Shown piece by piece: positions 1 through 64,000 of a DNA stretch of 64,000 bases. The stretch is from contig JAIBDD010000012.1 of assembly GCA_024679565.1 (NCBI GenBank), positions 21,769 through 85,768 on the forward strand, given 5' to 3'. The position numbers and the translations under genes were made by a program. The stretch comes from Bacteroidota bacterium. Its GTDB lineage: Bacteria; Bacteroidota; Bacteroidia; NS11-12g; UBA9320. The first letter of the stretch is position 1; every line of letters starts with the position of its first letter. A model generated the notes under the pieces. That model was not told the origin of the DNA. It saw only the letters and a list, made by a program, of their open reading frames with translations, and made no database searches.

Positions 1-1047
1 CATGATCCAGATAAGGTTGGACAAAACAAAGACATCTTTAAATACTGTCACCAATTGATGGAAAAGAATGGATGCTTAATGATTTTTCCTGAAGGAATCT
101 GTCAGACAAAATACACGCTAGCACCACTGAAGGCCGGTACCGCTCGTATTGCACTGGAGGCCGAAGCTAAAAATGACTTTAACTTAGATATCCATATGAT
201 TCCTGTTGGGATTAATTATTCTAACCCGCATCGTTTCCGTGGTAACCTAACGATTGATGTTGGAGACCCCATTAAACCAATCGATTTTAAAGCGCAATAT
301 GAAGAGAACCAATGGGAAGCAGTTAATGAATTAACGAGTGCAATAGAAAAGGAACTTTTAAAAAGGATAATTACCGTAGAGGACCAGGAACAGATACGAA
401 CAGTATTACATATTGAAAAACTATTTCAAGGGAGTGCAGCAGATCATCCATTTGATACAGGTGATTGGCATCAAACGCGAAAAGGTATAAACGAGTTTAT
501 CGATAAAAACAAAACAACAGATAGTGAAGCGTTTGAGCAATTCGAAACAAGGTTGAGTAGTTATGTAGGGACACTTCAACGACTAGGTGTTGAAAAGAAC
601 GCCTCATTGATTAACCAATCAGGAAGAAAGGTTAGCCGTAAAATAGTACTCAAATTTCTTACACTTATTGTAGGCTTCCCGCTATTCATTATAAGTATCG
701 TATTACACATATTACCCTTTCAAATCACAAGAACCCTATCACTTAAAGTGGTGAAACGCGTGGATTTTATGGGCTCTGTGGCAATGGCACTAGGTTTATT
801 GGTGTTTACAATTTTTGGTACGCTTGAAACATATATTGTACATCAGGTATTCAATAATTGGTGGATTACGGTTGGATTTTTCCTTGTTTGGCCAAGTTTA
901 GGATTGCTGGCTTACGGATACTTAGCAGAGTGGGTTAAGCTTAGAGAAGCGTATAGATGGGTTAGGGTAGGTACCAAACGACTGTCGATACTAAGGCAGT
1001 TGAAAAAGGACAAAAAGGCTTTGTTGTCGTATCTGACTAATGCCTGA
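1..1047 (+). CDS. 1-acyl-glycerol-3-phosphate acyltransferase (PlsC)-like, 5' truncated by window start, with C-terminal transmembrane region
   Basis: Reading frame is open from base 1 (HDPDKVGQNKDIFKYCHQLMEKNGCLMIFPEGICQTKYTLAPLKAGTARIA); FPEG acyltransferase motif; C-terminal hydrophobic segments. Confidence 0.8.
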   Translation, partial: HDPDKVGQNKDIFKYCHQLMEKNGCLMIFPEGICQTKYTLAPLKAGTARIALEAEAKNDFNLDIHMIPVGINYSNPHRFRGNLTIDVGDPIKPIDFKAQYEENQWEAVNELTSAIEKELLKRIITVEDQEQIRTVLHIEKLFQGSAADHPFDTGDWHQTRKGINEFIDKNKTTDSEAFEQFETRLSSYVGTLQRLGVEKNASLINQSGRKVSRKIVLKFLTLIVGFPLFIISIVLHILPFQITRTLSLKVVKRVDFMGSVAMALGLLVFTIFGTLETYIVHQVFNNWWITVGFFLVWPSLGLLAYGYLAEWVKLREAYRWVRVGTKRLSILRQLKKDKKALLSYLTNA

Positions 1048-1050
1048 ACG

Positions 1051-2838
1051 TTATAAATAATTAACGATACCAAAATGAATTTTGGCTTGGCTAAACTTAA
1101 TTCCGTTGCCTTGCTCACTGCCCAGGGCGTATGCCAATGTTAATATTCCGGAATTGACATCTAGGTGAACACCTGCGCCAAAACCATAAGGGTAGTCGGT
1201 CACTAGCCCCAACTCAGGGTCGCTTTTATTTTCTGTATAAGCAGCATTTGCAAATAATTGAAAAAAGGCATTTTCACCTAAAATATATCGATATTCAATT
1301 CCGACCATTGTATAGCTATTGGCCAATAACGACTCTTCATTAAATCCTCGAAGAGAACGCGTTCCGCCAAATCTATATAAGTCGTTTACAAACACCGTTT
1401 CTGTAATTAACTGTTTGCCGCTCACTAATCCAACGGCCGTACTTTTTTTGCCAAGCGGGAAAAACAACGATACACTATAATTAAACTCCGCCTGTAGAGA
1501 TTTTAAATCGATCGAGTCATACACGTTATACGTTTCATTATTTACGTTGGTGAACAGCACCTGCTCTATGCGGATGTCTTTCTGCACACGCCGTTGACCT
1601 ACATTGCCATCAATCTCGATGTCAAAACCTTTCCTTGGATTTAATGGATTGTCTAAGCGACTTCTTTTTAATTGCAAACCATAACTCGTAGTGCTTACTG
1701 GATTTTGGATTGGTATACTTTGGGTTAGTCGAATTGAACTTGTGTCAGCAAAAATGAGTGCTGACTGTGCATTTTGCACGTAGATTTTTAAAAAGTCAGT
1801 TCCTTCAAATAGGTAACGAAACCCCAGTTTCGTTTTTAAGTTGAAAAATTGAGTATCGAACTTGATGTACTCAAAGTTTCCATCAATTCCCATTGGGCTT
1901 TTTAGTAAATAGGGGATTTCGCCACTCATTTTAAGCTGTTGCGAGCGTGCAGCAAAACTTTTCCAATGTAAGTCGTACCCTATGCCACGCCTTAAGAGGT
2001 TTTGTAGACTTAAATTTACCTCACCAGTGATCAATAAATTATTCTGCGAACCCGATGTATTAGGAGCAAAACCAATAATGCCGTCGGCTTGATCTGTTCG
2101 TCTATGCTTTAAATACAGCGTAATCCGTACACGTTGGCCAGCGAAGTATATTCTAGGATTATGAGTAATAGTGACAAATGGTAACTTCGATAGTTTCTCA
2201 CGAATCTTAACCGCAACTTTTTCACTATACGGCATGTTTGGTTCAATGTCCAAATATTGATAAAGAAAGCTCTTCGACACTTGTGCATCACCTACCATGG
2301 TTATCGTGTCAAATTCAAAATATCGGTTTTGAATGACCGTCAATTTCCCTTCAACTACACCGTTTTCTGATGATTTAATGCTGTCGAGTTTTACTTGCGC
2401 AAAAGGAAATCCATGATTCTCCCCATAGCTAAGAATACGCTCAACCATACGACTATAAGCTGTTCTGTTGATTGGTTTGTCGTGAATTGCACCGATACTA
2501 ACACCAGTTTCTTGCATCCAATTTATGGCCCGTTCATTGTACGTTAGTTTGGCCCAACTAAACCTGTTGCCTACATATATCTTGGCTGTAATTTGAGTAC
2601 TGTCGACAGAGAAAGAATCAATGGATGCACTTAAGTAACCGTCATTGTGAAAATTAGATACCCACTCTTTTAGATAATTTTTTGCTGCAATAGCATCGCT
2701 AAACGTGGATTTGGGACTTTCGGATTGCAGTACTTTTTGAGCTCCCGTGTCAACACCGATGTATCTACACGTCATAGTAGATTGTGCCATTAAACCAAAG
2801 GCACAAAACAGACATAGATTCAACAGTATTAATTTCAT
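1051..2838 (-). CDS. Omp85/BamA/TamA-like outer membrane protein (POTRA plus beta-barrel)
   Basis: Signal peptide (MKLILLNLCLFCAFGLMAQS), POTRA-like repeats, C-terminal barrel motifs (RFGGTRSLRGFNEESL, YPYGFGAGVHLDVNSGILTLAYALG). Confidence 0.8.
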   Translation of the reverse strand: MKLILLNLCLFCAFGLMAQSTMTCRYIGVDTGAQKVLQSESPKSTFSDAIAAKNYLKEWVSNFHNDGYLSASIDSFSVDSTQITAKIYVGNRFSWAKLTYNERAINWMQETGVSIGAIHDKPINRTAYSRMVERILSYGENHGFPFAQVKLDSIKSSENGVVEGKLTVIQNRYFEFDTITMVGDAQVSKSFLYQYLDIEPNMPYSEKVAVKIREKLSKLPFVTITHNPRIYFAGQRVRITLYLKHRRTDQADGIIGFAPNTSGSQNNLLITGEVNLSLQNLLRRGIGYDLHWKSFAARSQQLKMSGEIPYLLKSPMGIDGNFEYIKFDTQFFNLKTKLGFRYLFEGTDFLKIYVQNAQSALIFADTSSIRLTQSIPIQNPVSTTSYGLQLKRSRLDNPLNPRKGFDIEIDGNVGQRRVQKDIRIEQVLFTNVNNETYNVYDSIDLKSLQAEFNYSVSLFFPLGKKSTAVGLVSGKQLITETVFVNDLYRFGGTRSLRGFNEESLLANSYTMVGIEYRYILGENAFFQLFANAAYTENKSDPELGLVTDYPYGFGAGVHLDVNSGILTLAYALGSEQGNGIKFSQAKIHFGIVNYL

Positions 2839-2933
2839 AAATGCGGCCATCTCGTGTTGTTATAAACGGCGTTGGTAAAGATACATTACCTCACTATTTA
2901 ATACTTGCGTATAATTTAACTGTGACTTTATTC

Positions 2934-3620
2934 TCATTTTCTTTTGGCGGTTGTGTGAAAAGCCTTCAAATAATCCGGTTCGAAATAGGCGGTGTCTTCA
3001 AATGTTTTGGCTTTCCATTTGTTAACTGCAAGCGGTCCCATAAACCGTGCGGACAAGAAATCATCGACATGCCATTGAAGGTTTGGGTGATTAATTTCTT
3101 TGTAAGATTTCTCAGCACCTGAGCCAAAGATATGTATGTTGTTTTCTGTCAATAATTCACTAAAAGATTCAGTTGTAACAACGAGAGGCGCTGGTGTAAA
3201 CGCACAAGTTAAGTCAGGGTTGTAAATAGCCGTAAATATTTCCATACGACGTGCATCAATGGCTGGGCAAATGAGCTGGCCGTCGAGATTATCGTTAGAT
3301 TCAATGAAGCCTGAGGCCATAAGGGTTAAAGAATTTATTGAAATAAGCGGAATGTTAAGCGCATAACACAATCCTTTCGCCACAGAAGTCCCAATTCGTA
3401 AACCTGTATAGGAACCAGGGCCTGAACTTAATGCGACGGCATCAATGTCTCCGATAACAAGATTACTCGCTGTAACCAGTTTATCAATAAGAACGGTTGC
3501 GACGGCAGCATGCTTAAAAGACGCATCTTCTTTTAAGAATCCTAGGCAGGTTTTTGATTCATTAAAAAGTGCTACAGAACATATTGTACCAGATGTCTCA
3601 ATACACAGGATAATTGCCAT
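2934..3620 (-). CDS. tsaB: tRNA threonylcarbamoyladenosine biosynthesis protein TsaB
   Basis: ILCIETSGTICSVAL...ALSSGPGSYTGLRIGTSVAKGLCYALNIPLISINSL, typical TsaB N-terminus. Confidence 0.93.
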   Translation of the reverse strand: MAIILCIETSGTICSVALFNESKTCLGFLKEDASFKHAAVATVLIDKLVTASNLVIGDIDAVALSSGPGSYTGLRIGTSVAKGLCYALNIPLISINSLTLMASGFIESNDNLDGQLICPAIDARRMEIFTAIYNPDLTCAFTPAPLVVTTESFSELLTENNIHIFGSGAEKSYKEINHPNLQWHVDDFLSARFMGPLAVNKWKAKTFEDTAYFEPDYLKAFHTTAKRK

Positions 3621-3710
3621 TGTGCAAAGATGCATGAATTTGAAGCAAATGACCTGAAATTCTTAAAGTTGGAATATCTAATATTGCGTCAAATCTGTTA
3701 TAAAGATAAA

Positions 3711-5750
3711 ATGATAAAACCACCAGTTTGTCCCATAAATCCTCATCAAATTGAAACACACGGTGATGTACGTGTTGATGATTACTATTGGTTGAATAAC
3801 CGTGAAGATGCGGAAGTTATAAAATATCTGGAAGCCGAAAATGACTATTCCAATAGTGTAATGAAGGATACGGAGTCGTTGCAAAAGCGGTTATACGACG
3901 AAATGTTGGGAAGGATAAAACAAGACGATAGCTCGGTACCCTATTTTCTTAATGGATACTGGTATTATACAGTGGTTCAAGAAAACAAAGAGTATCCGGT
4001 TTTTTGCCGCAAAAAAGATTCTTTAAGCAATCCAGAAATTGTATTACTTGATGTAAATGCACTTGCAGAAGGTAAATCGTTTTGTCAAATTGGAGGATTA
4101 TCTGTGAGTCCAGACAACAAAAAGCTCGCCTATGCGGTAGACTTTGTTAGTCGGCGGATCTATACCATTTACATTAAGGACTTAGAAACGGGAGAGATTT
4201 CTGCTCAAACCATTACGCAAACATCTGGAGGGGCAACTTGGGCTAACGACAACAATACATTGTTTTATACAACCAAAGATTCGGAGACTTTGAGGTCGGA
4301 TAAGATATTTAGGTATAGTATAAAAACGGACAAATCCACATTAGTGTATCATGAATTGGATGACACCTATAATGTATATGTACGTAAAACAAAGTCGAGA
4401 CAGTACTTAGTTATATCTTCTCACAGCACACTCACCTCCGAACATCAAATATTAGCGGCAGATAATCCGGAAGGAAGTTTTACGGTTTTTAATAAAAGAG
4501 AAAGAGGTATTGAGCATGGTATTGCTCATTTTAATGATTCCTGGTATGTATTAACCAATTGGGAAGCCCCTAACTTTCGCTTAATGCAATGTGGTTTGAC
4601 GGATACAGAAAAACAGCATTGGAAGGAATTGGTAGCTCATCGGCCCGATACGCTTCTTGATGGAATCGAACTTTTTAATGACTTTTTGGTCATGGAAGAA
4701 CGCCATAATGCCCTTACACATATTCGTATTCGGCACATTAGCACTGGCAATGAACATTACATCAAAATGGATGATCCGGCTTACAGCTGCGGCACTGGAA
4801 CAAACCCAGAATTTGATTCCAAGATACTTCGGTTTGGATATACTTCGCTGACAACACCTTATTCTGTGTTTGATTATGATATGGTGACCAAGGAAAAGGA
4901 ATTGCTTAAAGAGCAAGAAGTTGTTGGTGGTTACAACAAGGAAGAGTATGTATCTGAAAGGTTATTTATTACAGCCAGAGACGGTGTAGACGTGCCGGTG
5001 TCGTTGGTGTATAAAAAAGGGACGGTAAAAGACGGCAAAGCACCTTTGTTGCTATACGCCTATGGAAGTTACGGTCATTCGATGGATCCACATTTTAGTT
5101 CCTACCGACTGAGTTTAATAGACCGTGGTTTTATATATGCCATTGCGCACATAAGAGGAGGTGAAGAGTTGGGACGTGAGTGGTATGAGTCAGGTAAATT
5201 GCTAAACAAAAAGAATACGTTTTTCGATTTTATAGATTGTGCCAAGCATTTGGTGAAGGAAAGCTATACGTCAACAAAAAATTTATATGCTATGGGCGGC
5301 AGTGCTGGTGGCTTATTAATGGGTGCAATAATTAACCTCGAGCCAAAATTGTGGCGAGGTGTTGTAGCTCAAGTGCCTTTTGTTGATGTAGTAACCACGA
5401 TGTTGGATGAGTCTATTCCACTAACAACTGGTGAGTTTGACGAATGGGGAAACCCAAAAGAGGAAACTTTTTATAATTACATAAAATCATATTCTCCTTA
5501 CGACAATGTGGAGGCAAAAGATTATCCCAATATGCTGGTAACAACGGGCTTACACGACAGTCAAGTTCAATACTGGGAACCAGCAAAATGGGTGGCAAAA
5601 TTGAGGGCGTTAAAAACAGACAACAATATATTGTTGCTGAAAACCGAAATGGATTTCGGACACGGGGGAGCAAGCGGACGATTTGAGCGTATAAAGGAAA
5701 TTGCCTTGGATTATGCCTTCCTATTAAAGCTGCAAAATATTAAAGAATAA
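3711..5750 (+). CDS. ptrB: S9A family prolyl oligopeptidase / oligopeptidase B
   Basis: DVRVDDYYWLNNREDAEVIKYLEAEN N-term; GGSAGGLLMGA catalytic Ser motif; start placed at MIKPPVCP. Confidence 0.88.
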   Translation: MIKPPVCPINPHQIETHGDVRVDDYYWLNNREDAEVIKYLEAENDYSNSVMKDTESLQKRLYDEMLGRIKQDDSSVPYFLNGYWYYTVVQENKEYPVFCRKKDSLSNPEIVLLDVNALAEGKSFCQIGGLSVSPDNKKLAYAVDFVSRRIYTIYIKDLETGEISAQTITQTSGGATWANDNNTLFYTTKDSETLRSDKIFRYSIKTDKSTLVYHELDDTYNVYVRKTKSRQYLVISSHSTLTSEHQILAADNPEGSFTVFNKRERGIEHGIAHFNDSWYVLTNWEAPNFRLMQCGLTDTEKQHWKELVAHRPDTLLDGIELFNDFLVMEERHNALTHIRIRHISTGNEHYIKMDDPAYSCGTGTNPEFDSKILRFGYTSLTTPYSVFDYDMVTKEKELLKEQEVVGGYNKEEYVSERLFITARDGVDVPVSLVYKKGTVKDGKAPLLLYAYGSYGHSMDPHFSSYRLSLIDRGFIYAIAHIRGGEELGREWYESGKLLNKKNTFFDFIDCAKHLVKESYTSTKNLYAMGGSAGGLLMGAIINLEPKLWRGVVAQVPFVDVVTTMLDESIPLTTGEFDEWGNPKEETFYNYIKSYSPYDNVEAKDYPNMLVTTGLHDSQVQYWEPAKWVAKLRALKTDNNILLLKTEMDFGHGGASGRFERIKEIALDYAFLLKLQNIKE

Positions 5751-5751
5751 A

Positions 5752-5778
5752 AAAAGGGCCGGAAATGCCGACCCTTTT
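5752..5778 (-). terminator. Hairpin terminator between convergent ptrB and yceI-like genes (better paired on - strand)
   Basis: AAAAGGGCCGG-AAATG-CCGACCCTTTT flanked by A/T runs; - strand pairs with a G.U, + strand has one C/A mismatch. Confidence 0.75.
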
Positions 5779-5811
5779 CAATATTTCAAAAGTACCTAAC
5801 TTTCAAAAAGA

Positions 5812-6450
5812 TTATTTAGATGCAACTAATGTTACATCAAATTCGATTTCATCCTTGATGAAATTGTCTTTTAAGAAAGCCCAATTTTCATCCGTGTTGT
5901 TATTTCCCCAAACAACACCCCAGTCATTTCTGTTAATTGCGAACTTGCTTGAAGCAGTCATACCAGCGTCAGTCATCTCAGTAGTTACTGGAATTTCAAT
6001 CTCTTTAGTAATTCCTTTAATAGTTAAGTTTCCTTTAACCATGTCAGTACCGCCTGAAGTGATTTCAAATGATGCAGTTGGAAAAGAATCAACCATAAAG
6101 AAGTCTCCACTTTTTAAGTGACCCATTAATTTAGCAGTCATTTCTTCATTTGCTGGATTAGCTTCCGCTATCGACGTCATGTCAAGCGTAAAATTCCCAG
6201 CTTCAACTGCTCCGTCATTTGTTGAAAGAGATCCAGCAGTAACAGTAACAGTTCCTGTGTGAGAACCATCCAATACTTTGGCTCCAGACCAATTTACTGT
6301 TGATTCGTCAAGGTTTACGTTGTACGTTACGCTTTCTACTGTTGCTTCAGCTGTTTCACCAGCTTCTTCTGTAGTTGTTGTTTTTGGGTTTCCACATGAA
6401 GCCAATAGTAGCCCGGTAGAAACAGATAAAATTAATAATGTTTTTTTCAT
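5812..6450 (-). CDS. YceI family lipoprotein
   Basis: Lipobox (LLASCGNPK); YceI pattern NVDESTVNWSGAK...GNLTIKGITKEIEIPV. Confidence 0.9.
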   Translation of the reverse strand: MKKTLLILSVSTGLLLASCGNPKTTTTEEAGETAEATVESVTYNVNLDESTVNWSGAKVLDGSHTGTVTVTAGSLSTNDGAVEAGNFTLDMTSIAEANPANEEMTAKLMGHLKSGDFFMVDSFPTASFEITSGGTDMVKGNLTIKGITKEIEIPVTTEMTDAGMTASSKFAINRNDWGVVWGNNNTDENWAFLKDNFIKDEIEFDVTLVASK

Positions 6451-6546
6451 TTTTTTGTTTTTGCAAAATGTCTTTATGGTAGACCTAACCAGCGTTCATG
6501 CAAATTGTTTGTATAGACATGTAAATTTTTTTCCTTTGACACTACT

Positions 6547-8103
6547 ATGACATTTGTAGTCTTTCCCGTTCGTCAACTTGCAGCTGAAGAAGTGATAGAA
6601 TATCCTATTTTTGATTACTTGAAAAAGCAGTTCCATATCGTATTTTGTTTGTTTATCGCACTGTGTATATCACCGTTTGTAACACAATCACAAATACCGA
6701 AAAACCAGTTTGAAATTGTTTTGACAGGAGATGAAATAGTTGAGTCTACCGCATGCATTGAAAACTATGTTTTGATTAGCAGTGTTAAGGCAGCAGTTAA
6801 GTCCAAATACATCCCGACAAGGAGGTATATCTTGCTTGATTCGATCTTGAAAGTTCAAATGGATACGATTCCACCTATTCCATTTAGGCACAAACCCAGA
6901 GACCAATATCGCAGTGACGATGCATTTTACGATTTCTATTATGATTACCGCCGTGGCGAATACTCATTGGTGGAGTCAACAAAAAGCGAGTTTCAAGTTG
7001 TGTCTGGTGATCTCCCTAATAAGATGTACGAACCACAAGTGGTTGTAGGCGACGAAGCTAGATTTTTTTTGGACCGTAGAATTAATAGAGAACGTATAGT
7101 TGTAGCCCCAATTGAAGCACCGGGCTACGAATCGTATAGTGTAAAGCGGGTGAAAAAGCGGACAAAGGTGTTTCCACTGTATTTTGATTTTATACAAGGA
7201 GGTACTGACGTGTCTTACATCTGGAGGGAAAAGAGTAGCAAGGAAAATGATGTATTTGTAGCGACCTGGAGTGGCACTGGAGAATCCTATGGACGGTTTC
7301 AATTTAGTATACCTGATAAAACGATTCATGGGATAACGATCTATCAGTTAAGTGAAGAAAGAATACTTCTAACAGGCACGTACGCCAAATATACCACTCG
7401 ACAAGCTAGTGGGGTGTTTTTTGCGGTCATAGAAGATGGTTGTTGCTTGAATATGAAGACGTTTTCGTTTTCAGACTTACCACATTATTTTGACTACTTG
7501 GATAAGTATGAAAAACTTGAAATGAAACGTAAACTGGCGAGATTAAAGAAGCATGAAAAAAGTACCGAAATAAGAACCCATGCCTTTGCGCATCCGGTAA
7601 TTTCTATTGGAAACGGTTTCATGCTGCCCGTAGAGATTTACAAAGAACTATACACAGATTTATACGGGGTAACACGAAATGGAAACACTATTGCAGGATC
7701 ACCACAAGACTTTAAAGGTTATGCTTATTCGCATGGCTTAATTCTTCGATTTGATGCCGAAGGCCAACTCAAACATGATTATTATTTCGACATGGATCTC
7801 GACTATATCCCATGGACAACCTCTGCTAAATTGCAAACATTTGTAGATGACGACACCTTACAGTTAGGGTATGCAGCCAAGAACAAACTTTATTTTGGTC
7901 ATATTAAACCATTGGAGTTTGGAGAACTTAATTCGGACACTATTCCGGGGAAGAATTCGACAAAGGTCACGCGTAAAGAAGCCCAGTTTTTCTACATGAA
8001 TGACGGTAGTGCGTTGATTTATGGGTATAGAACACAGAAACAAAAACAAGGGTTTCTCAAAAAGGCCGACGTATACTTCATAGAAAAGAGAAAAGTCCGC
8101 TAA
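6547..8103 (+). CDS. Hypothetical secreted protein
   Basis: Long ORF with N-terminal hydrophobic segment ([21 protein letters not shown]); no family recognised. Confidence 0.7.
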
Positions 8104-8108
8104 TTTTG
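8101..8108 (+). promoter_or_regulatory. TAnnTTTG -7 element of metG
   Basis: TAATTTTG ending 5 nt before the metG ATG. Confidence 0.5.
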
Positions 8109-8113
8109 CCGCC

Positions 8114-10120
8114 ATGTCTACAAACAAGAAACATTTGGTCACCTGTGCTTTACCCTATGCCAACGGGCCCTTACATATTGGCCATTTAGCAGGGTGTTTT
8201 TTGCCAAGTGATATTTATGTGCGTTACTTGAGAAACGCAAAGAAGGAAGTGTTATTTGTTTGTGGAACCGATGAGCATGGTGTGCCAATTACGTTACAGG
8301 CCAAAAAGAAAGGAGTAACACCTCAAGATGTTGTTGACGAGAATTATACACTGATTCGCGACAGTTTAGAGAAATGGGGGATTGGGTTTGATAATTTTTC
8401 AAGAACAACACGACCAATTCATCACGAAACCGCTAAAGCGTTTTTTAAAACGCTGTATGATAATGGCGTTTTTGTAGAGCAGGTAACTGAGCAATACTAT
8501 GATGAAGAGTCAAATCAGTTTTTGGCCGATAGATATATAACCGGTGATTGCCCACACTGTAAACATCAGGGGGCTTATGGAGATCAATGTGAGAATTGTG
8601 GACGTACGTTAAGTCCTTCTGAGTTGATTAATCCAAAATCAGCGCTTACCGGAAACAGTCCAGTCAAAAAGGAAACAAAGAACTGGTTTTTACCTTTAGA
8701 TACTATTCAAGCGTCGTTTTTAAATGAATGGGTAGCTACCAAAAAGGATGTATGGAAATCGCACGTATATGGTCAATGCATGAGTTGGCTGAATGATGGT
8801 TTGAAACCGCGAGCGATGACTAGAGATTTAGACTGGGGCGTTAAGGTTCCAATAGAAGGCGCCGATGGTAAAGTAATGTACGTGTGGTTTGATGCACCTA
8901 TTGGGTATATCTCGGCAACAAAAGAATGTACAGATGATTGGAAATCGTGGTGGCAAAATCCTGAGGCTGAATTAACGCATTTTCTTGGAAAGGATAATAT
9001 CGTTTTTCATACCATAATATTTCCAGCCATGTTAAAAGCCCATGGTGATTTCAACTTACCGACACATGTACCGGCCAATGAATTTCTAAATTTGGAAGGC
9101 GAGAAACTTTCAACGTCAAGAAATCATGCGGTTTGGTTGCATGAATATTTAAATGATTTCCCTGGGAAAGAAGACGAGTTACGTTATGTGTTGACGAGCA
9201 TAATGCCCGAGACCAAAGACAGTGATTTTAGCTGGGCAGATTTTCAAGCACGGGTGAATAACGAATTGGTAGCGATTTTGGGTAATTGGGTGAATCGAGT
9301 AATGGTATTAACCCATAAATATTTCGATGGAGTCGTTCCTGCAAACGAAAATAAGACGGATTACGACGTGCTGGAATCAGCCCGAGCACTTGAAGAAAAA
9401 GTGGGAGGATTGATTGAAGAGTTTAAATTTAGAGATGGTTTGGCGGAGTTAATGGCCATTGCTAGACTTGGTAATAAATACCTGCAAGATACCGCACCTT
9501 GGCATGCGATTAAAGAAGAAAATGGGCAAGAACGCGTAAAAGAAATACTAAATGTTTCTTTACAATTACTGGCCTTGTTCGCTAAATCGAGTATACCATT
9601 TCTGCCACACACATCTGGTAAATTAACAGATATGCTTCAGCTTAAACCAACTGGATTAATGGCCGGTCAGCAAGTAAATAAGCCAACGCTGTTGTTCGCT
9701 AAGATTGAAGACGAGGAAATACTAAAACAAAAAGAAAGATTGGAAAATCAAGCACAAGAAAACGCGGAAGCACCAGAATTAGAACCAATAAAACCTACCA
9801 TCACCTTTGATGATTTTTCGAAGTTGGACTTTAGAGTAGGAACCATTGTTGAGGCCGCGAAAGTGCCTAAAGCAGATAAGCTTTTACAATTGTTGGTAGA
9901 CATAGGTCTTGAAAAGCGCACCATACTTTCTGGTATTGCACAACATTTTAGTCCTGAAGACTTGGTCGGAAAGCAAGCAGTTGTTGTTACAAATCTAGCG
10001 CCAAGAAAAATGCGTGGTGTTGAATCTAACGGAATGCTGTTAATGGCAGAAAATACGGAAGGGAAATTGGTGTTTGTTGAGCCAGTTGGCGGTATTGAGC
10101 CAGGGTCAGTCGTTCGTTAA
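8114..10120 (+). CDS. metG: Methionyl-tRNA synthetase with C-terminal tRNA-binding domain
   Basis: [33 protein letters not shown] motif, C-terminal [28 protein letters not shown]-like domain. Confidence 0.97.
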
Positions 10121-10122
10121 TA

Positions 10123-11073
10123 CTACAAATCAAATGCCTGCCCTAAGCGAGCAATTTTAAATCCTTCTTTTTGAACCAGTTTAGACTGAGGAGATGTTTC
10201 CTTCAATAAAGGATTGGTATGGTTCATATGTATAAAGTGAACTTTTTCCTTTTGCTCTGCAGTCATATCTTTTAGAAGCGTCATGGTCTCGATTACGAAG
10301 GGATGAGGTATTTCGCTTATGTCTCTTGATTTTATTTCATCTCCATCGAAAAAAGTGGCATCAATAAAAGCGAAGTCCACTTGTTTAATAGCGTCTATGA
10401 TGTGAAGATTCCATTTCTCCCACTTGTCGATATCTGGAATGAATAGAGCCGATTTTGACGGACCTTGTATTCTATAGCCAACCGTTTCAGAATACTCATC
10501 TCTGTGAGGTACACGAAATGGCGTTACAGATAGACTGTCTCCTAATGATATGGGCTTATTGTTTTCAATGGTAAACAGTTCAATGTTTTCTTGTAAAACG
10601 AGCTGACTCCAAGGGCCGTTCCGACTTAAAAACTGTTCCATACGTGGCATGGTGTAGACAGGAACGCAGTGGCTGTTAATCGCTTCTTTTCCTAAGTACA
10701 TCAAACCGGCATAATGACCAATGTGTGCATGTGTGAGAAATATGCCGTTGGGCACTGAGGCTAGGCCTGAGTCTAAGGTCGACAACATATGAGTTTGCGC
10801 GCTTATATCTGGTGTTGCTTCAAATAAAAATGATGTATGTGCGCGATGATCAATAAGCCCAAGTGATACCACTTGACGCGACGGATCCGGTTTATCCAAT
10901 AGTTCAGTACAACAAGATTTGTTACAGCCAATATGGGGAGAACCTGCATCCTGGACATTACCAAGCACTACAAGTTGCACTTTCGGTTTGGCAGGTTGAT
11001 CTGGCTTTTTGACAACCAAAGGACAGCCATAAAGACCAAGTGCGATGAAGCAAAGTAAAATCCGACTACTCAT
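10123..11073 (-). CDS. PqqB-like metallo-beta-lactamase-fold lipoprotein
   Basis: NVQDAGSPHIGCNKSCC zinc-knuckle-like N-term, THAHIGHYAGLMYLGKEA, VPHRDEYSETVGYRIQGPSKSALFIPDIDKWEKW. Confidence 0.8.
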   Translation of the reverse strand: MSSRILLCFIALGLYGCPLVVKKPDQPAKPKVQLVVLGNVQDAGSPHIGCNKSCCTELLDKPDPSRQVVSLGLIDHRAHTSFLFEATPDISAQTHMLSTLDSGLASVPNGIFLTHAHIGHYAGLMYLGKEAINSHCVPVYTMPRMEQFLSRNGPWSQLVLQENIELFTIENNKPISLGDSLSVTPFRVPHRDEYSETVGYRIQGPSKSALFIPDIDKWEKWNLHIIDAIKQVDFAFIDATFFDGDEIKSRDISEIPHPFVIETMTLLKDMTAEQKEKVHFIHMNHTNPLLKETSPQSKLVQKEGFKIARLGQAFDL

Positions 11074-11656
11074 GTAATTTGATAGATTGAACAACCGATA
11101 CGTCCCTAATTTCGTAAAATACCGTGGCTGTGTTTCCGTTTATGTTGGCTAAACTCTCGTCGATATAATATTCAAACATCATCGTCTTGCCGTCAGAAGA
11201 TGTAATCGTGAATTCTCTAGGCAAGTCACCTTGACTTTCCTCTTCTGCACCAGATATTACCTCAGATACACGTTCAAAGTCATCTCTGTGCGGAAGCGCG
11301 TATTCACCCATAATAGAGGTGTCTTCATGTATAATGTCCATTACCATTGGCTCGTGTTTAAGAGCATAAGTAACCGTTGCCTGTTTGTCTTTGAGTTTAT
11401 ATGCTTCTTCATGTGTGATGTTTATAGCCTCAATATTCAGCAGGAATGAATGGGTTTTGGCGTTTTGTTGTGATATAAGATCTAAAGCGAACATTGGGTA
11501 GCCCACATCTTCCATTTGGATAACCATTCCCGAGTCCAGTAATTCAGTTGGTGCAGTGCTGTCTTCGATAACAGTGTCAACCTCTTGCGGTTTATTTGAG
11601 TTGGTTTGACACGCAGCTAAAAAGAATAAGAGTATAAGTGTCAGATTGAGTTTCAT
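11066..11656 (-). CDS. Hypothetical lipoprotein
   Basis: Lipobox (LLFFLAACQTNSN); no family recognised. Confidence 0.7.
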   Translation of the reverse strand: MKLNLTLILLFFLAACQTNSNKPQEVDTVIEDSTAPTELLDSGMVIQMEDVGYPMFALDLISQQNAKTHSFLLNIEAINITHEEAYKLKDKQATVTYALKHEPMVMDIIHEDTSIMGEYALPHRDDFERVSEVISGAEEESQGDLPREFTITSSDGKTMMFEYYIDESLANINGNTATVFYEIRDVSVVQSIKLHE

Positions 11657-11729
11657 AGTCAAACATAAAGAATTGAATGGACAACCGCTATTTTCTGGTA
11701 ATGTTGTATTCTTGATATGCTGAATTTAT

Positions 11730-12785
11730 ATGGACAAAAATTTAATCCGTTTGATGTTAGTTGCAATGGGTATTGTTTTGTGCAAAACAGTATCTGCGCA
11801 ATCGTGGTTGGTAAAAAATTTTGAAGTTGATGCGATTGAGCTCAAGGCAGGTCAAGGACTCATTGAGAATCAAGTGTGGCGAGATGGATTGTTTGGTGCA
11901 AGCGCTTTAAGCCATCTTGATGTAAGTCGCGACAACGCAGGTTTAAAAAATCAATCTATCACTACCGTACGTCCGTATGATGTTAAATTTCAATATGACG
12001 ATTTAAGTGGTTATTGCTGTGGGAATACGGATAACAATAATTATTTCAGTGCGCAACTTGGCGTGAAAGCGCAATCCAAAAAATCATGGCGATTGCGTTT
12101 AGGAGCGGGAATAAATATCGTTAATCGGGCATTTGGTCGACACGACAGCTACCATTTAGATGATAAGCCTTATGGAGACGAAACGCTATATTTTGTGGAG
12201 GAAGGCAAGTTTGACGCGGTTAGCGTATCTAAAGGTTTTGGCCAAAACCAATTCGATACTTTATTTACCGTTCAACGTGCCAAAATGGTTTATGTGGAGA
12301 CACCTGGAGACTTTATTGGCTTCAATATAAACGGGCAGTTTGTTTTACACGAGAGCAGGACTTCTCGAAATCATTTGAGCGTTACGTTTGGTGGCGGGCT
12401 CATGACTGCTAAAAGTAAAAGAACCAAAATACATTTTCGGTATTACGATTATTCCAGAATTAGTAGTGGTGAATATGGTTCGGGTTCAATAAATGGGTAT
12501 TACTTATCATCTTATGACGATTACTCCGTAAACGTTGCTGGAAGGACGTCGAATAAACCCGTTGTTTTTAGCTTTAAAACACCAGCGGTACATTCTGCAA
12601 GTTTTTCTTATGGAATGGAGTTTTCGAGAAAACTATTTAAAAAAGCACCATTAACGATTACCCTTGGCTTTGGGGCACGGTACAATACCTATTGGCGAAA
12701 TTGGGAAACCATAGCAACGTCTAAGTCCGTGTTTTATCAAGTGGGTTTCGGTTGGTTGCTACAAAAAAAGGCTCCCATCGATTGA
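11730..12785 (+). CDS. Hypothetical secreted/outer-membrane protein
   Basis: Signal peptide (MLVAMGIVLCKTVSAQ), beta-strand-rich alternating pattern. Confidence 0.65.
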   Translation: MDKNLIRLMLVAMGIVLCKTVSAQSWLVKNFEVDAIELKAGQGLIENQVWRDGLFGASALSHLDVSRDNAGLKNQSITTVRPYDVKFQYDDLSGYCCGNTDNNNYFSAQLGVKAQSKKSWRLRLGAGINIVNRAFGRHDSYHLDDKPYGDETLYFVEEGKFDAVSVSKGFGQNQFDTLFTVQRAKMVYVETPGDFIGFNINGQFVLHESRTSRNHLSVTFGGGLMTAKSKRTKIHFRYYDYSRISSGEYGSGSINGYYLSSYDDYSVNVAGRTSNKPVVFSFKTPAVHSASFSYGMEFSRKLFKKAPLTITLGFGARYNTYWRNWETIATSKSVFYQVGFGWLLQKKAPID

Positions 12786-12793
12786 TGGAAGCC
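12763..12793 (-). terminator. Terminator of rpoD, overlapping the 3' end of the convergent CDS
   Basis: - strand GGCTTCCATC-AATC-GATGGGAGCC followed by a T run. Confidence 0.75.
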
Positions 12794-12816
12794 TCTCATA
12801 AGTTATCATTTGTCTT

Positions 12817-13680
12817 CTATCCCAAATAGGATTTCAAGATTTTGCTTTTAGACGACTTACGTAGTCTGCGCAATGCTTTTTCTTTTATTTGACGGACACG
12901 TTCACGTGTAAGTCCTACTTTTTCAGAAATGTCTTCCAAAGTATGTGCTGGTCCACCATCTAAACCGTAGTAATATTTCAAGACGTCTCTTTCTTTTTCA
13001 GAAAGTGTTGAAATAACACGATTAATTTCTTTTTGCAAAGATTCGTTCAACAACGGGTTGTCAGGATCTGGTTCGTCGTTGTTATCTAAAACACCCAATA
13101 ACGTGTTGTCTTCACCTTCTGTTAATGGAGCATCAATACTTAAATGACGACCTGACGTTTTAAAAGCGTTTTCAACTTCAGTAACTGGAATGTCTAGTGC
13201 CTTAGCAATTTCTTCCGCAGTAGGCTCGCGTTCATGTTTCTGCTCTAATTTGGCAGCCGTAGCAGAGATACGTCCAATAGAACCAACTTTATTTAACGGA
13301 AGACGTACAATTCTTGATTGGTCAGCTAACGCTTGAAGAATACTTTGACGAATCCACCATACCGCGTAAGATATGAACTTGAATCCACGTGTTTCATCAA
13401 AACGCTTAGCAGCTTTAATCAAGCCTAGGTTTCCTTCGTTAATCAAATCACCTAAGGTTAAACCTTGATTTTGGTACTGTTTCGAAACAGAAACAACAAA
13501 TCGAAGGTTTGCGTTTACAAGCTTTTCTAATGCAGCTTGGTCGCCTTCTCTAATACGTTGTGCCAAGATAACTTCTTCTTGGGCATCAATCATATTTACC
13601 TTACTAATCTCGTTCAGGTATTTGTCTAGTGATTTGTTTTCGCGGTTAGTAAACTGCTTACTAATTTTTAGTTGTCTCAT
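12817..13680 (-). CDS. rpoD: RNA polymerase primary sigma factor (RpoD/SigA family, short Bacteroidota form)
   Basis: [61 protein letters not shown]; region 4 [18 protein letters not shown]. Confidence 0.95.
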
Positions 13681-13727
13681 ATAATTCTAACGTAACTACT
13701 ACTTAATGCGTTTTTAATAATAACTTG

Positions 13728-13735
13728 CAAAGGTA
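13728..13735 (-). promoter_or_regulatory. TAnnTTTG -7 element upstream of rpoD
   Basis: - strand TACCTTTG about 48 nt upstream of the start codon. Confidence 0.45.
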
Positions 13736-13970
13736 GCCGAATGTTTGATTTTTCTTACTAAATGTATGTGTCTAACTACTCTACAATAATCAAGCCAAAC
13801 CCACGTATTTGCTGGTGTTGGGCTCGAAAGTCTCGCCAACATTGGCTGAATTTTGACTAGTTAAATTCCACGGGTTTGAAAAAAAGATGAAAATATTTTC
13901 ATAATTGAACGATAACTGTCTCGAAATGATACTTAAATTTCACATTTTCAGGTTGTAGGAGACCTAAATA

Positions 13971-15065
13971 ATGGTTTGTTTTGATGGAGTTTTGAAAAAG
14001 GGTTTAGCATTTCTATTACTTACTGTTTTAAGCAGTTGGGCTTGGTGCCAAGAGCGTCCTAAAATGGCGATAGGGTTTAATTATTACCCTGGTTTTTTGG
14101 TCGCGCATCGTGAAGATTCAAAAAACTTAGAAGCACATACACACGGGTTTGAGTTGCAAATATCAAAGCAACAATCTGTGCAACCTTGGGCAGGCTTTTA
14201 CAAAAAGCCTGAAATCTATATGGGTTTGCTGTACATGAATTTAGGGACTCCTGATCTTGTGGGAAATGCATTCGCTGCAATGCCAGGTATCGAAACGTCT
14301 CTTAAATCATTTTCGCATAGCGAGATTCGCATTCGCTTAAGTACCGGTCTTGCTTACCTTACAAAGAAGTTTGATATTTACGATAACAGACGCAATCAGG
14401 CCATTGGGAGTCACATTAATGGGGTGATGCAGGGTTTCGCCACATGGGAAACGCATAAGCTAAACAATCCATGGCATTTGCAAATAGGCTTTGGTCTAAC
14501 GCATTTTAGCAATGGAAGTTATCGTGTACCCAATTTAGGGGTTAACATGCCTTCGCTTTATGTTGGCGGCAATTATTTAATTGAACAGAAACCACATCGT
14601 AATCCAATTAAGGATACTTTGGATAATAGAGCTTGGCAGTTTTATGCAGCGTACGGATTTAAAGAACGCAGCCTAACAAAAACCACTGGATTCCACATTT
14701 GGAATATTGGTGCCACTAGAATTAAGCAAGTGAATTTAAAGCGTAGCTGGCGATTTGGTTCAGACATTTACATTGACAAAACACACCATTTTATTGATTA
14801 TCCTGATGAACCATTAACTGGATTAAGTCTTCCAGATATGATGGAATTTGGTGTGTACGCCGGTCATCAGTTGTTAATCAGTAGGGTTTACTTTATAACT
14901 GATATCGGGTTCTATCCATATAAACCAAGTGCTAATAAATTTATAACATATCAGCGTCTAGGCTTCAATTACCACTTCAATCAACACGGCTATATTCTTG
15001 CGGCATTAAAAACACATTTTGGAATCGCAGATCACTTTACTTGGGGTTTCGGATATCGACTATGA
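13971..15065 (+). CDS. Acyloxyacyl hydrolase / PagL-like lipid A 3-O-deacylase family protein
   Basis: Signal peptide; LQIGFGLTHFSNGSYRVPNLGVNMPSLYVGGNY (H-S-N-G PagL-like motif). Confidence 0.75.
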   Translation: MVCFDGVLKKGLAFLLLTVLSSWAWCQERPKMAIGFNYYPGFLVAHREDSKNLEAHTHGFELQISKQQSVQPWAGFYKKPEIYMGLLYMNLGTPDLVGNAFAAMPGIETSLKSFSHSEIRIRLSTGLAYLTKKFDIYDNRRNQAIGSHINGVMQGFATWETHKLNNPWHLQIGFGLTHFSNGSYRVPNLGVNMPSLYVGGNYLIEQKPHRNPIKDTLDNRAWQFYAAYGFKERSLTKTTGFHIWNIGATRIKQVNLKRSWRFGSDIYIDKTHHFIDYPDEPLTGLSLPDMMEFGVYAGHQLLISRVYFITDIGFYPYKPSANKFITYQRLGFNYHFNQHGYILAALKTHFGIADHFTWGFGYRL

Positions 15066-15805
15066 GAAATTGGATAACCATATCGTTCATATTTCTTGTA
15101 CTCACAGGGTGCAAAAAGGAACAATGGGACGACTGTGTGAGCAGCACAGGTGATGATATTTCCATTGAGCGGCCGTTAAAACCCTTTAGTGCAATTTCAA
15201 TAGGAGATCGTTTTAACTTGATTATTTCTCAGGATACTGCCCAAGCTGAAAGAATATTAATCACTGGCGGAGAAAACATAGTTGAGGGAATATCAGCTGA
15301 AGTAGATGGAGAAACCTTAACCATCAGCAATTGCAATACGTGCAACTTTGTCCGGTCCTATAAACGGGAAATCACGCTAGAAGTTTTCATACACGACATC
15401 AATGAATTGTCTGTATTTGGTGCAACGAATATTATCTCAAACGATACCTTACGGCTAACCGATTTATCAATTTATCATTCGGCATTAGAAGACATTGATT
15501 TGCGTGTAGACATTAGCAATGAGATCTATGTTGAGTCCATAAATTCGGGAGCAACAACTTTACGTGGCAAGGCCCTTAAATTGAAAGGATCTATAGAGGA
15601 AATAACAAATATCGATGCAAGAGAATTGGTATGTGAAGAGGCCTTGATTGATAGCCATACACCTTTGGATTGTTATATCAATGCAACACGGTTAATTTAC
15701 GTCGGCATTTACAACAAAGGAAACATGTATTACGTGTCGGAGCCCTCCGACTTAAAAGAAGTTCACGTTCAAACCGGTACTGGGGAATTAATTAAGCTGC
15801 CTTAG
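15062..15805 (+). CDS. GIN (DUF2807) domain lipoprotein
   Basis: Lipobox (LVLTGCKKE); RPLKPFSAISIGDRFNLIISQDTAQAERILITGGENIVEGI. Confidence 0.75.
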   Translation: MRNWITISFIFLVLTGCKKEQWDDCVSSTGDDISIERPLKPFSAISIGDRFNLIISQDTAQAERILITGGENIVEGISAEVDGETLTISNCNTCNFVRSYKREITLEVFIHDINELSVFGATNIISNDTLRLTDLSIYHSALEDIDLRVDISNEIYVESINSGATTLRGKALKLKGSIEEITNIDARELVCEEALIDSHTPLDCYINATRLIYVGIYNKGNMYYVSEPSDLKEVHVQTGTGELIKLP

Positions 15806-17295
15806 TTTAAGAACAACTGTTTTAAGTCATTCGTTTTAATTGGTTTGAAATGTACTTTGGGGTTATCTCCAATGTGAAATTCATCGCTGCTCATCAGCAA
15901 AACATCATTGATACGTTTAACAATAACCAATGTGGCAATTTGTCCAACAGGAACCTTATTAAATTTGGATTTTTGTAGGCCGTTTTCGTTTGGTCTCATG
16001 ACGCAATTCAACTTTTTAAAGTACAACCGAATGTCTTTCCCTTCTTCAAGGGTTTCATTTATAGTGATAGTCGTTAGGTTTTTAAAGTTGGTAAATCGAT
16101 CGCAATTGACCCACGAATAATTGGGCATTTGCATAGCGTAAAAAACGTCTTTAGTAAATCTAGGAAAAAGTTCGTTCATCTTCTGTAATATCTCAGTGTA
16201 GCTATGGCTGGCAATGTAAGCGGCAAATGCACGTTCGTCACCAAACGCTTCATCGATCTCTTTTTGATATACTAGATACATGGCTTGAAAATTTGGATTG
16301 CGCATAATGGTGGAATACACATAGTTGTCATACTCCTTTTTGTATTTTTTTGAAAAAAAGCGTTTCACTTTGCACCAGAATAACCGACATGTAGCATAAG
16401 AATAAACCACGTCAGATTGCGCTATCATGTTAGGGCAAGAGGTTAATTCGCAGAGACTCACATATGGCTTTATAAACGTATCATCACCGGTTTCTCGAGT
16501 TTCCCATTCCACATACTGGTCACGTATAACAGCGTCAAAGGTTTTATAGTCAGTACCGTCAACAGGTACATAAATAGTGATATCATTAGACTTCAGGTTT
16601 GGAAGCAAACGACCATTTTGGAACGCTTGGAGACGATACATTCCAGACGACTGTAGCCCATCACCAGTTTGATTAGACTGAGTAGTAAGACCATAGGCGA
16701 AAGCATCACCTATGGTTACACACTCTGATACATGGAGGTTTATTTGCCCTTTCGGGAACGTATTTGGAGCTATGCAGATACGTGCACCATTTTTAAGGTT
16801 GAACGCACCCCCGTCGGCTCCGTCAAAATGTAAGTTGGTTGGGGTTGGTTGAATTTGGTTAAGTAAAGGCCAAATGTTTTCAGATTTTTCATTCTCTGGC
16901 GCTGAAACCGAACAGGTACGTGTTATTTCCACACGCCTATTTTGCGCTTTGGCGTTGTTATTTTCATTCTTATTTATCGGTTTTTGTTCACCGAAAAACG
17001 CTGTTTTTAAAATTGAAATGTTGGGGTAATGCTTTATGATATATTGCTTGACTGATGTAGTCCTTTTTTTAGACAATGCAATGTTATATACGTTGCTGGC
17101 ATCAGAGTCAGTATGACCGAAAATCGTAACAGAACATGGCTCACCATTTAATTGTGATAATAGCACGTTTATTTTTTCGGTTTGAAAAGGCGTTAACCGA
17201 TAGCTATCAGAATCGAACAGGATAGACGCTTTGTCTTGACCCAATGAAACTGATGATAAAAAAACAAATACAATTATAAAGGTGAGCTTGTTCAT
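15802..17295 (-). CDS. OmpA-family protein (N-terminal OmpA domain)
   Basis: ILFDSDSYRLTPFQTEKINVLLSQL...IFGHTDSDASNVYNIALSKKRTTSVKQYI...NAKAQNRRVEI. Confidence 0.85.
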   Translation of the reverse strand: MNKLTFIIVFVFLSSVSLGQDKASILFDSDSYRLTPFQTEKINVLLSQLNGEPCSVTIFGHTDSDASNVYNIALSKKRTTSVKQYIIKHYPNISILKTAFFGEQKPINKNENNNAKAQNRRVEITRTCSVSAPENEKSENIWPLLNQIQPTPTNLHFDGADGGAFNLKNGARICIAPNTFPKGQINLHVSECVTIGDAFAYGLTTQSNQTGDGLQSSGMYRLQAFQNGRLLPNLKSNDITIYVPVDGTDYKTFDAVIRDQYVEWETRETGDDTFIKPYVSLCELTSCPNMIAQSDVVYSYATCRLFWCKVKRFFSKKYKKEYDNYVYSTIMRNPNFQAMYLVYQKEIDEAFGDERAFAAYIASHSYTEILQKMNELFPRFTKDVFYAMQMPNYSWVNCDRFTNFKNLTTITINETLEEGKDIRLYFKKLNCVMRPNENGLQKSKFNKVPVGQIATLVIVKRINDVLLMSSDEFHIGDNPKVHFKPIKTNDLKQLFLN

Positions 17296-17455
17296 AGATT
17301 TAAAAGTGATTTATGACTTCTTGACGAACTCAGGTGAAAAAGGGTTGGGTTCAGTCATTTTTTTCGTCACTGTTATTTATCACAAGTGTAAGTGATGGCT
17401 GTCATTAGGTACTTGGCTAAGAAGTATCTTCTTTGTAAGACAAACCCAAAGTTTT

Positions 17456-18253
17456 ATGAGAACAATAGTCTGTCCCGTTGATTTTTCTGAGATATCTGAA
17501 AATGCAGCAAATTACGCAGCAAGAGTTGCAAGAGACTTAGATGCAGAAGTAGTAATTGCCCATGCGCAACACGTACCTGTTTTAGACGTCCATACCCCTC
17601 CCTCAACAGTGAAGGATATGATGGATCAACAACAATTAGACAATTCGCGTAAGCTAGACGGTTTGGCGAGTAAATTAAAAACCTCAGTAGGGGGGAACAT
17701 ACGAACGTGGCAAACTTTTGGTTTAGTGGTAGACATGATTCGAGAGATTGAAGCAGAATCGGCCATTTACTTAGTTATCATGGGAACCAAAGGTGTAAAT
17801 AACCCTTTCGATAAGTGGATAGGAACAACGTCTAGTGACGTAATGCAACGTTGTGAAATCCCAATGATTATAGTTCCAGATGGTTCGGTATACACAGGTT
17901 GGCCTAAGGCGGGGTACGCAACAGATTTTACAATGGAATCTGACAATGCTATTTTAGATTTCCAAGAGTTGGTCAGACCTTTCAATTCAACCCTAAATAT
18001 CATTCATGTTTCTAACAAAAAAGTGAATGCAGACGAAATGTTGGCAGTAGTGAAGCATTTTGAACCAAATGCCAATGTAGACACCATCGCTGGTGAAGAT
18101 ATTGCATCAGAACTCAATGATTATGTGTGGGAAAATGACCTGCAGTTAATAGGGTTGAAGCGACATAAACGCGGTTTTATTAATAATTTATTTCATAAAA
18201 GTATTTCAAAGGAATTGGCAATGACAAGTAAGATGCCAGTCCTCATTTTTTAA
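17456..18253 (+). CDS. Universal stress protein (tandem Usp domains)
   Basis: MRTIVCPVDFSEISENAANYAARVA; MGTKGVNNPFDKWIGTTSSDVM ATP-binding motif in the first domain. Confidence 0.9.
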   Translation: MRTIVCPVDFSEISENAANYAARVARDLDAEVVIAHAQHVPVLDVHTPPSTVKDMMDQQQLDNSRKLDGLASKLKTSVGGNIRTWQTFGLVVDMIREIEAESAIYLVIMGTKGVNNPFDKWIGTTSSDVMQRCEIPMIIVPDGSVYTGWPKAGYATDFTMESDNAILDFQELVRPFNSTLNIIHVSNKKVNADEMLAVVKHFEPNANVDTIAGEDIASELNDYVWENDLQLIGLKRHKRGFINNLFHKSISKELAMTSKMPVLIF

Positions 18254-18271
18254 CATAAAAACAATAGTATC

Positions 18272-18652
18272 ATGGCAGAAAAATATTTAAACGAATTACA
18301 CAAAGAGTACACGAAATGGGTCAAACATCTTAATTTCTACAAAGATGAAATTGGAACATTTAAACATAGATTAGAGGAGATTATTACTCAGAACACAAAG
18401 ACGGAAATCACAGCCCAAGTCGAGCATTTCCAGAACCAGTTTATCCGACAAAACGAGGTGATTGACACCTTAAAGCATGATATTAATGCAGCGGAGCATA
18501 AACTAGTTGAAAATGCGAAGGCAAATAATGTAGCTACGGATCATCGAAAAGCAGAAGAAGATGCAGCGTTGGTAGATCAGATGACAATGTTCAAAAAGAT
18601 ATATACCGACCTGAAAGAAGAGTTTACACGCTTTGCGGCAGATGCACTTTAA
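18272..18652 (+). CDS. Hypothetical coiled-coil protein in Usp operon
   Basis: Charged helical 126-aa protein; 18 nt after upstream usp. Confidence 0.75.
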   Translation: MAEKYLNELHKEYTKWVKHLNFYKDEIGTFKHRLEEIITQNTKTEITAQVEHFQNQFIRQNEVIDTLKHDINAAEHKLVENAKANNVATDHRKAEEDAALVDQMTMFKKIYTDLKEEFTRFAADAL

Positions 18653-18662
18653 AACTGACGCT

Positions 18663-19028
18663 ATGGACTTTACGATAGAAAAAGGAGCAACAGTATTGGA
18701 TGTAAAACATCAATTCACAGACATGTTCAATGGGCTGAAACTTGAACTATTCAAGAAGGCACATGAAGAAGGGCAGTCGTCGAGCGCAAAAATGCGGGTT
18801 TTTGGTACGGAGTCAATTTCAGATCTAACGAATAATGCACTTCCACAGAAGCTACAAATCAATGCAGATATGACAGTTGCGGAAGTTGAAACAGCGTTTG
18901 AGGAACAAGCTGGTTTACATGTGCAGGTGTTTAGAAAAATGCGCAACATTTGGATTGAAACGGTACAAACAGACAATTACTCTTTGGCGAAACAAATGGA
19001 AATATCACTTAGCAGTACGTCGTCATGA
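18663..19028 (+). CDS. Hypothetical protein in Usp operon
   Basis: MDFTIEKGATVLDVKHQFTDMFNGLKLELF...; overlaps downstream usp start by 4 nt. Confidence 0.7.
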   Translation: MDFTIEKGATVLDVKHQFTDMFNGLKLELFKKAHEEGQSSSAKMRVFGTESISDLTNNALPQKLQINADMTVAEVETAFEEQAGLHVQVFRKMRNIWIETVQTDNYSLAKQMEISLSSTSS

Positions 19029-19822
19029 TACATATTTTGCTGCCAACCGATTTTTCAGAAAACGCCCAAAAGGCAGCAGATTTTGTATTCGAAATGTTCG
19101 GTGTTTCCAACTTTAAGTTAGTTCTAGTTCATGGTGTGGTTCCTCCAAGAACAACACCGGGTATGATGATTAACATCACCGACCTTATGCAAGAAGATGC
19201 TGAGCGCGACTTAAAGATTGAAAAAAAGAGGCTCGAAGAAAAGTATGACTGCCCAGGTTTGGTTCAAACCAAGGCTAAATTGGGGTACCTGCAAGATATA
19301 CTGCCAGCAATCATAGCAGCACATAATGCAGATATGATTGTAATGGGCACAAGAGGAGACAACACCATCGCCAATAAGGTACTAGGCTCTAACCCGGAAC
19401 AAATTGTAAGATTAGGTCTTTTGCCACTTCTTGCTGTTCCTACCGAATTCGAAATTGAGGAACGACCTAAAGTTTGCATCGCCACAACCAAGTCAGAAAT
19501 TCCACATGTGGAGGTTGTTGAACGCATTTTAAACAGTCTTAAAAATAAGCAGAAAACAAAACTTTCTGTTTTACATGTTCTTACAAGTGATACAGAAACT
19601 GCTCATAAGAGTTTGCCTTTAAACGGCATGCAGGTGGCGGTAGCTACTGAAATTGCCAACTCACCTGAAGAGGGTATTAACGTACATTTAGCTAACACAC
19701 ATTTGGACATGCTTGTGGTCTGTCATCGCCACAATTCGAGGATAGATTATTTGTTTAGCAGGAGTACCACAAAGAAGCTAACTGGCCAAATTCATGTGCC
19801 ATTACTGATTTTACCAGGTTAA
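19025..19822 (+). CDS. Universal stress protein (tandem Usp domains)
   Basis: MIHILLPTDFSENAQKAADFVFEMF; MGTRGDNTIANKVLGSNPEQIV motif. Confidence 0.9.
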   Translation: MIHILLPTDFSENAQKAADFVFEMFGVSNFKLVLVHGVVPPRTTPGMMINITDLMQEDAERDLKIEKKRLEEKYDCPGLVQTKAKLGYLQDILPAIIAAHNADMIVMGTRGDNTIANKVLGSNPEQIVRLGLLPLLAVPTEFEIEERPKVCIATTKSEIPHVEVVERILNSLKNKQKTKLSVLHVLTSDTETAHKSLPLNGMQVAVATEIANSPEEGINVHLANTHLDMLVVCHRHNSRIDYLFSRSTTKKLTGQIHVPLLILPG

Positions 19823-19824
19823 CT

Positions 19825-20325
19825 TTATACATACTTAGACAACCAAGTTGCCTTAAGTGGTTTCGTAATTTCGCCAATCAATCCTTTGTTTGGCACCAAC
19901 ATATCCAAGAAGATAGAATTTGGGTGCAATTGATTGTTTTCAAGTTTTGCTTTGACTTCGTTTGCATGAAAGGCAGACAACGCACCATTTTCAAGGTGGT
20001 ATGTTCTTAGTCGATTAAACAGGTCTAGATCATATTTGGTGTCTAACTCGCGAAAGATTTGTACAGAAGTGTCTATACTACAGCCTGAGGCTTCGGCACT
20101 TTTTTCATCAACACCTAATATAATTATTTGGTTGTATAAAATGCTGAAACCACAATCCAGTTTACTGCCGTGTGCTGACCATTCAGCACAAAAGTTAGCT
20201 AGTAGTTGATTAATAGAATGCTGTTCATCTGCAGACAGTGCTCGTTTTGAACCATACATCCATAACCTTGATTCTGGCGATAATTGATCCCAATTATTCA
20301 TCTTATAAATCGTTGGCGTTAGCAA
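19825..20325 (-). CDS. Conserved hypothetical protein of Bacteroidota
   Basis: Intact ORF (MNNWDQLSPESRLWMYGSKRALSADEQ), overlaps upstream Fe-S gene. Confidence 0.7.
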   Translation of the reverse strand: MLTPTIYKMNNWDQLSPESRLWMYGSKRALSADEQHSINQLLANFCAEWSAHGSKLDCGFSILYNQIIILGVDEKSAEASGCSIDTSVQIFRELDTKYDLDLFNRLRTYHLENGALSAFHANEVKAKLENNQLHPNSIFLDMLVPNKGLIGEITKPLKATWLSKYV

Positions 20326-21094
20326 CTAATTCGGCTAAGTCCATAACTTGAACCTCGCCCTCCTTGTTAAAATGTTTAACTCCATCAGTCAACATGGTCA
20401 TGCAAAACGGGCAGTTCGACGCAACGATGGTAGCCTTTGTTTCTAGTGCCTCTTCGGCTCGATCCACGTTAACTTCCTTAGTCCCTTTTTCAGCTTCTTT
20501 AAAGATTTGAGCACCTCCAGCACCACAACAAAATCCATTACTGCGACAACGTTTTAGTTCAACGAGTTCTGCATCAAGTTTTTTAAGAATATCTCGAGGG
20601 GCGTCGTAAATACCATTCGCTCTCCCGATATAACAACTATCGTGGTAGGTAATCTTTTTGCCTTTATAATCGCCCTTGCCAAATGTTAGTTTCCCTTGGT
20701 TGATTAGATCTTGAATGTATGAAGTATGGTGCATTACATCATAATTTCCACCTAAGTCTGGATATTCATTCTTAAGGGTATTGAAGCAATGCGGGCAAGT
20801 GGTTAATATTTTAGTAATGCCATAGCCATTCATGATAGATATGTTGTTCATGGCCTGCATTTGAAAAAGAAACTCATTTCCTGAACGTTTTGCAGGGTCG
20901 CCAGTACAACTTTCTTCCTTGCCCAAGATGGCAAAGTTTATTTCCAAGTGCGACAAAATCTTAGCCATGGCCTTGGTGATTTTTTGAGCCCGTTCGTCAA
21001 AGCTTCCTGCGCAACCAACCCAAAAAAGAACGTCGGGAGTAACACCTTTTGCATTTAGTTCTGCAACAGTTGGAACGTGTATCTTTTCTGCCAT
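20303..21094 (-). CDS. CCG-domain (cysteine-rich, heterodisulfide-reductase-like) (Fe-S)-binding protein
   Basis: FWVGCAGSFDERAQK, TTCPHCFNTLKNEYPDLGG, YHDSCYIGRANG, RSNGFCCGAGGAQIF. Confidence 0.9.
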   Translation of the reverse strand: MAEKIHVPTVAELNAKGVTPDVLFWVGCAGSFDERAQKITKAMAKILSHLEINFAILGKEESCTGDPAKRSGNEFLFQMQAMNNISIMNGYGITKILTTCPHCFNTLKNEYPDLGGNYDVMHHTSYIQDLINQGKLTFGKGDYKGKKITYHDSCYIGRANGIYDAPRDILKKLDAELVELKRCRSNGFCCGAGGAQIFKEAEKGTKEVNVDRAEEALETKATIVASNCPFCMTMLTDGVKHFNKEGEVQVMDLAELVANANDL

Positions 21095-21097
21095 TAC

Positions 21098-21520
21098 TTA
21101 GTCTTCAAACTCGTTTACAAAAATCGAGACCTTTTTAAATCCCTTGGTGAAATTACCCTTATATCGTGTTGATCGCACTGGGTGATTATCAATCCAATGA
21201 TAATTTCCGCCTCTTGGTTTGCCCATTAATAATGCATGGTATTTAAACTCGTGTTTGTTAAGCCATGTTTCTGTTACTTCTCTTGTTTCCTCAGTTCTTG
21301 AGGTAAAAAACGTGATAATATGGCCTTCTTCGTACCAGTGGTTGCATGCAATTAAGGCATCAGGGAATGGGTCTACAACAGCCATTCTTTCTGGATCTTC
21401 GTTTGGCACATCTTCTGTTATTGTGCCGTCAATATCGATTAAATAATTTTTGACCTTATCGTCTAAAATCGGGCTAATTTTTTCGCCATCGACAGTTACA
21501 TCTTTTAAATCTTTACTCAT
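21098..21520 (-). CDS. HAD-like phosphatase-family protein
   Basis: YLIDIDGTITEDVPNEDPERM (DxDGT), TFFTSRTEETREVTETWL. Confidence 0.75.
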   Translation of the reverse strand: MSKDLKDVTVDGEKISPILDDKVKNYLIDIDGTITEDVPNEDPERMAVVDPFPDALIACNHWYEEGHIITFFTSRTEETREVTETWLNKHEFKYHALLMGKPRGGNYHWIDNHPVRSTRYKGNFTKGFKKVSIFVNEFED

Positions 21521-22818
21521 AATTCAGTTGTCCATTTGTCACGATCTGTAGCAGGGAATTGCCACGGGGCGCCATTGTTTTCAATATTGGTAAACATCAT
21601 ATTTAGTTCATTTGGGGCTTCAGCTTTTTCCATAACTAAATACTGTCTTAATTGACCAATTACATTTAACGGGTCTATATTTATTGGGCAGGCTTCTGCA
21701 CAAGCATTACAGCTGTTGCACGCCCACAATTCTTCTGGAGTGATATAGGTTAAAAGGTTTTTGTCGTCTGGTTCTGTAATACCTGAATCCATACGTTTAC
21801 CTATTTCTTCCGCCCTGTCGCGCGTGTCCATCATTATCTTTCTTGGAGAAAGTACTTTACCAGTTGCGTTAGCCGGACAAACAGAAGTACACCTTCCGCA
21901 TTCGGTACAGGTATACGCGTCCATAATGTTTTTCCAACTTAAATCTGTTACGTCTTTTGCACCAAAACTTTCAGGTGGTGGAGCGTTTGGATCAGCCGAT
22001 GGGTCACCCATCATCATTTTAACTTCGTTGGTGATTGAACCAATATTGTCTACTTGACCTATTGGCTTCAATTTAGAGTAGAAGGTATTGGGGAAAGCCA
22101 GGATAATATGAAAGTGTTTTGAGTATGGTAGGAAGTTTAAGAAAACTAGAATGCCTAGGATGTGAAACCACCAAAAAACACGCTCAAATACAATTAATGT
22201 ACTTGTAGAGAATGAGTCAAAAAACGGAACCAAATATTGACTTACAGGAAAACTACCTGCATTCGCATAATGGTCAACACCCCGTGCTTGTAGTATTTGA
22301 TCGGTCGCATTCATCTTTAAAATAGCGGCCATTAATACAATTTCGGTTATCAGTATGATGGTGGCGTCTTTGGTAGGCCAACCCTTCATTTCTGGCTTAT
22401 GGAATCGAGGTATTCTGCTAATAAACCGTCGCGTTAAGAAAACGACACACCCAACTAAAACTAATAGTGCAAGTATTTCGAAAAATGCGATAGCCACGTC
22501 ATAAACAGGACCCATAAAGGCAAAAATGCGGTGTGTCCCTAGTATGCCATCAAGCATGATTTCAAGTACCTCAATATTGATGAGTAAAAAACCTGCGTAT
22601 ACAAAAAAGTGAAGAATGGCGGGTATCGGTCTTGCTACCATTTTAGTTTGTCCAAAGGCCACTTTGAGCATGATGGACCAGCGTTTCTTGGGTTGGTCGC
22701 TCCGATTTTCGTCTCGACCAAGTAGAATGTTTCTTCTTATTTTAGAAACGTTTTTATAAAAAAAATAGATCGCGATTCCGAGTGCGATAACAAATAAAAT
22801 TTGCTGTGCTATTTGCAT
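21517..22818 (-). CDS. Membrane-anchored 4Fe-4S (Fe-S)-binding protein
   Basis: N-terminal TM helices; CTECGRCTSVCPANATGK and CNSCNACAEACPINIDP clusters. Confidence 0.9.
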   Translation of the reverse strand: MQIAQQILFVIALGIAIYFFYKNVSKIRRNILLGRDENRSDQPKKRWSIMLKVAFGQTKMVARPIPAILHFFVYAGFLLINIEVLEIMLDGILGTHRIFAFMGPVYDVAIAFFEILALLVLVGCVVFLTRRFISRIPRFHKPEMKGWPTKDATIILITEIVLMAAILKMNATDQILQARGVDHYANAGSFPVSQYLVPFFDSFSTSTLIVFERVFWWFHILGILVFLNFLPYSKHFHIILAFPNTFYSKLKPIGQVDNIGSITNEVKMMMGDPSADPNAPPPESFGAKDVTDLSWKNIMDAYTCTECGRCTSVCPANATGKVLSPRKIMMDTRDRAEEIGKRMDSGITEPDDKNLLTYITPEELWACNSCNACAEACPINIDPLNVIGQLRQYLVMEKAEAPNELNMMFTNIENNGAPWQFPATDRDKWTTEL

Positions 22819-22920
22819 AAAGCGAAAATAGTTAATGCCCTTTATACCAACGCATTTGTGCTTATAGAAGTTTTGCCCATGTGTTCTATTTGTAGGAATA
22901 AAAAATTTAGAAAATAAGCG

Positions 22921-22950
22921 TTTGAAAAAATGAAATAAGTAATACTTTTG
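22921..22950 (+). promoter_or_regulatory. Bacteroidota-type promoter of tRNA-Phe
   Basis: TTTG (22921-22924), 18-bp spacer, TACTTTTG (22943-22950), matching TTTG-N~19-TAnnTTTG; 25 nt upstream of tRNA. Confidence 0.75.
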
Positions 22951-22975
22951 CAGTCCTCTTGAAAAAGAGGGGAAC

Positions 22976-23048
22976 GGTGCGGTAGCTCAGTTGGTAGAGC
23001 AATGGACTGAAAATCCATGTGTCGGCGGTTCAAACCCGCCCCACACCA
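22976..23048 (+). tRNA. tRNA-Phe (GAA)
   Basis: Cloverleaf: D-arm GCTC/GAGC, anticodon arm ATGGA-CTGAAAA-TCCAT (anticodon GAA), T-arm GGCGG-TTCAAAC-CCGCC; acceptor GGTGCGG/CCACACC with C5.A68 mismatch; CCA not encoded. Confidence 0.95.
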
Positions 23049-23053
23049 CTTTT

Positions 23054-23083
23054 AAAGCTCGGCATTTGCCGAGCTTTTTTTTT
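23054..23083 (+). terminator. Intrinsic terminator of tRNA-Phe
   Basis: AGCTCGGC-ATTT-GCCGAGCT followed by T8. Confidence 0.9.
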
Positions 23084-23114
23084 GCAAAAAATCTATGTGG
23101 CGGACGCCCCCCTA

Positions 23115-23140
23115 CCCCGATCGACGCAGGAGCATCGGGG
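23115..23140. repeat. Hairpin CCCCGAT-N12-ATCGGGG
   Basis: CCCCGATCGACGCAGGAGCATCGGGG, 7-bp perfect stem. Confidence 0.5.
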
Positions 23141-23151
23141 ACACCACAGAA

Positions 23152-23180
23152 AGACCCAACTTCGGTTGGGTCTTTTTTTA
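23152..23180 (+). terminator. Second intrinsic-terminator-like hairpin with UUCG tetraloop
   Basis: AGACCCAAC-TTCG-GTTGGGTCT followed by T run. Confidence 0.8.
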
Positions 23181-23481
23181 TGAAGGGATTTTTAAGGAAA
23201 TCCTTTTGATGAACGCCACACATAACAAAACGACCTATCGCAGGCGTGGCCTCGCTTCTGAATGGAGTTTTTTGAATATTATTTGCCGGTTTCAGTTGGT
23301 CGCCAGATGCATAGAAATTACCGGCTCAGTACTTAGGTATACTTTGAGAATTGACAGAGTTAATATCAACTTTTGTAGGACTGGACGTCAAGTAGTAAAT
23401 TAGCTTTTTACAAACGTTAATGAGTTTGACTCACATTGTTTTTATGCAATGCGTTAAGGATAATTAAAACAGTAAGAAATT

Positions 23482-24549
23482 ATGCCACTATACATGGACA
23501 TCCACACAGTTGATACTGACGAATTTTCGGCTGAAGATGTGGTGAAAGCACATATGGAAGACCTCGCTATTCAGGACAATTTTGGTGTAAAGCAACTGAA
23601 GTATTGGGTAAATGAGCAAGCCAAGACCATCTTTTGTTTGATGGAAGGTCCAGATAAAGATGCGTGTAATCAAGTGCATCTTCAGTCACATGGAAACACC
23701 GCATGTAACATCATTGAGGTAGCAGACAATGAGTACAATTTGTTTATGGGACAAGGCTCAGATATAAATGATCTTGCAACCACCAACTCAGGAGAACTTG
23801 ACCCAGGGTATAGAACAATCCTTTTAACCAATATTGTGGCTTTCAAAAAAGAAGACCAAGAAATACACAGACAAGTATTGAAGGTTATTACCGATCACAA
23901 CGGTATAATCGTCCGAGAACCAGATCATCAAACGATGGCAACGTTCATGTATGCCGATGACGCAATAACATGTGCAACAGCCCTTAAAGAATTATTTGAC
24001 GTTAAAAACGAAAGTCTGGAATATAATTTGGCCGTTGTAAGCGGTAGACCTGTAGACGAAGAAGGTGAAACGTTTTTTAAGGAAACAAAGTTGAGGGTTA
24101 ATGGTCTATGCGCATTAGGCTTGAACCGAATGCTATATCTCGACAAGGAAACGATTGCTTTATCCAACAAAGAACTGTCAGGTCACTACGAAAAACATAA
24201 CAACTTTACCGTTTTAGATAATGATGACCTTCGTTTCTCGACATATCTGTCTAAGATTATTCAAGACAACCTTACACGATCTGACTTTACCACCGCTGGG
24301 TTATTTACCTCACTGGGCTTTAGTAAATCGCAAGCAAGTCGAAAAATTAAGGTCTTAACTGGGATGTCACCAAATCAACTAATACAAGAGTCTCGTTTGC
24401 TTACTGCACTAAGTGCAATGGGGAATTCCCAAAAAACAATAGCTGAAATAGGCTATGATTCTGGTTTTAATAGCCCTACTTATTTTACCAGGGTTTTTAA
24501 GAAACGCTTTAGGGTTTCTCCCACAGATTTTGCTTTACAATTAGTATAA
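23482..24549 (+). CDS. AraC-family regulator with N-terminal DUF4242-like domain and degenerate class III cyclase-like middle domain
   Basis: N-term MPLYMDIHTVDTDEFSAEDVVKAHMEDLAIQDNFGVKQLKYWV; middle TILLTNIVAFKKEDQEIHRQVLKVITDHNGIIVREPDHQTMATFMYADDAITCATALKELF; C-term AraC HTH (KTIAEIGYDSGFNSPTYFTRVFKKRFRVSPTDF). Confidence 0.85.
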   Translation: MPLYMDIHTVDTDEFSAEDVVKAHMEDLAIQDNFGVKQLKYWVNEQAKTIFCLMEGPDKDACNQVHLQSHGNTACNIIEVADNEYNLFMGQGSDINDLATTNSGELDPGYRTILLTNIVAFKKEDQEIHRQVLKVITDHNGIIVREPDHQTMATFMYADDAITCATALKELFDVKNESLEYNLAVVSGRPVDEEGETFFKETKLRVNGLCALGLNRMLYLDKETIALSNKELSGHYEKHNNFTVLDNDDLRFSTYLSKIIQDNLTRSDFTTAGLFTSLGFSKSQASRKIKVLTGMSPNQLIQESRLLTALSAMGNSQKTIAEIGYDSGFNSPTYFTRVFKKRFRVSPTDFALQLV

Positions 24550-24566
24550 GGGTAGAAAAATAGAAA

Positions 24567-24596
24567 TTGAATCAATTGTTTCATCATTTGAATCAA
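24567..24596. promoter_or_regulatory. Putative AraC-type operator: TTGAATCAA direct repeat, 21-bp period
   Basis: Identical 9-mers at 24567-24575 and 24588-24596, upstream of nitrilase and just downstream of the AraC gene. Confidence 0.55.
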
Positions 24597-24667
24597 CCTT
24601 GAAATAGTTATGCCTTAACAGGCTGCAACTTTGCATCATAGAGTTTCATTAAAACAAAAGAAATAAC

Positions 24668-25588
24668 ATGATGACTAAAACAAAAATAGCAGCAGCACAA
24701 TTAACACCTGTATTCCTCAATAAAGAGAAAACGGTAAAAAAAGCATGTGAAGCAATTTTAGAAGCAGGTGCGAAAGGCGCCAAAGTAATTGTATTTCCAG
24801 AAGCATTTATATCGGGTTACCCGGATTGGGTCTGGTTAATTCCAAATAGCAAAGGAGCAGATTTAAACGCTTTGTATGTTGAACTCGTTGAAAATGCCGT
24901 AACGATCCCAGATAATTCCACAAATCAACTATGTGAGGCAGCTAAACAAGCTGGTATTAGTGTTGTAATGGGGATGCATGAACGCAACTCCGAAACAAGT
25001 GGGACAAGTCTATACAATAGCTTATTGTTCATAAGCGATGAAGGTGAAATAACAGGCAAACACCGTAAGTTGATACCAACCGGTGGTGAAAGGCTTATTT
25101 GGGCACAAGGAGATGGGTCTACATTCAAATCGTACGATACAAAAGCAGGAAAAATAGCAGGCTTGATTTGCTGGGAAAACTATATGCCTTTAGCCAGAAA
25201 CGCAGTATATGAAACAGGTGCTCAAATACTAGCTGCACCTACTTGGGATAAAAGCCCTAACTGGCAGCAATCCATGCAGCACAACGCACGTGAAGGAGGG
25301 TTGTTCGTAGTCAGCACGTGTATGGCCATTCGCAAGAATGATATACCCGACGAATATGATTTTAAAAACCTATATCCCGAAGGAAGAGAATGGATCAATC
25401 CTGGCAATAGTTGCATCATAGATCCTAAAGGACAAATCATTGCTGGACCATTAGAAGCCGAAGAAGGGATTCTTTACGCAGATATTGATTTAAATACAAT
25501 TACGGAGGCAAAGCGCATGTTCGATGTGGTAGGTCATTATTCAAGACCTGATGTCTTCAATTTTTCAGTTAAAACCAACCAAAAATAA
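24668..25588 (+). CDS. Nitrilase (carbon-nitrogen hydrolase family)
   Basis: Glu VFPEAFISGYPDW, Lys KHRKLIPTGGERLIWAQG, Cys GLICWENYMPLAR catalytic triad motifs. Confidence 0.92.
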   Translation: MMTKTKIAAAQLTPVFLNKEKTVKKACEAILEAGAKGAKVIVFPEAFISGYPDWVWLIPNSKGADLNALYVELVENAVTIPDNSTNQLCEAAKQAGISVVMGMHERNSETSGTSLYNSLLFISDEGEITGKHRKLIPTGGERLIWAQGDGSTFKSYDTKAGKIAGLICWENYMPLARNAVYETGAQILAAPTWDKSPNWQQSMQHNAREGGLFVVSTCMAIRKNDIPDEYDFKNLYPEGREWINPGNSCIIDPKGQIIAGPLEAEEGILYADIDLNTITEAKRMFDVVGHYSRPDVFNFSVKTNQK

Positions 25589-25598
25589 CAAACAGAAT

Positions 25599-26087
25599 AT
25601 GTCAAATTTAAACACTCGTGCTAACGCACTAGCAGAGCGACTAATTACAGGCGCCAACACACTTGCAACCTTCGCAGAAGGATTATCAGATTCGGAATGG
25701 AACAAACCTGTTGTGGGAGATGGCCGAACAATTGGAGTTGTAGTTCATCATGTCGCCAATGTTTATCCTCTTGAAATAGAACTTGCACAAGTTTTGGCCT
25801 CAGGTAATTCCATTACAGAAGCGACTGTGGATGTTGTAAATGAAATGAATGCCCAGCATGCAGAAGAATTTGCACAGGTGAACAAACAAGAAACGCTGGC
25901 ACTCTTACGAAAAAATAGTAAAGTGGCTGCTGATTCGGTTCGTTCCTTCACAGATGCAGAATTGGATCAATCTGGTAAGGTATCACTGAATGCAAATGCA
26001 CCTCTAACTGCTCAGTTCTTTATTGAGGACCACGCCCTTCGTCATAGTTATCATCATTATGAAAAGATTCTACAAACTATAAAGTAA
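25599..26087 (+). CDS. DinB/YfiT-superfamily protein
   Basis: Four-helix pattern with putative metal-binding His (VVHHVANVYPLEIE, EDHALRHSYHHYEKI). Confidence 0.75.
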   Translation: MSNLNTRANALAERLITGANTLATFAEGLSDSEWNKPVVGDGRTIGVVVHHVANVYPLEIELAQVLASGNSITEATVDVVNEMNAQHAEEFAQVNKQETLALLRKNSKVAADSVRSFTDAELDQSGKVSLNANAPLTAQFFIEDHALRHSYHHYEKILQTIK

Positions 26088-26143
26088 TGTTTGAACGTTT
26101 TTACCCGTGATACAACCAACCACGTTATGCTTAATTTTGGCAC

Positions 26144-26881
26144 ATGAAAAATAAACTCCTTGGGTTATTGGCTTTGGTTGTAACAGGATGTACGTCAAAT
26201 ACGTCAACGGAAACAAAGAATCCAGAAAAGATTGAGAAGCAAGAGGAAGAGCATGAGATACAGGATTTCTATTTTCCACTTTCCGACACGATGGTTCCAA
26301 CAACATATACGTACGAAGTAGTTACGGCTTCGAAAGACAAGTCACCTGAACATTATTTTGAGTTTTTAGAGTTTAAGAGAAATGACGACGGGTATTATAC
26401 ATTTAGTAGGTACGAAAAGTCACAGAACTTAGTTGACAGTATGGTCTTTGATTTAGACGAACACGGAGCCAATGTCGTACATCACTTTATTAAGACACAA
26501 GAGAACGACTTTGTAAAAGCCAGTGTAAACCCAAAGCTTATTTTTCCGTGGAAAAGAGAGTTAAATGGACGTATGACAAATAACTTTAGCTACATGTCGG
26601 TTGTTAATGGCAAGCCTACTTCTACAATGGTGAATGTAAACAATGGATTTGTTGGATTTTTGGAGGTAGACAACGCTTTGTCCAACGAAAATAAGTGTAT
26701 CAAAATCGTACACCAGACCGAAGCGAGGTTTGAAGATATGAGTACAAAAAAGGTATATAATTATTCTTCGAAGGGTGAAATAATTGATTTAAAGGGAATC
26801 GGAGTGTATAAATCTATAGAAATGAACAACCACGGAGACACCACGATAAAGAAACTAGTTGATATAAAAAGAGATAGGTAA
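26144..26881 (+). CDS. Hypothetical lipoprotein
   Basis: Lipobox (LVVTGCTSN); TAATTTTG -7 box 4 nt upstream of ATG. Confidence 0.75.
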   Translation: MKNKLLGLLALVVTGCTSNTSTETKNPEKIEKQEEEHEIQDFYFPLSDTMVPTTYTYEVVTASKDKSPEHYFEFLEFKRNDDGYYTFSRYEKSQNLVDSMVFDLDEHGANVVHHFIKTQENDFVKASVNPKLIFPWKRELNGRMTNNFSYMSVVNGKPTSTMVNVNNGFVGFLEVDNALSNENKCIKIVHQTEARFEDMSTKKVYNYSSKGEIIDLKGIGVYKSIEMNNHGDTTIKKLVDIKRDR

Positions 26882-26928
26882 TTCAAGACATTTCTTGAAT
26901 TGACAGCGCTACTAAATATTCAGGGATA

Positions 26929-27309
26929 ATGACTACAACACCAGAACACGACGCACGTATTGCGAAATTGACTTTTGCCTCTGTTTACCCTAGTTACGTA
27001 GATAAGGTTAAAAAAAAGGGTAGAAGTGTTGAAGAACTGCATGAGGTGATTACTTGGTTGACGGGCTTCAACGACGATACTATTCAATCTCTGATTGATG
27101 AGAAAGCGACCTTCGAATCATTTTTCGAGCGGACAAATTTGCATCCAAATGCAACATTAATCAAAGGAGTAATCTGTGGATACCGAATTGAGGAAATTGT
27201 TTCGCCACTCACCAAACAGGCCCGTTATATGGACAAACTCGTAGACGAATTAGCGAAGGGTCGTAAAATGGATAAGATATTACGTAGCCTCTATGAGATA
27301 GGAAGGTGA
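26929..27309 (+). CDS. DUF2200 family protein
   Basis: ARIAKLTFASVYPSYVDKVKKKGRSVEELHEVITWLTGF. Confidence 0.85.
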   Translation: MTTTPEHDARIAKLTFASVYPSYVDKVKKKGRSVEELHEVITWLTGFNDDTIQSLIDEKATFESFFERTNLHPNATLIKGVICGYRIEEIVSPLTKQARYMDKLVDELAKGRKMDKILRSLYEIGR

Positions 27310-27320
27310 AACGATGAACC

Positions 27321-27349
27321 TTCAATCCTTCAGACATTCAATCCTTCAG
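27321..27349. repeat. 13-bp direct repeat TTCAATCCTTCAG, two copies, 3-bp spacer
   Basis: TTCAATCCTTCAG-ACA-TTCAATCCTTCAG. Confidence 0.8.
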
Positions 27350-27638
27350 GATCATTCCCGCCCCCAATACTCACTCATGTGTGTTTCTGCCTGACGAATC
27401 CAGCTATCATTATTGATTAAGGAGTCTGACATATATTTCGTTTTTAGGTTATGAAGCCCAAATTTAATAAATATGGGCACATAAAAGGGTTAAGAATAGA
27501 TGGTAATGCGGTTTTTTATGATAGACGAAATACGAGTTTACATGAGTGACACAGATCAATTAGGGTTGCATAATTGTAATACGCAGTAACAGGCGATTAG
27601 TTACATTTATTTCTATTTAATTGTCGTTAATTTGAACC

Positions 27639-28571
27639 ATGATTTCTGTCATCATACCGATTTACAACGAAGAACAAAATATCCTGCCCATGTATGCGCG
27701 CATGGCTGAGGTGTTTGACAAGCTAAACGTAAAACGAGAGTATATATATGTAAACGATGGGAGTGAAGATGATAGTGAACACGTTATCAAGCGATTGGCT
27801 AAGCAACATGCTGATGTAAAATACATCAATTTTAGCCGCAACTTTGGTCATCAAGTGGCTGTAAGTGCGGGTTTAGACAAGGCCGAAGGGGATAAAGTGG
27901 TAATGATTGACGCCGATGGTCAAGATCCTCCAGAAGTAATTGAAGAGTTGTATTTGAAAAGCTTAGAAGGCTTCGAAGTTGTTTATGCAAAACGTGAAAG
28001 CCGTAAGGGTGAATCTGCCATGAAAATTGCAACAGCCAAGTGGTTTTATCGTGTGCTTAATAGAATCACGAGCTTCGAGATACCTTTGGATACAGGTGAT
28101 TTTCGAATTATGGACCGCAAAGTGGTTGATCAGTTGATAAACATGCCAGAGCACCACAAATTCTTACGTGGTCAAATTTCATGGATTGGATTTAACCAAA
28201 CGTATGTGTCGTTTAAGCGTGATGAACGTATGAGCGGAGAAACAGGGTACACCTATTCAAGAATGATTCGTTTGGCTTTGGATGGAATCACCTCATTTAG
28301 CAACTGGCCGCTCAGAATAGCCACCATATCTGGGTTTGTGTTTTCATTTATTGGCTTTATCCTGATTCTGTACACCTTGTATTCTAAATATTATTCAGAA
28401 ACATATCAAGCAGGTTGGGCCTCACAAATGATTACCTTAATATTTATTGGAGGTATTCAACTGATTGGGATCGGAATAATAGGAGAGTATATAAGTCGGA
28501 TGAACGAAAACATTAAGGGTCGTCCTTTGTATATTGTAAAAGACTCTAACATTTCAGATGCATCAGATTGA
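27639..28571 (+). CDS. Glycosyltransferase family 2 (DPM1/polyprenyl-phosphate type)
   Basis: MISVIIPIYNEEQNILPMYARM; YVNDGSEDDS; two C-terminal TM helices. Confidence 0.93.
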   Translation: MISVIIPIYNEEQNILPMYARMAEVFDKLNVKREYIYVNDGSEDDSEHVIKRLAKQHADVKYINFSRNFGHQVAVSAGLDKAEGDKVVMIDADGQDPPEVIEELYLKSLEGFEVVYAKRESRKGESAMKIATAKWFYRVLNRITSFEIPLDTGDFRIMDRKVVDQLINMPEHHKFLRGQISWIGFNQTYVSFKRDERMSGETGYTYSRMIRLALDGITSFSNWPLRIATISGFVFSFIGFILILYTLYSKYYSETYQAGWASQMITLIFIGGIQLIGIGIIGEYISRMNENIKGRPLYIVKDSNISDASD

Positions 28572-29130
28572 GCCACATTATTTATGGCGCCATGTGTACA
28601 AAGCGAGTAACGACCCCAATAGCCCGTTTTATCAAACACAACACAGCCAATTCGAATTCACCAATAAGATTTACAATTACTTGGTGCACCCACAATGGGA
28701 TTATTTCGGCAGTGAAACGTTATTGCTAAAAGTCCTTTTTGTTGACTACGATGTCAAATATGCGGTGATCGAAATGATTGGCGAATGGAATGATACCATA
28801 CACAATGATATCGCAATACTCAAGCGAGAGGTGATTGATGAAATGATTGATTTAGGCATTGAAAAGTTTATCATTCTTGGAGAAAACATATTGAATTTTC
28901 ATCCAAGTGACGATGCTTATTACCAAGAATGGTGGGAAGATACACCGGGAGGTTGGGTTGCCTTTTTACATTGTCGCGACCATATTTTACAAGAAATGGA
29001 ATCCGTTGGAATTGGAAACTTCATACGTCTTGAGGAAGAAGATGAAAACACCTGGAATTGGAAAACCAAAAAACCTGAACATCTATTTGAAATCGTTGAT
29101 GAGATGATGATGAAGACGTTAGAAATGTAA
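28558..29130 (+). CDS. Hypothetical protein, overlaps upstream GT2 gene
   Basis: 190-aa intact ORF overlapping upstream CDS by 14 nt. Confidence 0.7.
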   Translation: MHQIEPHYLWRHVYKASNDPNSPFYQTQHSQFEFTNKIYNYLVHPQWDYFGSETLLLKVLFVDYDVKYAVIEMIGEWNDTIHNDIAILKREVIDEMIDLGIEKFIILGENILNFHPSDDAYYQEWWEDTPGGWVAFLHCRDHILQEMESVGIGNFIRLEEEDENTWNWKTKKPEHLFEIVDEMMMKTLEM

Positions 29131-29257
29131 ATGTTGAAATGGGACCCTTTTTGTACCCGTGACGCAGGGTCATCTACAAGCCAATTCGAAACAATAATAG
29201 AATACTTCTATCTGTGGCAATTGAATGCGCAGGCTAATTTACCGCATCAACACAGTA

Positions 29258-30544
29258 TTAGTCGTCAGGGTCAATCTTCAACCGAACCGTCTCAATCCGG
29301 TGGTCTTCAGAATGCAATATGGTAAAGATAAAGCGGCCAAGATCGATGGTATCCCCTTCGTTAGGAATACTCTGATGCTCTGAAATAATGAATCCGCCAA
29401 GGGTTTCGTAATCGCCCTCTGGAACCTTTAAGTTGTATTTTTCATTAAGAAAATCAACTTCCAGCTTAGCTGATAATTCATATTCTAAATCAGATATTTT
29501 TTTATCAATGACGTCGGTTTGATCGTCATGTTCGTCTTCAATTTCGCCAAAAATTTCTTCGATAATGTCTTCGGTTGTTACAATGCCTGATGTCCCACCA
29601 AACTCATCCACTACAACCGCAATACTCTTCCTGTTGATGGTAAACTCATTTAACATTTCATTGGCGAGTTTCGATTCTGTGGTTATTAGTATAGGGATAA
29701 GAATAGAACTAATGTTTTTGGGTTCTTTGAATAAATCAATGTGGTGCACATATCCGATGATGTTGTCAATCGTGTCGCGATACACCAATAACTTGCTATG
29801 CCCACTTTCCATAAACAAGGCTAACAAATCCTCAACAGAGCTATTTAAATCGATGGCCACTAATGCTGTACGCGGCACCATACATTCTCTTATTTGAACG
29901 CTTCCGAAGTCTAAGGCATTTTTAAGGATGTCGGTGTCTACGTCACGATCATCTTCGTGTTTGTGCTTCTGACTTTCTGTGATATAATGGTCAAGATCCA
30001 AACGGCTGAAAGTTGGACTCTCTTCGGTGAATTCTTTATTTAAGAAAATCCGGAGCATTCGCTTGGCCATCCACAAGGTAAAACGCACGATGGGCGATAA
30101 GAGCTTTGCGAAAAATTGAAAGGGGTAAATAAGTACACTTAGGATTCCTGTGGGGTTGATTCTGAAAAGCGCTTTTGGAACAAATTCAGCCAACACCAAA
30201 ACGATAAGGGTCGAAATAAATGTAATTACGAGCATTTGCCCAATACCTTCAAGGTGTAACCCAAATACATCCGAAAGACTACGGTTTAGCAAGTTTTCCA
30301 TGGCCAAACCATAAATCACAATAGCGATGTTGTTTCCAACAAGAATGGTACTTATAAATCTGGATGGCGTTTTGATATATTTAGCGCAAACCATAGCCCA
30401 TTTTACACCTTGTCCACTCTTTAATTCAATACGTAACTTATTCGCTGATAAGAAAGCGATTTCAAGCCCTGAAAAGAAAGCTGATAAAAGAAGGGTAAAG
30501 AGAATTACTAAAAAGGAAGATTCCATAGTGCTTGCGCAATACAA
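29258..30544 (-). CDS. Hemolysin/CNNM-family membrane protein with CBS pair and CorC-type C-terminal domain (GldE-like)
   Basis: SGLEIAFLSANKLRIELKSGQG; CMVPRTALVAIDLNSSVEDLL; VVDEFGGTSGIVTTEDIIEEIFGEIEDEHD. Confidence 0.9.
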   Translation of the reverse strand: MYCASTMESSFLVILFTLLLSAFFSGLEIAFLSANKLRIELKSGQGVKWAMVCAKYIKTPSRFISTILVGNNIAIVIYGLAMENLLNRSLSDVFGLHLEGIGQMLVITFISTLIVLVLAEFVPKALFRINPTGILSVLIYPFQFFAKLLSPIVRFTLWMAKRMLRIFLNKEFTEESPTFSRLDLDHYITESQKHKHEDDRDVDTDILKNALDFGSVQIRECMVPRTALVAIDLNSSVEDLLALFMESGHSKLLVYRDTIDNIIGYVHHIDLFKEPKNISSILIPILITTESKLANEMLNEFTINRKSIAVVVDEFGGTSGIVTTEDIIEEIFGEIEDEHDDQTDVIDKKISDLEYELSAKLEVDFLNEKYNLKVPEGDYETLGGFIISEHQSIPNEGDTIDLGRFIFTILHSEDHRIETVRLKIDPDD

Positions 30545-30595
30545 AAGTATGGAAATTATTGAATTCTAGGGCTTTCCCTACCCAAGTCAAACACT

Positions 30596-30603
30596 TATTT
30601 TTG
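30596..30603 (+). promoter_or_regulatory. TAnnTTTG -7 element of gltX
   Basis: TATTTTTG 13 nt upstream of ATG; TTTC at 30573-30576 as -33. Confidence 0.5.
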
Positions 30604-30616
30604 CGGCGTTTTACTC

Positions 30617-32149
30617 ATGGATAGAAAAGTTCGCGTACGTTTTGCGCCCAGTCCAACAGGACCTTTACATATTGGTGGTGTGCGCACCGCCTTGTTCAAT
30701 TATTTGTTTGCCAAAAAACATGGTGGTGATTTCATTCTGCGAATTGAAGACACCGACCAAAAACGATTTGTTGAAGGTGCTGAAGCCTACATTAATGAAT
30801 CTCTTGAATGGTTAGGTATTTCTCCTGATGAAGGAGTTGTTCAGGGAGGGGAGTATGCCCCATACCGACAAAGTGAACGTATGTCGATGTACAAACAATA
30901 CGCCGATCAATTAATTGAGGCGGGTCATGCCTATTACGCTTTTGATACTTCTGAGGAATTAGACGAAATGCGTAAGAAGCTAGAGGCCGCCCGAATGAGT
31001 GCCAAGTACGATGCAACCTCTCGAATGAATATGAAGAACTCTTTGAGTTTGAGTCAGGATGAGGTGAACAAACGTCTAGAAAATGGCGATCCGTATGTGA
31101 TTAGAATTAAGCTTCCACGTAAAGAAGAAGTTCGGTTTCATGATGAAGTACGTGGTTGGGTTGTTGTGCATACCAGTCAAATGGACGACAAAGTTTTGCT
31201 TAAGCAAGATGGTTTGCCAACGTACCATTTAGCAAACGTTGTTGACGACCATATTATGGAAATTACGCATGTAATACGCGGTGAAGAATGGTTGCCTTCT
31301 GCTCCATTACATGTGTTGCTATACCGATATTTAGGATGGGAAGAAACCATGCCCAAATTTGCCCATTTGTCTTTGCTATTAAAGCCTGACGGAAAGGGGA
31401 AATTAAGTAAACGAGATGGAGACCGATTAGGATTTCCGGTGTTTCCTTTAGAATGGACTGATCCAAAATCGAATGAAATTAGTTCCGGTTATCGGGAAGG
31501 TGGATACCTGCCAGATGCTGTTTTAAACATGTTGGCTCTTTTAGGTTGGCACCCTTCAGACAATCAAGAAATGTTTACGTTGGATGAATTGGTAGAAGCA
31601 TTCTCACTAGAAAAAGTGTCAAAAAGTGGAGCCAAATTCGATGCCGATAAAGCGAAATGGTTTAACAACCGGTATTTGCAGTCTATGGATAACCAAATAT
31701 TGGCAGACTTGTTAAAGCCAATGATTGCGGAAAAAGGGTGGGAGAGTGACAATGATTACCTTGTCGACGTTGTGACGATGGTTAAGGAAAAAGTAAACTT
31801 TGCGCCTGAAATTTTGGCTGTTTCTGAATACTTTTTTGTTGATCCAACGTCGTACGATGAAAAAGCGGTTAAGAAAAAATGGAAGGGTGAAACTCCTCAA
31901 GTAATTACTGATTTGGCCGATGTTTTTTCAGGTATGGAAGACTTTTCAGCCGATGATATTCAAGCGAAGTTTAGTGCTTTTGCGGAGGATAAAGGAGTGT
32001 CTCCAGGTTCAATAATGCAACCACTACGATTGTCTGTTAGTGGTATGGCAGGTGGACCGCCCATATTTGATATGCTGGCTTTGTTAGGAAAAGATGTTGT
32101 TGTGTCGCGTATGCAAGTAGCAAACGACCGGATAACTTCTACAGTTTAG
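30617..32149 (+). CDS. gltX: Glutamyl-tRNA synthetase
   Basis: VRVRFAPSPTGPLHIGGVRTALFNYLFAKKHGGDFILRIEDTD; KLSKRDG. Confidence 0.97.
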   Translation: MDRKVRVRFAPSPTGPLHIGGVRTALFNYLFAKKHGGDFILRIEDTDQKRFVEGAEAYINESLEWLGISPDEGVVQGGEYAPYRQSERMSMYKQYADQLIEAGHAYYAFDTSEELDEMRKKLEAARMSAKYDATSRMNMKNSLSLSQDEVNKRLENGDPYVIRIKLPRKEEVRFHDEVRGWVVVHTSQMDDKVLLKQDGLPTYHLANVVDDHIMEITHVIRGEEWLPSAPLHVLLYRYLGWEETMPKFAHLSLLLKPDGKGKLSKRDGDRLGFPVFPLEWTDPKSNEISSGYREGGYLPDAVLNMLALLGWHPSDNQEMFTLDELVEAFSLEKVSKSGAKFDADKAKWFNNRYLQSMDNQILADLLKPMIAEKGWESDNDYLVDVVTMVKEKVNFAPEILAVSEYFFVDPTSYDEKAVKKKWKGETPQVITDLADVFSGMEDFSADDIQAKFSAFAEDKGVSPGSIMQPLRLSVSGMAGGPPIFDMLALLGKDVVVSRMQVANDRITSTV

Positions 32150-32204
32150 TACAGATTTCAATCTGCTGTTTATTAGTCAATGTCGGATGAAACCAATTCT
32201 GAAG

Positions 32205-32212
32205 TAGCTTTG
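32205..32212 (+). promoter_or_regulatory. TAnnTTTG -7 element of divIC/ftsB-like gene
   Basis: TAGCTTTG 4 nt upstream of ATG. Confidence 0.45.
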
Positions 32213-32216
32213 TGTT

Positions 32217-32501
32217 ATGTCGCGTCCGCTGTATAAAAATCGATATTTCATAGTCTTTGTTGTGTTGGCCGCGTGGTTGACATTTTTTGATCAGAACAAC
32301 TTCGTTTACCAGTATAAATTACGCAAACAAATTACTGCCCTAGAGGTAGAAAAAGAGTTTTATGAAGCCGAAATTGTCAAATTGAAGGAGCAAAAAAAGC
32401 AATTGAGCACTGACGAAGAAATGCTTGAGAAGTTTGCCCGAGAACAATATTTGATGAAAAAAAAGGACGAAGTGCTGTTTCTGTTAAATGAAGAAGAATA
32501 G
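32217..32501 (+). CDS. FtsB/DivIC septum formation initiator family protein
   Basis: Short N-terminal TM then coiled coil and EKFAREQYLMKKKDEVLFLL. Confidence 0.85.
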   Translation: MSRPLYKNRYFIVFVVLAAWLTFFDQNNFVYQYKLRKQITALEVEKEFYEAEIVKLKEQKKQLSTDEEMLEKFAREQYLMKKKDEVLFLLNEEE

Positions 32502-32540
32502 TGTTAAGACGCTTCGAATATTCACCCGTTTTCATCCTAA

Positions 32541-34817
<2,277 letters not shown>

Positions 34818-34888
34818 TTTGCATAATTCGTTTCTTTCGGATCGAAGCGAAAAGTCTTGAGAAATTTGAGTTAAAGTCTAAGTTTAAA

Positions 34889-34908
34889 TAAGGGCTTACC
34901 AGCCCTTA
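34889..34908. repeat. Hairpin TAAGGGCT-TACC-AGCCCTTA
   Basis: 8-bp perfect inverted repeat downstream of icd, no T run. Confidence 0.5.
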
Positions 34909-35119
34909 CCCCGGCCCGCATTTCTGTGGGGCCATCGCTCAGCTTTGCACCGACATTGAATATTACGCCATCAAGAGTTTGCGACGTAAAATGAAAATCG
35001 GTTATAGACCGATAGCCTATAACAAAGAGTTCTACTGTTGTTCGTAACGTCACAATCTCTGAATGACGGTTAATGAACGAATTCAATTAAACATTAAGAA
35101 ATAAGCATTAAAAATTAAT

Positions 35120-36001
35120 CTAACTCACACCACTAGTCTGCAGCGCCCGATCAACCTTCTTTATCATTCCTTGTAGTGCTCGACCTGGGCCTACTTCAAT
35201 AAATTCAGAAGCACCATCGGAAACCATATTCTGAACACTTTGCGTCCACTTTACCGGTGCGGTAAGTTGTGCAATTAAATTGGCTTTAATGACTTGTGGG
35301 TCTGTTTCGCCAACCGTAGAAACATTTTGGTACACAGGGCAAGCTGGCTTGCTGAAGTCAGCGTTGTTGATTGCATCGGCTAATTCAGTTTTGGCCGGCT
35401 CCATAAGTGGTGAGTGAAAAGCCCCTCCTACAGGTAGAGGCAGCGCACGCTTTGCACCTTTTTCGAGTAATTTTTCACAGGCAATTTTAACCCCTTCATT
35501 GCTCCCAGATATAACGAGTTGACCAGGGCAATTGTAATTTGCAGCAACCACAACTTCATCACTAATCTCAGCACAAACTGATTCTACATCAGCGTCATCA
35601 AGCCCCAAAATTGCAGCCATGGTAGAAGGATTTTGTTCACATGCTTTTTGCATTGCCGTGGCTCTTGTACTTACAAGTTTTAATCCATCTTCAAAACTCA
35701 AAACATCAGCAGCAACGAGTGCAGAAATTTCTCCTAACGAGTGACCTGCCAACATAGCTGGGTTAAAATTTTCCATCGTTTTGGCTACAATTACCGAATG
35801 CAGAAACACTGCAGGTTGTGTAATTTTGGTTTGCTTTAAGTCCTCTGCAGAGCCTTCAAACATGACGTCTGTTATGTCAAAACCGAGTATATCATTGGCT
35901 TGGTCAAACAATGCTTTAGCTGTTGCATTAGAGTCGTAAAGTTCTTTCCCCATTCCTGTGAATTGGGCGCCTTGTCCTGGAAAAACGTATGCCTTTGTCA
36001 T
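35120..36001 (-). CDS. fabD: Malonyl CoA-acyl carrier protein transacylase
   Basis: YVFPGQGAQFTGMGKELYDS; LAGHSLGEISALVAA; VGGAFHSPLMEPA. Confidence 0.96.
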   Translation of the reverse strand: MTKAYVFPGQGAQFTGMGKELYDSNATAKALFDQANDILGFDITDVMFEGSAEDLKQTKITQPAVFLHSVIVAKTMENFNPAMLAGHSLGEISALVAADVLSFEDGLKLVSTRATAMQKACEQNPSTMAAILGLDDADVESVCAEISDEVVVAANYNCPGQLVISGSNEGVKIACEKLLEKGAKRALPLPVGGAFHSPLMEPAKTELADAINNADFSKPACPVYQNVSTVGETDPQVIKANLIAQLTAPVKWTQSVQNMVSDGASEFIEVGPGRALQGMIKKVDRALQTSGVS

Positions 36002-36006
36002 ATGTG

Positions 36007-36570
36007 TTAATTTTTTTGAGTTTGTGGTGGTATAAACTGACCAACGATCTGGTAAGTTTCTGTACCCATTATTTTCGTCGATCGATTGACATGAACAGTA
36101 TAGCCAACGTTTTGCGTGTAGCTAATACCAGTTATTGATGATGTTATTTTTCCTTCGTTTATAATCTGTGCTGAAAAACGATTGATAGAGCTATCGGGAT
36201 TAAGTTTAATCTTGAAACTTTGAATTTTCTGGTTTGGATTTGTCGCTTTATAAACGTTCGCGGTTTCGTTTGGGTCGTCATGCGTCTCTACCCTAACGAA
36301 ATCGGTTTTCCAAACTGCAGGTTTAATCTTGATGTCTAGAAATGCAAAAAGTTCTTTAGACCAATCGGGTGTATCCGTTGAGTCACTGTTTGTGGTAGAG
36401 TCCATTCTCGTGCGCTTGTAAAAGCCAGTTTGATTCGCTGTAAGGGCTACAACTTCTGATTGAAAGTATTGCTGAACATCAATATAAGCATCTCGATTTA
36501 TTTCTCGATCATTACTTGTGTTACAGCTCAACACTACAATGGATATAACTATGAAAACGTTAAATTTCAA
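36007..36570 (-). CDS. Hypothetical lipoprotein
   Basis: Lipobox-like VVLSCNTSND. Confidence 0.7.
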   Translation of the reverse strand: MKFNVFIVISIVVLSCNTSNDREINRDAYIDVQQYFQSEVVALTANQTGFYKRTRMDSTTNSDSTDTPDWSKELFAFLDIKIKPAVWKTDFVRVETHDDPNETANVYKATNPNQKIQSFKIKLNPDSSINRFSAQIINEGKITSSITGISYTQNVGYTVHVNRSTKIMGTETYQIVGQFIPPQTQKN

Positions 36571-36594
36571 GGTGTCAAAAATAAAGTAGATTAC

Positions 36595-38118
36595 TTAATT
36601 CTGGTCAATACGATCCAGCCCATTTTTGGCTCGATGTTCAATGCTTCTTTTGTATTCTTTGTTTGCATCATAGCTCATCGACAATTTGAAGTATTTTTTG
36701 GCATCTATGCTGTCACCATTTCGTTCATACATTTCTGCTAAATACAACGTTGCATATGAGGCATAATATTGCGGAAGTAGATTTCCTTCTTGCATAGCCT
36801 CTAGGTAGAAGGCTTCGGCTAATTTGGTTTGATGTAATGCGTCATAGATACGGCCCTTTCGATAGAAATATTCTGTACGCACTAAGCCTTTTTCAAAATC
36901 GCCTGCATTGTTTGGTCGTATAATTTTTAACGCTTTGGTATAGTAGCCACCATCAAACAGGAGCCTGGTTTGCAAAAGCACCGAATTGGGTGTTTTGTTT
37001 TGAACGGCATATTTCTGTGCTTGTTCATCTTCTTCAAGTTCTGTGTTCCCGTTTACCTTTAACTCATTTAAGTACGTCACATATTTGTTGTCATTGCCCT
37101 GTATAACAGCATGCCAACAAAGTTTTTGGTAGCAACTTTTAACGTAACTCCCTCCTTGATATTGGTCTAAGTACTGCCGTAAGTAAGAGTCGGCGTCTGG
37201 GTCTAACCGGTTTAATTTTGCCTTACCTAACATAAAGGAAAGAAAAGGGATGTCTTGATCGGGTGTGCTCTTCTGTGCTTGAGTTATGACGCGAATTATT
37301 TCATCGTTTTTTCTACATTTATCTGCAAAATTGACACGGGCAAAACGACTAAGGGGGTTTTGTGCATGATCCTGTGTTAGGCTGTCAATAAGCGTCCACG
37401 CTTTCGTTTTATCATTTTTAAGATATAGGTGAATGGAGGCCACAAAAAATTGTGCTTCCTTTTTCATTATGGTCCATTCTTGACGATCACTTTTTGTGGT
37501 AATAAAGCTGTTAAGGTCTTCAAGGCCTTTGTTCATACTCGATTCAAATCCAAAGAACTGTACTAGCTTTTGATATTTTGTTGGCAAACTGCCGAAGCCA
37601 GATTTTAGGAGGCCAAGCGTTTTTTTGGCTGCAACGTAGTCAGGATGTTTTTTAAGTACCAAAGTGCCATACTTGTAACAGTTTCTCACATCGTTGGCAG
37701 CAGCTATATTGTTGCCCTTTTTCCCGTTTACTACAGACGAGTAAAAGTAAACTTCTTCCAAAAGGAAATCTTTTGTTCCATCTTCTTCCGATGCTGCGGA
37801 TATTTTTTTAATGGCGACCTCTTTTAATGAGTCAAAAGTGGTAAATCCTTGTTTGGTCTCGTTTGTGGTGTACGACAGCATGCTGTGCATAACCATAAGG
37901 TAATCGACAACGGCATTATTGGGGTTTGTCTTAGACTCTGCTTCGAGATGTTTTTCCGCATGGTCTAATTTGAACTTAAATAAGGCCTTTTGCGCCTCAA
38001 TGCAGTTTTTAGAAAATGCAATAGTGTTTGCACCCAATGCCTGTGACGACGCACAACAAAGAGTAACTAGTAACAAGCGTATATAGATGTTAACACGCAT
38101 TTGGACAAAGGTATTCAT
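36595..38118 (-). CDS. Hypothetical secreted protein with TPR-like repeats
   Basis: Signal peptide after MNTFVQMRVNIYIRLLLVTLCC; C-term GRIYDALHQTKLAEAFYLEAMQEG...AEMYERNGDSIDAKKYFKLSM. Confidence 0.7.
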   Translation of the reverse strand: MNTFVQMRVNIYIRLLLVTLCCASSQALGANTIAFSKNCIEAQKALFKFKLDHAEKHLEAESKTNPNNAVVDYLMVMHSMLSYTTNETKQGFTTFDSLKEVAIKKISAASEEDGTKDFLLEEVYFYSSVVNGKKGNNIAAANDVRNCYKYGTLVLKKHPDYVAAKKTLGLLKSGFGSLPTKYQKLVQFFGFESSMNKGLEDLNSFITTKSDRQEWTIMKKEAQFFVASIHLYLKNDKTKAWTLIDSLTQDHAQNPLSRFARVNFADKCRKNDEIIRVITQAQKSTPDQDIPFLSFMLGKAKLNRLDPDADSYLRQYLDQYQGGSYVKSCYQKLCWHAVIQGNDNKYVTYLNELKVNGNTELEEDEQAQKYAVQNKTPNSVLLQTRLLFDGGYYTKALKIIRPNNAGDFEKGLVRTEYFYRKGRIYDALHQTKLAEAFYLEAMQEGNLLPQYYASYATLYLAEMYERNGDSIDAKKYFKLSMSYDANKEYKRSIEHRAKNGLDRIDQN

Positions 38119-38152
38119 TGTCCTCCATGAAATAAGTACGAAAGAGACGTGT

Positions 38153-38932
38153 TTACGCTTTTTTTCGACGTCTTGATTTTGGTTTTTCTTCAACCACTTC
38201 TTCAACGATACCAGCCATTTCAGCATCAACGTTGATTCGACCGCAATGTTCGCATATCACGATTTTCTTACGTTGTCTGATGTCTGATTGTAATTGTGGT
38301 GGAATTTTTGCGAAACAACCGCCGCAAGAACCACGTAATACCGGAGCAACGCCCAAGCCATTGAAAACATTCTTACGAATTCGTTCGTAAGCCTTCAATA
38401 GTTTTTCGTCTGCAGCTTTAACTGCTTTGTCACGGTCTTTAGCAATCTTGCCTTCTTCCTTTTCGGTTTCAGCGCTGATTTCCTCAAGTTCCTTTTTCTT
38501 ATTCTCTAAATCGATTTTACGGCCGTCTAAGTCTTGCTTAACTTCCTCAATCAATTCATTTTTCAAGGTAATGCTGTTTTGCAATTCGCCGATCTTCTTC
38601 TCAGCTGCAAGTACTTCTAAACCTTGAATTTCAATTTCTTTATTCAATGCGTCAAACTCACGGTTGTTTTTAACCTTGTTTAACTGCTCATTGTATCGCT
38701 TACTTAGCTGTTGAGCTTGACTGATTTTCTCTTTGTTCGCAACGATGTCTGACTCAAAATCAGCAATTTCTTGCTCAAATTTGTCCAGTCTAGTTTGCAA
38801 GCCAGCAAGTTCATCTTCCAAGTCGGCTACCTCCATAGGTAGTTCGCCTCTAACTGCTTGTAATTGATCTAAATTTTTATCGATGGTTTGTAGATTCCAA
38901 AGACCTTGAAGTTTTTCTTCTATTGATGCCAT
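38153..38932 (-). CDS. C4-type zinc ribbon / coiled-coil protein (zf-RING_7 type)
   Basis: Long coiled coil then GSCGGCFAKIPPQLQSDIRQRKKIVICEHCGRI. Confidence 0.9.
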   Translation of the reverse strand: MASIEEKLQGLWNLQTIDKNLDQLQAVRGELPMEVADLEDELAGLQTRLDKFEQEIADFESDIVANKEKISQAQQLSKRYNEQLNKVKNNREFDALNKEIEIQGLEVLAAEKKIGELQNSITLKNELIEEVKQDLDGRKIDLENKKKELEEISAETEKEEGKIAKDRDKAVKAADEKLLKAYERIRKNVFNGLGVAPVLRGSCGGCFAKIPPQLQSDIRQRKKIVICEHCGRINVDAEMAGIVEEVVEEKPKSRRRKKA

Positions 38933-38935
38933 AAA

Positions 38936-40036
38936 TTAGTAAAAATAATTTACCGGGTTCGTATCTGTTTCCGTGAAAAGGATTGCAAAATTAGGTATTT
39001 TTTCCGATAAAAAATCACGTAATAATTCGATTGTAAATTGCTCGCTTTCAAAGTGGCCTAAATCGCAAATCATCATCTCATTTTCTCCATCAAAAAACTC
39101 ATGATATTTAACGTCTCCGGTGACGTAAGCGTCTGCTCCTGCTGCCTTTGCGGCATGGATTAAGAAACTCCCAGAACCACCACAAACGGCTACACGCGAG
39201 ATCTCTTTTTTGTCTGTATCGGTAAACCGTACAACTGTAGCTTGTAATTGGTTCTTTACAAAAGCCAAAAAGTCTTGTGGCTTTAACGGTTGTTTTAATG
39301 TGCCAATCAATCCAGCACCAACGTGTAATGACTTATTGTCTAATGGATGCAAGTCAAATGCGACTTCTTCATAGGGGTGTGCTGCCAACATGCCATTAAT
39401 CACCTTATCTTGTAGGTGTCTTGGTATAACCACTTCTAGTTTTGTCTCGGGTTCAAGATGTCTTTCCCCTGGCTCGCCAACAAAAGGCTTTGCATTAGGT
39501 CCACCGCGGAAACTTCCCGTTCCTTCGCTCACAAAACTGCATTCATCATAATCGCCAATATGTCCTGCTCCAGCTTGAAACATGGCAGACTGGACTATCT
39601 GTAAATGATCCTTCGGAACATACACAGCCAACTTTAGCACTGTCCCCGATTTTTTTGCCAAAATTTCAACATTGTTTAGACTGAGTTTATTCCCAATCTT
39701 CTGGTTGACACCTCCTTCTAATACATTGTCGAGGTTGGTATGTATAGCGTAAATCGCAACGTCGTTTTTTATGGCTTTAATGATAGTACGTTCAACATAA
39801 TTTTTGCCGTTAATTTTCTTTAGACCTTTGAAAACTATAGGATGATGTGCCACAATTAGATTGCATTTTTTTGCAATCGCTTCGTCAACAACAGCTTCGG
39901 TGGCATCAAGCGAAACGAGAATGCCCGTGATTGACATGTTAGCGTCTCCAACGATTAAACCCGAGTTGTCGTATGATTCTTGTAAACTTGGTGGTGCGAG
40001 TTCACTAAGTAAACCTGTGATGTGATTAAGTTTCAT
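38936..40036 (-). CDS. Nif3-like dinuclear metal center protein
   Basis: LAPPSLQESYDNSGLIVGD; VAHHPIVFKGLKKI; AIHTNLDN. Confidence 0.92.
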   Translation of the reverse strand: MKLNHITGLLSELAPPSLQESYDNSGLIVGDANMSITGILVSLDATEAVVDEAIAKKCNLIVAHHPIVFKGLKKINGKNYVERTIIKAIKNDVAIYAIHTNLDNVLEGGVNQKIGNKLSLNNVEILAKKSGTVLKLAVYVPKDHLQIVQSAMFQAGAGHIGDYDECSFVSEGTGSFRGGPNAKPFVGEPGERHLEPETKLEVVIPRHLQDKVINGMLAAHPYEEVAFDLHPLDNKSLHVGAGLIGTLKQPLKPQDFLAFVKNQLQATVVRFTDTDKKEISRVAVCGGSGSFLIHAAKAAGADAYVTGDVKYHEFFDGENEMMICDLGHFESEQFTIELLRDFLSEKIPNFAILFTETDTNPVNYFY

Positions 40037-40133
40037 AGGTGTTGCAGCTTTTGTACTGTACAACAAAGCAACAATAAATAGTATAAATGCAGCGTAAATT
40101 GACTCGATTTTATTACCGGTATATGCGTTAAAT

Positions 40134-41129
40134 TTGCCAGACTTGAACAAGATTAGATGGATATTGTGGCCGTTTTCATTTGCTTACGGCTTAGTGATGG
40201 AGCTACGCAATTGGGGATTTCGCGTTGGATTGCTTAAATCTGTTTCTTTCGACGTACCTATTATTTCAGTAGGGAATCTAGCGGTTGGTGGAACTGGCAA
40301 AACACCAATGGTGAAGTATCTGATTCAGCAATATCAAGGTAGCAAAACAATTGGCGTGTTAAGTCGCGGATATGGAAGAATAACCAAAGGTTTTGGCGTG
40401 GTACAATCTGATTCGTTGGCCAAAAATGTTGGGGACGAACCTTTGGAAATAAAAACCCTTTATCCAGAATTAACTGTCACTGTATGTGAAAACCGCGTGT
40501 TAGGGATACCAGAAATGCTTGCTCTCAATCCAAACATCGACTTAGTTATTTTAGACGATGCCTATCAACATCAATACGTCAAACCAAGCGTTTCGATAGT
40601 ATTAAGTACCTATTCTAATCCTTACGAAAAAGACTTTGTGCTACCGATGGGTAGGTTAAGGGAGTTTCGGAAAAATATAAATAGGGCGGATATTCTTATC
40701 TATACAAAGTCTCCAGATTTAAATCAGGAAAACAAAAATGCAAATTGCCCCACCTTTAATAGTCAGTTGCATTATCAAGAATTGATCAATGTATTTGGAG
40801 AAGAACGTAAGTTGGAGCGGCCATTAATTGTAAGTGGCTTGGCTGATAACGCACAGTTGCAGCAGGAAACACAACGTAATTACCCTGACGCCGTATTGCT
40901 GGGGTTTAATGACCACAGAAATTATTCCATAACGGAGGTGAAACAGCTGATTTACGACGCCGATCGTTTGGATAACAATGTGATCACAACAGAAAAAGAT
41001 TGGGTCAAACTGAAAACTTTTGTGTTGGATTTAAAACCAGATGTGACCTTTTGGGTGCAACCCATCAATCTCAGTTTTTCAGAGCCTAGTTTGTTAAAGA
41101 AATTAATTGATCAGAAAATAGATGCCTAA
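40134..41129 (+). CDS. lpxK: Tetraacyldisaccharide 4'-kinase
   Basis: PIISVGNLAVGGTGKTPMVKYL; LSRGYGR; LDDAYQHQYV. Confidence 0.93.
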   Translation: MPDLNKIRWILWPFSFAYGLVMELRNWGFRVGLLKSVSFDVPIISVGNLAVGGTGKTPMVKYLIQQYQGSKTIGVLSRGYGRITKGFGVVQSDSLAKNVGDEPLEIKTLYPELTVTVCENRVLGIPEMLALNPNIDLVILDDAYQHQYVKPSVSIVLSTYSNPYEKDFVLPMGRLREFRKNINRADILIYTKSPDLNQENKNANCPTFNSQLHYQELINVFGEERKLERPLIVSGLADNAQLQQETQRNYPDAVLLGFNDHRNYSITEVKQLIYDADRLDNNVITTEKDWVKLKTFVLDLKPDVTFWVQPINLSFSEPSLLKKLIDQKIDA

Positions 41130-41898
41130 ACAAGTCAGAGCAAAGAAGTTTTTAGGACAACATTTTTTAAAAGATGAAAGTGTAGCAGAGCAAACGGCTA
41201 ATTTGGTAAGCCGAAATGAGGTTAAAAACTGGTTGGAAATTGGGCCAGGCATGGGTGTTCTAACCAAGTATCTGATTGAGAAACCGATTAATTTAAAAGC
41301 GGTTGAGTTAGACCGAGACTCTGTGGCGTATCTAGGGAAAGAGATGCCTTCTTTAGCTGTACTTGAAGCAGACTATTTAAAGACAGATGTAGATGCACTA
41401 TTCGATGATGAATACGGTGTTATTGGGAACTTCCCGTATAATATTTCGTCTCAAATACTATTTAAGATACTTGATAATAGATTAAAGGTTCCGGCCTTCG
41501 CAGGGATGTTTCAATTGGAGGTTGCTAAACGCATTGCTGGAGAACCAAACAATAAGACGTATGGGATTCTCTCGGTATCGGTGCAAGCGTTTTACGATAT
41601 AACTTTAGAGATAGAGATTCCCCCAACAGCATTTAACCCTCCACCCAAAGTGCAGTCAGCAGTGATCTATGGGTATCGCATCGACCAGGAAGTCGATTGG
41701 AATGTGAAGTTGTTTTTTGATGTGGTAAAAACGGCCTTTCAGCAAAGGCGAAAAACCCTATCAAATGCCTTGAAAAAATTTAACATACCAAAGGACGTTC
41801 GTCTCAATAATCAAATGTTTAAATTGCGTGCAGAGAACTTATCGGTTACTGATTTTATCGGCTTAACCAATTTGATTGAGCAAAATCAAGCGCAATAA
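41122..41898 (+). CDS. rsmA: 16S rRNA dimethyladenosine transferase
   Basis: KKFLGQHFLKDESVAEQ; EIGPGMGVLT; GNFPYNISSQILF. Confidence 0.96.
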   Translation: MPKQVRAKKFLGQHFLKDESVAEQTANLVSRNEVKNWLEIGPGMGVLTKYLIEKPINLKAVELDRDSVAYLGKEMPSLAVLEADYLKTDVDALFDDEYGVIGNFPYNISSQILFKILDNRLKVPAFAGMFQLEVAKRIAGEPNNKTYGILSVSVQAFYDITLEIEIPPTAFNPPPKVQSAVIYGYRIDQEVDWNVKLFFDVVKTAFQQRRKTLSNALKKFNIPKDVRLNNQMFKLRAENLSVTDFIGLTNLIEQNQAQ

Positions 41899-43250
41899 TG
41901 GAAGCATTTGAGCTAAGTAAGGAGTTTTTAGAAGAGTTTGTTACCCAACTCGACCTAAAGAAAGAGGACGAACTGATACCAGTATTAGAGCGCCTTTTTC
42001 CTGCGGATATCGCCGAAACTTTTGACAGTTTAAACTTGGAGCAGGCGGTGTATGTCACATCCCTCCTAGACGCAGATAAGAAAATTGAAGTCTTAGCCGA
42101 ATTAGATCCAGAAGTTCAAATCAAGTTCTTCAAGGGTTTTACGCGTGAAGAAATTGCCCTCAACTTTATCCAAAATATGGATAGTGATGATGCAGTCGAC
42201 GTGTTGAGTGTTATCGATGCAGAAGCCGCCACCGAAATCCTATCCTATATTCCAGACAAGCAAGATTCTTTGTATTTAACGCGTTTGTTACGCTACCCAG
42301 ATAACACTGCTGGTGGTTTGATGGGAGGCGAGTTGATAAAAGTCAACATCAACTGGAACGTCGCACAGTGCACAGAAGAAATAAGGAAACAAGCAGAGGA
42401 AGTATCCAAAGTGTTTACCGTTTACGTTGTAGATGACAGTGATATTTTATTGGGATGGGTCTCGCTAAAGAAAATTATTCTAGCAAAAGCAACAACGCCT
42501 ATATCTGAGATATTTGATAGTAACATTAAATATGCGACAGTAACGACGGATGGAGAAGACATCGCTAGCACAATGCAGAAATATGATTTGATTGCATTAC
42601 CTATAGTTGATTCCCTCAATAGACTTTTGGGAAGGGTTACCATTGACGATGTGCTCGACTTTGTGAAAGAGGAAGCAGATAAAGATTATCAAATGCTTTC
42701 GGGTATTAGTCAAAACGTTGAAGTAAAAGATAAGGTGTGGGTGCTTTCAAAAGCCCGCCTGCCATGGCTGATTATTGGTCTTTTCGGCGGAGTACTGAGC
42801 TCAATTGTTATAGGTCAATTTGATGGCGAGTTACAAGAAAACGTTCAGTTGGCTTTGTTCATGCCTCTTATAATGGCAATGGCGGGTAACATTGGTGTGC
42901 AAAGTTCATCAATCATTGTTCAAGGACTTGCCAACAATACCATAGACAGTAGCTCTGTAATTACTAAGCTAGGAAAAGAGTTAATGGTGGCTTTAATAAA
43001 TGGATTGGTTTGTTCGGCATTATTGATGGGCTACGGATTGATTGCGGGCAAGACCAACAGCATAATGACGACCGTAAGTATTGCTTTGTTTGCGGTGATA
43101 TTGCTTGCAGCTGTTGTGGGTACAGTGGTGCCTTTGATTCTCGATAGATTTAAAATAGACCCTGCTTTGGCCACGGGTCCGTTTATCACAACAAGCAACG
43201 ATTTACTCGGCTTGTTTTTATATTTTATGATAGGTAAAATGCTGATATAA
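41898..43250 (+). CDS. mgtE: Magnesium transporter MgtE
   Basis: LFPADIAETFDSL; CBS domains; MAMAGNIGVQSSSIIVQGLA. Confidence 0.96.
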   Translation: MEAFELSKEFLEEFVTQLDLKKEDELIPVLERLFPADIAETFDSLNLEQAVYVTSLLDADKKIEVLAELDPEVQIKFFKGFTREEIALNFIQNMDSDDAVDVLSVIDAEAATEILSYIPDKQDSLYLTRLLRYPDNTAGGLMGGELIKVNINWNVAQCTEEIRKQAEEVSKVFTVYVVDDSDILLGWVSLKKIILAKATTPISEIFDSNIKYATVTTDGEDIASTMQKYDLIALPIVDSLNRLLGRVTIDDVLDFVKEEADKDYQMLSGISQNVEVKDKVWVLSKARLPWLIIGLFGGVLSSIVIGQFDGELQENVQLALFMPLIMAMAGNIGVQSSSIIVQGLANNTIDSSSVITKLGKELMVALINGLVCSALLMGYGLIAGKTNSIMTTVSIALFAVILLAAVVGTVVPLILDRFKIDPALATGPFITTSNDLLGLFLYFMIGKMLI

Positions 43251-44237
43251 ATGGCGGCTTTGGATGTAAATCAGCTTTACAATTCACTTGTACAAGGCAG
43301 CACCATAGCCTTGTCAAAATCAATAACATTACTCGAAAGCACTCTTGAAAGTCATCAAGAGCTTGCCAATCAATTGTTAGATAAATGCCTAAACCATACA
43401 GGAAACTCTATTCGTATAGCCGTAACAGGTGTTCCAGGCGTGGGGAAAAGCACTTTTATTGATGCGTTTGGCAAGTACTTAATAGAACATCACAACAAGA
43501 AGGTTGCAGTATTAGCCATAGACCCAACAAGTCAGAAAACAAGAGGTAGTATTTTGGGCGATAAAACGCGGATGAATTATTTATCCGTGTCAGACCAGTC
43601 ATTCGTGCGCCCGTCGCCAAGTGGAGACACCCTCGGTGGTGTTGCTTCGGAAACGAGGGAAAGTATTCTGTTGTGTGAAGCGGCCGGTTTTGATGTTATT
43701 TTGGTGGAAACGGTTGGTGTTGGACAAAGTGAGACGTTGGTCCACAATATGGTTGATTTCTTTCTATTACTGCTTTTACCTGGTGCAGGAGATGAGCTAC
43801 AAGGAATTAAACGAGGCATTGTTGAAATGGCAGATATGATCGCTATTAATAAGTCGGATGCGAGTCCAAAACTTGCAAAAGAGGCCAAACAGCATTACAA
43901 AAATGCGCTCCATCTAATGCAGAGCACACGAGCAGAATGGGGCGTACGTGTAGAAATGATAGATTCGTTGAGTGGCACTAATATGGACCTGATTTACGAT
44001 CAAATTCAGTCTTTCGTTTCTATTCAAAAAGCAAACGGGCTCTTCGAGTCGGGCAGAAAAGAACAATCGGTTTTATGGTTAAACCAGCATATTGATCATG
44101 TCTTCCGAATACTCATGAAAAACAATGACAGAATTCAAGAGAGACTGAACGCATACCAAGACAAGGTGTCTCAAAATAGCCAATCACCCCGATCAGCTGC
44201 TCAGCAATTTATTAAAGAGTTGATTAAGCTAGACTAA
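43251..44237 (+). CDS. meaB: MeaB/ArgK-type methylmalonyl-CoA mutase-associated GTPase
   Basis: VTGVPGVGKSTFIDAFG; VLAIDPTSQKTRGSILGDKTRM; VETVGVGQSE. Confidence 0.95.
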   Translation: MAALDVNQLYNSLVQGSTIALSKSITLLESTLESHQELANQLLDKCLNHTGNSIRIAVTGVPGVGKSTFIDAFGKYLIEHHNKKVAVLAIDPTSQKTRGSILGDKTRMNYLSVSDQSFVRPSPSGDTLGGVASETRESILLCEAAGFDVILVETVGVGQSETLVHNMVDFFLLLLLPGAGDELQGIKRGIVEMADMIAINKSDASPKLAKEAKQHYKNALHLMQSTRAEWGVRVEMIDSLSGTNMDLIYDQIQSFVSIQKANGLFESGRKEQSVLWLNQHIDHVFRILMKNNDRIQERLNAYQDKVSQNSQSPRSAAQQFIKELIKLD

Positions 44238-44890
44238 GAAAAGAAGAGGTCTTTGAAAGTCGAAACATAGTTGTCTTGCAGAGAATCCCAATCCACTTCC
44301 TTGCCTAATTCCTGTTGCATTGATGTTACCGATTTGTCTGAGATGCCGCATGGAACAATATGATTAAAGTAGGTAAGATCTGTATTGACATTGAGGGCAA
44401 AACCATGCATAGTAATACCTCTTGAAACCTTAATACCAATGGCACCAATTTTTCGTGGTGGTCCATCAACCAACCATATCCCTGTCAAACCGTCAATTCT
44501 TTTGGTATGAATGTTATATGATGATAAAGTCGTTATTATGCTTTGTTCTAGTAGGTCAACATATTTTTTGACTCCCATGTTTAAACCATGAAGGTCAAGA
44601 ATTGGGTAGCCTACCAGTTGGCCGGGTCCATGATAGGTAATATCACCACCGCGTTCAATTTGAAACTTTTGGGCATTAATGGATGCTAAAAATGCATCGC
44701 TAATTAGCAGATTGTCTTGGTTTGCGCTTTTGCCAAAGGTGTAGACGTGATTGTGTTCACAAAGGAATAACGTGTCTTTGGCTTCGTCAGCTTGTCGTGA
44801 TGATACTTGCTTTTTTTGCAATTCCCATGCAGTGGCATAGTCGATAAGCCCTAATCGCTCTATTGTTAACCTATCTGTTGATTGATCCAT
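44234..44890 (-). CDS. lipB: Octanoyltransferase
   Basis: ERGGDITYHGPGQLVGYPILDL; GAIGIKVSRGITMHGFALNV. Confidence 0.96.
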   Translation of the reverse strand: MDQSTDRLTIERLGLIDYATAWELQKKQVSSRQADEAKDTLFLCEHNHVYTFGKSANQDNLLISDAFLASINAQKFQIERGGDITYHGPGQLVGYPILDLHGLNMGVKKYVDLLEQSIITTLSSYNIHTKRIDGLTGIWLVDGPPRKIGAIGIKVSRGITMHGFALNVNTDLTYFNHIVPCGISDKSVTSMQQELGKEVDWDSLQDNYVSTFKDLFFS

Positions 44891-46452
44891 TTTACGATAA
44901 TACTTAGCCCTAGAACCAAAAATATATAAACGGCTATTTTGCCAATGTAATCTCCTGTTTTACTGTAGAAGGTTTCGTACGTCAATTTTGGGGCTTTTAC
45001 CTGAAGATAACCTTGTTTCCAATAACCAAGTTGCTTTAAGACCTTACCGTTGTCGTCGATAACGCAACTTATGCCAGTATTTGCACTTCTGATAACATAC
45101 CTTCTATATTCAATGGCACGTAATCGTGCATAGTGCATATGCTGTTTGTGTCCAGGGGTGTTGCCCCACCATCCGTCGTTCGTTATTACCGCAAGAATGT
45201 CTGCTTTTTGGTGTACAAATTCTCCAACGTAATCTCCGAATACTGATTCGTAACAAATGAGCGGTGCTATAGATAGTTGTGCATTTTTGGCTAACGTATA
45301 GTGGAAGGTTTTGGCCGAACGGTCTTTCCCTAGATTGCCAGATACCCCGCCTAAGTTTAGATCTAGTATGTTGTCGAACTTTCTAAATACATATGGAAAG
45401 GGTAGGCTTTCTACTCCAGGAACAAGTTTAGATTTATGGTATGTTGCGGTGCTGCCATCTGCGTCAATTTGAAGCGCAGTGTTGTAGGAATCGTAATATT
45501 TGTCGGCAGGTTCGTAATATCGGGGATAGGGCGGGAGCTCTTCTCCGTCTTCATAGAATCGATGTGTGGAGGCTCCAACAAGAATGCCAACACCCGGATG
45601 ATCTATTAAAAAAGACTTAAGCCTGCGCACGCCATAATCTTGACTGATGAATTTTTCATTCATATTGCCTACCAAGGCAGTTTCTGGAAGGATAATTAAT
45701 TTGGTATTCTCCGTGATGCCAGATTTGCATAGAGAAATAAAGGTGTCTATTTGTGCACGTTTGGTGCCAGGTTCAAATTTTAGATATGGATCAATGTTTG
45801 GTTGAATGACAAGAATCTCATTTGACGTGAAACAGAACGATTGATTGTTTTTTAAGTACGATGACCATAGGATAGGAGCGACTATCAAAATAGCAATTGC
45901 TGCGGTGGTCAACTTCCTATACTTGCTAAACGAATTGTATATAAATGCATTAACGCTCAGTATCCATAAACTACCACCAAGAGCGCCAGTATATTCATAC
46001 CATTGAACAAGATTTGGAGAAGTGGCAAAACCATTGCCAAGCGTCAACCAAGGATAGGCCAAACCCCAACGAAAGTGCATGTACTCAAATGTTAGCCAGC
46101 GTACAATGAAGAAAAATAGTGCACGTCCTTGACCAATGAACCGTTTTGTGATTCTGTACAATACAAATGGAATTAACATAAGTAGGGTGTTGGCGATCAA
46201 CATAAAAACAGCACCTCCAGGTGAGGCATTCCATACCCACCATGTAGAAAGGAGGTTAAAGGTGAACAAGCCTAAATATGTGTATAAACCATAAAACTTA
46301 CCTCTTCCTTTTTCGCTAAAAAAGGTTTCTAAATAGAGAAAAGGTATAAGACCAATAAAAAATAAAAATGGTAAAGTATTTGGCGGCCAACCTAGAGAGA
46401 GCAAACAACCACCTAATAAGGCTATCGCGATATAGATTAATCGTTTTTTCAT
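44866..46452 (-). CDS. lnt: Apolipoprotein N-acyltransferase
   Basis: LGWPPNTLPFLFFIGLIP; ILPETAL; PLICYESVFG; ITNDGWWGNTPGHKQHMHYARLRAIEYRR. Confidence 0.95.
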   Translation of the reverse strand: MKKRLIYIAIALLGGCLLSLGWPPNTLPFLFFIGLIPFLYLETFFSEKGRGKFYGLYTYLGLFTFNLLSTWWVWNASPGGAVFMLIANTLLMLIPFVLYRITKRFIGQGRALFFFIVRWLTFEYMHFRWGLAYPWLTLGNGFATSPNLVQWYEYTGALGGSLWILSVNAFIYNSFSKYRKLTTAAIAILIVAPILWSSYLKNNQSFCFTSNEILVIQPNIDPYLKFEPGTKRAQIDTFISLCKSGITENTKLIILPETALVGNMNEKFISQDYGVRRLKSFLIDHPGVGILVGASTHRFYEDGEELPPYPRYYEPADKYYDSYNTALQIDADGSTATYHKSKLVPGVESLPFPYVFRKFDNILDLNLGGVSGNLGKDRSAKTFHYTLAKNAQLSIAPLICYESVFGDYVGEFVHQKADILAVITNDGWWGNTPGHKQHMHYARLRAIEYRRYVIRSANTGISCVIDDNGKVLKQLGYWKQGYLQVKAPKLTYETFYSKTGDYIGKIAVYIFLVLGLSIIVKWINQQIG

Positions 46453-47141
46453 GACTTACCAGCTAGGCAAACGACAAATTCCCCTTTTATAGGCTGTTGT
46501 TGTATAAGGTGTTGAACTTCTTCGATAGTACCTCGGTAATGCGTTTCATGCAACTTAGATATTTCTCTTGATACGCTTACTTCTCTTGTCAAACCAAAAA
46601 CTTCTCCAAGTTGGTCAAGCATTTTAACGATGCGGTGGGGGCTTTCATAAAAAACGATCGTACGTTCTTCATCAACCAAGTTAAGCAATCGCTTTTGTCG
46701 TCCCTTTTTGTGAGGAAGGAAGCCTTCAAACAAAAACCGATCACAGGGTAAACCCGATACAACAAGTGCCGGAATTAAGGCTGTTGGTCCTGGTAAACAT
46801 TCAACTTCGAACTGATTGGCAATGGCTTCTCTCACAAGTAAATAACCCGGGTCAGATATTCCAGGGGTGCCAGCATCTGAGCAATAACAAATATGATTTC
46901 CTTCTGCCAATAACCTCATTACATAAGGCAATTTCGCATGTTCATTATTCTGATGAAAGGACTCTATTTTGGTATTGATTTCAAAATGATTCAGCAATTT
47001 TTTTGTTTGCCTAGTGTCTTCCGCGAGTATGAGACCACACATTTTTAAATTATTGATCATCCGAATACTCATGTCTTCGAGATTGCCAATGGGTGTGGGA
47101 ACTAATGTGATCTTGCTTTCAGCTGTCATTGTGTGCGGCAA
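46449..47141 (-). CDS. rsmI: 16S rRNA 2'-O-ribose C1402 methyltransferase
   Basis: LVPTPIGNLEDMSIR; LAEDTRQTKKLLNHF; YCSDAGTPGISDPGYLLV. Confidence 0.95.
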   Translation of the reverse strand: MPHTMTAESKITLVPTPIGNLEDMSIRMINNLKMCGLILAEDTRQTKKLLNHFEINTKIESFHQNNEHAKLPYVMRLLAEGNHICYCSDAGTPGISDPGYLLVREAIANQFEVECLPGPTALIPALVVSGLPCDRFLFEGFLPHKKGRQKRLLNLVDEERTIVFYESPHRIVKMLDQLGEVFGLTREVSVSREISKLHETHYRGTIEEVQHLIQQQPIKGEFVVCLAGKS

Positions 47142-47173
47142 AGGTATTGATTTGAATCTGAGAAAAGGGCAAA

Positions 47174-47203
47174 AAAAAAGGCTCCGAATTCGGAGCCTTT
47201 TTT
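47174..47203 (-). terminator. Intrinsic terminator downstream of Omp28-like gene
   Basis: GGCTCCG-AATT-CGGAGCC flanked by A and T runs, 16 nt after the stop codon on - strand. Confidence 0.9.
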
Positions 47204-47218
47204 ATATTATTTTAAATA

Positions 47219-48100
47219 TTATTCAATTGTCATGTCAACGTGGATACCAGTGATCACGTCAGTTTTGCCTCTAGCAACGAAGATAACAACGTCTAAGTCT
47301 TCAGCAACTACTGCACCACCACCTGGAGGGATAACAGCACCATTGTAGTCAGTAGGAACATCATAAGTTACTGTTTCAGTGTACCACTTGCCTTCTGCAG
47401 TGTTTTCTGAAGGTACTTCATGACCCCAAGGACCAGTTAAGAAGTCTCTCATAACGTGCTTGTGCGTGTAGTCGTCTCCACCACCACTTTGCTTAGCTTT
47501 CATTCCACTTTGTAATAAAGCGATGTTAACTCTGTTTTCGTTAGCAGACTCATCACCCGTGTAATACACTTCGTAAGTTACTGTTAATTCAGACTTAGCT
47601 GAATTAAAAACAGCTTTTGCACCAATGTTAACTGGAGACTCATCTGCCATAACAGTAGCAGCAGTTTCAGCCCAGTAACCACGGCTCATTGCTAAACCAG
47701 TTCCTTTGTTTTGTGCTTTTCCTGGGAAGTACTGTCTGTTCATAGTACCAGCTGGGTAACCAGCAACACCACTTTGGTCAACCAAAGCTTGTCCGTAAGA
47801 ACTTGTGAAGTTAGCCCATCCTGCAGCAGGAGCAGCATAACCACCAGCATTAACACCAATAACTACAACTCTATCAGGGTTGTTTAATAAAAGGTCATTT
47901 GCAATTCTGTGACCATCAGGACAGTAACCACATCTAACACCAGTAAAATCTTCAAGAACAGCGTTTCTGTTTGACTTCTCCATAGAGGCCATCGTTGGAT
48001 TGTTCGATGATGTACCAGGAGTAGTACCAGTTGTTCCGTCGTCTGAACAGCCAAACATTACCATGCTGGCTAAGACGCTAAGTAAAAAAATCTTTTTCAT
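47219..48100 (-). CDS. Omp28-related lipoprotein with thioredoxin-like CxxC
   Basis: Lipobox (VMFGCSDDG); AVLEDFTGVRCGYCPDGHRIAND. Confidence 0.85.
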   Translation of the reverse strand: MKKIFLLSVLASMVMFGCSDDGTTGTTPGTSSNNPTMASMEKSNRNAVLEDFTGVRCGYCPDGHRIANDLLLNNPDRVVVIGVNAGGYAAPAAGWANFTSSYGQALVDQSGVAGYPAGTMNRQYFPGKAQNKGTGLAMSRGYWAETAATVMADESPVNIGAKAVFNSAKSELTVTYEVYYTGDESANENRVNIALLQSGMKAKQSGGGDDYTHKHVMRDFLTGPWGHEVPSENTAEGKWYTETVTYDVPTDYNGAVIPPGGGAVVAEDLDVVIFVARGKTDVITGIHVDMTIE

Positions 48101-48181
48101 ATTCTATTATAAATGTATAAAACTCAATTGGGTTCGAATTTGATTTTAAATATTCACAAAAACAAGTAAAAGCACTTGATA

Positions 48182-51046
48182 TTAGGCATTTGAAGCCATA
48201 ACACTGTCAAATTCTAATGACAGAAATTTGGCAGTATGTCCTTTTCCTAGCTCAACAACCTTTTCTGGACTGCCTTCAACTATAATGGTACCACCACCTT
48301 TACCACCTTCAGGGCCTAAGTCAATAATATGATCAGCAACTTTAATTACATCCATATTATGTTCTACTACAAGTACGGTATTGCCAAGGTCAGCAAGATT
48401 TTGCAGTACCTCCAATAAAACACTAATGTCTTCAAAATGCAGACCGGTTGTAGGTTCGTCTAATATGTAAAACGTATTGCCAGTAGATATTTTACTGAGC
48501 TCGCTTGAAAGCTTAACGCGCTGCGCTTCTCCCCCAGAAATTGTTGTGCTACTTTGGCCCAAGGTGATATACCCTAAACCTACGTCCTTTAACGCTTTAA
48601 TTTTTCTATAAATAGAAGGGATGTTCTCGAAGAATTTAGTTGCTTCTTCAACGCTCATGTCCAAAACATCACTTATAGACTTGCCACGATAACGGATTTC
48701 AAGCGTATCGCGGTTGTATCGTTTACCTAAACACGTTTCACATTCGACCTCTACATCCGGAAGGAAATTCATTTCAATAACTCGTCGTCCGCCACCTTTA
48801 CATGTTTCGCAACGTCCACCTTTTACATTAAAAGAAAACCGGCCAGGTTTGTACCCACGGATTTTTGCCTCTGGCAATTCACTAAATAGATTTCTGATGT
48901 CTGTAAAGAAACCAACATAGGTAGCAGGGTTGGAGCGAGGAGATCGGCCAATTGGTGATTGGTCAATCTTAATGACCTTATCGATACTCTTAATCCCAGT
49001 TATTTTTTCGAAGGCTAAAGGTTTCCTGCGCGAGTTGTAAATGAATTCGGATAGAATTGGATGTAACGTTTCATTTATCAACGTACTTTTTCCACTACCA
49101 GAAACACCAGTCACACATATAAACTTTCCTAGAGGGAATGATACAGATACATTTTTAAGATTATTTCCATTACAACCAGTCAGCGTAATTTTGTTCCCGT
49201 TACCTCGACGACGTTTTGCAGGAATTTTAATCTCTTTTGCTCCACTTAAGTAATCAGAAGTCAACGTATGTGACCCCTTAATGGATTGCCATGGCCCAGA
49301 GGCAATGATTTGACCGCCAAACTTTCCGGCTTTTGGTCCAATATCTACGACGAAGTCGCTTTCAAGAATCATGTCTTTGTCGTGCTCTACAACAATAACC
49401 GAATTCCCAACATCTCGAAGTTTTTGCAGCGACTTGATTAATCGCATATTGTCGCGTTGGTGTAGTCCAATACTTGGCTCGTCTAAAATATATAGAACTT
49501 CTTCAAGCTGGGAACCAATTTGTGTGGCAAGTCTAATTCTTTGTGCTTCGCCACCGGAGAGTGTTCTAGCAGGATTGTTAAGGCTTAGATATCCAAGACC
49601 AACATTGGTTAAAAAACCTACTCGATTTCGAATCTCTTTGAGAAGTTCTGTTGCAATCACTTTCTGCCTATCCGACAATTGATTGGTCAAATCCGCCAAC
49701 CATGTCTCAAGTTCAGAAATATTCATCTCACCCAATTCTCCAATATGTCGTTTGGCAATGAAGTAGTGCAAGGCTTCCTTTTTTAGTCTATAACCTTCAC
49801 AATCCGGACACTTACGCATAATCATAAACTCTTCGGCCCATTGATATAAGCTATCTTGAGACTTTTGCATGTAAGAGTTCTGAACCATCGGAATTACCCC
49901 CTTAAAGGTTGTTTCATAGGTTTGTTGACCTCCTCCGGAATACGTGTAGATGACTTCGAATTTTTCTTCGCTACCATTTAAGATGGTGTCTAACACCTTT
50001 CGATCCAGTTTTTCGATGGGATCTGCAAGGCTGAACTTCATCCGCTTGGCCATAGCGCGTAATTGAGTGAAAGTCCAGTTAGACCTAAATTGGCCCAAAG
50101 GGGCTATACCGCCTTTGTTGATGCTAAGTTTAGGATTCGGAATAATTAAATCCTCTTCAATATCTGCAATAGTACCAAGACCATTACATTTTGTGCACGC
50201 ACCGTATGGCGAATTAAAAGAGAATGTATTTGGCTGAGGCTCGTCGTAAGCCAACCCGGATTCAGGGTCCATCAAGTTTTTACTAAAATGATGTGTTTCT
50301 TCACTTTCAAAGTCAAACAACATCAAAACACCGTTTCCTGACTTAAGGGCCGATTTGACAGATTCAGAAACTCTAAATCGATTGTCCGACTCCACTTCAA
50401 TGCGGTCAATAACCAATTCAATGTCGTGCACCTTATATCGGTCTAATTGCATGCCAGGTTCAATCCTAACAATTTCACCATCAACACGCATTTTAGCGTA
50501 ACCCCGTTTTGCGTATTGTTCAAAAAGGTCTCTGTAATGACCTTTACGCCCTTTTACTATCGGCGCAAGAACAGCTACTTTACTTCCGGCGTATTTTTCT
50601 AAGATCAGGTTTATGATTTCATCTTCAGAAAAACGAATCATTGGTTTATTTGTGAGGTAGCTATAGGCGTCTCCCGCACGGGCATACAACAGCCTTAAAA
50701 AATCATAGATTTCCGTTATCGTTCCGACCGTTGACCGTGGATTTTTGCTCACGGTTTTTTGTTCGATGGCAATTACCGGACTGAGCCCTTCAATTTTGTC
50801 AACGTCAGGGCGCTTCATATCGCCAATAAACTGCCGAGCATAGGCAGAAAAGGTGTCCATGTATCTTCGTTGCCCTTCTGCGAAGATGGTATCGAAAGCC
50901 AAAGATGATTTCCCGCTACCGCTTAAGCCTGTAAATACGACTAGTTTACCTCTTGGAATAGTTAGATTGATGTCTTGTAAATTGTGTTCACGAGCACCTA
51001 TTATCTCAATTGAGCCATGCTCAAATATGTCTTCTTGTTTTGCCAA
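48182..51046 (-). CDS. uvrA: Excinuclease ABC subunit A (TTG start)
   Basis: GLSGSGKSSLAFDTIFAEGQRRYMDTFSAYARQF; zinc-finger cysteines; LSGGEAQRIRLA; start codon reads TTG. Confidence 0.97.
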   Translation of the reverse strand: MAKQEDIFEHGSIEIIGAREHNLQDINLTIPRGKLVVFTGLSGSGKSSLAFDTIFAEGQRRYMDTFSAYARQFIGDMKRPDVDKIEGLSPVIAIEQKTVSKNPRSTVGTITEIYDFLRLLYARAGDAYSYLTNKPMIRFSEDEIINLILEKYAGSKVAVLAPIVKGRKGHYRDLFEQYAKRGYAKMRVDGEIVRIEPGMQLDRYKVHDIELVIDRIEVESDNRFRVSESVKSALKSGNGVLMLFDFESEETHHFSKNLMDPESGLAYDEPQPNTFSFNSPYGACTKCNGLGTIADIEEDLIIPNPKLSINKGGIAPLGQFRSNWTFTQLRAMAKRMKFSLADPIEKLDRKVLDTILNGSEEKFEVIYTYSGGGQQTYETTFKGVIPMVQNSYMQKSQDSLYQWAEEFMIMRKCPDCEGYRLKKEALHYFIAKRHIGELGEMNISELETWLADLTNQLSDRQKVIATELLKEIRNRVGFLTNVGLGYLSLNNPARTLSGGEAQRIRLATQIGSQLEEVLYILDEPSIGLHQRDNMRLIKSLQKLRDVGNSVIVVEHDKDMILESDFVVDIGPKAGKFGGQIIASGPWQSIKGSHTLTSDYLSGAKEIKIPAKRRRGNGNKITLTGCNGNNLKNVSVSFPLGKFICVTGVSGSGKSTLINETLHPILSEFIYNSRRKPLAFEKITGIKSIDKVIKIDQSPIGRSPRSNPATYVGFFTDIRNLFSELPEAKIRGYKPGRFSFNVKGGRCETCKGGGRRVIEMNFLPDVEVECETCLGKRYNRDTLEIRYRGKSISDVLDMSVEEATKFFENIPSIYRKIKALKDVGLGYITLGQSSTTISGGEAQRVKLSSELSKISTGNTFYILDEPTTGLHFEDISVLLEVLQNLADLGNTVLVVEHNMDVIKVADHIIDLGPEGGKGGGTIIVEGSPEKVVELGKGHTAKFLSLEFDSVMASNA

Positions 51047-51120
51047 TTTTATAAGTCGGCAAAATTACATCAAATAATGCCTATTTAATCGTGTTCGTTA
51101 AATTTGGGGGATAACCAAAC

Positions 51121-53682
51121 TTGATAATGAATACTGTAAAACGCATGCTCTTGTGTATAGTTTTTTGCTATGCCAATTATTTCGCTCAAGCTCAGATAAC
51201 AAATCACCTTTTTAGCTTCCATTCTGACAGCATTTTTGATGACACCCTCTGGCGTTGTGATACCACCAAATTTGTTCGTGAAGCAGGAAAACTTCGATCG
51301 AATAGTTCAGCGATACATGATACATTTCGTGTATCCGTACCGATACAAAAACGCTCATCGGCAGAGTGGTCTATCGAATTGGATTTGGGCATATCAACGT
51401 CTTCGGCAAATTACGTCGACGTATATTTCTGGTCAACCTCTGGTTGTTTGTACGACTCACAAAACGCGTACTTTGTTCGTATTGGCGACACCAAAGACGC
51501 CCTTGTATTTTACGAGATTTCTAGTGGTCAATCAAGGATTTTGGCATCCAGCATTTCGGGTATAACACACTCATTGTTAGGGCGTTTGGTGCTCACCGTA
51601 AATGATGATTCGTTAGGTGCAATTGCCTTTTACGATGACAAAGAAACTCAAGTTTTTTTAGCAGATAGTCTACATCTAAAGTGGAACAACGCTCAAGGTT
51701 ATATGAGTATTTCAGTCCGACAATCGACGCAAAGCTTTCATAACAAACATTACTTTGATAATTTGTATTACGGACCACCAAGGAAGGACTCACTCACGCC
51801 AGAACTACAACTAATTGAAGTGATGGAGGACTCAATTTTGCAGCTACATATCAATGAGCCTGTATTGGATGAAAACGTAGAAACAACAAATTTTAAGTTG
51901 GTTTCTGGGAATAGACATCCATCTCAAATCACAGTAGAAAATGATACAATGAAATTGTTTTTTAGTGAGAAATTTGAGACAGGCAGTTATGTTTTACACG
52001 TGGCAAACTTGTCTGATTCTTCTGGAAATGTAGCAAAGGATCTAAAAATTCCGTTTAATCATGTCCTTTTTGATTCCGTAGGGAGGCATGATGTCGTGAT
52101 TTCGGAGATTTATGCAGACTATTCTCCCAGCGTCGGACTTCCAGAAAACGAATACCTAGAATTAACGAACAACAGTAATAAAACATTTGACTTATTGGAT
52201 TGGGAATTGACAGATGGGAATCGAACCAATTCCTTATCGTCATATGTATTATGGCCCGATTCAACGGTAATTTTATGCGATGCGAAGTTCTCGAATGCCT
52301 TTAGCAGGCAAGACAATGTCTTAGGCATTTCTAACTTTATTGGTTTAAACAATACAGGTGATAGTTTGTGGTTAACAGGACCTTCCAAAGTCCCAATTCA
52401 TGAAGTATTCTATTCTTCAAGCTGGCATCAACCTGTTTGGAAGCAAGAGGGTGGCTGGAGTTTGGAAATGATTGATGTAACACGGCCTTGTAAACAAAGT
52501 GAAAATTGGACGTCTAGCGTGCATCGAAACGGGGGAACGCCTGGCCAGATGAATTCCGTTGAAGCGAGATTGGAAGACTGGAAGTCACCTGAAGTTATCC
52601 ATGTGGAGGCTCAGAAAAACGGATTGGTTGTAACCTTTAATGAGTCAATACATTCTAGCGATGTTGTCATTAATCAAGCTTTCTTAGAAAATTTGTCTGA
52701 TACGTTAAGTACGGAAGTTGAGAACAATCGCCTGCAGGTCACATTTAAAGAAAAATTAGACACTGGGGTGCTATACACAATCGGGTTGCGTGGGATTCAA
52801 GATTGTTTTGGTAATGAAGCGGAGGAAATTATAGTCCCTTTTGGTATTGGGAAAAGTCCAACATTTGGTGATGTTTTACTAACTGAAGTCATGTACGACG
52901 TTTCCGAGCATTGTGTTGAGTATGTAGAGTTGTACAACGTTTCAGAGCGGCTGCTGGATTTTAAAGAGCTCAGCTTGGCGGTAAAAGATTCGTCTGGTCA
53001 TTGGAAGCGGCTTTATCCAATTAAGACGGTAAGCCAAATTTTCCAGAAAGACACATACAAAGTGGTCTGCACGGATAGTTTACGTTTAAAAGACTGCAAG
53101 GCCAATGCTATGAATATCGTCCAATCCGACAAGCTGCCAATGCTGGTTAACGAGACTGGAAATATAGGAGTAACCAATAGATATGGTGATGTGCTCGATA
53201 GTTTTACGTACGCTGATGCCATGCACTTCCCATTACTCAGCGATACGAAAGATGTAAGTTTAGAACGACTTCAACCACAGCTTTCAGAGAGAACTTGGTT
53301 AAGTTCCTCACAACACCACAATTTCGGTACTCCTGGGTTTGAAAATTCCCATATAGTAAAAGGAACACCGCGTTTAAACACGTTGACCATTCAAACCGAT
53401 CCGGTAAGTCCAAACTTTGATGGTTATAATGATCAATTAATTGTTGCGGTAACTGTTTCTAAAGAAAATGTGGCACATCTACGCATTTATGATCTTGCTG
53501 GGCGGTTAATCGCATTTCCTGTAAACACCAACCTTATAGCCGGGACAAGCCATTTTGTATGGGACTGTTTAGACGCAAACGGGGGTATTGTGCAGCCTGG
53601 AATTTATGTCGCAGATTTTGAGGCTATAGCTCTGGATGGCATAAAGATGCGTGAACGCAGTGTGTTTACCGTAACCTGGTAA
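51121..53682 (+). CDS. Secreted protein with lamin-tail-like domains and FlgD/gliding-type C-terminal domain
   Basis: Signal peptide; VVISEIYADYSPSVGLPENEYLELTNNSNKTFDLLDWEL and VLLTEVMYDVSEHCVEYVELYNVS; C-term SPNFDGYNDQLIVAVTVSKENVAHLRIYDLAGRLI. Confidence 0.8.
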   Translation: MIMNTVKRMLLCIVFCYANYFAQAQITNHLFSFHSDSIFDDTLWRCDTTKFVREAGKLRSNSSAIHDTFRVSVPIQKRSSAEWSIELDLGISTSSANYVDVYFWSTSGCLYDSQNAYFVRIGDTKDALVFYEISSGQSRILASSISGITHSLLGRLVLTVNDDSLGAIAFYDDKETQVFLADSLHLKWNNAQGYMSISVRQSTQSFHNKHYFDNLYYGPPRKDSLTPELQLIEVMEDSILQLHINEPVLDENVETTNFKLVSGNRHPSQITVENDTMKLFFSEKFETGSYVLHVANLSDSSGNVAKDLKIPFNHVLFDSVGRHDVVISEIYADYSPSVGLPENEYLELTNNSNKTFDLLDWELTDGNRTNSLSSYVLWPDSTVILCDAKFSNAFSRQDNVLGISNFIGLNNTGDSLWLTGPSKVPIHEVFYSSSWHQPVWKQEGGWSLEMIDVTRPCKQSENWTSSVHRNGGTPGQMNSVEARLEDWKSPEVIHVEAQKNGLVVTFNESIHSSDVVINQAFLENLSDTLSTEVENNRLQVTFKEKLDTGVLYTIGLRGIQDCFGNEAEEIIVPFGIGKSPTFGDVLLTEVMYDVSEHCVEYVELYNVSERLLDFKELSLAVKDSSGHWKRLYPIKTVSQIFQKDTYKVVCTDSLRLKDCKANAMNIVQSDKLPMLVNETGNIGVTNRYGDVLDSFTYADAMHFPLLSDTKDVSLERLQPQLSERTWLSSSQHHNFGTPGFENSHIVKGTPRLNTLTIQTDPVSPNFDGYNDQLIVAVTVSKENVAHLRIYDLAGRLIAFPVNTNLIAGTSHFVWDCLDANGGIVQPGIYVADFEAIALDGIKMRERSVFTVTW

Positions 53683-53690
53683 ACTCGATG

Positions 53691-54416
53691 CTATTTTAAG
53701 CTGATTAGATTGTCAACTCCTAAAGGTTTCTCAACAGTAAAACCTTCTCCATATTCTACCTCTATTGAAGCTCCAAACTCTATAGCCCTGGCCTCGATAT
53801 ATTTGATAAATTTAGATGATGCAATAAGAGTTTCTGGCTCGTCGGAATTTGGGTCATGAAATTGACTTTTGAACGCCTTAATTGACTTTAACTTTGTTTC
53901 CCATTCGTTTGAAATGTCAACCACAAAATCAGGTTTTATATAACGAAATTGAATGTAGTGGTAAATGTTTTTTGGTCGCCAAGGCTTCTGAATCACCCCA
54001 TTATCTTTTGTTTCGATGCGTACTAAACCACTCAAAAAGTTTGCTCGAGAAACAATTTGACTACCTCTTCCGTGATCAGGGTGCCTGTCGGATATGGCAT
54101 TTACTAAAATGACTTCAGGTTGATATTTACGAATGGCATAAATGATCCGCTTTAAGTTTTCATCAGACTCGGTAAAGAAACCATCCGCCATTTTTAAATT
54201 TTCACGTGCAGTTAAACCCATAATGGCTGAAGATGCAGCGGCTTCCTGTTCGCGTATTTCTATGCTACCTCTTGTACCTAAGTCACCTTGAGTTAAGTCT
54301 ACAATTCCAACTTTTAAACCTTGTTTAATATGTTTGATAAGTGTGCCAGAGCAAGCAAGTTCAGCATCATCTGGGTGTGCTGCGAATGCTAAAATATCTA
54401 GTTTTTGATGTGCCAT
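53691..54416 (-). CDS. bshB1: BshB1-type bacillithiol biosynthesis deacetylase (LmbE/PIG-L family)
   Basis: LDILAFAAHPDDAELACSGTLI; AISDRHPDHGRGSQIVSRANFLSGLV. Confidence 0.9.
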   Translation of the reverse strand: MAHQKLDILAFAAHPDDAELACSGTLIKHIKQGLKVGIVDLTQGDLGTRGSIEIREQEAAASSAIMGLTARENLKMADGFFTESDENLKRIIYAIRKYQPEVILVNAISDRHPDHGRGSQIVSRANFLSGLVRIETKDNGVIQKPWRPKNIYHYIQFRYIKPDFVVDISNEWETKLKSIKAFKSQFHDPNSDEPETLIASSKFIKYIEARAIEFGASIEVEYGEGFTVEKPLGVDNLISLK

Positions 54417-54495
54417 GTTGTTAGAACAAAGCTACTTCATAAAAGTTGACGAAAAAAAGTGAGTGAAAGTGAGCGTCGCGTGATTTTGTATAACT

Positions 54496-55206
54496 CTATT
54501 GAATGATGATTTTCCTACTTGAAACACCACTGGTGTTGTATGCACGTAAGTAATACAAACCTGGTCTTAGGTCTTTTACATCCCATGATATTTCCTCGAC
54601 ACCGGGTAACACACGTAGCTTCTTAACGAGTTGAGCGCTGCTGTTATAAAGCTCTAGTTGTGAGTAATGTTCTAGGTGAACAAACTGCACCAGGTTGTCT
54701 TTAACAGGGTTGGGATAAACAAAAAGTGAATCGTAATTCATTGTTCTACTCGTCGACGTGGTAACCCGTTTATGTGCAGCAGTAATGCAGTACCTATTGT
54801 TTAATAGCCCGTCGGCTACCTCTAATTTTATGCTGTCCCTGCCACCGTTATATACTAAAACGTCGGTGCAAAAATCAAAAGAGTCGATATCGCCGACGTA
54901 ATTTATGTCTAAAGTGTCAATGAAAATGATGCTATCGCCTGGTACAACCAGCCTATTGACCTTCTTGAATTTTGGGAAAATATTTCCTCCTCCGAAAACG
55001 AACTTTACGCTGTAATTATCTCCTGTTCTTAGGGAGTCAGGGCCAAGGTTAATTAGCGATACTTTTACGACTTCTTTGCTTCTACTTATGAATTTATGGC
55101 CATTGCTATGAGAGAATATGTTAGCGCTTATGTCGCACATTCTTCCTTGTCCAAACACATTTAGCATAAGTAATACAGCAACCCCACAAGTGAGTAATCG
55201 TCTCAT
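54496..55206 (-). CDS. Secreted protein with T9SS type A sorting domain
   Basis: Signal peptide; C-term LFVYPNPVKDNLVQF...DVKDLRPGLYYLRAYNTSGVSSRKIIIQ. Confidence 0.85.
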   Translation of the reverse strand: MRRLLTCGVAVLLMLNVFGQGRMCDISANIFSHSNGHKFISRSKEVVKVSLINLGPDSLRTGDNYSVKFVFGGGNIFPKFKKVNRLVVPGDSIIFIDTLDINYVGDIDSFDFCTDVLVYNGGRDSIKLEVADGLLNNRYCITAAHKRVTTSTSRTMNYDSLFVYPNPVKDNLVQFVHLEHYSQLELYNSSAQLVKKLRVLPGVEEISWDVKDLRPGLYYLRAYNTSGVSSRKIIIQ

Positions 55207-55952
55207 CAGTCTAGAATTATTTTGTGTTTTAGCGTATGTGTTCCAAAATCCACTTGCAAGACATATAACCCAGCTGTAACATCGTTATAGTCAACGCGAA
55301 CTATATCAGCAGCATGTTTTAAAGACTTCAATGGGACTTCTTGCATAAGCGGATTAAGAAGGGTGATCGATTTGAAATTGTCTACACCTTGCACGAAGAA
55401 ATAATTTTCCTTTGATGGATTTGGGAAAATTGCCAGTGTCTGCTTTGATAAGTTGTGCGTGTTTGCATTGCCAATGTGATTAAGCACAACACTTGCTTGG
55501 TTGTTGTTGCGGTCTTCGGAAAACTCATTAACTAGAGGCAAGTGACCATTATCTGGACCGTAGGCCATTGGCACTTCGACAAAAAACAAGCTAAATTTTT
55601 CAGTCGATTTCCCTGAATTAATGGATATAGAGTCGGAAACAATGATGGAATCACCAGGGGCGATGATTTTCCCAATGGGCATTTTTGTTTCAGGTGGTCG
55701 AAACTGAAAAGAGTGTCCGGTGTTGTAGGTCAATGTGTCTGTCGGAAATAAAGTGTCCGGGCCTAAGTTGGTGATGCTAAAGGAGTAGTTGAGTGCAACT
55801 GGGGAGCTTATGGTTGAGTTTTTTTCTGGAGAAATAATCTGCACAGCCAAATCGGTGTATCGAAATGTTTGGCAATACGTGAAACTAGAAGCGCATATGA
55901 GCACTAATGTCAAAATGGTGAGTTTGGTTTTCATAATATCAAATTTAGGCAT
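55206..55952 (-). CDS. Secreted protein with T9SS type A sorting domain
   Basis: C-term LAIFPNPSKENYFFVQG...DVTAGLYVLQVDFGTHTLKHKIILD. Confidence 0.8.
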   Translation of the reverse strand: MPKFDIMKTKLTILTLVLICASSFTYCQTFRYTDLAVQIISPEKNSTISSPVALNYSFSITNLGPDTLFPTDTLTYNTGHSFQFRPPETKMPIGKIIAPGDSIIVSDSISINSGKSTEKFSLFFVEVPMAYGPDNGHLPLVNEFSEDRNNNQASVVLNHIGNANTHNLSKQTLAIFPNPSKENYFFVQGVDNFKSITLLNPLMQEVPLKSLKHAADIVRVDYNDVTAGLYVLQVDFGTHTLKHKIILD

Positions 55953-56923
55953 TAGTTACTAGGGCCAATGGGCCTTACATCACATGTACAACAAACAGAA
56001 ATAGTTTTAATGATATCTACCGTTGGACAGTTTGCATTCGCATTAGCACATGGCTCCAATTCATATTTTAAGTCAAAATTTATACAGCCACTTGGCACTG
56101 GGTTTGGAGCGGTTGGGGAAGCATTTTGTTTTGTGCGTTCATCATCACACCAGCTTACACCATTATCCGTTTGAGGTTGTGGAATAGAAATGTGCTGACC
56201 AAAAACAACATCATAATTGTTGTTCGGGTTCCATCCAGAGCCATCAGGGATTGGTCGTCTGGGGGTTAATTGCGGTGAACGGAATCTCCCGCAAAATCCA
56301 TTTAGGGGTTGATCGATACCTAGATCAAAGTTGTCAAAAGTGAGGCATGGCGCATTATTTGACTTAGGAGCAAAAGCTTCATCGGGTGAAACAAAGTTCA
56401 ATTTTAATTGATACAAACTTGGGTCAAGTGTGCGGCTACCCTTATCACCTGTCCAATGGTACATTGTGATTTCAACAGAGCCGACATAGTCCGAGAAAAT
56501 AAAGGCATTCTTATTGACAAGCCATTTTTCTTTCCATACGTCTAAGCCATGCACCGCTACCAACATGCCGTAATCTGGATGACGGGAGACATTATATATG
56601 TCATCACCTAAGCCCATATGCTCATATTCGTAACCAATGAATTCACCTGTGTTATCATAGAGACGAATTCGGATAAAATCTGGTTGAGCGCCTGCATTTG
56701 AGGTATAATCGAAATGAAACTCACCGAGATTAAGGACGTTTAATGTTTTTCCGGTATTGTTTGGAGTTAACGTGTGAAAACAGCTAGACAAGCTATAGCC
56801 AATTGAGCTAGGTCCTTGCGCTAGCGTCGGTAATGAAGAACAGGCTAGCAATACTATAAAGCCAGTTGTTTTTACAATAAATTGTGATGTGAAAAATTTC
56901 ATGGTTGTTGGTTTATGAAACAA
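55952..56923 (-). CDS. Hypothetical secreted Cys-containing protein
   Basis: Signal peptide (VLLACSSLPTLAQG); C-term ending SVCCTCDVRPIGPSN; no T9SS tail. Confidence 0.7.
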   Translation of the reverse strand: MFHKPTTMKFFTSQFIVKTTGFIVLLACSSLPTLAQGPSSIGYSLSSCFHTLTPNNTGKTLNVLNLGEFHFDYTSNAGAQPDFIRIRLYDNTGEFIGYEYEHMGLGDDIYNVSRHPDYGMLVAVHGLDVWKEKWLVNKNAFIFSDYVGSVEITMYHWTGDKGSRTLDPSLYQLKLNFVSPDEAFAPKSNNAPCLTFDNFDLGIDQPLNGFCGRFRSPQLTPRRPIPDGSGWNPNNNYDVVFGQHISIPQPQTDNGVSWCDDERTKQNASPTAPNPVPSGCINFDLKYELEPCANANANCPTVDIIKTISVCCTCDVRPIGPSN

Positions 56924-56995
56924 TGATAAACCATGAATTCTCTTGAAATCAAACTAACCTAACCAAGCGTTTTAGGTTGTTCTCCTAGCGTTTTT

Positions 56996-57604
56996 CTATT
57001 CCAATTCGTACGCCTTTATTATCATGTCTAACTGGTAGTCCACAATGGGGTCGTACTCCTCTTTGAGACTTGCGTCGTATAATTTTGCAAATGCACTCCA
57101 GTAGAAAGTTTCAATACTACCTCGATACCCTTTAAGCAGTTCGTGTGTTGTTTTGCCAGTTTCACGATGAATTAGTTTTATGAGCAATATGCCTTGCGAT
57201 CTGCTGAAATTCTTCATGGTTTCAATGAACTCGTTCTTTAAAGACTTTTCAGTTTCCTTAATGTATTTCTCCTTTGCTTTTGGATCGCTAATAAGATGCA
57301 AGTTGTCTTCCATCATTTGTAACCGGAAGGCAGCAAGTTTGGCATAAGGCATTACTTTTTTAACGTTATACTTTAATTTTCTGTATTCCTTGCGTTGTTC
57401 GGGAGTTGTGAAATCTTTCATCACCAGCTCTTCAAAACGGTAAAACATTAAGGTGTCGCCACTAACAGAATCAACAATTATGCGTACCACTTCAATAGAA
57501 TCTAACCCCAGTTTGTCAACCGATTTAGTTTTAACCGAGTCGGTTTGACCTAAGGCAACCAAAACAGTTAGTGTAAACAAAAAAGAGAATAGGATTTTCT
57601 TCAT
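56996..57604 (-). CDS. DUF4294 family protein
   Basis: EYRKLKYNVKKVMPYAKLAAFRLQMMEDNL; SRSQGILLIKLIHRETG. Confidence 0.85.
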   Translation of the reverse strand: MKKILFSFLFTLTVLVALGQTDSVKTKSVDKLGLDSIEVVRIIVDSVSGDTLMFYRFEELVMKDFTTPEQRKEYRKLKYNVKKVMPYAKLAAFRLQMMEDNLHLISDPKAKEKYIKETEKSLKNEFIETMKNFSRSQGILLIKLIHRETGKTTHELLKGYRGSIETFYWSAFAKLYDASLKEEYDPIVDYQLDMIIKAYELE

Positions 57605-57642
57605 CTTACTTATTATATATCAAATCACGTGCCACTATTATA

Positions 57643-59103
57643 CTAAACGCCATCAGTGCCTTTTATGGTATTTTTTAATTGGATGAACCATTGCTCGAAA
57701 GCACTTGGTTGCCTTTTAGGTCCTTTAATGGGGTTTGATACCATACTTGGATTGCTAAAAATCTGAACATACACGTACCCACGTTGATAGGTTTTTGAGG
57801 GCCATTGTTGCAAGCGTTTCATGTCTTGGGCGCTAAAATCACCACTGATATTACTAAACAAAGCCAAAGGAGCATTTGTGATGTCCTGGTCATAAAGTAG
57901 CTTGTAGTCTTCCCTTTCATCGTTTAGTTTGGTGTGACGACCTGGGTTTCCAAGGGGAGCATAGGAATAAAACGTTGAATTGGAGAAATCTTCCTTGGCT
58001 TCTTCAAGCAGAGGGAACACACTTCTATACGAAAGCGTCGCATCTCCCATAATTTTACCTGGATAAAACCAAAAATGCCCACTAACCAAAAGGGCAAATA
58101 CAATTCCAATTGTTCTTGGTTTGAAATGTGATAACCACGAAATGTTACCCATAATTAAAAAGGGAATACAAGGTAACAAGTATCTATGCATCGGGCCAGT
58201 TTTAGTGGTAAATCCAATGGCTAACGCATTGAAAAGAAAAAGAACCATAAACAGTGTAAAAGGGTGGTCCCATTTCCATGCAATCCTTTTTCTGAAAATG
58301 GCTAGTACGGGAATCAACCATAGCCCGACTTGTCCGTAATCTACGATACGCCAATCAGCCATAAGTAGGTTAACTATAAAACGTTTGATTCCAGGAAATC
58401 CTCTGTGACCGGCATAATCTGGTGAACTCAGATACCATCCTGTAATAGACTGATGGTACATCAACCACGCTATAAAAAGTAGAAAAGGGATGAGTAATAC
58501 TTGAGTGGCCAATTTAAACCGCTGGGGTATGGAAATAGATTGCGTTTTAAAGAACCACCACAACCAAATGGGTGTAAGATAATACAGCCCTTGGAGGTGT
58601 GTTAAAAGCAGTGCACTTGCGAACACAACCTGCTGCCATTTTTTTCCAAATTGTAAACTATACAACAATCCTAATGCAAATAGTGTTAGTGGTAAATGCA
58701 AATTTGGGTTTACCACTTGCGACATAAATAACGGCGTTAGTGCCAGTAATCCTGCGCCGAGATATGTTTTGTGGCCATAGCCTAATTTCTTCCCCCAACG
58801 GACAAACAAAATCAAAATCAAGAACCCGATAACAAGGTTAAATAAATGACTGACCCAAAGGTCTTTGCCAAATATTTTCCAAAGACCAGCATGCAGTATG
58901 GAAAAGGTTAATGGATGACCGGGATCTAAATTGTCAGGATAGGCTATCTGCGTAAAGTCCGAATCATAAATATGATTGCTTGCTCGTGAGATTGTTGATA
59001 TGGCATCTCCAAAGAATGGGTCGTTCTGGGTAACGAAAAATAGAATTATAAACCCGGTTGAAACAAGGCCCCAAAAAAGTTTGGCATATCGATGCATGGG
59101 CAA
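57643..59103 (-). CDS. Multi-pass membrane protein, GT-C/ArnT-like glycosyltransferase
   Basis: Multiple TM helices, NTerm FFGDAISTISRASNHIY...LDPGHPLTFSILHAGLWKIFG. Confidence 0.65.
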   Translation of the reverse strand: MPMHRYAKLFWGLVSTGFIILFFVTQNDPFFGDAISTISRASNHIYDSDFTQIAYPDNLDPGHPLTFSILHAGLWKIFGKDLWVSHLFNLVIGFLILILFVRWGKKLGYGHKTYLGAGLLALTPLFMSQVVNPNLHLPLTLFALGLLYSLQFGKKWQQVVFASALLLTHLQGLYYLTPIWLWWFFKTQSISIPQRFKLATQVLLIPFLLFIAWLMYHQSITGWYLSSPDYAGHRGFPGIKRFIVNLLMADWRIVDYGQVGLWLIPVLAIFRKRIAWKWDHPFTLFMVLFLFNALAIGFTTKTGPMHRYLLPCIPFLIMGNISWLSHFKPRTIGIVFALLVSGHFWFYPGKIMGDATLSYRSVFPLLEEAKEDFSNSTFYSYAPLGNPGRHTKLNDEREDYKLLYDQDITNAPLALFSNISGDFSAQDMKRLQQWPSKTYQRGYVYVQIFSNPSMVSNPIKGPKRQPSAFEQWFIQLKNTIKGTDGV

Positions 59104-59123
59104 AGATAAAAATCAACGCGTCT

Positions 59124-59900
59124 TTATATCTCTATCCGACCTTCAAAAGTTTTTTGCGCTGGACCAATCAGATAAATGTCTGCAAAGCCATCAGGATTAG
59201 CGGTAAACTCAACCTTCAGTTCGCCTCCTTCAACCTTTACGTCGGTGCTCATTTTTTCGCCAGTCTTGTTGGTGTTGAAGGCGTCTGCTAAAACGGCTGC
59301 TGTAACTCCTGTGCCACAGCTCAACGTTTCGTTTTCTACACCTCTTTCGTAGGTCCGAATTTTTAATGCATTTTGTTCTCTTTCAACAAAATTCACATTG
59401 ATGCCAGCATCCTTGTACGTGTCGTTGTATCTTATTTTTCTCGCTTCCTCCACAACCTCAATCGTTGACACGTCATCAACAAATTGAATGTAGTGAGGCG
59501 AACCGGTATTCAATTCAAAAGCCTTACCATGCGTTTTAATATCAGAGACGTCATGCATCTTTAATGCAACGGTGTTGGTTGAAATACTCGCTTCATGTAA
59601 TCCGTCGGTTGATAGAAAGATGGTTTCCGCATTAATGAGGTCTAAACTTCTAGCGAAAGCAACCGCACATCTACTCCCATTACCACAGAAGCTCTGACTT
59701 CCGTCAGGGTTGAAGTAAATCATATTAAAATCTACGCTGTCGTGTAACTCGATAACAATAACTCCATCTGCACCAATACCAAATTTTCTGTCACACATGG
59801 CGGTTATTGGCAAGCTATAAGCGTCAATTTCTCCATGCCGATTGTCGATCATGATAAAATCATTACCAGTGCCTTGGTATTTTTCAAATTGTATTTGCAC
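59124..59900 (-). CDS. dapF: Diaminopimelate epimerase
   Basis: FEKYQGTGNDFIMIDNR; NPDGSQSFCGNGSRCAVAFA; ETLSCGTGVTAAVLA. Confidence 0.96.
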   Translation of the reverse strand: MQIQFEKYQGTGNDFIMIDNRHGEIDAYSLPITAMCDRKFGIGADGVIVIELHDSVDFNMIYFNPDGSQSFCGNGSRCAVAFARSLDLINAETIFLSTDGLHEASISTNTVALKMHDVSDIKTHGKAFELNTGSPHYIQFVDDVSTIEVVEEARKIRYNDTYKDAGINVNFVEREQNALKIRTYERGVENETLSCGTGVTAAVLADAFNTNKTGEKMSTDVKVEGGELKVEFTANPDGFADIYLIGPAQKTFEGRIEI

Positions 59901-59903
59901 TTT

Positions 59904-60947
59904 CTACTTGGCGTTTAGAACTTTAAGAATCTCTGTATTAGACACACGTACCATTTGGTTAAAGCTATTGTTTGGAACGATTTTGTACCAAGTTCCTCCT
60001 TTATTTAGGAAGGTTGTATTACCATATGATTTTAACCCAATCTGAGTTGAAACAGGTGTGTCGAATAAAAGTAGTTTTTTGCCGTCAAATTTGTACCCCT
60101 TGAATTTTACAATGCTCTCCCAAAACTCAACACGAATACCTATGCTTGGAGACGTCTTTAACGTTTTTTGAGGAGCACTTTCTGCTACTTCGGTTTTTTT
60201 ATCTGATTTTTCTTTGCTTTTTCTATTGAACAAGCCATCCTTTTTGGCAGTTTTAACCTCTTGTGATGTGGTGGCCTCTGATGCTTGCGTTTCGTAAGCA
60301 ACAGCCAGCAAAACAACGTTCTTGCTTCCAAGCATTGAGTCACGCTGTGCTTTAAATTCATCACCATCTATTTCGTCTTCGTTCTTTTTCAACTCGGCAA
60401 AGTCTACGTCATCCGATTCAGCTGTTAATATGCTTGCATCATCCATGGTTTCATCATCTTCTACAACATCGGCCAGCGCAATTTCAGGTGAAGGAGGAAT
60501 AAACAACGAATCCTGATTTTCATCGTCCAAAGTGGCCACTACCTGTGCGGAGTCAGATACAGGTTTTTGGTTTTCTATAGGCTCTTTAATGATGGTTTGC
60601 TCGGTTTTGTCGGCTTGTGATAATTCCTCACCACCTTGTGGTAACATTGTTTTAATGATTAAACCGAATGCCAATAAGGATAAGATACTTGCCGCAACAG
60701 CTAAACTCCTATTTCCAAAAGGGATGATAAAACCTTTTTTAGGTTTTGTTGCGTCAACAAGGATTGCTTTTAGTTCGTCTCGACGTGCTATCTCAACACT
60801 ATTAATAATCGCTTTTTGTATTTGAACCTGATTCAAAAACGCAGGATCATCTTTTAATCGGATTTTAAATTTATCCAATTCTTGTCCTACCAATTCCCCC
60901 ATGAGGTATTGGTCAATTAATTCGTGAATATGTTGTTGCTTATCCAT
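59904..60947 (-). CDS. Putative transmembrane anti-sigma factor-like protein
   Basis: Directly downstream (3-nt gap) of ECF sigma gene; N-term HELIDQYLMGELVGQELDKFKIRLKDDPAFLNQV, single TM, acidic linker, C-terminal domain. Confidence 0.6.
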   Translation of the reverse strand: MDKQQHIHELIDQYLMGELVGQELDKFKIRLKDDPAFLNQVQIQKAIINSVEIARRDELKAILVDATKPKKGFIIPFGNRSLAVAASILSLLAFGLIIKTMLPQGGEELSQADKTEQTIIKEPIENQKPVSDSAQVVATLDDENQDSLFIPPSPEIALADVVEDDETMDDASILTAESDDVDFAELKKNEDEIDGDEFKAQRDSMLGSKNVVLLAVAYETQASEATTSQEVKTAKKDGLFNRKSKEKSDKKTEVAESAPQKTLKTSPSIGIRVEFWESIVKFKGYKFDGKKLLLFDTPVSTQIGLKSYGNTTFLNKGGTWYKIVPNNSFNQMVRVSNTEILKVLNAK

Positions 60948-60950
60948 GAT

Positions 60951-61520
60951 TTAATTGAAAAAATCTTCTTTGTTAAATTTAGTCGTTACCGACGACTGTA
61001 ACCGTTTAAAACATTGGTATTTCTTTGACTTTACCGTATCGGTATTGGCAAAGCCCATTTTTTGTGCAATTGTTTTGTTGTCGAATCCATCAAAATAGAA
61101 ATAGCCCAGAAGCTTCATGCATGTTTCGTCTAATTCGGCAACCAATTGATGTATGATTCGATGATCTAAGTGATCTGTTTTAATGTCATCAGCTGTAATC
61201 TTCTCTTGCAAAGATTCGTCTACAACCGTAAACCTCGTTTTCTTTTTGAGTTGTTTGTACCACAGATTTTTGACTATCGCCATCAAATAGGTACTCATTT
61301 TTACTGTTAATGAGAAGTGTGGTTTGTTGACGTTACGCCAAACAGCAATAATGCTGTCTTGTAAAACATCATCTATCTCATCTTCAGTACCGTTGTTTTT
61401 TAAAATAAAGCTCTTTACCATAGCGTAATACGATTTTTGCATTGACACCAACGCTTCCTCGTTTCCTGCTTTTATTTCCTCAACAAGTTGAGAATCAGAA
61501 AAACGTTTATTTAGAAGCAT
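60951..61520 (-). CDS. ECF-type RNA polymerase sigma factor
   Basis: EIDDVLQDSIIAVWRNV; region 4-like KTIAQKMGFANTDTVKSKKYQCFKRL. Confidence 0.85.
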   Translation of the reverse strand: MLLNKRFSDSQLVEEIKAGNEEALVSMQKSYYAMVKSFILKNNGTEDEIDDVLQDSIIAVWRNVNKPHFSLTVKMSTYLMAIVKNLWYKQLKKKTRFTVVDESLQEKITADDIKTDHLDHRIIHQLVAELDETCMKLLGYFYFDGFDNKTIAQKMGFANTDTVKSKKYQCFKRLQSSVTTKFNKEDFFN

Positions 61521-61630
61521 TTTGTAGAACGTTAATATTGTTTAATCGAAATAGGTAAATGAGGTAGATGCAATTTGTCTTTTTGAACGTTACAAATATC
61601 TAAATTTATGACACAAATTGGTTAGACGAC

Positions 61631-61638
61631 TAATTTTG
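61631..61638 (+). promoter_or_regulatory. TAnnTTTG -7 element of htrA/degP-like gene
   Basis: TAATTTTG 24 nt upstream of ATG at 61663. Confidence 0.45.
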
Positions 61639-61662
61639 TATGTGTTGATAACGGAAAATATT

Positions 61663-63123
61663 ATGAAAATTAAGAAAGTTTTAGGCGTTTTATTTATCGC
61701 TATAGTGGGAGGAGCAATGGCTTTAGGGCTAAATCAAGCATTTTTTAGCCAAAAATCGAAGCCACAAAGTTTTGAAGAACAGCAAAAAGTACAATTCACC
61801 AATCAGGAGAAAATAGCCGACCAACCTGGGACAAATTTTGTCGCAGTGTCGGAACATGCTACACCAACGGTTGTGCACATTAAAACGGAAATTCAATCTC
61901 AATCCTCTGGTGAGATGGGTGAAATGTTTGATCCATTCGGGTTTTTTAACGACCCTAGGTTTAAAAACAATCAGCCGCGTCAAGGCTCCGGTTCAGGGGT
62001 AATAATCATGGATAATGGCTACATCGTAACCAATAATCATGTAATTGAAAATGCAAGTAAAATTGAAGTAATTCTGAACGACAAAAGAAGCTATGATGCG
62101 GAATTGGTGGGAAGAGACCCAGAAACGGATTTGGCCTTACTGAAGATTGAAGAAAAGGAACTGCCTTTTTTGGGCTTTGGTAACTCGGATGACTTAAAAG
62201 TAGGTGAATGGGTAATCGCTGTTGGGAATCCTTTTAACCTTACAAGCACGGTAACGGCAGGTATTGTAAGTGCCAAAGGAAGAAATATTAATTTGTTACG
62301 GCAGAACAGTGAGTATGCGATAGAAAACTTCATCCAAACGGATGCGGCGGTTAATCCAGGAAACAGTGGGGGCGCACTTGTGAATACACAAGGGGAACTT
62401 ATTGGGATAAACACAGCAATTGCTTCGCAAACGGGTTCTTATGCCGGTTATTCGTTTGCCGTACCGGTGAATATTGCTAAAAAGGTTTTAGATGATTTGC
62501 GTAAATATGGTGAAGTGAAACGGGCCATATTGGGCGTAAGAATTCAAGATATCACTGCCGACCTTGCTGCAGATAAGGGGATTGAGAACATAAAAGGTGT
62601 TTTTATTCCTGAAGTCGTAGATGGAGGAGCAGCAGAGAAAGCTGGGATTAAAGAAGAAGACATCATTATTCGAATTGATGGAGAAGAGGTGAACAAGGCA
62701 TCTGAATTGCAGGAGGAAATAAGCAAATACCACCCTGGTGACGACGTTACCGTTACCTTGCTTCGAGACGGAAAGCAGATTGAAAAAACGGTAAAACTGT
62801 TGAGTAAAGACGGAAAGCAGGAAATATCAACAGAAACGGTAAGAGAAGAAGCCTCGGCACTGGGTGGAAAGTTTGAAAACCTAGGACATACAGAAAAGAT
62901 GGAATTAAAGGTTAGAAACGGTGTAAGAATAAAATCAATTGGGAAAGGGCCACTTAAAGACAAAGGAATTCCAGAAGGGTTTGTTATTACCATGATAGAC
63001 AAGCAACGTGTGTATACAACGAAGGATGTTGTGAAGGTACTCGAAGGGAAGACAGGTTCGATTCTTATAGATGGAATAACTGAAGATGGTGATGAAGAAT
63101 CATATGCAGTACGCATCAAGTAA
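61663..63123 (+). CDS. HtrA/DegP-family serine protease with PDZ domains
   Basis: GSGVIIMDNGYIVTNNHVIENA; TDLALLKI; NPGNSGGALVNTQGELIGINTAIA; PDZ region GVFIPEVVDGGAAEKAGIKEEDIIIRIDGEEV. Confidence 0.95.
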   Translation: MKIKKVLGVLFIAIVGGAMALGLNQAFFSQKSKPQSFEEQQKVQFTNQEKIADQPGTNFVAVSEHATPTVVHIKTEIQSQSSGEMGEMFDPFGFFNDPRFKNNQPRQGSGSGVIIMDNGYIVTNNHVIENASKIEVILNDKRSYDAELVGRDPETDLALLKIEEKELPFLGFGNSDDLKVGEWVIAVGNPFNLTSTVTAGIVSAKGRNINLLRQNSEYAIENFIQTDAAVNPGNSGGALVNTQGELIGINTAIASQTGSYAGYSFAVPVNIAKKVLDDLRKYGEVKRAILGVRIQDITADLAADKGIENIKGVFIPEVVDGGAAEKAGIKEEDIIIRIDGEEVNKASELQEEISKYHPGDDVTVTLLRDGKQIEKTVKLLSKDGKQEISTETVREEASALGGKFENLGHTEKMELKVRNGVRIKSIGKGPLKDKGIPEGFVITMIDKQRVYTTKDVVKVLEGKTGSILIDGITEDGDEESYAVRIK

Positions 63124-63149
63124 ACGCAGTAAAACATAAGATTTTGAAA

Positions 63150-63178
63150 GAGGTTGCTGTTGGCAGCCTCTTTTTTTT
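63150..63178 (+). terminator. Intrinsic terminator of htrA/degP-like gene
   Basis: GAGGTTGC-TGTTG-GCAGCCTC followed by T8. Confidence 0.85.
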
Positions 63179-63203
63179 GTTATCCTTGTAAGAACAATTT
63201 ATT

Positions 63204-63896
63204 ATGGCAAAAATCAAATTCTGTGGGGCGGCACAAACGGTAACAGGGAGTAGTCATTTGGTGACGCTGGATGACGGGACAAATATTTTGCTCGATTGCG
63301 GGCTTTATCAAGGCAACGAAGAGAAGTACGAAAATTTCAATCGTGAGTGGGGTTTTAACCCAGAAGAGATTGACTACATGATTTTAAGCCATGCCCACAT
63401 TGATCATAGCGGGCGTATTCCTAAGCTATCTAAAGATGGATACAAGGGTGATATCATTTGCACCAGTGCAACACGTGATTTAGCATCTATTATGCTAATG
63501 GACAGTGCCTATATTCAAGAGAAAGATGTTGTCTATCTGAATAGACGAAAGGAACGACTGGGTCTTAAACCGGTGAAAGCCTTGTATACGATTGAAGATG
63601 CACGAAACTGCATGGACCAGTTTGTTGGTATTGGATATAATCGATGGTATTCAGTAAACGATACCATATCAGTTCGTTTTCGTGATAGTGGCCATATTTT
63701 AGGGAGTGCCAGTGTTACACTCAGAATTAAGAAAGAAGACGGATACTACAATTATCTTGGATTTACAGGAGACATTGGCCGACCTGATCGACCGATACTA
63801 AGAAACCCTGTTCCAATGGATGACCTTGATTACCTCATATGTGAGTCGACCTACGGGGGTGTACGTCTTCAGCGAAAGTTGAACTTTTTGGGCTAA
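63204..63896 (+). pseudogene. Beta-CASP-type metallo-beta-lactamase RNase, apparently truncated after CESTYG
   Basis: MAKIKFCGAAQTVTGSSHLV; SHAHIDHSGRIPKL; DSGHILGSASVTL; GFTGDIGR; reading frame ends shortly after CESTYGG, lacking the beta-CASP and C-terminal motifs. Confidence 0.7.
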
Positions 63897-63911
63897 AAGT
63901 TAAGAGAGAGT

Positions 63912-63998
63912 TCATGCTAATTTAGGTTTAAATTTTGATACTGTTTTTTTCTTGCTTTTAGGGTTCTGGATTTTGTGGCTCTTCGCCGTTTCAATTTG
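63912..63998 (-). CDS. Partial ORF, basic C-terminus, possibly a mobile-element (transposase) gene
   Basis: - strand open from window edge: QIETAKSHKIQNPKSKKKTVSKFKPKLA*; sits immediately after the break in the beta-CASP gene. Confidence 0.3.
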   Translation of the reverse strand, partial: QIETAKSHKIQNPKSKKKTVSKFKPKLA

Positions 63999-64000
63999 GA

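Follow-up and report, generated by a model that had tools for sequence, protein, structure and literature searches.

The window, that is, the whole 64,000-nucleotide stretch of DNA analysed here, carries on its + strand a gene for a 355-aa regulator (23482-24549) composed of an SCO4226-like domain, a putative degenerate class III cyclase-like domain and an AraC-type HTH. It is followed by a nitrilase gene (24668-25588, + strand; 306 aa; CN_hydrolase, PF00795, E = 3e-53; CWEN motif) and, 10 bp after it, by a gene for a DinB-superfamily protein (25599-26087, + strand; PF12867), which are predicted to be the first and second genes of one transcript. Such a nitrilase-DinB transcript is plausible, given the 10 bp between the genes and the order nitrilase-then-DinB, which 11 of 14 regulator loci share. 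The best NCBIfam match of the nitrilase is TIGR04048 (Nit6803 family), with 222.1 bits, below the family cut-off of 502.6.

Between the regulator and nitrilase genes, TTGAATCAA is present on the + strand at 24567-24575 and again at 24588-24596, with a start-to-start distance of 21 bp, exactly as the first-pass annotation had reported for a perfect 9-bp direct repeat. This is the sole occurrence of the exact pair in the window. The core 9-mer differs from its own reverse complement at one base and is thus nearly palindromic (TTGAWTCAA). By itself, within the window, the repeat is at chance level and statistically unremarkable: for a window of the same composition, the expectation is 0.5 perfect 9-bp direct repeats with a spacing of exactly 21 bp, and two are present. 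The second, TCGTAATAT at 45491-45520, is unrelated and chance-expected. The TTGAATCAA pair stands above chance because of its conservation across genomes, not because of single-window statistics.

Conservation of the paired site among regulator orthologues

When GTDB species genomes were searched for the regulator, 13 relatives with 56-83% identity were recovered, one of which (L031) comes from a same-genus genome also reached as G001; with the window, this gives 14 orthologues. The paired site was found 6-27 bp past the regulator stop codon in all 14, so that the phylogenetic footprinting proposed in the annotation as a check is successful. Alignment of 15 sites defined a unit of ~17 bp, TTGAATCAATTGTTTCA...TTGAATCAATTGTGAAA; the 9-bp perfect repeat is therefore real, but the half-site is longer than the 9 bp first proposed. 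In the window, the distal half-site, TTGAATCAATTGTTTCA, spans 24567-24583 and the proximal half-site, TTGAATCAACCTTGAAA, spans 24588-24604, 21 bp from the distal one, both on the + strand. The -7-like element noted earlier upstream of the nitrilase corresponds to CAACTTTG (24626-24633, + strand; consensus TAnnTTTG); it is conserved and at a fixed distance from the operator, with its TTTG 42 bp after the proximal TTG. Pairwise identity over the 15 sites was 0.94 for the distal half-site, 0.86 for the proximal half-site and 0.81 for the -7 box, compared with 0.43-0.53 in the flanks, gap and spacer.

With up to three mismatches allowed, the extended operator is present as a single copy in 13 of the genomes and as two copies in the fourteenth (L038), the reversed pattern has no match in the 14 genomes, and the extended operator was found in 0 of 393 other Bacteroidia genomes. 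Recurrence of the pair elsewhere in the genome, which would have spoken against an operator, was not seen. A wider regulon in the window's genome was rejected, as only one site was found with at most three mismatches, and so was autoregulation in the window, as no operator was found upstream of the regulator in the 14 orthologues (best score -11.8 bits). The L038 contig is labelled Candidatus Margulisiibacteriota yet bears a typical Bacteroidota locus, and it is probably a mis-binned Bacteroidota contig.

Association of the site with the regulator

These data raise a key question: does the site belong to the nitrilase or to the regulator? The gene behind the operator is a nitrilase in 12 of the 14 loci, while a SAM methyltransferase takes its place in L037 and an FAD-dependent (berberine-bridge type) oxygenase in L041. 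The second operator copy of L038 precedes a methyltransferase of the same family as that of L037, and this family is also found farther along the operon in L032, L033 and L040. A search for nitrilase orthologues in 301 genomes of the Wocania family returned 16, with 73-91% identity. The operator was present in two of them (54-60 bits), the only ones with the orthologous regulator. At the remaining 14 nitrilase loci (73-85% identity), the best operator score was -8.9 bits or lower, and at 13 of these no such regulator was detected in the 1.5 kb upstream. Nitrilase loci that lack the regulator also lack the site, and regulators next to other genes retain it; the operator therefore goes with the regulator and does not appear to be tied to the nitrilase. 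The site is thus conserved beside an AraC-type regulator and absent without it, as an AraC/XylS operator should be.

At the last of these 14 loci (L098 and L148, which are the same locus; G483:C1, about 1770567-1772747), a 76% identical nitrilase lies behind a ~30% identical regulator, with no recognisable operator behind the latter. It seems that the nitrilase became associated with this regulator family on two occasions.

Layout in distant family members

In the same 301 Wocania-family genomes, a regulator homologue was identified at E <= 1e-20 in 66, most matches being full-length. Together with the earlier loci, this set provided 94 distinct full-length regulators, 11 of which directly precede another regulator. 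For 30 of 68 distant non-tandem regulators, a matrix trained on the 14 orthologues only gave a higher score than any of 30 dinucleotide shuffles. The matrix was then refined with the distant set, which makes it partly circular; a site of more than 15 bits was now detected in 52 of 69 downstream regions, compared with 0-1 of 67 gene bodies and 10 of 69 regions upstream of regulators. No downstream site could be recognised for about a quarter of the distant regulators, among them the nitrilase-adjacent L098. The distant homologues retain direct repeats about 21 bp apart; their half-sites (TGGTTCAAAATT / TTGAATTAAATGTA) lose the palindrome but still show the direct spacing of 21 bp and the distance of 42 bp to the -7 box. 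Distances between operators and between regulators were correlated (Mantel r 0.53). Coevolution specific to the HTH found no support, as the correlation was no stronger for the HTH than for the other domains and partial correlations did not single it out.

Two variants of the layout were observed. Six relatives within the clade of 40-53% identity (L062, L063, L064, L065, L066 and L089) carry four tandem half-sites, spaced by 21/20/21 bp, downstream of the last regulator, that is, two operators in series. In L089 (G579:C18), L090 (G640:C16) and L091 (G635:C7), three or four paralogous regulators are arranged in tandem; an operator-like site precedes the start of the first gene by about 113-119 bp, and in most arrays there is a site after the last regulator as well.

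The genes behind the operators are mainly FAD-dependent oxygenases (24), stand-alone SCO4226-like proteins (15) and nitrilases (12), along with truncated globins (11), DinB proteins (11, never first) and a few cupins, SnoaL-like and NnrU-like proteins. This set suggests oxidative or detoxifying functions for the target genes. The predicted layout of regulator, docking site and promoter thus recurs across many Bacteroidota before quite different enzymes. Searches of open-access PMC text returned no paper on this regulator family or on SCO4226-AraC fusions.

Promoter geometry

One additional piece of evidence was provided by the -7 box, which lies outside the matrix and was not used in finding the sites. 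In 60 of 66 sites, a -7-like motif,.A..TTT[GA], follows the proximal TTG at exactly 42 bp, whereas the mean for other offsets is 0.39. The counts lack phylogenetic independence, although identity between the distant regulators and that of the window is only about 28-53%. The distant sites alone have it at exactly 42 bp in 46 of 52 cases, and the strict TAnnTTTG form is found there in 24 of 66 sites (mean 0.014 at other offsets). The window's own -7 box is imperfect, with C for T at the first base, and no conserved -33 element was detected between half-site and -7 in the aligned sites, where spacer identity is 0.46.

The sigma-A -7 box of Flavobacterium, TAnnTTTG, spans -12 to -5 (PMC9723704), and placing CAACTTTG at these positions predicts a transcription start near 24638. 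Counted from this predicted start, the proximal half-site would occupy about -50 to -34 and the distal one about -71 to -55. This placement would be close to the araI1-I2 arrangement of AraC. With 42 bp to the TTTG of the -7 box in 60 of 66 sites, the proximal half-site lies next to or overlaps the upstream promoter element in fixed phase, as in AraC/XylS operators.

Domains of the regulator

The AraC-type HTH occupies residues 277-350 (Pfam PF12833, HTH_18, E = 2.7e-17), and in the AlphaFold model it superposes on 3lsg at 1.5 A, in keeping with a two-HTH AraC DNA-binding domain. The model was built from 14 sequences (mean pLDDT 77, pTM 0.67), and its domain arrangement is uncertain. The N-terminal SCO4226-like domain (about residues 4-80; PF14026) matches SCO4226 (4oi6) at 1.9 A, with a TM score of 0.82 on the target and ~29% identity, which identifies it as a homologous ferredoxin-like domain. 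The Ni-1 ligands of SCO4226 are Asp43, Ser46 and His76 (PMC4186839). The corresponding positions in the regulator are N44, A47 and I78, invariant in all 14 orthologues; nickel is therefore disfavoured as the signal, and the ligand is probably another one.

The middle domain (about residues 110-231) is a putative degenerate class III cyclase-like domain, proposed from the AlphaFold model and Foldseek. Its sequence match to cyclase 3mr7 is weak (E = 0.003), and its structural similarity to class III cyclases (Ma1120), in a model for which only 14 sequences were available, is about 0.53 in TM score on the target. In this weak match, whose register is uncertain, none of the 14 orthologues retains the GDG metal-binding motif; the window has D148-H149-Q150 in its place, and the residues vary among orthologues. 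Cyclase catalysis is therefore unlikely.

Proposed mechanism and alternatives

We are highly confident that the repeat is the operator of the adjacent AraC-type, putatively small-molecule-sensing regulator, which would activate the nitrilase-DinB transcript. The AraC/XylS regulator-operator pair originally suggested for the nitrilase thus gains support from sequence comparisons: the site is conserved in 14/14 orthologues and absent without the regulator, and the prediction extends to the family. What we observe directly is the conserved repeat, its presence together with the regulator, the constant distance to the -7 box, the order of the genes and the domain make-up of the protein; that the regulator binds the site directly and as a dimer, that it activates rather than represses, and that a ligand controls it, we infer. 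In this model, the two direct half-sites of ~17 bp, 21 bp apart, would be occupied by a dimer of the regulator, the proximal one being immediately upstream of the -7 element used by RNA polymerase, in the place of the -33 element. Bound there, the dimer would activate transcription of nitrilase-DinB and, in some species, also of the methyltransferase, and a small molecule, which is probably not nickel, would be detected by the N-terminal SCO4226-like and cyclase-like domains.

The position of the proximal half-site where a -33 element would be points to an activator. Taken alone, it is also compatible with the adjacent regulator using the same operator to repress the nitrilase promoter, blocking the polymerase's contact with the -33 region until ligand releases it. 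We regard such repression as improbable: a repressor site would tolerate more positions than the one invariant 42-bp spacing seen in ~60 promoters, and a weak -7 box without a conserved -33 element is the look of activator-dependent promoters. Because the spacer holds no conserved -33 element and the -7 box is imperfect, activation of the nitrilase promoter, rather than its repression, is the best reading of the sequence. It is very improbable that the neighbouring regulator is incidental and that the repeats are bound by some other factor encoded elsewhere or by a pair of palindrome-binding dimers. The near-palindromic core 9-mer would suit such dimers, but the site is found only with this regulator, and the distant half-sites dispense with the palindrome while the 21-bp and 42-bp spacings persist. 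A chance repeat, for which the expectation of 0.5 in the window would leave room, or non-regulatory sequence at the 3' end of the regulator gene (e.g. for RNA processing) can practically be dismissed, as chance is already contradicted by the footprinting and both conflict with conservation well above the flanks in 14 genomes at one copy per genome (two in L038), with the fixed distance to the -7 box and with the site upstream of the first regulator in tandem arrays.

With activation by the adjacent regulator as the preferred reading, it also seems reasonably likely that SCO4226-like/degenerate-cyclase/AraC proteins represent a large undescribed Bacteroidota family of one-component sensors with a non-nickel ligand, each with its own downstream operator-promoter cassette and with swapped enzymes. 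If so, the cassette downstream of the regulator would read half-site, 21 bp, half-site, 42 bp, -7, and the detoxifying or oxidative enzymes swapped in behind it would include nitrilase, FAD oxygenase, truncated globin, stand-alone SCO4226 protein and cupin. Few regulator-operator pairs are known in Bacteroidota, and their promoters are unlike those of E. coli; here the sequences of dozens of species allow the pair, the promoter geometry and the target genes to be predicted, which provides a testable promoter set and a possible part for inducible expression. The poorly understood SCO4226-like domain is placed in a likely sensory role, and its missing ligands suggest that nickel is not sensed here.

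Comparison with known systems

AraC/XylS-family activators with direct-repeat operators include AraC at araI1-I2 and XylS at Pm. The present system resembles them in its HTH_18 domain, in two directly repeated ~17-bp half-sites 21 bp apart and in a proximal site that abuts or overlaps the upstream promoter element. Unlike in AraC, whose sensor half is a cupin-like arm, the sensor half here is SCO4226-like plus cyclase-like; furthermore, the promoter is of the Bacteroidota -7/-33 type, and the operator comes after the regulator gene and faces an enzyme gene, at a fixed 42 bp to the -7 box. E. coli AggR offers a parallel: the site of this AraC-family activator is close upstream of the promoter -10, at 21-22 bp, and overlaps the -35 (PMC6392122). 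The N-terminal domain is homologous, at ~29% identity, to the nickel-binding protein SCO4226 of Streptomyces coelicolor (PMC4186839; PDB 4oi3/4oi6), but it is fused to a regulator and has N44, A47 and I78 in place of D43, S46 and H76. The middle domain has a weak sequence match and a possibly similar fold to class III adenylate/guanylate cyclases (3mr7; Ma1120, 5d0e and 4wp3), but their GDG metal-binding motif appears to be replaced in it. The nitrilase is far below the cut-off of the Nit6803 family (TIGR04048) but resembles it in its best NCBIfam match and CWEN motif.
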